Assembly (NCBI GenBank): GCA_009760855.2
Contig: WPIO01000028.1
Coordinates: 1,736,001 to 1,800,000 of the forward strand
Direction of reading: 5' to 3'
Length of the DNA: 64,000 bases
Source: Cristatella mucedo
Lineage: Eukaryota > Bryozoa > Phylactolaemata > Cristatellidae
The translations under genes were made by a program, and so were the position numbers. Below the pieces are notes generated by a model. The model saw only the letters and a program-made list of their open reading frames with translations. It searched no databases and was not told where the DNA came from. Shown here in pieces: positions 1 through 64,000 of this stretch. Numbering within the stretch: the stretch's first letter is position 1; every line of letters begins with the position of its first letter.

Positions 1-810
1 CAACGTTGTGGCGCCTAGTCGAAATGCCGCCGCGCCTTGCGTAGCGGTAGCAGCCTGATCGCGAGAGCTGAGCTTCGGCGATAGTCTCAGCCGTAGCGGC
101 TTTGAGCGACGGCAGAGACTTAACGACGACGCGCCGCAGATGCGATGTTGCGACTGCTATAAGCGGGCAGACGATCGGCAGCCGGAGTGGCTCAGGACCG
201 GCGCAGACCGGACCGCTCGCTCCTTACCGTTTGCCTTGCCGGTCATGTCTACGGCCGTCGCAGCCTCTGTAGCTCGATCGCGGCGATTTCAGGCGCACGT
301 CAAGCCCAGTGACCAGCGTCGCTCCACGGTCGACCTACCCTTACTTCCATCCGGGGATGGGGAATCCCAGCTCGCCGCTAATTGAGCCCAGTCGCGACGG
401 GTCGGCTGCACCGGTTCTGAGTAGGTCGGGATTGTGCCCCTCCCCACGACAGCGGCCCTAGCCGACGCAATAGTGGGCGGTGCCGAGAGATTTGCTACCC
501 TACTCTCGATCCATACTTGGGCAACCGTGCTTTGGACAGCGACCTAACGGTGCAAGAAAGTGTGGCCGGTTTTAGCTAAAGAGTGGCTGAAAGTGCAGAG
601 CACGAGTTGAGTGCGCCATTGCATAACTTGGCTTACCGCCCTCCCTTTTTTGCTCAGCCTTTGCTGCTGTTGGTAAATACAAATTGTAGGCGGCTTTCTA
701 CATTTCTTTTTCGTTCCACTGAATAGGAAAAGTGAGTCTTTTTTAAATTTCTTTATAACGGCAACGAGTTGGGACGAGACATGCAGCTACAGATGCAAGC
801 AAGAAATGCT
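1..810. other. Unassigned intergenic sequence
   Basis: The first part is fairly GC- and CpG-rich and becomes more AT-rich after about 640. Short open frames exist (for example 140-385) but show no recognisable domain or repeat match within the window. It could be unique sequence or part of an element that extends off the left edge. Confidence 0.4.
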
Positions 811-1976
<1,166 letters not shown>

Positions 1977-2404
1977 CCGTCTACCGGTAGAGAACCGGGA
2001 GACGAGCGTCTGTGCGGATACAGAATGACACACGTGAATGAGACTGGTAAAGCTAGCTCCTCGAAGCGAGGGCAAACGTGTCGCAGAAGCTGCATCGAAT
2101 GCGTATAGACGATTGCTGAGCACAGCAACGATGAATGCGCGACCTACAACTCACTCCAAGCGTCTACACGCGGCTAACTGCTGTTGGTGAAACCATTGTC
2201 TAATACAAAATAAATATACTGCGCCTACCCACTTAAAATCGAATGCTTATAGGCCCACGAGTAACAAAAGAGAAGCTTCGAGCGACTATTAATTACTACC
2301 ATCGTTGCTAGAAAAGAGCCAGTGCAGATCTCCGAGAAGTGGTGTAACGTGGCAGTAGCAATATCTGTGACAGACAAGCATAGCTGCTGAGTTTTGCACC
2401 TACT
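1977..2404. other. Unassigned sequence
   Basis: This lies directly after the LTR-like end. If that repeat were the 5' LTR of an element, a primer-binding site would be expected here, but none was recognised. No gene is visible. Confidence 0.3.
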
Positions 2405-2610
2405 TCGTCTTTATTCAATTTGAGAAAGTTCGCTGCCATCCAAGTGCAAATGTCAGCAATGCATTTTGCAAGGGATTTAAGAGGTTTCGGCGAGATAGAA
2501 GGTGCGGAGATAGAAGCACAAGGACAGCCGTGTAATCTTCATACAAGTAAAAGTCTATATTGGCTTAGCGACTAGATCGGCAAAAGAAATAAATTGTAAA
2601 AAGAAGAGGA
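2405..2610 (-). mobile_element. LINE reverse-transcriptase relic (LINE-A-like)
   Basis: Read on the minus strand, this matches the RT segment just after the YADD box in LINE-A: the part encoding short-tail residues such as CIADIRxWM and FLKLNDDKT. It is close to the better preserved relics at 6552-6830 and 61950-62100. Many substitutions and frame breaks make it a dead fragment. Confidence 0.6.
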
Positions 2611-3079
2611 CTAAGTATTAATCCATGAGCTACTTTAAAAGTTCAGAATAACTGCCACCCGTTGATATTATTTCGATATTTCGTTGAAATAGTGGACGAG
2701 CGAAAGCCGAGAGTACAGCCGAGAGAGCTGTCGAAATTTCGCCCCAAGATATACTAATTCCTTGGAGCGAGAACAAGCGCAAAACGCAGTAGCGCGTTGC
2801 TGATGTCACTACGAGGTTGAGGTGCGGTATATGAGGGCTCCGTCTGCCGTACCGTGCGTACTGGTGTTACTCCGAGTGGGTAGAGCTGACTGACTTTAAA
2901 CAGAGGCACCTTAAATTCCACTTAGTCACATGGCACGGTGGTGATAGTGACGAGCAACATGTACATGCCTAGCAAGCAAATTGGGTACGGAGAACGTGTG
3001 AGTCCCGTAGGGATCATGGACAACGATTCGAGCAGTGTCACACCCACTTAAGGACCTCAGAAGTTCGGACTTAGGTAGA

Positions 3080-3656
3080 GTCTCTCAGATAGTTCCGTAT
3101 CTCTCGGCAGCATTTGATATAAGTTATTACCAAATTCTGTAACGCCTGTCACATCGCCTATGCATCACAGGAACTGTATGTCGATGGTTTCGGCATCATC
3201 TCAGTGGGATAGAGTAGAAGTCAATGAAAAACGATCAAGTGAGCCTTTGGTGCATAAGATGTCCCAGGGTCCCATTTTAGGTCCACTCCTTTTCACTGTT
3301 CATAATCTCACTCGTCTTTCTGTTAACGCAAAGAACAATATAGACTTCCATTTTTATGCAGACATAATTTATACTGGTGCTTTGATCCTTCCCTGCTTTC
3401 CTGCATCAAAAACTCTCAGCTTTCTTACAGCATACATAACTGGCTTTCGCTCATAGCAAGCAGCAAACGTTCTGACTCTGAAAGAGGACGAAACATCTAA
3501 TTACGGCAAACTAAGTGTTCCTTAAAAACTGGAAAACCTCGCTCTCCCGATGGTCTCTACCAGCATATCTTTGCAGCAAATGTAAAGCGCCTATAAAGAG
3601 ATTGAGTTCTCTGAGGGCGCTTTATCAAGTGCATTATTATTATTATTATTATTATA
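3080..3656 (+). mobile_element. LINE-B relic, RT fragment to 3' tail
   Basis: The start encodes a degraded LSAAFD block. An open frame at 3160-3456 then retains QGPILGPLLFTV and FHFYAD, the RT fingers/palm motifs, without the second Asp of YADD. After an internal deletion, the fragment joins the typical LINE-B 3' tail at about 3570-3656 (hairpin, then ATT repeats). It is non-functional. Confidence 0.75.
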
Positions 3657-3849
3657 TCTACAATAGACCCCCAGGAATCTCGGTGTTCTCTTCCAAAATG
3701 ACTATTAACAGATGAATACATCAGATCCCCAGTCAATGTTGCCTTTTTCACCAACGCGTCAGTGCAAAATGAGGACTGCTTGGGTTGCTTGAATTAGGAT
3801 AAAACAGCCAAGGTCGCTATTTGTGGGACTTCCTGCATGTTCAATAGTA

Positions 3850-4065
3850 CGCTTACAGTTTGAGCAGAGCAGCTGGTCTTATCTGTCGTAAACGTCTCAA
3901 CAGTCGCAGTGCCCCGCGAGTCTGCTCTGGCTGCCTATCGAGCAGCGTACCGACTAGGATTTTGTCGCTTTTCTATAGGTCTCTCTCTCCCTCTGCCTGC
4001 TCCAGCGGCGGTCAACCTATCTGATCAATTTCCCGTCAGGCTTTTGGCTGCACCACTTGCTCTTT
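3850..4065 (+). mobile_element. LINE C-terminal domain relic
   Basis: This is a degraded match to the L2/CR1-type C-terminal region: the QNSAARL block followed by the stretch normally reading LHWLPIEQRI. It is too decayed to assign firmly to one LINE family. Confidence 0.4.
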
Positions 4066-4391
4066 TGGCTGAAGTAAATTAATCATACCTCTAGATAACG
4101 TCAAATGCCCGGGCCTGCTCCATGCAGCCTGCTCAATCCCGTACACGTCGTGACTAGTGGCGAGTCATGTTTTTTTTATAGCGAAGCTGTGGACCTATCT
4201 TTGCCCTGTGTGCTTTGTTTGCCTATGCACGATTGAGTGACTTTTTTTTTTTTATAGCGGATGGTCCTACTAACCAGTCTCCTGTGCTTTTGCATGCTGA
4301 TCTTAGCATGATCGTTTTTGCTTTTCCATGATCGCCTAAGCATTATTCCTTGTTGTTCATTCACTATTGGTTAGTGCTTCACTAGCAGCGA

Positions 4392-4457
4392 GTTGTAAAG
4401 TGCCTGAGCAGAGATTAAGTTCTCTCAGGGCACTATGCAAGAGGCTTATTATTAACA
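4392..4457 (+). repeat. LINE-B-type 3' tail fragment
   Basis: The fragment contains a GTAAAGTGCC...GAGATTAAG...TTCTCTCAGGGCAC hairpin and then TTATTATT. This is the shared LINE-B/SINE-2 tail with no coding part. Confidence 0.75.
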
Positions 4458-4969
4458 TAATAAAAGTTTAACTGGTTAGCCAATGCTCGGTCCACTGTCT
4501 TTTTTAGAAATAGCTATAGGGAGATGAGCAGAAGTAGCTCAAGTTCTTCTGGTCTAGCGTTGACTTATATTACTTCTTAATTAGCCGCTAATCGAAGGCA
4601 TTTCATGATGATAGTGACAAAGCACGAGGCTAAGGGCATATTTAGGATGTTAGCTATGCAGGGCAGCAGCAAATCTACTCATCTCGGAAAGAGGACAGAC
4701 AGTAGGTATGGGGTATAGACGGCTGGCAGTCTTCTTTCATTGGCAGATGAACTTCCGAGATGAGGTTACTATTGGCAGCCTTTAAAGTGGACGTTGTGGT
4801 AATGCGAGGACTGATGGGTGGAGAGTACAGTTATACAGTTCGTTGGGGATGGACTGCCTGATCTCACGCATCTTGTCGACAAAAAACTAGAACAACGATC
4901 TGCTAGATCACCGCAAGAATTGCTATGTAAGGTGCTACCTGAGAGCGATTAAGATGGTCAACATCAGCA

Positions 4970-5610
4970 TTTTTTTATCTTAAAAAGCTGCAATGGCTCC
5001 CGGTTGACCAGCCAATGAAGAGTAAAATATTTCTCTGACTCACAAGGCCTGCCATGAATGGATTTGATACTCTGCTATCTGAACTGTTGCACCAGTTTAA
5101 TAATAATAATAATGCACTTGATAAAGCGCCCTCAGAGAACTCAATCTCTTTCTAGGCGCTTTACATTTGCTGCAAAGGGAAATGCAATTGAATGGTGAGT
5201 AATATCATGCTTGATAAACAACATGAAGAACATGGTTAGGGGTGACATGCACAAGGTCAGCATGCAAATGTGGTTAGTGGTAGCATGCAGTTTCAGCCAG
5301 CTCGTGCCCTCTGATCCTAAGGAAAAATTAGCGATACTGTCTTATTCTTTTACTTTACAATGGTTGGCAACATGCTTTTGCTCTGAGGGTTCTTCGATAG
5401 ATCCTAGAACTTCCACAATTCTTACCAAACAATATCTCTTCTGCTGCCGACTCTGGCAGATCCCCGAAGCGATCTCACACTGCTAAATCCAAGCTACTCA
5501 CATACTCGATTTCACTCTCCCTGTTGACTGAGAAAGTCTGTTGGCAGGCTGCCTAGGCTTGGAGTGAGCTACAGAAAACGTTACAACGAAACACCACTTA
5601 GTCTTTGTGG
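4970..5610 (+). mobile_element. LINE-A C-terminal relic, split by a nested insertion
   Basis: The left part (about 4980-5098) matches the LINE-A region encoding LQWLPVDQ through LLHQF. The right part (from 5288) continues with the segment after LHQFQP and the LINE-A 3' UTR block around 5540-5625 (CACTTAGTCTTTGTGGAGTT). The two halves are separated by a minus-strand LINE-B tail at 5099-5287. It is heavily decayed. Confidence 0.7.
5099..5287 (-). mobile_element. LINE-B 3' end nested in LINE-A
   Basis: Read on the minus strand, this is about 190 bp of LINE-B 3' UTR ending in the hairpin and an (ATT)n tract. It is flanked by CAGTTT at 5093-5098 and 5288-5293, a 6-bp target-site duplication. The host LINE-A reads through in order on both sides. 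Confidence 0.85.
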
Positions 5611-5777
5611 AGTTGCACATACACAATTTTCAAAATATAAATTTAGCCAGCATCTGCCTGAGCAAAGCCTAAAGTTGTACTAATTCGTGATCAAGGCCTG
5701 TGGGCCATTAGGCATATAGCCACGGCACAAGTCATATCATATCTTACACGACTCGGCTGGGAATCACACACGGCATT

Positions 5778-5875
5778 AATAATATTATTATTAATAATAA
5801 TACCACTGGCATTTTTAAGAACGCCCACAGAGAAGGAAATCTCTTTCTAAGCACTTTAAATATTCGGCAAAGCAA
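5778..5875 (-). repeat. LINE-B-type 3' tail fragment
   Basis: AT-rich TAATAATAATA is followed by a degenerate copy of the inverted tail (CACAGAGAAGGAAATCTC...). It carries no coding sequence. Confidence 0.65.
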
Positions 5876-6551
5876 GCATATCAATTGACATGCAGTGTCA
5901 ACAAGCATAAGCTCGCCAATGACAATTTATACGGATCCAGCTAATGCTGGGAGCTTCATTTTAAATATCAAGACGGATGTCGTGACGTCAGTAGAGAGTG
6001 ACTTCCATGCCTTTGTATCAATGTACTAAGTGCATGTTCTACGAAGGATTTGATGCTGCTTAGAGGCAAAGCTTACATATTTGAGTCAGAGATGTTAATT
6101 CGATGGCTAGCCTTATTTGAAGTAGGCCCTGTACTTGGGATAGGTAGGCTGGAGAATGAAAAAAGAAAACTAAAGAGTGGTGACAAAACCTTTAAGTCGA
6201 CACGGTGCTTGACAGGGATTCAGTGAGAAGTGGTGTAATAAGGCAATTGTTACGTTCTCGACATACAGGCATAGCTGCAGAGTTCTGCACTAAATTTAAC
6301 TGTCTTACTGCATAGGCCACAAGACCAGAAAGTGGTGAGCTACAGAAATCGAAACTAGACGTCACAATGCAAAAAATCAGATTGGATCTGGTATTCCTAC
6401 TTCAGCAGGCCCAAACTTTTGCAATGCAACATATCTGTAAGTAGGGACTTGTGCTGATTTAGTCGTCTACCAAAAAGGTCACTTTGGAACAGAATGCCGA
6501 GATTTTGTGATGTTCCTACAGGAGATTTGCTGGCTAAGCACATTTTGAAGA

Positions 6552-6830
6552 TTAAGCTTCCAATTGCTGTGTAGCACTAGGTTTGCCTATTACTAGCAAG
6601 TGTTTATCATCATTAAATTTGAGAACGTTTGTTAACATCCAAATGCGAATGTCGGCAATACATGTTGCAAGAAAGTTAATGGAATTATGACACACTGGAA
6701 GGTAAAGAGCGATCAAAGCACATCTACAACTGTGTATCATCTGCGTATAAATGATGAAAGCTTAGGTTAGGCTTGGCGTTTACATCGGCATGAGGGTGTA
6801 CATAAATTGTGAATATAAGTGGCTAGTACT
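6552..6830 (-). mobile_element. LINE-A reverse-transcriptase relic
   Basis: The open frame at 6552-6740 (minus) retains the post-YADD block: CIADIRIWM, then LKFNDDKHLLVIG, aligned with SWMSENFLKLNDDKTELLLIG in the copy at 61722-62840. Upstream sequence to about 6830 continues into a degraded YADD region. The fragment has no endonuclease or tail. Confidence 0.8.
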
Positions 6831-7469
6831 TGGTGATCTAAAGTATCAAACGCTGCTAAAGGATCCTGCAAAATAGGCACATATACTCTACCTATATGTG
6901 CTTACATGAGAAAGTTGTTATAAACTTACAGCTGTCCTGACTCAAAATAACCTCTAAAAATCTGAGTGGGACTTACTTCCTGAGTTTAAAGGTGAGGTTC
7001 TCTAAGACATAAACAAAATTGTGCTTGGTCAAAAGGATATTTTTATTTAAAACTAGATTCTGAAGTTCTCTAGGGCAAAGGATAATGCATCAACAAGGAT
7101 ACGAAACCCGGACAACTCGAGGTGTCAAGAGCAGGCAACACAGCAGGGTGCCGTGTGATCGAATGAACCAGTACCAAGCTGAAGATTGAGGCAGGAACTA
7201 TAAGGCACCCGTCATTCAATCAGGGTGTGCTGCCCTACCCTATCCTTGCCCAACACCAACGTTGAGAACCATTTCCAGGTACTACAAAAAGAGAAGTCAC
7301 AACCATGTGCAAACAGGCAAATAGAAATACTTTCCATCCAGTCCAGTGTAAAATCCTTCAGCAAGAGAAAATTATATCATAGAGGCAGCAGCCATAAGCA
7401 TCAGTACGAGGAGTAGCATACTCCAACTATAGCTGAACAACCCACCGGCCATGTATATGAACAGCTAAA

Positions 7470-7903
7470 TACCGTTTTTTTAACGCGTATAAGCCCCCCA
7501 ATGTATGGGCTCCCCAAATTTTTGAACCAATTTGTTGGTTAAAATATTTGTATTCAATAACTGAATGAGCTGAATAAGATCAAGACTCACAATAATCAAT
7601 CAAGTCACTATCACTATCCTACCATCACCATCCTCTTCGTTCATATCACAGGCTTGAAATTTGGTAGATACTATGTTATCATCATTGTCACCACTCTCTT
7701 AATAGACTTTGTCATCTCTGGTCCATCCATTGCATTTGATATGCCATATATGCATTCAAATACCGTACATGTATACATAGCAGGTCTGGTGCTTAGTTCA
7801 ATATTAAAGCAAAACAAGTAAGCTCCCATGTATAACCCCTTCTCCATTATCTGACTCCAAATATTGAGGAAAAGGGGGAGCTTATACATGGTTAAATATG
7901 GTA
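7470..7903. mobile_element. MITE with about 28-bp inverted ends and TA flanks
   Basis: The left end (TACCGTTTTTTTAACGCG...) and the reverse complement of the right end (TACCATATTTAACCATG...) match imperfectly for about 28 bp, including the GTATAAGC core. Both ends are bordered by TA, as in Tc1/mariner-type insertions. No transposase frame exists inside, so it would be a non-autonomous element. The superfamily is inferred only from the TA flank. Confidence 0.6.
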
Positions 7904-9772
7904 CTCCAAAGAGAAATCGTCACAAAAGATAGACAGAGAATGTATGTCATTCTATCATCGAGAATCAAACATATGGCCTCCGAAACCAGATGTGGTAGTC
8001 ATACTGCAGGTGGCTTAAGCATCTTCCGAATCATTTCCTTAGATAATAAAATGCAAAAACGCTTGGCATAACCAGCATAACCATAAGACATTGTAGAAAA
8101 GTACAAACGTGCAGACCAAAGAGGCAGCAACGGCAAGAAGGAATCCTTAAACGACCTAGTAAATCAGCCCGGTTTCTAAAAATATTTCTATGAAATTGCA
8201 TCGCATGCAAAAAAATAATACTGTAAGCTCATCGGGTGACAATTCCTAAAAAAGCAGGATTTAGGGCGATTGCACGTGCGCTCACTCGTTGGAGATGCTT
8301 AAAAACAACATGACATGCCGTTATGATGCCTTGGGGTCGATACAATACATATCTCCTGTGAATATGACCTAAATGATGGCACTTCCTCGTCGGATGACTG
8401 GTTGTGGTTTTGTCAGTATTGGTTAGCATGACACAGTTGCTTAGACAGCATCACTTAGCTTTATGAGCTTCAAGTCAGTCACAAAGGCTAATTTTCACAC
8501 TCGTATTTGCTAGCCATGCGACCAGGCTCAACTAAAGACTGCTGTATGTAATGGGACAACATATAGTAGGGACAGTTCACATCAAGCCTTTGGCTAATGC
8601 ATCGCTCAGAGGTTATCAAGCAGTACCAATACACACCATGTGAAACATGAAAATCAAAAGCATAATAGAGCCTGGAAGGCAATTCACACAGCACTTCCTT
8701 GGATACATCAAGAGCAGCAAGCAGCTTGCTCTGCGGTTCCCACCAATACCGTTACAACGACGTCACTCTCAATAAAGGTCCATAGATATGGGATGTTAAT
8801 GCTGATGCATGCAATTTTTTAACAAGCTTTTGGCTTGCTTGTGGGTCATTTCCTAGCATTGAATGAGTGAGCACTACTTGTAGAAGCCACGATGTCCAGG
8901 TGAACGGTGTCCTGTTGTTTTATATGGTGCACTAAAAACCTAAGCAGCATTTGATGCGCACTCGGTAGTCGATAGCTTTCCTAGCCAAAAGCCGGGAGAA
9001 ATTTGGTGGGCAGATGAGGATGTAAGCAGCATAGCAGTAGCATTGCAGGGTGATTGAAAAGAACTTAACAAATTTGGAAACAGAAAAAATAGCATCGCTG
9101 CACATTAATTGTATAAGTGGTTCCACACCCTAGATTCTGTAGAAAAAAAGTTGGTTCCCTAAGATCATTAAACAACAGAAAGGGTCAGCTAACTCATTGT
9201 GGTGGGTGCTACCAGCAGGTTGGAATTATTGTGGCCATTCAGCTAGCACGAGCTGTGGAAAGGTGGACTTTTTAGGTGAGACTAACAACTTTTTAATGGC
9301 ACGATGTTCGTCCAAAACTCACAGCAGATCCTTGAGTTAAGCAAGTGGAGGAGCACTGGCCAGCCGGCCACATACCCTGTATACTAACTCAAGTTTTACA
9401 GAGAGGATTTTGGAAGCCCGGCTAGAACAGATTCATAGAAGCTCAAGAACACAAGGGTTACATCGGTCTCCGGTGAGCCGTCCAATAATTATAGAGGTGC
9501 CACTATCCAGGCGGTCTTTTGAATATATTTTCTGAAAGACAGGTGATACTTTAATAGGGCATCCAGGCAGTTAGCACTAATTAAACGATGGTCTAATGCA
9601 CCTCGGTATTACAGCACCAAGTTCCTTGATTCTGGCTACATGTTTAACATTGACTATGAGCGGTCCGTTTTACCACCATTTAGTAAGGGTAATTAGCGAA
9701 TGTCAAGAACCTAACAAATGTAAAATCCGACTTCAGTTTATCAACCGTAGCTGCCACCATCTCTAAGGCTTT
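7904..9772. other. Unassigned intergenic sequence
   Basis: Only short, unconvincing open frames on both strands. No LINE motifs, tRNA-like boxes or tandem repeats were recognised. Confidence 0.35.
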
Positions 9773-9848
9773 GAATAATAAGTAATAATAATAAAACATT
9801 TGTATATCACCCTCAGAGAACTTAATCTCTTTTTAGGCACTTTACAGA
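9773..9848 (-). repeat. LINE-B-type 3' tail fragment
   Basis: AATAAT repeats are followed by the inverted tail hairpin (CCCTCAGAGAACTTAATCTC...). No coding part is attached. Confidence 0.75.
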
Positions 9849-10553
9849 TGAGTACTGCTGCATGAACTTTCCATTTTGTGCTATCCAATATAAAGACGAA
9901 TATGCATAAAGAAGGACTCGTCACTTTTGACCACTCCAGCCATATAAGAGGCCATCTGTTAACCTTCATTTATACAGGCATCAGTCCAGCCAGATCAGTA
10001 GATAAGATTGAATAGATTACAATGCAACTGCAGTCCCTAACACTTAAACCAAGCGAGTTCTTGCATACTAATACGATCGATGAGCTCTATAGAAAGCACT
10101 GTAAATTTAATGCAATTCAACCAAAAAGTCCAATACGATCGGTTTTCATATTTCAAACTAACTATTATTGATCATGTTGGAAACGATGCACATTTGAGGC
10201 TCGTCTAAACCAAGTCCCTAAAACACCAGTAGACAAAAGCATACCGACTTCGAGCTCCAAACTGACTTTTCACAAATAATGGAAATCACCCAAGTTGAAC
10301 CCTGAACATGTCCCGTATGGCTTTAGGCTCACAAATTATCTTTGCTTATTGCTAAAACAGGCCTCGTCCACGGGCACAGTCATCATATATTTCAGCCCCA
10401 ATTATTATGGGTTACGACTTTGACTCGTGTAACAGGACAATGGGTTAGAAGAAGCAGGTATGATTTAGTTCATGACCACTGCTTTTACGATGACATCGGA
10501 GAAAAATGGAATTCGGACAGTTAGCAGAAAAAGATTAGCTGATTTAACAGCTT

Positions 10554-10665
10554 CATTTATATAGCAGCAGAACCGATTTAATGGCTATCACCACCACTTT
10601 CAGTGGGCAATAAAGGATCCCCCATTACAGGACTCAAACCCCTGACCCAAGTCTTGAAGAGCAAA
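10554..10665 (-). mobile_element. SINE-1 relic (tRNA-derived)
   Basis: On the minus strand, the body of SINE-1 is recognisable: the segment with CCACTTTCAGTGG read on the plus strand, and a decayed B-box region around 10620-10635. The A-box end is eroded. Confidence 0.65.
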
Positions 10666-11059
10666 AACCCAGGAGTATCTAGCCCCAACAGCATTTTATT
10701 GAAAATGCACTCGTCAGTTTAACATGCTTAGATTGCATCGCATTAGAGACAACCCGATGGCAACTAGAAAGGCCCAAGGCTCGACCGACTTCGACTTAAC
10801 TGGGCTTCATGTGACTTCACATGGGGCATAGCGATAAATATATACCAAAACTGAGATGTTTTTTTTTTATTTCCTTATGATTTCCTTTTCCTCTGACTTT
10901 AGCTAGTGTCTTTAAATATCAAGCACACGATTGCGATGGCAATGGCAGCAACAGCAAGATACCAGTATATCTTGATGGGATGCCAGATGTTGACTTATAT
11001 TCAAAATTATAGCATGCAGTGACTGCAGCCACGTACACACGTAATAAGTTTTTAATAAG

Positions 11060-11186
11060 CACATCATTTGGTGGGTCTTTGTGATTCGTCCTTCATTGCT
11101 AGCACCGGCTTACACTATGCCTGCTGCTTGCGGATGTTACCACCAAACATTTGGTCACGCTTTCTATGCAGCATCTGTAAAGTACC

Positions 11187-11270
<84 letters not shown>

Positions 11271-11330
11271 CATTTTTCCGAGGGCACAGAACAAATATAT
11301 TATTACTACTACTAATGATATTTAATATTG
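11060..11330 (+). mobile_element. LINE-B 3' end carrying an internal GA expansion
   Basis: The stretch starts with the LINE-B stop/3' UTR block (GGTGGGTCTTTGTGATTCGTCC). It continues through the UTR to GTAAAGTACCTAGA, where the hairpin should read GAGATTGAGTTCTCTGAGGGC. An AG run replaces this stem before GAGGGCACAG and TTATTACTACT resume. Confidence 0.8.
11188..11268. repeat. (AG)n microsatellite, about 81 bp
   Basis: A perfect AG run exactly at the CCTAGAGAGAGATT stem of a LINE-B tail, so it probably grew from that short purine stretch. Confidence 0.95.
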
Positions 11331-11876
11331 TTAATGTATTATGTTAATATTTAATAATATTAACAGTGTTTTACTTCACCGTTACTAGAACCATAGAGGA
11401 GACAGTTGTGAACATGTTGTCTAGATCAGACGTGTGCAAGGAATAGGAAATTAATCAGAAAATTCTTTGTTACAGGTGGCATACTTTAAGCCTCGAGTCT
11501 CTTGTATGTTGGCTTCGGAGCTGGCTGTGATGCTGCGAGCAGATAATAATAAAAACCCAGCACCTAGCATCCACAATGCCACACCATAATGCACACAATC
11601 TTGCTAAGACAGAAAGACTTTCCCTGCAATGGCCAATTATAGAAAAACATAAATTTGTAATCACTCTTGTAAACACAGAGGAGTCAGTCGCACGTCCTGA
11701 ATATGTTTACAACTGTCGAGTCCTTTGAGCCCTTTAACACTATACACACTCGACTGCAAGTTATACACATATCCCAACAGCCTGTATCCTAAGTTATTGC
11801 CAAATTTCAGGACGAGCTACATTCAGCTACCATCAATTCACGTACTGCACCTATTCTGGACTTGATGCTGAGTGGT

Positions 11877-11937
11877 TAATAATAATGCACTTGATAAAGC
11901 GCCCTCAGAGAACTCAATCTCTTTCTAGGCGCTTCAG
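11877..11937 (-). repeat. LINE-B-type 3' tail fragment
   Basis: AATAATAATGCAC is followed by the inverted hairpin ending in TCTAGGCGCTT. The fragment is well conserved and has no coding part. Confidence 0.8.
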
Positions 11938-12713
11938 CGCAAGAGGTCTGCCTCTTATACTTGGCCATAATCAACAGCATATTAGAAGATGTTCCATCTT
12001 TGCAAGCCTCAGGTTTGATGCAGCTTGGCAATAGAGACTAAACTTCACAAAATGACCAAATAAGAAAGCAAATAGAGCTTTCTAAGGTGCAGTCCAGCTG
12101 CTGCCTAAGTCAACCTGCGTGAGCATTGTGCACAGCCGGTGGAATGCACGGTGGAATGCTTTGTACAGTGATAACGGTACTGATCGCCTGATACTAAAAC
12201 ATGACCATCTCAAGTTCCGGAAATCATGAGTAGAGCATGTCATGTTGGCTCTTGGTTAAGCAGTCGGTGCTGGGCTTTCGTTGTAGACACCCTCTTGTAT
12301 GACAGGTGTGACACCAGGAAGCACAAACCTTGCTGTGCATCTCAAGGCAATATGAATTAAGGCCCTCTGCAGACATATGCTGACGGCATAATATGCTGCC
12401 ATTACTAGAAAGTACTATCTGCCATGACACACACCACGCCCACTCCAAGTTTTCCATACATCTTCACACAAGTAGTCAACTTCGACGGCACTGACCGAAG
12501 CACCACTTTGGGCTCAGCCCCTCCTTACCACAAATTTACTGAGTTTAAATAAGGCTTCTTCCGAAATCTGGGTTTCACATAGTGACAAAGACACTGCCTC
12601 TGGTGGAGATGCCATGCACTCTATAGCTATTCAGTTTGATCCGCGTGCAGTAGCAGCATTTTTAGGCAGATACGGGCAAATAGGTCAATTTAAAAGCCAG
12701 CAGTGCTGCTATG

Positions 12714-25960
<13,247 letters not shown>

Positions 25961-26435
25961 TATTCTATCAGCAGTGAATGGACGACAACTTACGATGGCG
26001 CTAACAGCTTGACCGAATGAACTGCTAGTCGGGTCTGAGTATGGCCGATATTTTATCGGAAGGAAGATGAACAGCCGATATAGTCGACGAGTTTTAGCGG
26101 TCTATATCTCACACTGCGCTGTGACAACGTAAATTTCGAGTGCTTCTTTCGTTTTTTGGAGGCGAACTCCGTTACATACTCGGTTTTACGAATCGGCTAA
26201 AATTGCAAGCCTTTTCGGAACGCCGTGGGTGCAAGTATGTACTCAGTAGTACGATAAGCCAAGGTCAAGGACCTGAGCGGAGGGGAAGTATATCTATGGG
26301 AGAGATGGCCACGAGTCAAGGCAAGAAACATGCCATTGCTTGATTCGCTGTAGAAGTGCTTTCGTATGTCCGCTTGTAGCCGGGTGATTGCCAGCTGAGC
26401 GGTTGCGTCGCGTTTTAAAGTCAGTCTGCCCAGTG
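25961..26435. promoter_or_regulatory. Divergent promoter region between PEF1 and YIF1
   Basis: The two start codons face away from each other with 475 bp between them. The stretch is free of recognisable LINE or SINE sequence, unlike nearly all other non-coding DNA here. No TATA box could be assigned with confidence. Transcription starts and 5' UTR introns cannot be placed from sequence alone. Confidence 0.6.
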
Positions 26436-29400
26436 ATGGACGTGCCATCTGGATATGCATCTAGTGAGTGTCATTCTAAAGATTCAAGCTTTAGCGAGAA
26501 ACTCGACTTCACTTTGAGACCAGCGTCAGCAGATCTTGTATCGGGTTAGGGAAGTCCTGCTGATCTTGACCTGCTGAGTACTGCCCAGCATTGTCCATAT
26601 TTGTTTTTAATACGATCAAGACCTCTATACTTATGGATTAGTATTACTCTTCACTTGAATGATGCTCTGCTCTAATCTTTAATGACGTATGCCAACTGTC
26701 TCTTTAGCCGGCACCTGGCACTTGTGATTACCTTCGCAGAAAGACCAAGGCTCGGATGCTGACCCTCAGATGTCTCAGCCTTCTTCTTCTTCTTATAAAA
26801 TTGTAGCACCGAGGGGCAGAGGAGGTAGTAAAGTGAGAAGAGGTGCCACCGCGAGTGCCGGAAGGCCTCGACCCGACCTTTTCCAGGATGTTTCACAGCC
26901 ACCGTCCTACGCACCGTCAGGTAAGAAAGCACCATCCTGATCATGACATATTCTAATATGTTGTGAGCGGTAGAGTTTAAGCGAGTTTAATATTATTATT
27001 GACTGTATAGTTTGAGTGCGTTCAATTTACATGCTGTTTTTGTTATATAGACGCACCCAGCTCAGCTTATGTACCGCCTGCACCAGTGCCTTCGTTTGGT
27101 CCAGCAGCGACTCAACCATTTCCTGGTGCTGCCATCCTCTCAGACCCAATGGCTTCGATGGCCATGCAATATGGTGGTTCTCTGGCTGGCCAGGGACGAG
27201 AATATGTTGAAAAAAATGTAGGTATCAGTGCTGTCATGTTATAGTGAGACGAGTTACATGTCTGTGCCAGTAACTGTGTTGTCGTGATTGACCTGCTGCC
27301 AGCATTGTGCTGCATAGTTCTCGTTGGCTGCGTCCTCCTCAAACCTTTACGATTTTGTCTCACCGATTTTATCGCGGCTTGGGGATTGTTGGCTTCGTTC
27401 TAGATTTGAGTATTCCTTGAGCATTTACATACTGCATTATATAGCTTACTGCGTGCATTTGTAGTTGATTGAAGTTTTCAGGTGTTTATTTTTTTAACAA
27501 TATCGTCCTTGCTCGTCGTTTGTGCCAATCTGCTGCAGCAACTGATAAACTGAATGCTTTCCATCATGCCAACTTGAGCTCTCGCTTGTCGCCTGCCAGT
27601 TTTAGAGAGCTTACATGTGCACATACATGCACGCATTACTTTGGCTTTTGCCCTACTTTGCATTTATATCTCATCATATATATATACCTTATACCTGTAG
27701 AGACCCTCGTCCACCCTGTATGCAAGATGGGTTGTTGGCGGGGCCTGGCACATTCTTGAGCAAGACTTTGGCCAACCGTGCTTGCTGCTAACTTTCTCCT
27801 ATGCAGCTAGTACCAAGGCCCAAGTGAAGCTGGAGTAGGTCTTTTCCCGGCATTATCCCAACATGGGCATTTGATGTACTGATTTAGGCATACAGTTGAA
27901 TACATGCTTGCTTGGAGTATACTCGAGTGTCCGTAAGCGGGCACGTGCCGGCTAGTTAGCTGGTGCCTTTGGCATCTGACTTGTTATGAATCTACTCTGT
28001 TGGTATGTGAGCTGACATTAGTTGACACTGTTGCTAGCAAGTACGTGGCAATTTCCGCGAGTTGCTCACTATGGGCTGATTTTTTTAAGAAAGAGAGAGT
28101 CAGCTGAGTCAATAGCCTTATTTACGTAGCAGCCGAAGAGCCATAGTCGCTATGATCACCACTTGTAGTGGGCAATAAAGGATTGCATGGTCGTGAAGTA
28201 TGAGCATATTGCCCCTAGGCACGAGTATCGTGTGTGCTTGTGTGCTCGTTAGGTTTTCGGGCAGCGATTCCTTTCAATTTACCAAAACACATCAAAAGAT
28301 GTGCCGTGATGAGTGTAGGCTTGAATACTGCTTTAAGAAGTCTGGGTCAGGCGATGATCTGATCAGTTTTAAAGACATCCTCCAAGTCTATACCCAGAAG
28401 CTTAGAAAGCCAGGGCTTCTTATTTACTCGAAAATGGAAACGTGGCCAGTCAGACACAAAACAAATTTATTAGACAGTGAACCATTTACTTTCCTTTTCG
28501 GGAAGGTCTCACTCTCCGGATATAATGTTTCGGCCGATAAGTTTTTACCCACTTCGTTGAAAAAATTGCTTGTATAATACTACCTTCATAAAGCCATTTC
28601 TGACTAAAGCAAATGTTGAATCGCAAGCTGTGACCATCCTTGAGCAATTTCTCAAGGTTTCTTTATACAAAGTAGCTAGCCTAATAAAGTCTACTAAAAA
28701 AACGCTCATCTCCTGGAGACCTAGTATCATTCCCCACTCTTAGACCAGCCCTAATGTAGATTTGTAATGCTACACTTGATAATGAGCTTGTTCCAAAATC
28801 TTTCAAGTCAGTCGTAGTTTGACTAATACTCAAAAATCGCCGATTAAATTCTGAGATCCTAACAAACTATTACCCAGTTTCCCTTCTTCCTGTATGGTAA
28901 AAGGTTGTCGAAAAGAGTGTCGCTAAGCAGGTTGTAAAGCAGATCGAAGAGTACGAATCGTCCGAACAAGCTCAGCCGGGACTCAAGCGACACCATGCCA
29001 CTAAAAATGCTGTACACCGTATGACCAACGATATCCTAAGCAGAACTGGTGACAATGTTATTGACCTGGCCCTACTTAATCTGCGTTCGACACTATTGAT
29101 CACAATATCCTACTTGAACGATGAAGAACAGCAATCGTTCTGGCAGGCGATGCACTGGTGTGGTTCAAATCATACTTGTGTGATCATGTTCAATCCGTGT
29201 CGTGTGGTGTTCAAATGTCTTTCTACAGACCAGTCACCTGTAGAGTTCTGTAACGGTCTATTCTTGGTCCTTAGCTGATCTCAATTTATTTACACAAAAC
29301 CCCTTTGAAAACTAATTCGGGCCCAACGACTTGGCTTTCACTTCTGTGCTGCCGATACCTAGCTGTATTTTTTATTCAATTTGTCATAGTCTGCTGCAGT

Positions 29401-32400
29401 GACTGATAAACTGGATGCCTTGTAGACATTCGATCCAGGATGTCGGCCAATGTCCTGAGACTTTAAAAAAATGAAACCAAACTCTTACTCGCAGGCCATT
29501 CTGTGGCTGGACTAAAAGACTTGGCTCTTCTAATAGGTGACACTTTATGTGACTGTCACCATTTAGCCTTTAAGGCTATTCTGCTGCTATACAAAAAGAG
29601 GCCGTTAAATCAGCGAGTAGGTTCTTGGAATTCATTAGTCCTCATTGATAACTGCTTACATGTTGAATGTTTCATTAACACGACTGTCTCCACAGCTAGC
29701 CACCACGTCTGATTGCAATCTAAAATTAGGGATTGTCTACCATGATTGTTTGCTAGAAATCTAAGTAGCTCTCTGGTACTGCATAAGGCTAGATTACTGT
29801 AATTCAGTCTTGGCTGGGGTACCGAAAAAAGACGACTGCAGCTCATGATGACCATGGCTGCAAGGCTCGTCAATTAATCCTAGAGGTTTAAACGGTTTGT
29901 CTCCTTTGCTGAAGGAGCTGCAATGGCTACCGGTTGATCAACACCATGACTTTGCTCCTTCATACCTAGCTGAACTGCTCTACAAGTTTCAGCCTCCTTG
30001 TACTGGCAGGTCCTCTATGGAAAATAACTTAGCTGATCCATTCCTTAGCTAAAAGACCTTTGGCGACAGAAGCTTTTGCTCTGCAGGTCCTAAACGCCAG
30101 ACTAGTTCAGGCGTTTGTTGCAGTGAATCTAGATTACTGCAATCTCCTTTAGTCAGGACACCTGGCCGGTGCCCTTAGTCGTCTGCTGCTGGAGCAAAAC
30201 TCAGCTGCCGGGCTGGCCTGTCGTCTTCACTTGCTCCGGTGCCACGCCCCCTCCGTTTGGTACAAACCCGGCGAAACAGCAGCTAGTGCAAGCCTCTAGG
30301 GGCACGTGCGAGCCACTGCAGATAAGTGACAGGTCACGGGAAAGGAGGGGCTCGCTCCCTGATAGCCTGCCCAGAGCTGATCCAGCAGGCGGGTGTCGGT
30401 GCTGCTGGAGCACAGCGATGGCTGACAGCGACCGATGGGCTTTTCTGTGATGGTTTGTTCAAATCGGTCACATGTTTGAATTGGTCAGCAGACGAGGTCG
30501 AATTCTTTGCTGGAGGATCTTCACTAGCTTTTGATCCGGCTGATATGTTCATTTAAGGGCACATCCTGCAGCCTAAGCAATTTTGCTTGGGTCTGGCTTG
30601 CCATTACCGAGCTGACTTTTAGCGTGGACCGACAGGCTGGCTAGGTTTTACACTCAGGTCCTTGAGGTCGAACGGACTCGTTGTTCCCTCTCAGCCAGCT
30701 CAAGACAATGGGCCGGGGTAGCTCTTTTGCTTCAGTGGAGCTATTGTACTCCGAAATTCTTTACCAAAGCTCGTGTGGCTGGCAAGCTCTTGGCAAGCCT
30801 ATAAGACTAGCTAGAATTCTTAAGCCTTCAGTGCTATTTTTGGGGCTCTAGGACGTGGCCTTGCACGGTAGCGATTTAGGAGGGACAGGCCCACAGATGA
30901 AAAACATGGCTGCATCGTGCTTGGAAAGTGCAGCAAAACCGTGTACCCAAAACGAAGCCTACAGTATTGTTGCATTGAGAATCCCCAACTTAAACCTTTC
31001 CAAACAAGTATGTTGAGTGCCTAAAAAGAGGCTTAATTTCCTAAAGGTGCTCTACAAGTGCCTTATTATTATTATTAAAGGCAAAATTGTGTGCTACTCT
31101 TGATAGCATGGATCACTAGTGTCTTATAATGAACTGTTATTCGTTACTGTGCGTTCAGTTGTGGCACAGGCCCTGCGTTGCACACAGGCTCTCCGAATCT
31201 GGTATTGGCTTGTCTCTGATAAATTGTAATAGTGTTCCGTGTGATTCTAACCCTTGATGCTGTTTGTCGAGGATTATTTTTCATTTGTTGATGCTTTTGC
31301 TGTATTCACTGATCTTGGCTGCTCTGCATTTCAATTTTTCAGCTAGAGAAATATGTTTCAACTACAAAGATAAAGTACTACTTTGCTGTCGACACCACAT
31401 ACGTGGGAAAGAAGTTGTCGCTGCTGCTGTTTCCATATGCTCACCAGGTTAGCAGCTGTAGCAGTAGCAGCGTGGCCTGTTTGCCGTGATGGCACACTAG
31501 GTAAGGCGGTTGCTTTTCACGGCGTCGGTCCCGAAACACGGGTTCGAATAAGCTGTGGTGATAGCCGTAAACGCTCTCCTGTCGCTAGACCAGAAAGGCC
31601 ATTAAATCAGCTAGTATTGAGGATGTAGTCCACTTCAGTAGCAAGCCGTATGCAGCATCATTCTGTGATAGCAGTTGTGGTTGCTAAACTACTGTGCCTG
31701 TTTCGATTGTTATCCTGGCTGTTACGTTTTACAGTCTCCGCTGTTTCACATCACCGAAGTCTTTATAGCAAAACATTTAAATGGGTGTACCTTGACTAAA
31801 GCCCTTACCGTGGGATGAAGTGCACTTGCAGCTAGCTGTGGCATTCCTGCATGTAGCTTTGGATCGTGGCTATTGATTTATGTGTATCTTCTACTACAGC
31901 TCGTTACTTGGAGCAAACTCTTGTGCTGTCTATTGTTGTTAAAACATGCAAGTCTTTCTATGAAATCCTTATGGCGCTTTACAACTCGCTGCAAGAGAAG
32001 CAATAACTAATAGTTAGTAAAAAGCAAGGTATCATGCTTAGGCAAGCATGCAAACGCACACAGTTATCATGCACACACCTCAAATTCTGTGGAGACCGTG
32101 CATTTAGTTCGTACGCTCCCAAAGCCTGGAGCTCACTCCCGACTTGCGTCACAACATCCCGTGACTTGACCACATTTAAAAAGAACTTAAAAACGCACCT
32201 ATTTATGACAGCATTTAGTGGGTCCCTCTGATTTGTCCTTAGAGCAGCGGCTGGCTCTTCCTCATCCCGGCATTCGGCTGTCGCCTTTTTGTCATGCGCT
32301 CGGCGGTGTTGGGGTGTCAAGGAATTTGTCGGCATTGTGTGCAAGGTGAGAGCGCTGCTGCCCGTGCCGTGTCAGTCGTCTCTGCCGATGCCACACAACT

Positions 32401-35400
32401 CTCCGAAGCCTCAGTGCGACTTGCTCTCTGCACTGCGTTCGTTTGCTGCATTTTTACCCCGGCTCATTTTGTTCACAAAGTGGCCGAATCGCTGTTTGTG
32501 CATTCTAAATACCAGTCGAGCTCGTGTCTGCTTGCGCACCTCGTCGGGTTAAAGGAACATTTGGCCGTGTGCTCTGCTGCACCTAGTTTGAGCGGTCGCA
32601 CACCGAGTTTGAGCGGTCGCATGTGTGGCTATTCTCCACTACGGCCGACTCGGCTTGTTAGATTACGACAACGGCTGCTTCTCGAATGACCCAATGTGAG
32701 TTTAGCAAAATTTCTTTTTGCAACTGCTGAGATCCACCGGTCTGTGACTTTTGTTTGCTTCTATGCAACCATGTCTGTCGGTGCGCATGTTGAGCACCCC
32801 GGATGTGGTCCTGGAAGCAGCCACAGGTCCTTGACCTACCTCTCTGTCAAGCGCCTGCCAAATCTGGGCGTGCATCCACTGCTGTTCCTGCTAGTTGTTG
32901 CCAGTTTGACAGCTCCTTGCCAGGGCTCATCCGTGCTTGTGTTTGCACTGCAGAGTGCCTGACCTGGCTTGAGAATGGCGCCGGCTGTGGGCACAGAACC
33001 GTCACTGGCTCTCATGTACTGTGCTTGATTTCCGATTTTTAGCGAGTGATAGTGTTGGATTGACGTAGTACAGATAAGCCTAGCCGAGTCTTGACATTTA
33101 CTTCGTGGCTTGGTGGCCATTTGTAAACCCGATGCTACAGGACCTACTGTGCTGTGCCCAAGTACTGACGGTGCAAGCACTAGTGCGCAACTGGAGTTGT
33201 GTGCTACTTCTTTAAGGGCCTTTCAACAGTGCCTGTACAGGTGATTTGCTGTATGTCTCATCTCTCTCTCTCCTTCTGTAGGACTGGTCTGTTCCGTACA
33301 GTCCTGATACACCAGTGCAGCCTCGCTATGAAGTGAATGCACCGGACTTGTATATTCCAGGTAAGGCTTGCTTGCTTTGCCGTCCTTCAGTTATCTATAC
33401 AATTTTTTTTAGTTACCTTTTTCGTTTTGTTGCTTTTATTTTGCCCAAACAACCTGATCTTGTATGCCTGGGCTCGCGCTATATAGCTTGTGGCTTGTTT
33501 TTCATTTGGTGAAGCCATCTTAATTCTAGTGATGGGCTTCGTCACTTTTATCCTCACGTCAGCTATTGCACTCGGCGTGCAACACAGGTAAGAATCTGTT
33601 TGCGCTGACATACAAATAAACCGAACTCCTGCTCATAGGCCGGCTCAAGCAATACTGCTGGGCTAGGAGACTTAGCTCTTCTATTGTAATTAGCGATGCA
33701 ACCTTCACCGTGCGCTCGGAATTTTGGTGTCCTCTTTTGGTAAGTAACTGCTTAAAGTTTAGGCAAGGAGACTGCTTGCATAACTAGCCATCGCGTTTGA
33801 TGCCTGTCTGGGATTAGGAACTATCTACCTGTGTGGCCTGCTAAAAATTGAACTAGCTCACTGGTTCTGCTAGGCTGGACTATTGCAATTCTGCTTTAGC
33901 TTGGCTACTGAAAAAGGTACTGAACCTCTGCAACAGTCGATGATTATTGCTGCAAGGCTAGTAAAAGAGATCCCGCAGGTTCAGCCATTTGTCCTCTTTG
34001 CTGAAGAGCTTCTAAGGCTCCTGGAGGTCGATCAACAAATACAGAGCAAAAATCTTACTCTGACCTGCAAGGCCTGCATGGCTTGATTGCTTCATACCGA
34101 GCTGTGCTGCTGCTTCACCAGTTTCAGCTTCCTTGTGCCCTCAGGTCCTCTATGGACAATTAGTTAGCTGCTTTGTTCAGGTTGTTAAAAACCATTTGCG
34201 ACAGAAGCTTTTGCTATGCAGGTCCTAAACTGGAACTCACTATCACGATTCGTGTGCAATGGGGTCTACTCTTGTGCTGCCGACTGTAGCACATCATTTC
34301 CGAGTGTCCTGATTTGCTACTTCCATTCTACTCACTTTCTCAACTGCCCTCCTGCCACATCTATGCTTCTCACTTTCTCTTTGTTGAGTGAGATCAAGTC
34401 TGTTGGCTACGAAATGTGCACCGAAAGCTGCATGGGTGTTGAGTGCGCGACAGATTACTCTTTGGTGTAAAATCCACTTAGTTCATTGTGGCTTGGTTGA
34501 GTTGCAGACAGAGATGCATTGCATTAGATTACATTGCATGTCCACGAGAAGTGAAGTAACTTGGCAATTACTATGTTCAAGACAGACAAGGCAACTGCTT
34601 AGTTTTTCATCAACTCTAATCGCATTTGTGTGTCAGGCTGGGAGACCCACTATTATTGAGTAGCAGATGACTGAGTAGCAGATGACTGTGTAGTGGATGT
34701 GGTCATGTAGTGAAAGGTCGCCGTAGAACAGATTATCCAAATTTAATGCAGATGCTAGAGGAGATATGGTGACCGAGCCTATTTTCGACTTCTGCAACTC
34801 ACTGCTTACTGGCCTACCAGCATGTGCGATCAGGCGATTGCAGCTGGTGCAAAACTCTGCAGCTAGGCTTGCCTGTCGTGAGTTTCGCAGTTGCCACATT
34901 ACTCCACTTCTCGCCGACCTGCACTGGCTACCAGTCAAGCAACGGATTGACTTCAAGGTTTTGTCGCTCACCTTTAGGTCCCTTCATTCTATGGCTCCAG
35001 CCTATCTCTCAGATATACAACCCCATCAGGCCAAGCATCGTACCACCTGCTTTTCGGAATCCAACAGTCTACAAATACCTTGTATAAACCTTAAATCCTT
35101 TGGAGACCGTGCATTTAGTTGGTATGCTCCCAAAGCCTGGAACTCCCTCCCGACCTGTGTCAGAACATCCCCTGACCTGACCACATTTAAAAGGAACCTA
35201 AAAACACACCTATTTAGGACAGCATTTAGTGGGTCCCTGTGATTCGTCCTTGATGTGCTTATGAGGGATGACACTGTGCATGCTGCCACTAACCACATTT
35301 GCATGCTGACCCTGTGCATGTCACCCCTAACCATATTATTCATTTTGCTTGTTTTTCAAGCATGATTTTACTTACCATTCAATTGCATGTCCCTTTGCAG

Positions 35401-36926
35401 CAAATTTAAAGCGCCTAGAAAGAGATTAAGTTCTCTGAGGGCGCTTTATTGAGTGCATTATTATTATTGTTATTATTATTTTAAGGTTAGGTTTTTGCCT
35501 CTTAGTTGCACTCGGTTTTCTTGTAACCGTCATGTTTGTTTTACCGTCATTCGATTTAATTAAGTTTATTGCCATCTAAGTGTGAATGCCAGGAATGAAT
35601 GCTACAAGGCAGACGAGAGAGTTCGATGTGCTGGAAGTCAGGGATCAAAGCACAGGTACAGCTTTGTGTTATCAGCATAAGATGAAAGCCTAGATTGTGC
35701 TAGGCGATTACATAAGCAAGATGGAGAGCATAAATTGTAAACGAAAGTGGAGCACAAATTTGCTATGAATTTTGAGGTGTGAGCGCAGCAGCCATCCTAT
35801 TCGATTTTTACTGACATACGGAAGCCAACAGTCTCCCAGCTGTTAGAATCCTTTAATGCAGCTAAGCAAATCCATGATTTGGGCGTACCGCTCATTCCAA
35901 AGCAAAGATATCAATTGGGGATACGGGATAGCAATGTTGTCTTTCTTAAAGCTGGGTGAGACAGTAGCTTATCCTTGCTTCCATATGTATGCTACACTTA
36001 ATTTGTAGCTACTTTGACCTTGGCTGCAGGATCATCTTTGACCCCCTCCTCAGATACCAGCCTTCGCTGCTGCCTTATGTATATTACTGACCTTCGCTTT
36101 AACAGCCCCATGGGCCGGTGGGCATGTAGCTCTAGCATCTTAGATTAATCGATGTTGACCCTACTGATAATGAAAGCTGAGCTTAGCTCTAGACTGCTTG
36201 GTGGCCATAATCTATGGCAGTATTTGCAATCTTGAACTAGGCATGTCAGCATGGTCCAATGTTTAGCAGATCGTCATGGTTGCCTGTTTACCGTGTTCCT
36301 GCCGCCATGTATTTTTTGGCACCCTGTGAGGCCCGACCTCATAGCCATGTGTTCATTCAGGTTCACACCAGAAACCTTGGGTGTGCTTGCCAGCTCAGCT
36401 CTGGGCTACCTGCTGCTTGAGATCCTCCTCATTCTGCTTGCACTCTATGTGCTAAGCATCAGCACGGGCATCGGCTATCTCGACTGGACTGCGTACTGCA
36501 GCTATAAGTATTTTGGGTGAGCTGAGCGTGTGACTTCAGCATTTGTTTGGCTGTGTGAAGCCACTTGCTGAGATAAGGCCTTCCTGCACTGATATGACAA
36601 TGTTTGCATTCTTTGTGCCGAGACGTTGCTGAAGGGCCGCTTCTGAACAAGTTGTTGGCCATTATTTTACATCTTATCTTTGGGAGCTAATGATGATCGG
36701 TTACTGAGACCGATCAGTCTTAGTAATCTGTTCATGTCATCCCGTCAAATGCTTTGGAAAGCTTGCTGATTAATCGACACGGCAGGTGATTAGCGCTGAA
36801 ATGGCAGAAGTGTACGAGTATCATTATCAGCATGCGCAATTAATTCTCTGTGTGTGCGCGTGCGTTTGTGTGTGCATACGTGCGTGCTCACAGCTCGAAG
36901 TGTGTGCATGTGCTAGCGCTTGCGAA

Positions 36927-36964
<38 letters not shown>

Positions 36965-38787
36965 CGTGCGTGTGAGTGTGCCGTCGTGATGCGCTTGCGT
37001 GTGCTTGCAGTGAGGGAAAGATGGCATGAGCATGTTGCCGCTGCGCGGTTCGCCTTGCCTAGGATGGGGCGGTGGCGGTGCCATTTGCTACGAATAGGGC
37101 GCCAGGTGGAGGGCCAATGGCAACATTCGTTGCTGCCGCAACCGGCAGCTCGGTAGTGGCCGACTTGCATGTAAATATGCTTTGGTGTGTTGGTGTGGGG
37201 GGCACTATGCACACTTGTCTATGCATGCACAATCGTCAATGCGAATGCCATCGTCATGGTTATTAATGCCTGCCTTACTGCTTAATTGCATTTGAGATTC
37301 ATTAGTATAAGCCTGGCTGACTTGGTAGCCCGGCAGCCTTTAACAGGTGACCTAACGTTGAACTTTATATGCTGGCACTTTGCTTCCCTTCTAGGAAGAG
37401 AAGGATTTTATTTTTCTTAGGCTGTAGGGCTGCTGAATTTGTGCTGGCAATTTCATTGCCAATACAGGTTTTGGTGGCAAGTTTTGCCGCTCACCACTTG
37501 ATGTTCCTTAGCTGGGTTTAATTAGTTATTTATGAGGTAGTAGGTTGGCTGCCGTTAGGGGCCCAAACTCGGGTTCTAAAGGAAGGGCCTGCTAAATTCA
37601 GGGTCAGAAAGAGAATTTTTCCATTTGCTGTAGAATGCTAGTGCTGAGCCTGTGTGGTCTATTTAATCCGTGATGCTTTTTTTATAATCTGTTCTCGCCT
37701 GCTTTGTGCTAAGGGGATGCGGCTCTGCTTGGTAGCCCAGCAAAGCTATGTTTGTGCAGTGGCAGTGAAGCCTGGGTTTGAGCAGGGGCATTTATGCCTC
37801 TAGAAAAGGGAGGGGCAGGGACTTGTGACACCCGTATACCCACTCTCCCCTCCCCGACCGCCGCCAGCGACGAGCTAGCCCTTCTTTTAGAGCAATTGCT
37901 GAGAGCTTGTGGAATAAGCATCTTAAGTTTGCACTGAAAGTTTGCATCGATTGCAGGCTCCGCCCCCTACGTGATAATCCTGGCTCCACCCTTGCATATG
38001 CCCATACCTTTGTCTCATATGTAGAGTATGCGGAACATGGACATTGCGCCTCACGGTTTATATACAAAGGCTCGATGCGGCAGAGCTTGATTGCTACGGG
38101 TCATGCATAAGATCAGCTTTTGTAAAATGAAGTGTCGTTCAAGTATGTAGCTAGGCTGTGAGAAACCAGTCTGCCTTTGCATTCTAGTGACATTTCAGGT
38201 GTAGATACTGTATTCACGGCTGCAATTTTGTGTTATCTTGTAGTGAGACTGCTTTCTTTGCTGCAAATGCAAGGTAGCTCTCAGGAATGGTTTGTGTAAT
38301 TGCTGCTTCATAATATGACTGCTTTTGACCAGAATCGTTGGTTGTGGCTGGTTGTATAAGGGAACCCAACATCCGTTGTTCAAGGTGATGTCGGCTTTGA
38401 TAGTTGTTAGTGACGCTCGTGTTGACTTGGCTGGTGCTGCTATATTGTGATGTTTTTCTTTGCAGAATGGTGCTGACCATAGTCGGTGGCCTGCTAGTTG
38501 GCAAATTTGGCTATTTTCTGATCCTCGGTTGGACAGGACTGTCACTGGCTTTTTTCTTGGTAATTTACCTCTACTTTTGCAATTGAATTATCAGGGTTGC
38601 TCCACCTCACTTGTATTGATTTCTTATCCCTAGCTCATGCTTTGGCAGCATTCACTTGGCTGTTTGCCTTAGCTGCAATGCAGTCACAGCTTGGTATGCC
38701 TAGTATTTAGTAGTCGTCGTCAGTGCACTCACGCACTTACGTAAGCCCATCGGAAAGTGTGGGTAGATTGGTAGTCACTATGCATTC

Positions 38788-38826
<39 letters not shown>

Positions 38827-41800
38827 TCACTTGATAAAGCGCCCTCAGAGAACTCAATCTCTCTCTAGGTGCTTTACATTTGCTTTAATGTGAAATGCAA
38901 TTGAATGGTAAGTAAGATCGTGCTTGAAAAACAAACGAGATGAATAATATGGTTACGGGTGACATGCACAGGGTCAGCATGCAAATGTGGTTGGTGGCAG
39001 CATGCACAGTGTCAGCACGCATAAGCACATCAAGGACGAATCACAGGGACCCACTAAATGCTGCCCTAAATAGGTGTGTTTCTAAGTTCCTTTTAAATGT
39101 GGTCAGGTCAGGGGATGTTTTGACGCAGGTCGGGAGGGAGTTCCAGGCTTTGGGAGCATATGAACTAAATGGGTGACCACTTTGGTATGCTGTGAGTTGC
39201 TGACAATCACTTGGAATTCCAGGCTGCAGATTCAGGCACGGTTCCTGCATAAATGCTGAAATCTAAAATCCATGCTTTTATCTGTTTGCAATGTCAGTGT
39301 GCTTCCAAATGTCACTGCCGACGGCAACACAGCTCATCCTGGGATGAGCAGCAATCAGCTGATCCTATGGCTCATTGTTCATACTCTCCATCCTTGCATC
39401 ATGGCCATCCTCGGGATACCTAATGATGGCCATGATGCAGAGGATGGGAAAGAAGGTTGAGGATAGTGAGGATGAGCTCATCCCCAAGCGTTACTGGGCG
39501 CACTAAGTAATATCCACAATCATATGTAGCATCTTCAAGCATCATTGAGTTAATCGATAACACCCAATGCGGGCTAGAGGATGATGACAGTTGGTTGGCC
39601 CTGGTCAACCCCATAATCCTAATTCGCATTATCATTCCGGCCAAGGTTTCTATGGTGGAGAATGCTACGGGGTGCTACGCATAAATCGTGTAATCATTCT
39701 GACCAAGACCTTCGTATGCATGAACTGCATCACTATCATCATTGTTCACGCGTATCATGGATTGGCCAGCTGCTTGCAGTGGGCCCTGGCCAGGGAAACC
39801 CGCTGTTATCATCCTCCCCCACGCATTGGGTGGTATCGAGTAAACCCAATGATGCTTAAGGATGCTACATATGATTGTGGGTATTATTTAGTATGCCCAA
39901 TAATGCTCGAGGATGTGTTCATCCTTACCATCCTCTGTATTTTTCGCATCCTCCCTTCTGTAGCCTTTGTATTGTGGCCATCCTTGGGTATCCCGCAGGT
40001 GGCCTTGATCTTCCCCATCCTTCCCAGCAATGCAGGCAACATGAATCACCCCGTGTGCGTAAAGAATATAGAGTATTAGTTATTTGGAATTAACTAGTAA
40101 GCGCAGGGATAGCGAAGGATCACGCCCAATAATACGTAGTACTCTTTGCTTAGAATTTACGAATAATTTGAGAGGATGGGGAATGATTACAGGCAACAGT
40201 ATCGAGCGAGAGAATGGGAAAGAAAGTATGTTGACCTGCAGCATCGTTGGAGTGTGTTTGCTGCGCTTCAGATACAGGCAAGTGTCATGTCTTCCCCACA
40301 TGAGCCAGTATATGATGCTAGCATTCATAGCAAGTTTGTGCAAGATCTACAATAGATGATGATGATAAGCAAGTTATATATTCTTAAGTCTCCTCCCATA
40401 AGTCTTTGCATGCTGCTGCCTGACTCCCTTTTACAGGATGTTGAGTCTATCGGCTTATTAAGCCATCCACCATAAATGCCTCTATGTAGGAATGTGTACA
40501 ACTTGTTGGCTGGTTTCTATGGATTTGCTTCACAACGTTAAGATGTCAGAGGTTTTCCTTTCTGCGACTGATGTTAGAGATTAAAAAAATACTAGCTGAT
40601 CGAACAGCCTCCTTTTGTATAGCGACAGAAGAACCTTTACGGCTATCACCACCGCTTGCAGTGGCGATAAAGGATCGCCCACCACAGGATTCGAACCCAC
40701 GACCTCGGGTCGGAGGTCGTGAAAAGCAACCGCCTTACCTAGTGAGCCATTACGACTCAGATTGCTTTGTAAATCTTGGCTATTCTGTTGGCATTTAAGG
40801 GGGGTCGACAAGAATCTCGTCTTAATTCTTCAAAGCTTAGGCATTCGATAAACCATTCCCACATTGCCTGCCACGATTCAGTGTGACCACTAAATTCACA
40901 ATTACTAGTATCACATTTTGTATTAGCTAGTATGGGGTTACCAACGGTGCTTCCTGACTTGTCAGTGGTAGACGTTAGGAATCCTGTAGACGTTAGGAAT
41001 CCTGTAGACGTGCGTGAATCCATGCCAGAAAGGTGTCAACTTAACATGACCAATGCTACGATGCATTCGACTGACTGAGATGGTGGAGGTTGCAGTTTTT
41101 CCATCCTCTGCCGGAATTAAAAAAAAGCCGGTACCAAGGATGCCTCCCCCAAAGCTGTGCCGATTCAGCTTAAAATTGTACTGACGTCTGCATATAGCGA
41201 TTTTTGGCTTGCTGTATTTTAATACTAAATTTGAAATTTGATAGATCAGTCAATCGCTACCACACCGAGTGTGTGGCAGTACAGCTGGATCCTTCTGGCC
41301 CAGCATTTACCGGCCGATGTGACCCAGCTTTTACGAATGTTTATAATAATATGATGGGTCTAAATAGATTGTTATGTTTTAGTGCATATTGGAGCATCTC
41401 ATTTTGAAATAGATCGGTATAAGTACTTGATCCTAGTCGGTAAGCAATAAAAATCTCCCCTTATTTTGGATAGATCTGTGCAACCACTTTCTCGAGTTAG
41501 ACACAAAAGAGCATATCGCATAGTTTCAGAGCTACCAATAGCCTAGACCCTTCAATGCGAATTTATGGAAAGTAGTCTTTTCTGAGATTAAAACAACCTT
41601 CACAAGAGAAGTTTGTAATGTACTTGTATAGCAACACCAAGAGAACTCAATCTCTTTCTAGGCACTTTACATTTTACACTACTATCGTTTTTTCACCCAC
41701 TTATGACCGTTGGGGAGAGTATAAAAAGTCATTTTGTTTTCTCGGTACTTTTCGGGAGCTTATCGTACTCCCAGTCGTTGATTGTCGTGATGGAAAGAAT

Positions 41801-44162
41801 ATCTCAAGCTCCATTCAAAGTGGACAAGCATGGGAAAAGAACGTTTTTATCACGAAATTGGAATCTTAGTTCGATGTTGTTTCCCAAGATGCTTTGCGTC
41901 TTAATGCAGAAGAAGGATCGTGATTATTTCTTGGAGTAGAGGGAGAAAAAAGCAAGAGGTACATGACAAGCTAACCAAGAAAGTGTGTCGAGTAACATAA
42001 GAGATGTAGTGACTCAAAATAGGAAATAGAAATTGATTCATGAAAGGATTATTTGATTGGTGCATTTGGCTTACCCTTCCCAATTCACGTAAGGATCAAA
42101 AGGCGAAGCACCGGAGATGGCATGAGAGAATTGCCTGCGTGAATATGACAGCCAGAGGAAGGCAGCTAATGGACAAATCAGAGATGTCATAACAGAAGTG
42201 TCCTCTTTTTGGCAAGCATTGGTACAAAAATCTGGGTTTTTTAATCGTCCTTGGTTCTGTGCTGTGACCAGTAGCTTGTGAATAATATGTGTGTCTCCAC
42301 ACCAGCCAGTAGTTTCTTCATGTGACGTAGCAGCATTTTCTAAGAGTTTAGTCGAATGTGTAATTACTTGAGGATGCAGAGCCATTTTTACACATTTCAA
42401 GAATAGAAAGCTAGAGACAGCATCCCAACCGACTTTCTTCGGTCACAGAGAGAACTATCCTGGCCTACATTGCTTTGATGCATGCCTTCACATTCTTTCA
42501 GGCCTGCTATGAACTGCCTCTGGGCTTCTTTTCTCAGGCCCGAGCTGTTGTCATGCATGTAATAACGTTTTTAGGCTGCTGCCTTTGTGGGCTCGGTTTA
42601 AGACATTGACAACCCTACTGAATTTTTTTTTCATTTGCATAGCACTCTAAAAGAACCTAATCTCTATTAAGGCGCTTCACATGCCAAAGAGCTCGAGCCG
42701 ACTACCTCGGGGCAAAAGCCTTACCCAATGGGCCAAACAAGCCCAGCATGTTGCATGTATACGCTGATAAACCACAGTGTCAACTGCTTTTCGGCTCTAG
42801 TCGATAAGTAGACCTGGAAGCAGTTTGTGCACTAGTGTTGTGGAAGATTTGGGAATGATGGATGGATGCACTGGCCTGCTCATCTCAGAAGCAGCATGCA
42901 TACTCAGGAGTGGGCTATGCTCGCGTTGTTGCCAGCCTGTAGTCAGTAGTATGTTCTCAACCAGAGCATAGCAGTAACAGTCGTGTGTATGTCAGGTCTG
43001 CCTCTTTCATTAGTTGCCATGAGTGCAGTTAATTGCTTGACAAAAGCATTTGTGGAAACAATGGATGCTATCGAGTGTGTGCAAACTTCATTTAAAAAGA
43101 AACTAAAAACGCACTCATGTATCACAGCATTTCATGAGTCTATGTGATTCGTCCTTTATGTGCTTATGGGCGCTGACACTGTGCATGCTGCCACAAACCA
43201 TACTTGCATGCTGACCCTGTGCATGTCACCCATAGCCATGTTACTTTTGTTGGTTATGAGCATGCTACCACTAACCATTCGATCGCACATACTTAGCAGC
43301 AAATGTGGTGACTTGAAATAGATTCGAATACTCTAAGGGTACTATATTAAATTTATTACCATCGATATATTATTGTACTAAAACAGCCTGAAACGACTGA
43401 CTCACCGATGCTAGGAGGAATGTTGCAAGCTACGGCAGTTTTTATTGCCTGACCACAGATGTATGTGTAATTCATTTGTACCTTACCTCTGGGCCAAACC
43501 AGGTCTCAGTAAATATCGCATGACCCTTGTCGTTGAGACTGCAATTACACTAGGGGGCACCTGTAGGCTTTTTTCAGCCTACCTATGTCACCCCCTTCAC
43601 GACTGTAAACCAGTCTTGGGTACTGACGATGCCCCCCCCCCCCCCTGGAGAGCAAGGCACTGGGGAGGGGTCCGTGACGGTAGCTGCTGAGTGGTCTCGT
43701 GACGTGCGCAACTCAAACGAGCCGTGGCCTTGCAAGTAGTATTCTGCCTAACCAACCGTTCTTTCATGTCTTGAGTGCACTCGCTCACGGTTGGGGGCAC
43801 ACTGCGCAAAGCAGCACCGGCTCAACTCACTCGCTCCTCTCTCGGGGGGGGGGGAGGCATATTAGGCTGGTCCGCCTAGTGCAATGCCCTGCAAGCGAGC
43901 GCTTCAGTCGCCATGACTCTTGCCTGAGGCCCCCTCCCGGGCATGGTTCGGACTCGCTGTGGCGCTGGGGGCGGGCAGCTGCTGGCGACCGGTCAGACCA
44001 AGTCGTGCTGTCGCGTTTCAGGTCCGCGCCCTCAGGGTGCAGATCTTGCCGCACGAGAGCTCGGAGCTGGCTCACGGCAACAAGCGACGGCTGTATGTGC
44101 TTCTCTCGCTCGCGATAGCGCAGCCCGTTTTCATGAGCTGGCTCACGTTTCGACTCGTCTAA
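26436..44162 (+). CDS. YIF1: Yip1-interacting factor YIF1, 9 coding exons
   Basis: YIF1 is an integral membrane protein of the ER-Golgi boundary that pairs with YIPF5/Yip1 and helps vesicle traffic. Exons are 26436-26463, 26807-26920, 27051-27217, 31343-31447, 33282-33360, 33530-33587, 36361-36516, 38466-38559 and 44022-44162. All have GT/AG borders and consistent phases, giving 313 codons plus TAA, close to human YIF1B. The cytosolic N-terminus (1 to about 160) includes [13 protein letters not shown] and the family block [25 protein letters not shown] is seen as [10 protein letters not shown] at 155-164. Hydrophobic segments lie at about 166-182, 193-217, 237-258, 256-267 and 289-310, fitting five membrane passes. 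The C-terminus ends SWLTFRLV. The last intron (5.46 kb) holds most of the repeats. The paralogue (A or B) cannot be assigned outside vertebrates. Confidence 0.93.
28097..28197 (-). mobile_element. SINE-1 relic in YIF1 intron 3
   Basis: The inverted 3' half of SINE-1: TAGCAGCCGAAGAGCC, then the CACCACTTGTAGTGG body and AATAAAGGATTGC. The tRNA-like head is missing. Confidence 0.65.
28245..30110 (+). mobile_element. LINE-A relic spanning linker, RT and C-terminus
   Basis: At 28255-28420 the frame reads [13 protein letters not shown], then a block aligned with SGSDADLVNFKDFL in the 63.0-63.3 kb copy. RT blocks follow from about 28590 to 29400, with a [11 protein letters not shown]...GLKRHHAT match near 28925-29010. 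The tail region around 29490-30100 ends in the [10 protein letters not shown]-like block. Numerous stops and indels make it dead. A SINE-1 tail fragment lies inside at about 29553-29621. Confidence 0.75.
29553..29621 (+). mobile_element. SINE-1 3' tail fragment within LINE-A relic
   Basis: TTTAAGGCTATTCTGCTGC, TATACAAAAAGAGGC and TTAAATCAGC match the SINE-1 3' end. The head is missing. Confidence 0.55.
30110..30265 (+). mobile_element. LINE C-terminal fragment in YIF1 intron 3
   Basis: The fragment encodes [11 protein letters not shown], then [17 protein letters not shown], aligned with AFVTSRLDF...[16 protein letters not shown] of LINE-B-type elements. It joins directly to the LINE-A relic upstream. 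The following 30266-31000 stretch has no recognised element. Confidence 0.65.
31010..31076 (+). repeat. LINE-type 3' tail fragment
   Basis: A degenerate hairpin (GAGTGCCTAAAAAGAGGC...AAAGGTGCTC) is followed by TTATTATTATTA. It lies in YIF1 intron 3. Confidence 0.6.
31480..31619 (+). mobile_element. SINE-1 copy just after YIF1 exon 4
   Basis: The A-box-like GATGGCACACTAGGTAAGG and the B box GGGTTCGAATAAG (31541-31553) are present. The body from GGTGATAGCCGTAAACGC to GGCCATTAAATCAGC follows, and a short central deletion removes the GCGATCCTTTATTGC part. It begins only 33 bp after the exon 4 donor. Confidence 0.8.
32065..32235 (+). mobile_element. LINE-B C-terminal fragment
   Basis: The open frame retains [20 protein letters not shown] through [13 protein letters not shown] and stops at the normal LINE-B stop codon. 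The 3' UTR and tail are missing. It is in YIF1 intron 4. Confidence 0.85.
33613..34560 (+). mobile_element. LINE-A 3' half, degraded, in YIF1 intron 6
   Basis: The relic begins at the block encoding [13 protein letters not shown] (33625-33690) and runs through the QLRNLGV-like segment and [17 protein letters not shown] (34105-34160). It continues to the LINE-A 3' UTR (AAATCCACTTAGTTCATTGTGG...TTGAGTTGCAGACAGAG). Several stops are present, and a TTACATTGCAT tail ends it near 34545. Confidence 0.75.
34782..35482 (+). mobile_element. LINE-B, 5'-truncated, well preserved
   Basis: From [20 protein letters not shown] the frame is open to the natural stop after TAFSGSL (open frame 34766-35242). The 3' UTR, tail hairpin and (ATT)n follow. 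High identity to 53095-54763 and an intact C-terminal frame suggest a fairly recent insertion into YIF1 intron 6. Confidence 0.92.
35555..35770 (-). mobile_element. LINE RT relic
   Basis: On the minus strand, decayed RT sequence after the YADD box is seen, matching the relics at 2405-2610 and 6552-6830 block by block. There is no tail. Confidence 0.6.
36929..36975. repeat. (TG)n microsatellite
   Basis: A TG dinucleotide run flanked by CGTG variants, within a wider TG/CG-rich stretch from about 36845 to 37015. It lies in YIF1 intron 7. Confidence 0.95.
38787..39175 (-). mobile_element. LINE-B 3' end with (TAA)n tract
   Basis: On the minus strand the frame encodes [18 protein letters not shown] to the stop after AAFSGSL, then the 3' UTR, hairpin and a 39-bp (ATT)n tract (plus strand 38787-38825). 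It starts 228 bp after YIF1 exon 8. It is 5'-truncated in the C-terminal domain. Confidence 0.9.
39389..40020. mobile_element. Foldback element with about 200-bp inverted arms
   Basis: The left arm (39389-39590) and right arm (39803-40020) are imperfect inverted copies. CACCCAATGCGGGCTAGAGG pairs with TCCCCCACGCATTGGGTGG, and ATCATATGTAGCATC pairs with GATGCTACATATGAT. GGCCATCCTCGGGATACC pairs near the outer ends. About 210 bp of other sequence lies in the middle. No transposase is encoded. It lies in YIF1 intron 8. Confidence 0.7.
40591..40759 (-). mobile_element. SINE-1, near full length
   Basis: Minus-strand A-box-like segment (TAATGGCTCACTAGGTAAGG) and B box GTGGGTTCGAATCC are followed by the SINE-1 body and the CAGCTAGTATT end. 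It is one of the best preserved copies, and sits in YIF1 intron 8. Confidence 0.87.
41622..41675 (-). repeat. LINE-B-type 3' tail fragment
   Basis: Inverted hairpin part CCAAGAGAACTCAATCTC followed by TTTCTAGGCACTTTACAT. No repeat tract or coding part is attached. Confidence 0.65.
42632..42745 (-). mobile_element. SINE-2: tRNA-like head plus LINE-B-type tail
   Basis: On the minus strand, TTTGGCCCATTGGGTAAGGC is an A-box-like segment. A decayed B-box region follows, and then GAAGCGCCTTAATAGAGATT with its hairpin partner, which is the LINE-B tail. The second copy at 57138-57257 has the same order. Confidence 0.65.
43080..43360 (+). mobile_element. LINE-B 3' end, degraded
   Basis: The copy encodes the last residues of the LINE-B protein ([15 protein letters not shown]-like), then the 3' UTR (GTGATTCGTCCTTTATGTGC) and a decayed tail at about 43310-43360. 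It lies in YIF1 intron 8. Confidence 0.75.
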
Positions 44163-44593
44163 CGTCGCCCAGAGATGGATGGATAGACGGATGAGAGGCA
44201 GCACGAAGCGTGCACGTGACGGGGAAGCGTGGTCAGAAGCGCATGCCGATGCCCCCTCGGCCGCTCTGCTAGCAGACGACACTGTCGCCGCAAGGGCGGT
44301 CCGCTCAGCCGAGCAGGCGACATTGGCAGCATTGACGGCAGGCGCCTGGGCGAAGGGTATTTCACTGCCCATTGGACAAGTGATGGCCTGCCAATGTGCT
44401 GTTCTCTGCGAGTGTCTTTCCGGGCAGCACGATTGCCCCCGCACAGCTGCCGGCAGTTTTGCTCTTATTTATCAGCCGCGTAGCTAGCAGTTACGCCAAA
44501 TTCCATCTCGGCACAGCAGTCATTGTAAACTGGACTACGGACACGAACGCGCAGCAACAGGCAAAAACAAGTCAGTCTGTATTTGCACCAGCA

Positions 44594-47500
44594 TCACCGG
44601 AGCCACAGCTTCAGTCTGAATGCATCGACGCCATTCAGATAGTACTTGAGCAGCCTTTTGTCTCGCACGAAGCCTAGATTTTCGTACAGCATCAGAGCGG
44701 CCTTGTTCGTAACCTCTGTTTCGAGAACAACCTGCAGTATAATAAAGCAGTGATGCCAAAAGGCTACCCACACATTCCGTCGAATTGGGCGTTAGCTGTG
44801 GTGGCAGGCCAGAGAGAGTGCACGGCAGAGTGAGAGAAAGAGCAGCAGCAGCAGAGAGCAGATGCAGCTTGCTGTCTCTAGCTGAGAACAAAAAACTTGA
44901 CAGTCGTGGAAAGAGCGATAGCAGGCAGCCGGGTGCGCCAAGCTCGTACACCAGGTGGTGGCTCTTTTAAATTCTACTGCCACACTTACCTCTTCGCATT
45001 CCTGTGCAATCATTGCATCTACAGCTACTTGCACCAGCTTAGATCCTGGAAAGAAATACCAGGGAAGGCTACGGGCCAAGCAAAAATCGATGCCTCGCAG
45101 AGCGCGCACGGCAGAAGCAAGCCACCGCTGTAGGAATCGCTCAGCCAGCTCGGTCACGTGCTATTGGGGCCCGACTCGGTGCCGGAATCACAGCAGAATC
45201 AGCTGCTCACCCATTTTCTTGCGCCTGTACTTCTCGTCGACGGCGAGCATAGCTATGTAGCCACGCTTGATAAGCCGCTTGTGAAGGTCCAGCTTGCAGA
45301 CTATTGCACCGACGTACTGGCCCTCGTGGACGGCCTGCAAAGGAGCCGTAGCGCTAGCAGTAGAGGAAGAGGCAGACCCAGCAGAGAAGGACGCGGACAA
45401 CAGGATGGCGACGTCCTGCTCAAGGAGCAAGGATCTCTTCCTCATTAGTAATAATAATAGCAATACATTGGTATAGCAACCTCGGAGAACTTAATCTCTT
45501 TCTAAGCACTTTACATTTGCTGCCAAGGAAGCACGATCGAATGGTTAGCGATAGCGTGCTCAATAAACAAGAATAACATGGTTGGGGTGACATGCACAAG
45601 GTCAGCATGCAAGTTTGGTTAGTGACAGCATGCACAGTGTCAGCATGCATGAGCACTATGCAAGGCTGCCCATCAGCCCCCTCCCCCCAGTGCCTCTGCA
45701 AGAGGCACTGGCAGGCCCCGGGCAGAAACGTTGAAATGGAGCTGGCCGGCATACCCACCCAAAATGAGTGAGATGCTAAGTGCAAAGGCACGACTTAACT
45801 CATTGCTTGCTGGGGCATGGCAAGTACTGAGCCGAAAGGTTCACCTGATGAACTGACATGCAAAACCTGTTTTTTGTGAATTAATTGATAAGGGACAAGA
45901 TATTTATCAATTACTATATGTTTGCATAGATATTTTAAGACTTCTTATTTATTAACATTATTCGAACTATTCACTGTGATGCAGCCTTAACGGAGGTACA
46001 GCAGAAAGGGATCAACAGGCATTTACATCTGCACACTACGCAGTAATAATAATCATAATATACTTGATAAAGTAACAGCCAGGCATCCCCCACAGGCACA
46101 AGGCATAGCCAGCCATCGGGGGGGGGGAGGGGGTTGATCGCGACTAGCGATGCTGATTTCCCTCCTCAACTACAGTATGTTGCAGGGACAGACATGACGT
46201 GACAGTCCGTGCAGTTATTGAAGACAGGTTCGACTGTCTACATAGTCATCTGTCTGGCACAGGATGGTAATAAACCAAGCATCGTTCGATGCACAAGTTC
46301 GATCAATAAAAATAAAGGCTGCCAAGGCCTTGGCTTGACCCCATCACTAATGCAGGGACATTTAAAGTGAATGTAGAGATTGGCTAATTCAGTACAGTAG
46401 CCTCATTTACAAGGCATCGAAAGGGCATCAGCGGCTTTAACCGGCTTGTAACAAGAAAGAAGGAATTGCCAGCCGCATGACTCGAACCAGCGATCCGGGC
46501 CGTGAGATGCTAGCTCCTTGCTCAGGGGAAACAAACAGGTGTACTCACTATTCATATGACCACTTGCAAGTATTTGTTTAACAAATGTCCCAACACTTGC
46601 ATGAAACTGATAATTACTGTTTCAAAATGCCTACCTACACACTTAAAAAATACAAGCTGATTCGACAGCCTCTATTGTATAGCGACAGAAGAGCCATTAC
46701 GACAGCGGTTCTCAACCAGTGGGTGGCAACCCCTTTGGGGGTCGAATGACCCTTTCACAGGCGGTCGCCGCAGACCACCACAAAACGTATTTCCACACTT
46801 TGCACAGAATAATTTTATGATTGGGGGTCGCCATAACATGAACTGTGTTAAAGGGTCGCAGCATTAGGAAAGTTGAGAACCGCTGTATTAGGAAGGTTGA
46901 GAACTGCCCTAGACGCTTGTAGTCATCATCGTCAGATAGAATGACTCACAGCACCACTTACACAAGACCAAACCCCCCTTTTCAGCCAGTCTCAGTAACG
47001 AAGACAACGTGGCTACACACATATGCAGAGGACAGACCCGGCTGCTAAGACAGTTGCTTTCGAACCTAGCTGAACTGCTGCATCAGTTTCAGCCTGTTCG
47101 CGCCCTCAGGTCATGTGTGGACAATAAATTAGCTGTCCGATTCCTCTGCTTAAAGACAGTTGGCAACAGAAGCTTTAGCTCTGCAGGTCCTAGACTGTGG
47201 AACTCGCTTCCACAATTCTTATGCAACGACAACTACTCTCCTACTGCCGACTATGGCACATCCTTTTCAACGGTCCTGAGCTGCTACTTCTATGCAACTC
47301 ATTACCTCAACTTCTCTCCTCACTCTTGCTATGCTTCCCACTTTCTCTTTGTTGTGTGAGACGAAGTCTGTTGGCTACCGAATGTGTACCGAAAGCTGCT
47401 TAGGCTGTGAGTGCGCTATACAAATCTCTCCTGCGTAACACCCACATGGTCTTTATGACTTTGTGGAGTTACAGACGGAGATACATTACATTTGTTAAGC

Positions 47501-48255
47501 GGGCAACAGTGTAATCCTGATCGAGGCCGATGCGATCACCTACAAGTGGCACGATAAGGGGCAACCGGAAAGCCGCTCCTTGCCGGCTAGCGCAAGGCAG
47601 AAGTATAAACTTATTGACATCAGCCACTGTCATAGCAGGCAGCCACCTATCCTCACACTTAATGGGAGAAGGCATAAAACCAATATCAGACAGATCACTG
47701 GAGGCAGGGCGCCCCAGGAGGCAAGAGTCATACACGAGCACGGGAGCAGGATGAGCACTAGGGAGCCAGCCATGCAACCACACAGAGCTGCAGGAGGCAG
47801 AAACGATCTTACAGAACTGATGGCTACCAAGCAAACACCACAAGAGGATGCTACAGCTGCAGGCTCTGTTCACAGAGATTTACTGGAAGCACCAGTGATC
47901 CAAAGTATTATAGCAATAAAACAGCTGTATAGCACGATCTCTTTCTGGGCACTCTGCATGAACTGAAAAGGAAGCTCGTCACTGATTAGGTAAAGGTTGC
48001 AAAATGTCAGCACGCGGGGCACATGTAAGTACAAAGAACACACGGATGGGTAAAATCCAGCAGGGAACAGGTGGAATTTTGCTACTTTTTAAATGTTGCC
48101 AAGTCAGGGGTTGTCGTCATGTTTAGTCGGAAGTGATTTCTCTGGGCCTTGGGAGCGTAGGAACTGATGGCCCGAGGCACTGCCATAGGCTTGAGACAAG
48201 AGGAGATGGCAATGAGATGAGAAGCCCAGGAAGTAAGTATTTCAGATAGCTATTC

Positions 48256-48300
<45 letters not shown>

Positions 48301-50755
48301 AATAAGTGAGTAGCAGGACCAATCAAATCGACGATCTGCTGGTACAAACAGTGGAATGCATGACAGGCCTAGCTGCAGAGTCAGGCACGCATAGCAAGCA
48401 CATTGTTTCGCAGTAGGAAGGCCTGAATTTAGTGAGTTACAGCCGTCTAAAGGGGGTGTCACATATGCACGACCAACATGGCTGTGCTATCTCAGCACAC
48501 CTGAATTCGAGTGATGCTACTAGGGCCGAAAGTAAGCAAACTTGAATTCGAGCCAACACTTGTCATCTATCAAAAGGTCCTTTTGTAATTGGACACCTGG
48601 GTTCCATGGAGAGGCTACAATGTATATACAGGCCGAACCGATTTGTGTGTCAGCCTTTCCTGTTTCGGAGTGACGCTAAGTTACCCATAATCACTAGTGC
48701 TATTTAGGACAAATTGTGGCTTATGCTCAGCTTCTATGAAGGAATAATTAATTGCCAACAGCCTCTCAGATAAAAGCTCCTACAGACAGCCAGCCAGCAC
48801 TTGCTGGCTGGCTGTCGTACTGCCAGGCCTCGGAAAGCTTACATGTGCAAATATGTGTGTGCAAGCGCCTAGAAAGAGATTGAGTTCTCTGAGGGTGCTT
48901 TATCAAGTGCATTATTATTATCTTCAACCATAACTCTGCATAACCAGGAAACCATGCAGGTGTTAAATCTGGAAAGTTTTCTATACTGCACATTGTGTCT
49001 AAGCGGCTCTAGGTGTGCATGCGGTAGGCAAACAAATAAACTTCACCACATGCAGAACAGAAAAGTTAGAAGCACAACTGAGCCAAGAATTTCAGGGAGT
49101 GGGTAGGTAGCCTAGGCGTAGCAGCATTAGACGGCTGCAGATGTGCGCAACCATCGACAGCAAGTGACAACGACGTCGTCGTTGTATTGTGGCAGTGAGT
49201 GTCACAGCCAAGGACCTGCAGAGCAAAAGCTTCTGTCACAAGTAGTCTCCGAGCTATAAGTAAAAGAAAGGGACAGCTAACGTCTTTAACTGAGAGTGAG
49301 GTAGAGAGAGAGAGAGAAGCAACGGCAAACTAACCGGGCTGCGACGGAATGGGCGATGCCCGGCAGTAGAAGACTCCTGCGGCTGATCCTAGATCATTTG
49401 ACCGACAATGTAAGCGAGAAGAGGAAAGAGTAAGAGTTTGCTGACCGTCAGGTGTGTGAAGACAAGGGGGACGGAGCAATGACACAACTCGTGCTCTCGA
49501 CTAACACAGCAGCTGTCACAGAACAGCTCTTGCAGGCACTCAGTAGCCATGTCATCCGGTCACAGAGTCCGACCACACCGTGAGAAGCATAAACCACTCG
49601 GTAATTAGACACTGTAACACATATAAACTGCCTGGACTCGCGGGTGATGATGACAAGGTCTGAAGGACAGACAGGCATACATCCACCTACTTATGAGAAA
49701 CAACCTACGAGTATGTCAATCACTGTAGATATGCACTGGTGTTAAGCCCACTATGTGAACGGAAAATCCCAGTGGCCAGCGTTCCTGGGGTTACGAAGTG
49801 GAAGCTTGGGCAGAGATTGTGAGCTGTAGGGGTCACGAGGTGTGCTTTGACGTGAAAGTGACAAGGCACAATGTTACAGCCAACATGGTAGTCCAACCCA
49901 TACTGACAGGACAGGCTGGTGTTAGTAAACTACCCAATTTTCAGGCTAACAATCTAGCAGATGCGAGTCGGCACACTACATCATGGAGAGTCGACACAAG
50001 TAAAAATGACTGAGCATGAATAATAATATCACATATTGCGAGCAAGCCACCACTATGGACAAATAGTTCATAATTGACTACCTACTGAAATTGCTTGAAG
50101 ATAGTAGCTAGTCAACACTCCTACAAAGAATGGGTCGAATTCCACACTAACTACGCACAGCAGGGGGGGGGGAGCATAACCAGTTTCTGCACATTGCCCA
50201 TGAGCAAAATTTAGGCAGCTCACTTACCAGAAAACATAGATGAGGCCAGTTGTGTATGAAGTAACGGTATGTGTATATCGAATACGGCTCCGAGAGGTCC
50301 CTGGAGATCAACCGCATGATGTCGGCCATTTGCTCTTCAGATCGGTAAACCTCAAATACGATACCGTATTCATCTGGTATACCCAACGTTACTGGCTCGA
50401 ATTCGGGCATTATTTTACACGGCTCCTCTTTAGGATTTAAGACTCTAGAAGGTAAAACTGAAATAACAGAGTCATTTTCGTCACAATGACAGTGACCATT
50501 TTCGCACGACGAGCCACCAGACTTGCCAGCGGTCAGGCTCGCAAGATCCTGTGCAAGGCTATTAATCGAAGGCTCGCACGACACTCGATGAGATCGCGAG
50601 CCACCAGCCGATTTGCTGTCAGAGCAGTGGTCTGAGTCGCAGCATCGTCCTGCAGTTCCGGCGGGTCTGTGCTTCAGCCCTGGTCCTGGCATATGCTCCT
50701 TCAGTACATTATGATCGGTGCAAAACGGAGACCGGCAATCGTGTGTGTGACTCAT
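44594..50755 (-). CDS. NAA30: N-alpha-acetyltransferase 30, NatC catalytic subunit
   Basis: NAA30 transfers acetyl from acetyl-CoA to N-terminal Met followed by a bulky hydrophobic residue, as part of cytosolic NatC with NAA35 and NAA38. Exons on the minus strand are 50755-50228, 45334-45211, 45045-44990 and 44731-44594 (TGA). GT/AG borders and phases agree, giving 281 codons. Residues 1 to about 125 are a Cys/His/Ser-rich, probably disordered N-terminus. The GNAT fold follows, with [19 protein letters not shown] (substrate side), [24 protein letters not shown] and the C-terminal [20 protein letters not shown]. The acetyl-CoA loop reads RRKKMG (213-218), with Lys where the family has Gly. Human NAA30 is longer, mainly at the N-terminus. 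The 4.9-kb first intron carries the SPIN-like MITE. The gene converges on YIF1. Confidence 0.93.
45443..45655 (-). mobile_element. LINE-B 3' UTR fragment
   Basis: AATAATAATAG is followed by the inverted hairpin and the LINE-B 3' UTR up to GCATGCACAGTGTCAGCATG. It lies in NAA30 intron 1, starting about 110 bp from exon 2. Confidence 0.85.
46388..46530 (-). mobile_element. tRNA-derived SINE relic
   Basis: The minus strand carries a clear B box, GCTGGTTCGAGTC, an A-box-like TGAGCAAGGAGCTAGC, and a body ending near AAATGAGGCTAC. It resembles SINE-1 in layout but is diverged, so it may be a third family or an old SINE-1. Confidence 0.5.
46645..46702 (-). mobile_element. SINE-1 3' part, interrupted by the SPIN-like MITE
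   Basis: CAAGCTGATTCGACAGCCTC and TATAGCGACAGAAGAGCC are the inverted 3' end of SINE-1. The match ends at 46702, exactly where the MITE begins. The remainder of the SINE was not found beyond 46906. Confidence 0.7.
46703..46906. mobile_element. SPIN-like hAT MITE
   Basis: The element starts CAGCGGTTCTCAACC and its inverted end, GGTTGAGAACCGCTG with one mismatch, closes at 46885, giving 183 bp. Internal blocks CCCCTTTGGGGGTCGAA, ACCCTTTCACAGG, AATAATTTTATGATTGGGGG and TTAAAGGGTCGCAGCATTAGG match my recollection of the SPIN family of hAT transposons in block content and order. Flanking octamers CATTACGA and TATTAGGA agree at six of eight positions. A second, partial copy of the terminal 20 bp follows to 46906. 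No transposase is encoded. Family assignment rests on memory, not on a search. Confidence 0.8.
47064..47494 (+). mobile_element. LINE-A C-terminal part and 3' end
   Basis: The open frame keeps [20 protein letters not shown] and [20 protein letters not shown], ending near HFLFVV. The LINE-A 3' UTR (GTAACACCCACATGGTC, GTGGAGTTACAGACGGAG) and an ACATTACATT tail follow. It is 5'-truncated, and lies in NAA30 intron 1. Confidence 0.87.
47900..47962 (-). repeat. Degenerate LINE-type 3' tail
   Basis: ATAGCAATAAAACAGC then ACGATCTCTTTCTGGGCACT: only part of the inverted hairpin is left. Confidence 0.45.
48055..48465 (-). mobile_element. LINE-B C-terminal relic with internal GA run
   Basis: On the minus strand, a GLPTAKQ...LTLQLGL block (matching [20 protein letters not shown]) lies at about 48340-48430. 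The ISSYAPKA...TPDLATFKK block lies at about 48060-48160. A 41-bp GA run (48258-48298) sits between them, where the element normally reads CTATCTCTCAGATATAC. Confidence 0.75.
48258..48298. repeat. (GA)n microsatellite, about 41 bp
   Basis: A perfect GA run located inside a LINE-B relic at a short CT-rich motif. It lies in NAA30 intron 1. Confidence 0.95.
48861..48921 (+). repeat. LINE-B-type 3' tail fragment
   Basis: GCAAGCGCCTAGAAAGAGATT with its hairpin partner and GTGCATTATTATTAT: a complete tail with nothing else of the element. NAA30 intron 1. Confidence 0.8.
48930..50145. other. NAA30 intron 1, nothing recognised
   Basis: No mobile-element block was recognised apart from a short GA stretch at about 49300-49317. 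An open frame at 49798-50013 shows no domain. Confidence 0.35.
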
Positions 50756-51454
50756 TTGCTACCGCTACAATCCGAGCATCGGTATATAAGTCGACAAGTC
50801 CGGGACGACCATGCGAAACGGGGCTATGGCGTCGCCTTACAGAGTATCGCATTTTTTTAATTTTCCACTTCGGATGGCTGCGACCATTGGTTTCACTAGT
50901 CGCAGCTCAGGCCAATAAACTCCTAGCAAGCAAGAGCATGACCACAAACAGTACCGGGGACACCCGAAGAAAAAAGTAAGAGATATTATAGAAGTCTACG
51001 GTTAAATTATTCACCTAGGAAGTTTAGAAGCAAGTCCTTTTCCCCAAACTCGGCAACTCAGGAACGCCAGCGCCGTCAAAGCACGGCAGCAAGCAAGAAC
51101 GCCCATATCCGAGCGGAACAGGTCAATGTCATTGCCGGAGATCTGTCATTTCTGGTTCTTAATGCTTATTATTCAGAAACCGCTTTTAACCTTAATCACT
51201 GTCGTAACCAGACAGTTTTTACAGCATACATTTTTTATTATTTATCAGCTCCATGCTTGTGTTCACTGAGGGCTCGCGTTTCGGTTGACTTAAGTCGAGG
51301 GTTTGAGACGTGCTACAGGCAATCCTACATTTCTTGTTTCAAGAAGGATTATATCTGATAAGGCTCCTCTGAAGATATACAAATGAAGGTACTAATAAAA
51401 CCACCGTTACTTTTAGAATATTTACTTGCCGAATAGCTGAATAACAAAAATGTA
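50756..51454. promoter_or_regulatory. NAA30 upstream region
   Basis: The first 250 bp or so upstream of the NAA30 start codon presumably hold its promoter and 5' UTR, but no specific element could be assigned. Nothing else was recognised up to 51454. Confidence 0.35.
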
Positions 51455-51660
51455 GGTAAAGGTCGTCTGAACGAGCAGCCTCATTTATATTACCACCGAA
51501 GAGCCTTTGCTTATTCATGACTCCGCTTGCAACAGTAAGCAAGGGATTGTCAGCTTCAGTTCTCGAACCAACCCACGACCAGGTTTGTAAAATGCAAACA
51601 CGCTGTCAATAGGCTATGACCACGAGCATAGTAATGCAAACACGCTGTCAATAGGCTAAG
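51455..51660 (-). mobile_element. SINE-1 relic followed by a 41-bp tandem duplication
   Basis: Inverted SINE-1 body (GAACGAGCAGCCTCATTTAT ... CCACCGAAGAGCC ... CTTGCAACAGTAAGCAAGG) is followed by a B-box-like TTCTCGAACCAACCC. Just beyond, a segment with GCAAACACGCTGTCAATAGG is present twice in tandem (about 51594-51660). Confidence 0.6.
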
Positions 51661-52249
51661 ACCACGGGGCATAGTATGTAAATAAATTGCATTCCATGAA
51701 ACATTTTTTGGAGGCATTACGACACACCAACTTTTTCAGCAGAAGTTAAAGTTAAAAAACGCAAGACTTCTAAAATGATTCAAAAAAACTAGCACATGAT
51801 CTGTCGAACAGTATTGCTCACAATCTATGCCAAGTTAAGATGGACTTTTCAGTGAATTCTTAAACATTGGCTGCTAAATCAGCGAGATTATGACAGCTCC
51901 TATGGTCCTAGAGTTATAATATTATATAACATCACTTTTGCTCCATGTTTGTCCGTAAGTGGGATTTTGCCTTTCTCAAAAGAATGGAAAATTGCCACTA
52001 CTCCCTAAAAACTTTGCTTTTGTCATTAGCACAGCGACACATTGGAAATTAACACGTTCGAAAAATCCGAACGAAACGCTGGACTTGGCCTGTTGGATCG
52101 GCGCCAATTGACATGCATTAATAGTGGAGTTATACAAAAATGACCTCAGGATATTTAGTACTCAGTATTTTTCTAAATTTTGATAATAGCATGAATAGAT
52201 TTTATGAAACAGCCCCCAGGTGTGGTCTCCCACCATTTTCTCATTATAA

Positions 52250-52705
52250 AGTCCTCAGTGGTGGCGTTTAAAGTTCACTAAATCTTGGTGTAAGCACTCG
52301 CCTTACTTACCCTCAGAGTAAGCAACCACGGTCTCCTTGAATTGGTCAAGATGAGCATCAAGGATAAGAACCTCTGCCAGCTCATTTTTCAGTTTTTCTT
52401 CAGTATAGTCTCAACCAATGTACATGTTTTCTATCTTGTGACTGCTTAGGATTTCCCGAATCACTGTAGCAAAGCTTCTCCAAGCTGCTTTGCTTACTAC
52501 TGAGATTCTTGGAGACATCATTGCAATCGACAATCTTCCTTTTCTAAGCCCCATAAGACATCTTTGCCTGTGCCTCACTCAGACAGCTTAAGGAAGAGTT
52601 CTTTGACGATCCTCGAAGGCTACGGACTCTTTTCATTAGCTGCGACAAATCGTTTCACGATGCCCAGTCTGATGTGCAACGATGGCATCAGCACCTTTCG
52701 GGAGT
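52250..52705 (-). pseudogene. Possible relic of a transposon-associated protein
   Basis: On the minus strand, a block reading VLMPSLHIRLGIVKRFV (52630-52700) resembles the LPPLHIKLGLMKNFVKAL motif of an uncharacterised protein family that I recall from repeats in cnidarians and other invertebrates. Later blocks (ILDAHLDQF, around 52330-52360) could match its HFLHSHLDxFPEN part. At least four stops or frame breaks lie between. The match is from memory and weak. A SINE-1 lies next to it at 52717. Confidence 0.35.
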
Positions 52706-52716
52706 CCGCGTGTATC

Positions 52717-52889
52717 GTTAGCCATGATGGCTCACTAGATAAGGTGGTTGCTTTTCAACTCCTCGGTCCCAAAGTCGTGGGTTCGAATCCTGCGGTCGGC
52801 GATTCTTTATCGCTGCTGCAAGCAGTGGTGAGCCCGTACAGACTCCTCAGTCGCTAAACAAAAGAGACTGTTCAATCAGCTAGTACTAC
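52717..52889 (+). mobile_element. SINE-1, near full length
   Basis: The A-box-like CATGATGGCTCACTAGATAAGG and the B box GTGGGTTCGAATCC are followed by the CTGCTGCAAGCAGTGG body and a CAGCTAGTACTACTACT end. Confidence 0.87.
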
Positions 52890-53094
52890 TACTACTTGTG
52901 GCTCCCACTTGACATCATTGATCTTCGCAGAGAACTCAGTCTAATGTGGCTAGTCTAGGCAGTAACAGTGAGCTGTCAGTGATACCTGCTGTCCCAAAGG
53001 CAGAGATAGCAGAAAAACTTGGTTAAACTGCCTTGACGACCTTTAGTGAATGCCACCAGTTTGTAGTCTCCAAAGGCCTCCCAGCAGAACACGG

Positions 53095-54763
53095 CCTCAG
53101 GTCATGTCCCAGCACCTTTCAAAAAAGCTGTAGTCAGGCCACTTCTCAAGAAAGCAACACTAAACCAAGAGAACTTAAGCAACTACCGCCCAGTCTTCAT
53201 TCTACCATTCCTATTAAAGACGCTGGAACGGGTCGTGGCAGACCAGCTGAACTCCTATATCGAAACCTCACATCTTGCTAGTAAGTTCCAGTCTGGCTTT
53301 AGAGCTAATCACTCCACAGAGTCAGCATTGCTTCGGGTATACAACGACCTACTTAGGAATGCAGACATGGGTAGAGTGTCTCTGCTTGTTTTGCTCCATC
53401 TTTCGGCAGCTTTTGATGCTATCGATCACAAAGTTCTTCTAGAGCGCCTCTCATCTCGCCTGGGCATCACTGGCACTGCTCTGCAGTAGTTCAGGTCCTA
53501 TCTCAGTGGGAGACTCCAGAGTATTGACGTGAATGGACAAAGATAATCTGAATTACCTCTGAAATATGGAGTACCTCAGGGCTCCGTGCTAGGTCCGGTT
53601 CCTTTCACGGTTTATACTCTCCCTCTTGCTGATGTGATTGCCAAGCACAATCTAGGCTTTCACTTCTATTCGGATGACACTCAGTTGTACCTTTGCTTTG
53701 ATCCCTCCCAGCCTTCGAGCACCTCAAATTCTCTAAATTCACTAGCTGCATGCATTGATGACATCCGCACATGGATGGCAGCAAATTTTCTAGAACTTAA
53801 CGATGATAAAACCAACTTACTAGTTATGGTCAAACCCATTGTGATCCAGAGATTGAAAATGCTGACTCTCAAAATTGGCTCTGCCAGCATATCTCCAGTT
53901 GAATCAGCTCGAAATCTAGGTGTCATATTCCAAAGCGAGCTCTCGTTAGACGACCATATCAGCGCCACAGTCAAATCTGCCTATTTTCAGGTTCATAACA
54001 TTGCTAGAATTCGGGCTTGTTTAGATAAGGATACCACATCTAAATTGGTCCATGCATTCGTGACATCTCGTCTCGACTTCTGAAACTCACTGCTTACTGG
54101 CCTACCAGCATGTGCGATCAGGCGATTGCAGCTGGTGCAAAACTCTGCAGCTAGGCTTGTCTGTCGTGAGCCTCGCAGTTGCCACATTACTCCACTTCTC
54201 GCCGACCTGCACTGGCTACCAGTCACGCAACGGATTGACTTCAAGGTTTTGTCGCTCACCTTTAGGTCCCTTCATTCTATGGCTCCAGCCTATCTGTCAG
54301 ATATACTACCCCATCAGGCCAAGCATCGTACCACCCGCTTTTCGGAATCCAACAGTCTACAAATACCTTGTATAATCCTTAAATCCTTTGGAGACCGTGC
54401 GTTTAGTTCGCATGCTCCCAAAGCCTGGAACTCCCTCCCGACCAGCGTCAGAACATCCCCTGACCTGACCACATTTAAAAGGAACTTAGAAACACACCTA
54501 TTTAGGGCAGCATTTAGTGGGTCCCTGTGATTCGTCCTTGATGTGCTTATGCGTGCTGACACTGTGCATGCTGCCACTAACCACATTTGCATGGTGACCG
54601 TGTGCATGTCACCCCTAACCATGTTATTAATTTTGAAAGTTTTTCAAGCATGATTTTACCTGCCATTCAATTGCATGTCCCTTTGCAGCAAATTTAAAGC
54701 GCCTAGAAAGAGATTAAGTTCTCTGAGGGCGCTTTATCAAGTGCATTATTATTAACATTATTA
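53095..54763 (+). mobile_element. LINE-B reference copy, RT to 3' end
   Basis: An L2/CR1-type non-LTR retrotransposon, 5'-truncated at the start of the RT. One reading frame runs from FKKAVVRPLLKKA near 53125 to the natural TGA at 54528. It is broken only by TAG at 53487, TAA at 53544 and TGA at 54081. RT motifs include NYRP, FQSGFRANHSTESALLRV, LSAAFDAIDH, GVPQGSVLGP and FHFYSDD, where Ser replaces the usual Ala of YADD. The C-terminal domain ends KTHLFRxAFSGSL-like. A 230-bp 3' UTR, a GCGCC...GGCGC hairpin and ATT repeats close the element. The endonuclease is absent. Confidence 0.95.
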
Positions 54764-55013
54764 ATAGTAGTAGTAGTATATATCAAAGCGTCCAGCAAAG
54801 TCTTTATGCTGTTGTGATAACCCTAGAGATCCAGTCTGTGTGGGCCAGAGGAAGAGGCTGGTACTGAAGAGATGCTTCCGTCGTGAAGTTGTTCAACGTT
54901 TTCTTGATAGATTGACAGCAGACATATAGAAAACTTGGGAATGCTGAAGGCAAGCAGCCGTTGGCTGTCGGTATAAAACTGGACCACCGGTCACATGACG
55001 CCTTAAGCGTGTG

Positions 55014-55976
55014 GCTGGATAAGAAGGCTTTGCTCTTCGAATAGGTGATGCTGTGGTGCGACTATTATCACGTGCTCGAAATTTGGGTGTCGTTTTTTGA
55101 TAACTGCCTAAATTCTAAAAGATTCAGAAGACTACTTCTACAGCTTGCCATTACGTCCGATTCATACGAAAGATTAGGAACTATCTTAATAATATCAATA
55201 ATAATGCACTTGAGAACTCAATCTCTTTCTAGGGGCTTCACATTTGCTGCAAGGGGAAGCGCGATTGAATGGTGAGTATTATCATGCTTGATAAACATGA
55301 ATAGCATCGTTAGGGGTGACATGCACACGGTCACCATGCAAATGTGGTTAGTGGCAGCATGCACAGTGTCAGCACGCATAACCACATGAAGGACGAATCA
55401 CAGGGACTCACTAGATGCTGTCCCAAATAGATGTGTTCCCAAGTTCTCTTTAAATGTGGTCCACGGTGGCTTGTAAAAAAATTAACTAGCTCCTTGCTCC
55501 TTAGTTCTTTTACGGCTTGATTATTGTAATTCCCTTTCGGCTGGGCTTCCAAAGAAAGTTATTAGCCCACTACAAATGGCTATGAATAAGGCTGCAAGGC
55601 GAGTCTTCAAGTCCCAGAGGTTTGACCATGCGTCTCCTCTGCTAAAAGAGCTAGGATGGCTGCCGGTTGATCAATGGATAGAGAGCAAAGTTCTTACGGT
55701 AACCCACAAGGCCCGCCTCGGCTTGGCTCCTCCATACCTTGCTGAACTGCTGCAACAGTTTCAGCCTCCTCGTAGCCTCAGGTCCTGTATGGACAATAAA
55801 TTAGCTGTCCCATTCCTCCGCTTAAAGATCGTTGGCGACAGAGACTTTAGCTCTGCAGGTCCCAGACTGAGGAACTCGTTTCCACAGTTCTTACGCAACG
55901 ACTACTCTCCTGCTGCAGATTATGGCTCATTCTTTTCAGCGGTCGTGAGCTGCCACTTCCATGCTACCTCAACTGA
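55014..55976 (+). mobile_element. LINE-A C-terminal half, broken by two later insertions
   Basis: The left block (55014-55192) starts at KALLFE-like sequence matching LINE-A GFALLIGDA and runs to the SKIKSCLPQ region. A minus-strand LINE-B fragment interrupts it at 55193-55464. The right block continues in order with LVKNINxxxL, then an open frame (55576-55976) with LLKELGWLPVDQWIESKVL and [15 protein letters not shown]. It ends where the LTR-like repeat begins. Confidence 0.87.
55193..55464 (-). mobile_element. LINE-B 3' end nested in LINE-A
   Basis: ATT-repeat remnant, inverted hairpin, 3' UTR and the last coding bases of LINE-B on the minus strand, 5'-truncated near the TTFKREL-encoding block. 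The flanking LINE-A continues across it. A clean target duplication was not found. Confidence 0.85.
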
Positions 55977-56701
55977 TGTAGTGCTGCAGTGCGGTTAAAA
56001 CACAAGCGACCACAGCTGGGTGCCGAAAGCGACAGTTTATTGTGGGCCTGTTAGGAATGGTCATGCGCCGGCGAAAGCGCTTTACGCGGCGGCGCGTACC
56101 GGACCGACGGAGTTAACTGCGAGAACTCCCGAAGCCCGAGTATAACCAACTACCCTGTGCGTTTACGCGGCGCGTACCGGACCGACTGAGTTATCTGCAT
56201 GAACTCACGAAGCCCGCGTATAATAAACTATCTTATGAGCGCATCGCTAGCGATTGTCCCGACCGCGAAGGCGGGCCGCTACTGCACCCCAAGATACGAG
56301 CAGCAAACTGAGTAGCCGGCAGAACACAACTGTGTAGTCCAAGTTGCACTTAGCTGTTCGTTATATTCTCTCTCCTCTAAACTCCAGACCTCGCGCGTAG
56401 CTGCTATTTCTACTTCAGAATATTAGTCGGTGCACATCCTGGCCGCATCGTCTGCACCAGGATTTATTCTATTTTTTTAGCGGGTAGACCAGGAGCCGGG
56501 CCTGTACTAGGTGTCCTAGTCGAACCCACTAAGGCAAGCACATTAGTCGTTCCATCTCCTAACCGCATCGCCTGCATAAAGCACCATTCTAACCTGAGCT
56601 AGGTGGATCGGGAGCTGGGTCTGTACTAGGCGCCATAGTCGACCCCACTAAGGCAAGGGATCCGATCGCGGCTAAGCTGAGAGCTGTCCCTGTGCAGAAC
56701 A
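55977..56701 (-). repeat. LTR-like dispersed repeat, copy 2 (solo-LTR candidate)
   Basis: In its own (minus) orientation the repeat begins TGTTCTGCAC and ends CACTACA, the TG...CA form of LTR ends. It is flanked by ACTGA and ACTGG, a 5-bp duplication with one mismatch. AATAAACTGTCG lies about 70 bp before the 3' end. Two internal duplications are present: about 75 bp at 56079-56230 (TTTACGCGGCG...CGTACCGGACCGAC) and a longer one at about 56500-56660 (GTACTAGG...CCCACTAAGGCAAG). No internal coding region adjoins. Copy 1 is at 811-1976. Confidence 0.6.
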
Positions 56702-57137
56702 ACTGGTAAATGTTATAACTCAACAATTTAATCTAAAGTAGACACATCAAATTTTAAACTGTTTTGACTTTTTATCACAATTCACCGTTGATTAGTATTA
56801 CTTATTATTTTGATTACATATAAAAATAGGTTTTATGCAAATAAATTCATCTGAAATCAGGCAGTAGATACATATGCAGTGCTTTAGAAAAAAAGTAAAT
56901 TTCAGATTTATCTCAGCCCTGAACTTAAAAGCAAAGTTTGTGGGCAGCAACTGCCATTTCCATGTTTTTGAGGCATTTCAATTGCAAAATTAAAATTACT
57001 ATCCAATCATGTATATAAAGTAAATGTTAGCTGCACAGTGTTATCCATAGAAATGTGATGCAATAACCTGTTTTTCCGTTAAATCCTCTCTTGTTTGGCG
57101 GCGGATCAACGCGTGCAATATATAAATTTATGTCATT
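56702..57137. other. AT-rich sequence, nothing recognised
   Basis: No continuation of the LINE-A interrupted by the LTR-like repeat was found here, so either the LINE was already truncated or later loss occurred. Confidence 0.35.
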
Positions 57138-57257
57138 CGTATGGTGCCCTAAGAGAACTTGATCTATATGCAGGCTATTTCCGTATATCACAGGGTTCGA
57201 TTTCATGACCTTGGGCGTTAAAAGCGAGCACCTTACTGCTGGGCCAAACCAGAACGG
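57138..57257 (-). mobile_element. SINE-2: tRNA-like head plus LINE-B-type tail
   Basis: On the minus strand, TTTGGCCCAGCAGTAAGG is an A-box-like segment and GAAATCGAACCCTG a B-box-like one. A spacer of about 15 bp is followed by ATAGATCAAGTTCTCTTAGG and GCACCAT, which is the LINE-B tail hairpin. The order is the same as at 42632-42745. Confidence 0.68.
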
Positions 57258-57389
57258 CAGACCTGAAGGTCATATAAACATTCTCGTCTCCCGACATAGA
57301 GCGCTCTCCCGTGCGTTCAATGTTCGTTGCAGAATTCTTCCGAAAATCAAAGTTCTTGCGAACACCGTATACGGAAACGATAGAGCTAA

Positions 57390-57772
57390 GATTATTTTTA
57401 GTTCGTATGCTCCCAAAGCTTCGAACTCACTCCCGAATGGTGTCACAACATCCCCTGAATTGACCACATTAAAAAAGAACTTAAAAACGCACCTATTTAG
57501 GACAGCATTTAGTGGGTCCCTGTGATTCGTCCTTCGTGTGCTTATGCATGCTGACACTGTGCATGCTTCCATTGACCACACTTGTACGCTGACCCTGTGC
57601 ATTTCACATGTCGTTTCACATGTCACATTTAAACATTTTATGCCTGTTCTCATTGAGCATGCTACAACTAGCCATTTGATCGTGCTTCCTTTGCAGCAAA
57701 TGTAAAGCGCCTAGAAAGAGATTGAGTTCTCTGAAAGTGCTTTATCAAGTTTATTATTATTACTATTATTAA
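57390..57772 (+). mobile_element. LINE-B 3' end
   Basis: The frame encodes [20 protein letters not shown] to the stop after TAFSGSL, then the 3' UTR, hairpin and ATT repeats. It is 5'-truncated. The upstream 57270-57390 stretch is not LINE-B. Confidence 0.9.
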
Positions 57773-58776
57773 AACGCCAAACGGTAAGTACAGACCCAAA
57801 AAATCGGCAATCTGCGAAATCAACAGCCTTGAACTCACAAAACAAAGAAAAATTGCCTGCATATCGCAGACGGTTCGGATTTCGACTACAGATTGACTCA
57901 TATAGGCTTGTAAAAGCTAGAACTAAGCGCAATAACTTACCGAACGGCAGACCCCGCTAAAAATAGACCTGCTTGGGTCAGGTTCTCACCTTATATATCA
58001 GCCAGATTAGAAGTCATAAGTAAACCTGATTATTAAATATTGTGTTGTTAAATTAAAATTAAAATTAAAAATTCACAAGTCCGCTTATGGCAGCTATTTC
58101 ATAAGGTATCTTCAGTTCAAGATCATTGGCCAAGATCAGAAGTTATAGTCGAGGAGTTTGCCAGTAAAATCAGGTGGTCCCAAACTTTTCTTATTATTAC
58201 AAAGAAGCGCTTCGGTGTAAAATTAAATACAGAATTGTGAATACACTAGCAGGGGTTTGGGAATACATTCAAATAATACTTCGTGAGAGCGGGAGACATA
58301 TACAAGTATGCGAGTGAGATGCCATGGCTTGGTCCTAATGCAATTGGAATGCACCATCAATTGGTAACATGCCTTTTATGAGTTCGATGTGCAACAATGC
58401 TTTATGACTGCCTTGAATCTCCATAAATACGTCTTTGCACTGGAATAGAGGGGCCTTAATGGCTCCCATTGTGTTATGCGAAACTAATATCGACGGTACT
58501 ATTACGTAGCGTTCCATCTAGTCTGTAAAAACTGCTTCCTGATCTCGATTTGAGAACCGCATTACGTTATTTAGTTTCGAATATGCATTAAAGCCTAATA
58601 TGTGAGATTTGGTAACAATAGTACGTCGTTTGTATAGCACCTTTGGATAATGAAATCCAGGCACTTGGCAATTCTCTGTGAGAGAGAGAGAGAGAGGGGG
58701 AGAGAGAAAGGCAACAGTCAAGAATTAATAACATGTAAGGATCAAGCTTAGATAAACATAAGTGCAAGTATTACCC
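57773..58776. other. Unassigned intergenic sequence
   Basis: AT-rich with short open frames only. A GA-rich stretch lies at about 58679-58710. Confidence 0.35.
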
Positions 58777-59271
58777 CTAGACCAATATATAAAAGCAAAC
58801 ATGAAGACGCTCGGGGCCACCTGTTGTATAACTCATACTAAGTAGCATGCAATGAATCACGGAGTGGTAAGCACTAAAAGCGAATAAGTACAAAAAATTT
58901 ACTGTCAATTGTGTCAGCTGTTTGCATAGAAAAGTAAAGCAAAACAGATGCGTCATTTCAAGAGACTTCGATGATTCAAATTCTCTACAGATGGTTATAG
59001 ACGCTGGAAGTAAGCTGTATGCGTTTGACTCACACAATATTGAGAGCCAGATCACCAACATTTTAAAATTCAATCCTAGGGAATGGGCAGGCGACATGAA
59101 ACTGGGGAGCTGACGAGAACACATTTGGAAAGAGCAAGGAATTTGGCGTACACAGCGACTTGTAGGACACAGAGAGGATTTTGAAGTCGATTTTAGGCTT
59201 GACAGATGTGTGCAATACGAAATGCGATCGTTAACTACAGCATGGTGGTAGCTCCTTACTTTAGCTGACAT
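58777..59271 (-). other. 164-codon open frame, no recognised family
   Basis: This is the longest open frame in the window that is not PEF1, NAA30 or LINE. Its composition (rich in Ser, Leu, Cys, Phe) gives no clear domain, signal peptide or regular repeat. It may be a chance opening, an exon, or a relic. I could not name it. Confidence 0.2.
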
Positions 59272-59319
59272 TTAAGTCCGTTATGAATTGGTAGATACTA
59301 GGGTTTTTATTTTTAACTT

Positions 59320-59466
59320 AACTTGTACAAGTCACCCGTAACCATGTTATTCATTTTGCTTGTTTTTCAAGCTTGATTTTACTTACCATTCAATTGCATT
59401 TCCCTTTGCAGCAAATGTAAAGTGCCTAGAAAGAGATTAAGTTCTCTGAGGGCGCTTTATCAAGTA

Positions 59467-59504
<38 letters not shown>
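59320..59504 (+). mobile_element. LINE-B 3' UTR and tail with long (ATT)n
   Basis: Begins within the 3' UTR at CACCCGTAACCATGTTATTC and ends with the hairpin and a 37-bp (ATT)n run at 59468-59504. No coding part. Confidence 0.88.
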
Positions 59505-59505
<1 letters not shown>

Positions 59506-60065
59506 AATCCGTTAGACTCCAGTGCTGTGCAAGTCATTACTTATTGAAACGTTTATGTCCTTTATCAGTCAGGTTACGACTGTCGATAGAGTGCTCGCGG
59601 TTCCTGAATTATAATCAGCGGTTGAGTCAGAGGCAGTAGGCAGGCTTTTGCTCCCCCCGTCCCATCACGGGGAGCAGCGCTCTGGACCACCCCAAATTCT
59701 TACACCTTCGACCATCAATAATATCGAAATTGTGTCCTATTTCCACTCAATTGGCAACCGCCGAGTTTGCGTCGAGGAAACTCGGTGACTCTGCGCTATG
59801 ATTTTTATCAATTGTAGGTCTTGCCGCGTAAGTGAAATCTCGGGGTCTTGCCCTCTAAATGAAAATCCCGGCTTTGCCTCTGATTATGATGATTGGGAAT
59901 CTGTATGTATTAATATTTGGCAAAGTGGCTTATACGCTGAAGGCATGCGATGGGCAGCGAGTTAAAGTCAGGGCACTTCGCAGTTGCACCCAATCCTTCG
60001 AGCCATGCATTTGAGTTGTGCTTTAGGCCTCACTTCTGCCAGTTGAGAGGCGATCTCGGCTGCTA

Positions 60066-60083
60066 CGTACGAAATTTCGTACG
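60066..60083. repeat. 18-bp perfect palindrome
   Basis: CGTACGAAATTTCGTACG equals its own reverse complement. It lies in a CpG-rich stretch (59580-60340), about 40 bp upstream of an ATG at 60123. Confidence 0.8.
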
Positions 60084-60243
60084 CTACGGTCGACGCTGGA
60101 ACATACGCAACCATCGGCGGCCATGAATGGACTCCTCCACATCATGGATATGAACTTTTTTATCATAGAATTTGGGTTGCTGCGATGTTCCGCTAATGTT
60201 GACGAACCTAGGTGTATCATTACATCACATCGGTGCCTCGCCT

Positions 60244-60337
60244 ATGAGTCGCTACTCAGGATACAAGAGGTCACGCGCGACCGGTATTTGTCACGCGTCA
60301 GTAAGGTCTCGCACCATTACAGCCGCTGTTCTTCAGG
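60244..60337 (+). CDS. Possible first coding exon of an unknown gene
   Basis: An ATG opens MSRYSGYKRSRATG and the frame stays open to a good donor, G|GTAAGG, at 60338. The region upstream is CpG-rich and free of recognised repeats, as for the other promoters here. No downstream exon was identified before the LINE-A copy at 61035, and no protein family is recognised, so this is a weak call. Confidence 0.18.
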
Positions 60338-60344
60338 GTAAGGA

Positions 60345-61034
60345 AATTGGGCAGAAGTCACTACATCATGTTTTTAACATTACCTTAATCATTTTTTGGC
60401 TAACACTGAGAAACAGATGTGTTGTCATTTAATCCTTAATCAATTGCACGTACTGGTCTTAAGAATTTTTATTTGCGACATACATTTTTCATTATCAGAG
60501 GGATCGGATAGTTTATGCTTTAAAATAATACTTCGAGATCCTCACGGCTGTATCTAATGCACCGTATCAGCGCAGAGAACCTGATGAGCCGATTCTACCA
60601 TAAAACTGGGCTAATTTTGGAGAACGCAGAGAGAAACACATTGGACTTTTATAGCCTAATTGCCAATCCACCTATAAACAGATCCAAGAAAATACAAGAC
60701 AGTTTGATTTAAAAAATACTACAGTCACAGCTAGTAATGCCCTCTCTACCAGAGAGCATAAGCATACATTAGGTGCACCGCTACGACGACATCTCACGAA
60801 CCAGGTATGCCCTATAAAGTTGGATACTAACAACGTACCAGCAACAGCACGCCGAAACACCGTAACGAGCTTCAACTCGTGTAAATTCATCCCTCCTTTA
60901 TCGCGATTAATCATTCCAGACTCTACCTCGATAAGTGAATTTCCTCGAAGTAGAATTCTTCATTTATAAATCAAATATTTTCGTAGTTAGAGCTTAAAAA
61001 CCTATTCGCGACCCTCTAGATACGGTGTTTAACG
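60345..61034. other. Unassigned sequence
   Basis: A minus-strand open frame at 60672-60914 shows no domain. Nothing else was recognised before the LINE-A 3' end. Confidence 0.3.
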
Positions 61035-64000
61035 TTACTAAAGTCCTCTGGACATGTAATGTAATGTATCTCCGTCAGTAACTCCACAAAGTCATAAAGA
61101 CTATATGGGTGTTACTCAGAAGAGTTTCGTATAGCGAACTCACAGCCTATGCGGCTTTCGGTACGCATTCGGTAGCCAACAGACTTCGTCTCACCCAACA
61201 AAGAGAAAGTGGGAAGCATTGCAGAGTCAGGAGAGCAGTTGAGGTAGCATGGAAGTAGCAGCTCAGGACCGCTGAAAAGGATGAGCCATAGCCGGCAGTA
61301 GGAGAGTAGTTGTCGTCGCGTAAGAACTGTGGAAGCGAGTTCCACAGTCTAGGACCTGCAGAGCTAAAGCTTCTGTCGCCAACGGTCTTTAAGCTGAGGA
61401 ATGGAACAGCTAATTTATTGTCCAAACATGACCTGAGGGGGCGAACAGGCTGAAACTGATGCAGCAGTTCAGCTAGGTACGAAGGAGCCAAGTCATGGCG
61501 GGCCTTGGTGGTCAGCCTAAGAACTTTGCTCTGTATTCGTTGCTCAACCGGCATCCATCCTAGCTCTTTTAGCAAAGGAGATACGTGCTTAGATGCTAGG
61601 ATTTGAAGACTAGCCTGGTAGCCATTTTCATAGTGTGCTGCAGTGGCCTAATAGCTTTCTTTGGCAGCCCAGCCAAAAGGGAATTACAATAATCAAGTCA
61701 AGACAGAACTAAGGAGCTAGTTTAATTTTTTACAAGCCTTTGTGGGAGACAGCTCTTAATCTTGGAAAGGAATCGGACGTGATGGCTAGCTGTAGCAGCA
61801 GTCTTCTGAATGAAGCTTTTAAAATTGAGGCAGCTGTCGAAAACGACACCTAAATTTCGAGCACGCGGTGATGGTCGCATAATAGCATCACCTATTAGAA
61901 GAGCAAAGCCTTTTAATCCAGCCACACGCTTAGGGTGTCCTATGAGCAGCAGTTCGGTTTTATCATCATTTAATTTCAGGAAGTTTTCCGACATCCAGGA
62001 TCGAATATCGGCAAGGCAAGCATTCAGTTTCTCAGTTGCCACAGCAGATTCCGAAGGTTTGAATGACAAATACAACTGAGTATCGTCAGCATAGAAGTGA
62101 TATCCTATTCCATGGGCCTTAATCACTTTTCCCAGAGGTTGTGTATAAATAAAGAACAGCAAGGGACCGAATACAGACCCTTGAGAGACTCCACAGGTGA
62201 CCCTTCTCGTGTGTGTAAACTGACCCCCATACGACACGGATTGAAAACGATCAGACAAATATGACTTAAACCACGCCAGTGCTTCGTCTGCCAGACCGAT
62301 CGTTGTTCTCAATCGTTCAAGCAGAACTTCGTGATCAATGGTGTCGAAGGCAGCAGACAGATCTATCAGAGCTAGGCAGACATTCCCGTCGTCGTTGCCA
62401 CGAAGAATGTCATTGTTGACACGGAGGAGAGCAATTTCAGTAGAGTGCTGCCTCTTGAACCCAGATTGAAATGTTTCTGACATTCTATTATTTTCAATAT
62501 GTTCAACCAGCTGCCTAGCAACAATTTTTTCCAGAATATTTGATAACAATGGAAGAAGGGAAACTAGGCGATAGTTTGCTAGGAACTCTGTGTCTAATTC
62601 AGGCTTTTTAAGAATCGGTCTAACGATTGCCGATTTGAAGGACTTGGGGACGACCCCCAAAGAAGCATTAAAAATCTTGGTTATGGCAGGGCTAAGTTGG
62701 TCTGCCAGTGAAGGCCACAGAGATGAAGGTATAGGGTCTTCTGGAGACAAGCTCTTTTTGCTTGACCTTATAAAGGTAGCCACATCGCATGCAGAAACCT
62801 CAGAAAACCTTTTAAGGAAGGTCACAGGTTGTGATACCATAATTGCTTTAGTCGGGGGGGGGGGGCTTTAAGGAGGCACGAATGTGCACAATTGTTTCAG
62901 TAAAGAAGACTGAAAACTTTTCGTCTGAGCCCTTATACCTGGGAAATCAGACCTCTCAGCATTGGCCGGCAAAATGTGTGCTGTCTTATAAATCTGTTTA
63001 GGGTCCAACTAGCAGGAATTCAGCTTTCGGATGAAAGAAGAATCACTGGCTTTTTTAAGCTTCCGGGTGTAAACTCGAAGGAAGTCTTTGAAATTGACTA
63101 GATCTGCATCTGATCCAGATTTCTTGAAACGACGTGCAAGCCTACGCTTAATCCGACGCATCTTTTGAAGCTTTTTTGTAAATTGAAAGGAATCTCTACG
63201 ACTTTGAACACGGATAGAATGAACGGGAGCATCCTTGTCAAGAGCACTCCTGAGTGTCATGTTCACTGCATCAGTGAGGGTATCGAGGCTTCCGGTCGAG
63301 TCTGAATGCAGATCAAGGAGACCTGTACGACTAATTTAAACAGATTTAAAAAAATGTTTCTATGTCAAAGCTTTGTAAGCTACGGCGCTTGACAAGTTCG
63401 ACACTACCCTGTACGTACAAGGGAGCAGGATCAGTAAACGGACCGAACAATGATCTGAGGGGGTCAGTGGGTACACCTCAAGGTCAGTGGGGAGGACATC
63501 CTTAGTGAACGCGAGATCTAGAATATGGCCACCGACGTGGGTGGTGGGATTAACGTGCTGGACCTAACCAAAATTTTCCAGACAGTCAAGAAATGAGCGG
63601 ACCTGGCTGTTGATAGGGTTGTCAACGTGAATATTTAAGTCTCCAGCCATCAGTAATGGCCTGTCACATACCAACATTTTTGCGAGGAACTCTGAAAACT
63701 CTTTTATATACAAGTTTAGACAGCCAGAAGGAGGCCGGTATATCACAACAGTGAGAGGCATTGTCTTTGACGAAGACCTGATTGCAATCAATTCAAGCGA
63801 TGGCCCATGTAAACAACTGAAATCTTATAGCCAAACGACTCGCGAACAATTGCAACCTCGCCACTAACCTTGTCAGAACGCATGGACTGATAGAATGAGG
63901 ACCCGGGTTGAGTGGTCTCAGATATATAGCTACTGGAACAAAGCGTCATCCAAGTTTCAGTAACCAGAAATGCATCCAGCTTCTGCTGGCCCACCTGATC
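61035..64000 (-). mobile_element. LINE-A reference copy: endonuclease, RT, C-terminus
   Basis: An L2/CR1-type non-LTR retrotransposon, cut by the right window edge. In its own order: apurinic-type endonuclease pieces at 63994-63788 (DAFLVTETWM) and 63791-63564 (VIYRPPSG, AGDLNIHVD); a basic linker at 63266-63009; an intact 372-codon RT frame at 62840-61722 (NYRLVSLLPLL, FQSGFKRQHSTEIALLRV, LSAAFDTIDHEVLLERL, GVSQGSVFGPLLF, YHFYADDTQLYLSF). The C-terminal domain is at 61575-61147 ([16 protein letters not shown]). The RT shares its frame with the linker and the second endonuclease piece. The first endonuclease piece and the C-terminal domain are frameshifted, and a TAA ends the RT at 61721. It is inactive. 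The 3' end has an ACATTACATT tail. Confidence 0.95.

What the first reader, a model, noticed from the sequence alone, without database searches (positions are those of the whole stretch)
46703..46906. SPIN-like hAT MITE in an invertebrate-looking genome
Inverted ends (CAGCGGTTCTCAACC) and several internal blocks are shared, in order, with SPIN transposons as I remember them. SPIN is a hAT family noted for repeated horizontal transfer among distantly related animals, including tetrapods and some invertebrates. The copy is short, non-autonomous and only mildly diverged. It interrupts a SINE-1, which dates it as younger than that SINE.
Basis: partly seen in the sequence, partly recalled or inferred. 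Interest (0 to 1): 0.75.

Follow-up and report, generated by a model that had tools for sequence, protein, structure and literature searches.

The report
SPIN transposon fragment in an invertebrate genome
This is a short, non-coding copy of what looks like SPIN, a jumping gene known for crossing between distant animals; the host genome holds hundreds of copies and a dead full-length relative, so it is a solid further host example of a known phenomenon, next to an earlier report from a freshwater snail.

Summary
The finding holds in substance. Window 46703-46885 is a 183-bp non-autonomous hAT element with 15-bp inverted ends (14 of 15 complementary). It belongs to a large family in the same 572-Mb genome: 521 places match the family's 42-bp 5' end at up to 3 mismatches (reversed-pattern control 0). 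Of 39 other copies examined, 25 have 8-bp flanking duplications with at most one mismatch, centred on TA as in the Buster/SPIN branch. In a protein search with its translated frames the organism-named hits were Myotis myotis and Gekko kuhli. A decayed 2,956-bp element with both ends and Buster-like transposase remains is the likely autonomous relative. The copy lies in an NAA30 intron, so contamination is unlikely. Two corrections: the reported 204 bp are composite, since 46886-46906 is an extra 3' terminus found nowhere else by pattern; and the SINE it supposedly interrupts does not resume on the right. A SPIN-like hAT is already reported from Biomphalaria. Known kind, probably a further host.

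The parts
46703..46885 (+). SPIN-type hAT MITE, 183 bp
   Evidence: 164 of 188 alignment columns identical to the 187-bp host family consensus; family of 39 fetched copies
46703..46717 (+). 5' terminal inverted repeat CAGCGGTTCTCAACC
46871..46885 (+). 3' terminal inverted repeat (family end), one mismatch to the 5' one
   Evidence: copies end here
46695..46702 (+). left target-site candidate CATTACGA (TA-centred)
   Evidence: 6 of 8 identical to 46886-46893; re-paired flanks reach 6/8 in about 8% of cases, so weak on its own
46886..46893 (+). right target-site candidate TATTAGGA, also the first 8 bases of the second 3' terminus
   Evidence: sequence; target-matrix score
46886..46906 (+). second, solitary 3' terminus (TATTAGGAAGGTTGAGAACTG), probably from another copy of the family
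   Evidence: 18 of 18 core bases identical to the family consensus, then a 3-base gap before the final ACTG; double end unique in the genome
46907..46914 (+). CCCTAGAC, target-site-like 8-mer directly after the second terminus
   Evidence: scores in the top 0.24% of window 8-mers on the family's target matrix, best of 14 registers looked at
46645..46701 (-). fragment of a tRNA-type SINE, cut off at the MITE
   Evidence: 86% identical to 40584-40641 and similar to 17742-17796
44597..50755 (-). NAA30-like host gene; exon matches at 50755 to about 50228, 45334-45197 and 44734-44597; the MITE lies in the intron after the first of them
   Evidence: tblastn of P0121 and Patella NAA30 to the window; exon ends set by eye

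Best explanation
A non-autonomous SPIN element (hAT superfamily, Buster branch). It keeps about 93 bp of the 5' end and 81 bp of the 3' end of SPIN around a 13-bp junction and encodes nothing. It was moved by cut-and-paste by the transposase of a full-length SPIN once active in this genome, inserting at 8-bp TA-centred sites that were duplicated. SPIN most likely entered the host lineage by horizontal transfer, multiplied to some 500 copies or more, and died: only broken transposase remains were found. At this locus the copy sits in an NAA30 intron, abutting the solitary 3' end of a second copy. My preferred local history is insertion at a TA-centred site plus a deletion joining SINE and second MITE at a short ATTA-type match; the order is not resolved. 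Shown: family, ends, target duplications, related empty sites, broken relative, host integration. Inferred: trans-mobilisation, horizontal entry, local order.
For: 521 places with the 42-bp 5' end at up to 3 mismatches, control 0. 25 of 39 copies with 8-bp duplications at up to 1 mismatch, against a mean of 1.1 and maximum of 6 in 2,000 re-pairings; in their left copies T4 in 24/25 and A5 in 25/25; TcBuster is reported as nnnTAnnn (PMC3499496, passages). Joined flanks of 7 of 39 copies align across the junction to MITE-free repeats of the window, L037 most clearly. Consensus against recalled SPIN ends 91/93 and 80/81. Translated frames: 28/28 residues shared with Myotis myotis P0244 (5' end, 84 bp) and 26/27 with Gekko kuhli P0245 (3' end). 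A 2,956-bp relic at G000:C676:10562050-10565005 carries the same ends (84/95 and 72/81 columns) around transposase-like pieces. A probe from it finds 6 places, 4 at 64% or more including itself, all six with open frames of only 44-192 residues.
Against: No SPIN reference library was available; the reference ends are recalled. The relic's flanking 8-mers do not match (GGTCAGTG/CTCTAGCA); of 7 of its pieces given to Pfam, none reached a cut-off (PF05699 E 0.043, PF18658 E 0.13; two unrelated families at E 0.013-0.015 score better). No other animal genome could be searched, so horizontal entry against an older shared origin was not tested. The focal copy's own duplication is only 6/8, and 14 of 39 other copies lack a duplication at up to 1 mismatch. 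Several unnamed database peptides carry diverged versions of the 3' end, so that end alone is not diagnostic. The LINE's organism-named relatives in the listed 120 are bony fish, apart from three rows labelled as bacteria, so 'invertebrate' rests on NAA30.
Confidence: 0.87

Rival explanations
1. A different hAT-Buster/Charlie-type family that shares only end sequences with SPIN.
For: SPIN-like 3' ends occur in diverged form in unnamed database peptides; the genome holds other hAT families.
Against: Similarity covers about 174 of 187 bp including the non-TIR subterminal parts (recalled reference); Myotis peptides match both ends and a Gekko peptide the 3' end; the full-length relic continues past the MITE breakpoint with further SPIN-like sequence (compared with recall only).
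Confidence: 0.09
2. Old vertically inherited hAT family of animals rather than horizontal transfer.
For: No other animal genome could be searched; the transposase relics are much decayed.
Against: Near-identity of non-coding ends to bat and gecko peptides, with the fetched MITE copies only about 5% from their consensus, is hard to reconcile with a protostome-vertebrate split.
Confidence: 0.08
3. The double 3' end is a simple 24-bp tandem duplication of the MITE's own terminus, and CCCTAGAC is its true right target site.
For: Exact 24-bp spacing, 88% identity between the units; CCCTAGAC fits the target matrix.
Against: The extra unit's core equals the family consensus in 18/18 bases, where the focal copy's own end differs by one, a small difference; the left flank CATTACGA agrees with CCCTAGAC in only 3 of 8 positions but with TATTAGGA in 6 of 8 (sequence); it does not explain the missing SINE part.
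Confidence: 0.3
4. Contamination of the assembly by vertebrate DNA.
For: Organism-named relatives of the peptides are vertebrates.
Against: The copy lies between NAA30 exons, beside host SINE/LINE copies, and 521 places carry the family end, the listed ones spread over many contigs.
Confidence: 0.01

Closest known systems
SPIN (SPACE INVADERS) non-autonomous elements of tetrapods and Rhodnius (SPIN_NA)
   Same: Ends of about 93 bp (5') and 81 bp (3') (against recall; Myotis and Gekko peptides); 8-bp TA-centred target sites
   Different: Own internal junction and 187-bp consensus length (compared with recall only); host is a protostome-like animal; fetched copies about 5% from their consensus
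SPIN-like hAT of Biomphalaria glabrata (about 1,000 copies; PMC5440852, passage read)
   Same: SPIN-related hAT with hundreds of copies; that paper found no intact DNA-transposon transposase, and I found no intact SPIN-type one here
   Different: Its sequence could not be compared here, so shared or separate origin is open
TcBuster (PMC3499496, passages read)
   Same: Buster branch, 8-bp nnnTAnnn target sites
   Different: Autonomous and active insect element; sequence not compared
OposCharlie1/OC1 (PMC3621081 and PMC11614815, passages read)
   Same: Another horizontally transferred transposon with an overlapping host list
   Different: Different family; sequence not compared

Membership tests
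hAT superfamily | Short terminal inverted repeats beginning CAG | tested here: met
hAT superfamily | 8-bp target-site duplications | tested here: met
   25 of 39 copies at up to 1 mismatch; 29 of 39 at 6/8 or better; focal copy itself only 6/8
Buster/SPIN branch | TA-centred target sites (nnnTAnnn) | tested here: met
   T4 24/25, A5 25/25 in left copies; reference from PMC3499496 passage
SPIN | Whole-length nucleotide match of the ends to SPIN consensus | tested here: inconclusive
   91/93 and 80/81 against recalled letters; no Dfam/Repbase at hand; peptide matches to Myotis and Gekko support it
SPIN | Autonomous partner with Buster-type transposase bearing the same ends | tested here: inconclusive
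   A broken 2,956-bp relic has both ends, but its transposase is typed by eye and by a recalled probe; Pfam hits are below cut-off
SPIN | Horizontal transfer (divergence lower than host genes) | not testable with these tools
   no other animal genome could be searched
MITE | Short, non-coding, high copy number, internal deletion derivative | tested here: met
   183-bp copy of a 187-bp consensus, 521 places with the 5' end, ends shared with the relic

The most novel reading that the evidence does not exclude
SPIN entered this animal's lineage in a transfer separate from those known in pulmonate snails and triatomine bugs, amplified a MITE subfamily of its own, and went extinct, leaving a datable series of copies and full-length relics that would add an independent point to the SPIN transfer map.
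Probability: 0.35. Interest if true: 0.5.

Novelty: new member of a known kind. Interest (0 to 1): 0.35.

Why it matters
SPIN is a standard case of transposons crossing phyla, and each further invertebrate host with datable copies and full-length relics helps to show when and between whom transfer took place. The focal locus also shows how two copies can be spliced into one false-looking repeat, a trap for annotation.

Tried and rejected
Exact-pattern scans for SPIN end blocks in viral contigs and genome contigs (14, 26), and blastn against phages and plasmids: no match. The abundant recent hAT (63 places with domain scores of 69 bits or more, 16 of them with open frames of 635-642 residues) was considered as the helper: none of its 30 fetched loci shows a SPIN end at up to 2 mismatches in the 3,237 bp held. 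These stretches may stop short of the element's far end, so this is strong for the near end only; I set it aside by eye as an Ac/ZBED-like family (two frames read). Twenty weaker PF05699 loci of the 138 matches, with about 3.5 kb on each side, also lack SPIN ends. L099, the best probe hit, has a similar transposase end but no convincing SPIN terminus within about 500 bp. The recalled probe matches nothing in solved structures. Self-insertion as a recurrent habit was rejected: the double end is unique and 0 of 78 flanks (about 200 bp each) of the 39 copies hold another MITE piece. String search of papers for the end sequence listed nothing relevant. A mollusc-marker search (PF14830) did not complete.

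Not-held papers: 10.1038/nature08939, PMC2579371 and PMC3350315; their content is known to me only by recall or through other papers' passages.

Changed after checking against the calls: the inverted ends are 14 of 15, not perfect; the 'autonomous partner' row went from met to inconclusive; identity and row counts for searches were made exact.

Full report
What is there. The window holds CAGCGGTTCTCAACC at 46703-46717 and its complement, with one mismatch, at 46871-46885; a perfect 15-nt inverted repeat lies one base outward. Chance gives fewer such matches. No second copy was found in the 64 kb. The host assembly became searchable: 572,011,866 bases in 688 contigs, the window being C210:1736001-1800000. 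Of 1,596 first-look candidates 40 were scored and all 40 matched; one is the window copy. I fetched the other 39 with flanks.

Family anatomy. The 39 copies are 183-192 bp long in my end calls and end where the inner right repeat ends. Their majority consensus is 187 bp. The focal copy differs from it at 19 of 182 compared positions (12 transitions, 7 transversions); without CpG sites its K2P is 0.093, against a median of 0.050 (0.031-0.086) for the others. The others were chosen by similarity to the focal copy and made the consensus, so their spread is not a fair sample. The 42-bp 5' end of the consensus occurs at 521 places (268 and 253 on the two strands) with up to 3 mismatches, 0 for the reversed pattern.

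Target sites. 25 of 39 copies have 8-bp flanking repeats with at most one mismatch, against a mean of 1.1 and a maximum of 6 in 2,000 re-pairings; 29 of 39 reach 6/8 against a mean of 3.3 and a maximum of 10. In the left copies of the 25, position 4 is T in 24 and position 5 is A in 25. TcBuster is described as producing nnnTAnnn duplications, and SPIN is placed with it in the Buster family (PMC3499496, passages). For 7 of 39 copies the joined flanks align across the junction to repeats in the window that lack the MITE; L037, inside a LINE tail, is the cleanest, and others such as L019 and L013 are looser.

Is it SPIN? No transposon library was at hand. I recalled the SPIN ends before building the host consensus, though no call records that order; the comparison, run after the consensus, gives 91 of 93 and 80 of 81 identical positions. 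Because the reference is recalled, I sought outside evidence: two translated frames of the consensus were joined into a 99-residue query and run against the protein database. 15 of 23 candidates passed; 3 of the 15 carry organism names, two Myotis myotis and one Gekko kuhli. P0244 from Myotis has the same 28 residues at the 5' end, P0242 from Myotis a close match at the 3' end, and P0245 from Gekko 26 of 27 residues at the 3' end. That SPIN colonised many squamates is in a passage of PMC11008031; that bats carry the transposons shared with Rhodnius, SPIN among them, is in passages of PMC11614815; that Myotis is a SPIN host I recall. Several unnamed hits show diverged versions of the 3' end, so that end is shared by related hAT families.

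The autonomous partner. PF05699 gave 138 matches among 150 scored of 766 candidates, led by a recent hAT with 16 open frames of 635-642 residues and no SPIN end in the 3,237 bp held of 30 loci; 20 weaker loci also lack SPIN ends. Near the second best, on C676, the broken transposase end is followed by the MITE's 3' end, and the 5' end lies upstream. The whole is 2,956 bp with many stops; its ends match the consensus at 84 of 95 and 72 of 81 columns. Its flanking 8-mers do not match each other. Of 7 pieces given to Pfam none reached a cut-off, so the transposase label rests on sequence motifs as I know them. A probe from its own 87-residue piece finds 6 places (150 of 186 candidates scored), 4 at 64% or better including itself; the open frames there are 44-192 residues, and the two weakest (43-45%) have no stop inside. 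I found no intact SPIN-type transposase; the search is not exhaustive.

The locus. The MITE lies in an intron of an NAA30-like gene on the minus strand, after its first matched exon. Left of it is the tail part of a minus-strand tRNA-type SINE; other SINE copies continue past the break point, but the continuation is absent on the right. Right of the family end stands a second terminus, 46886-46906, whose core is identical to the family consensus in 18 of 18 bases, followed by CCCTAGAC, in the top 0.24% of window 8-mers on the target matrix, the best of 14 registers inspected. The left flank CATTACGA scores less well (top 3.2%); CATTAGGA, inside the family's own 3' end, is itself target-like (top 0.6%). 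The double end occurs once in the genome, and none of 78 flanks of other copies holds another MITE piece. So the given 204 bp join one nearly whole MITE and 21 bp that are probably the end of another. Two deletion histories, or a plain tandem duplication, remain possible; the relative age of MITE and SINE is therefore not proven.

Host. Among the 120 listed NAA30 relatives (of 1,995), 22 carry organism names: 10 molluscs, 11 arthropods and 1 mammal; the best match, 82% identical, is unnamed. Among the 120 listed LINE relatives (of 3,832), the organism-named ones are bony fish at 43-53% identity, apart from three rows labelled Vibrio or Enterobacter; unnamed ones reach 67%. I take the host as a protostome, perhaps a mollusc, without proof.

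Known or new. A hAT with about 1,000 copies and significant identity to SPIN is reported for Biomphalaria glabrata (PMC5440852, passage); SPIN is reported in Rhodnius (PMC11614815, passages); hAT transfer between Lymnaea and vertebrates is cited in PMC4344730 (passage). This is a further host of a known kind unless the window is from one of those species, which I could not exclude. Whether its arrival was a separate transfer is open.

Noticed in passing
G000, e.g. L054, L062: A different hAT family with 63 places scoring 69 bits or more for PF05699 and 16 open frames of 635-642 residues, no SPIN ends seen: very recent, possibly still active.
   Followed up: partly
window 44597-50755 (-): NAA30-like gene with at least three matched exons; the intron after the first holds SINE and LINE pieces and the MITE.
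   Followed up: partly
window 23000-23821 (-): Open frame with about eight 30-bp tandem repeats ([10 protein letters not shown]), by eye resembling the N-terminal part of peflin; no Pfam hit.
   Followed up: no
window 40584-40760 and 17624-17796: tRNA-type SINE family with several copies in the window, the best pairs 83-87% alike.
   Followed up: partly
window 61722-62867 (-) and 53067-54530 (+): Non-LTR retrotransposon reverse transcriptase frames; organism-named relatives of the first are nearly all bony fish.
   Followed up: partly
G000, rows at about 41-45% identity: A second, abundant Buster-like hAT group with open frames up to 563 residues, not examined.
   Followed up: no
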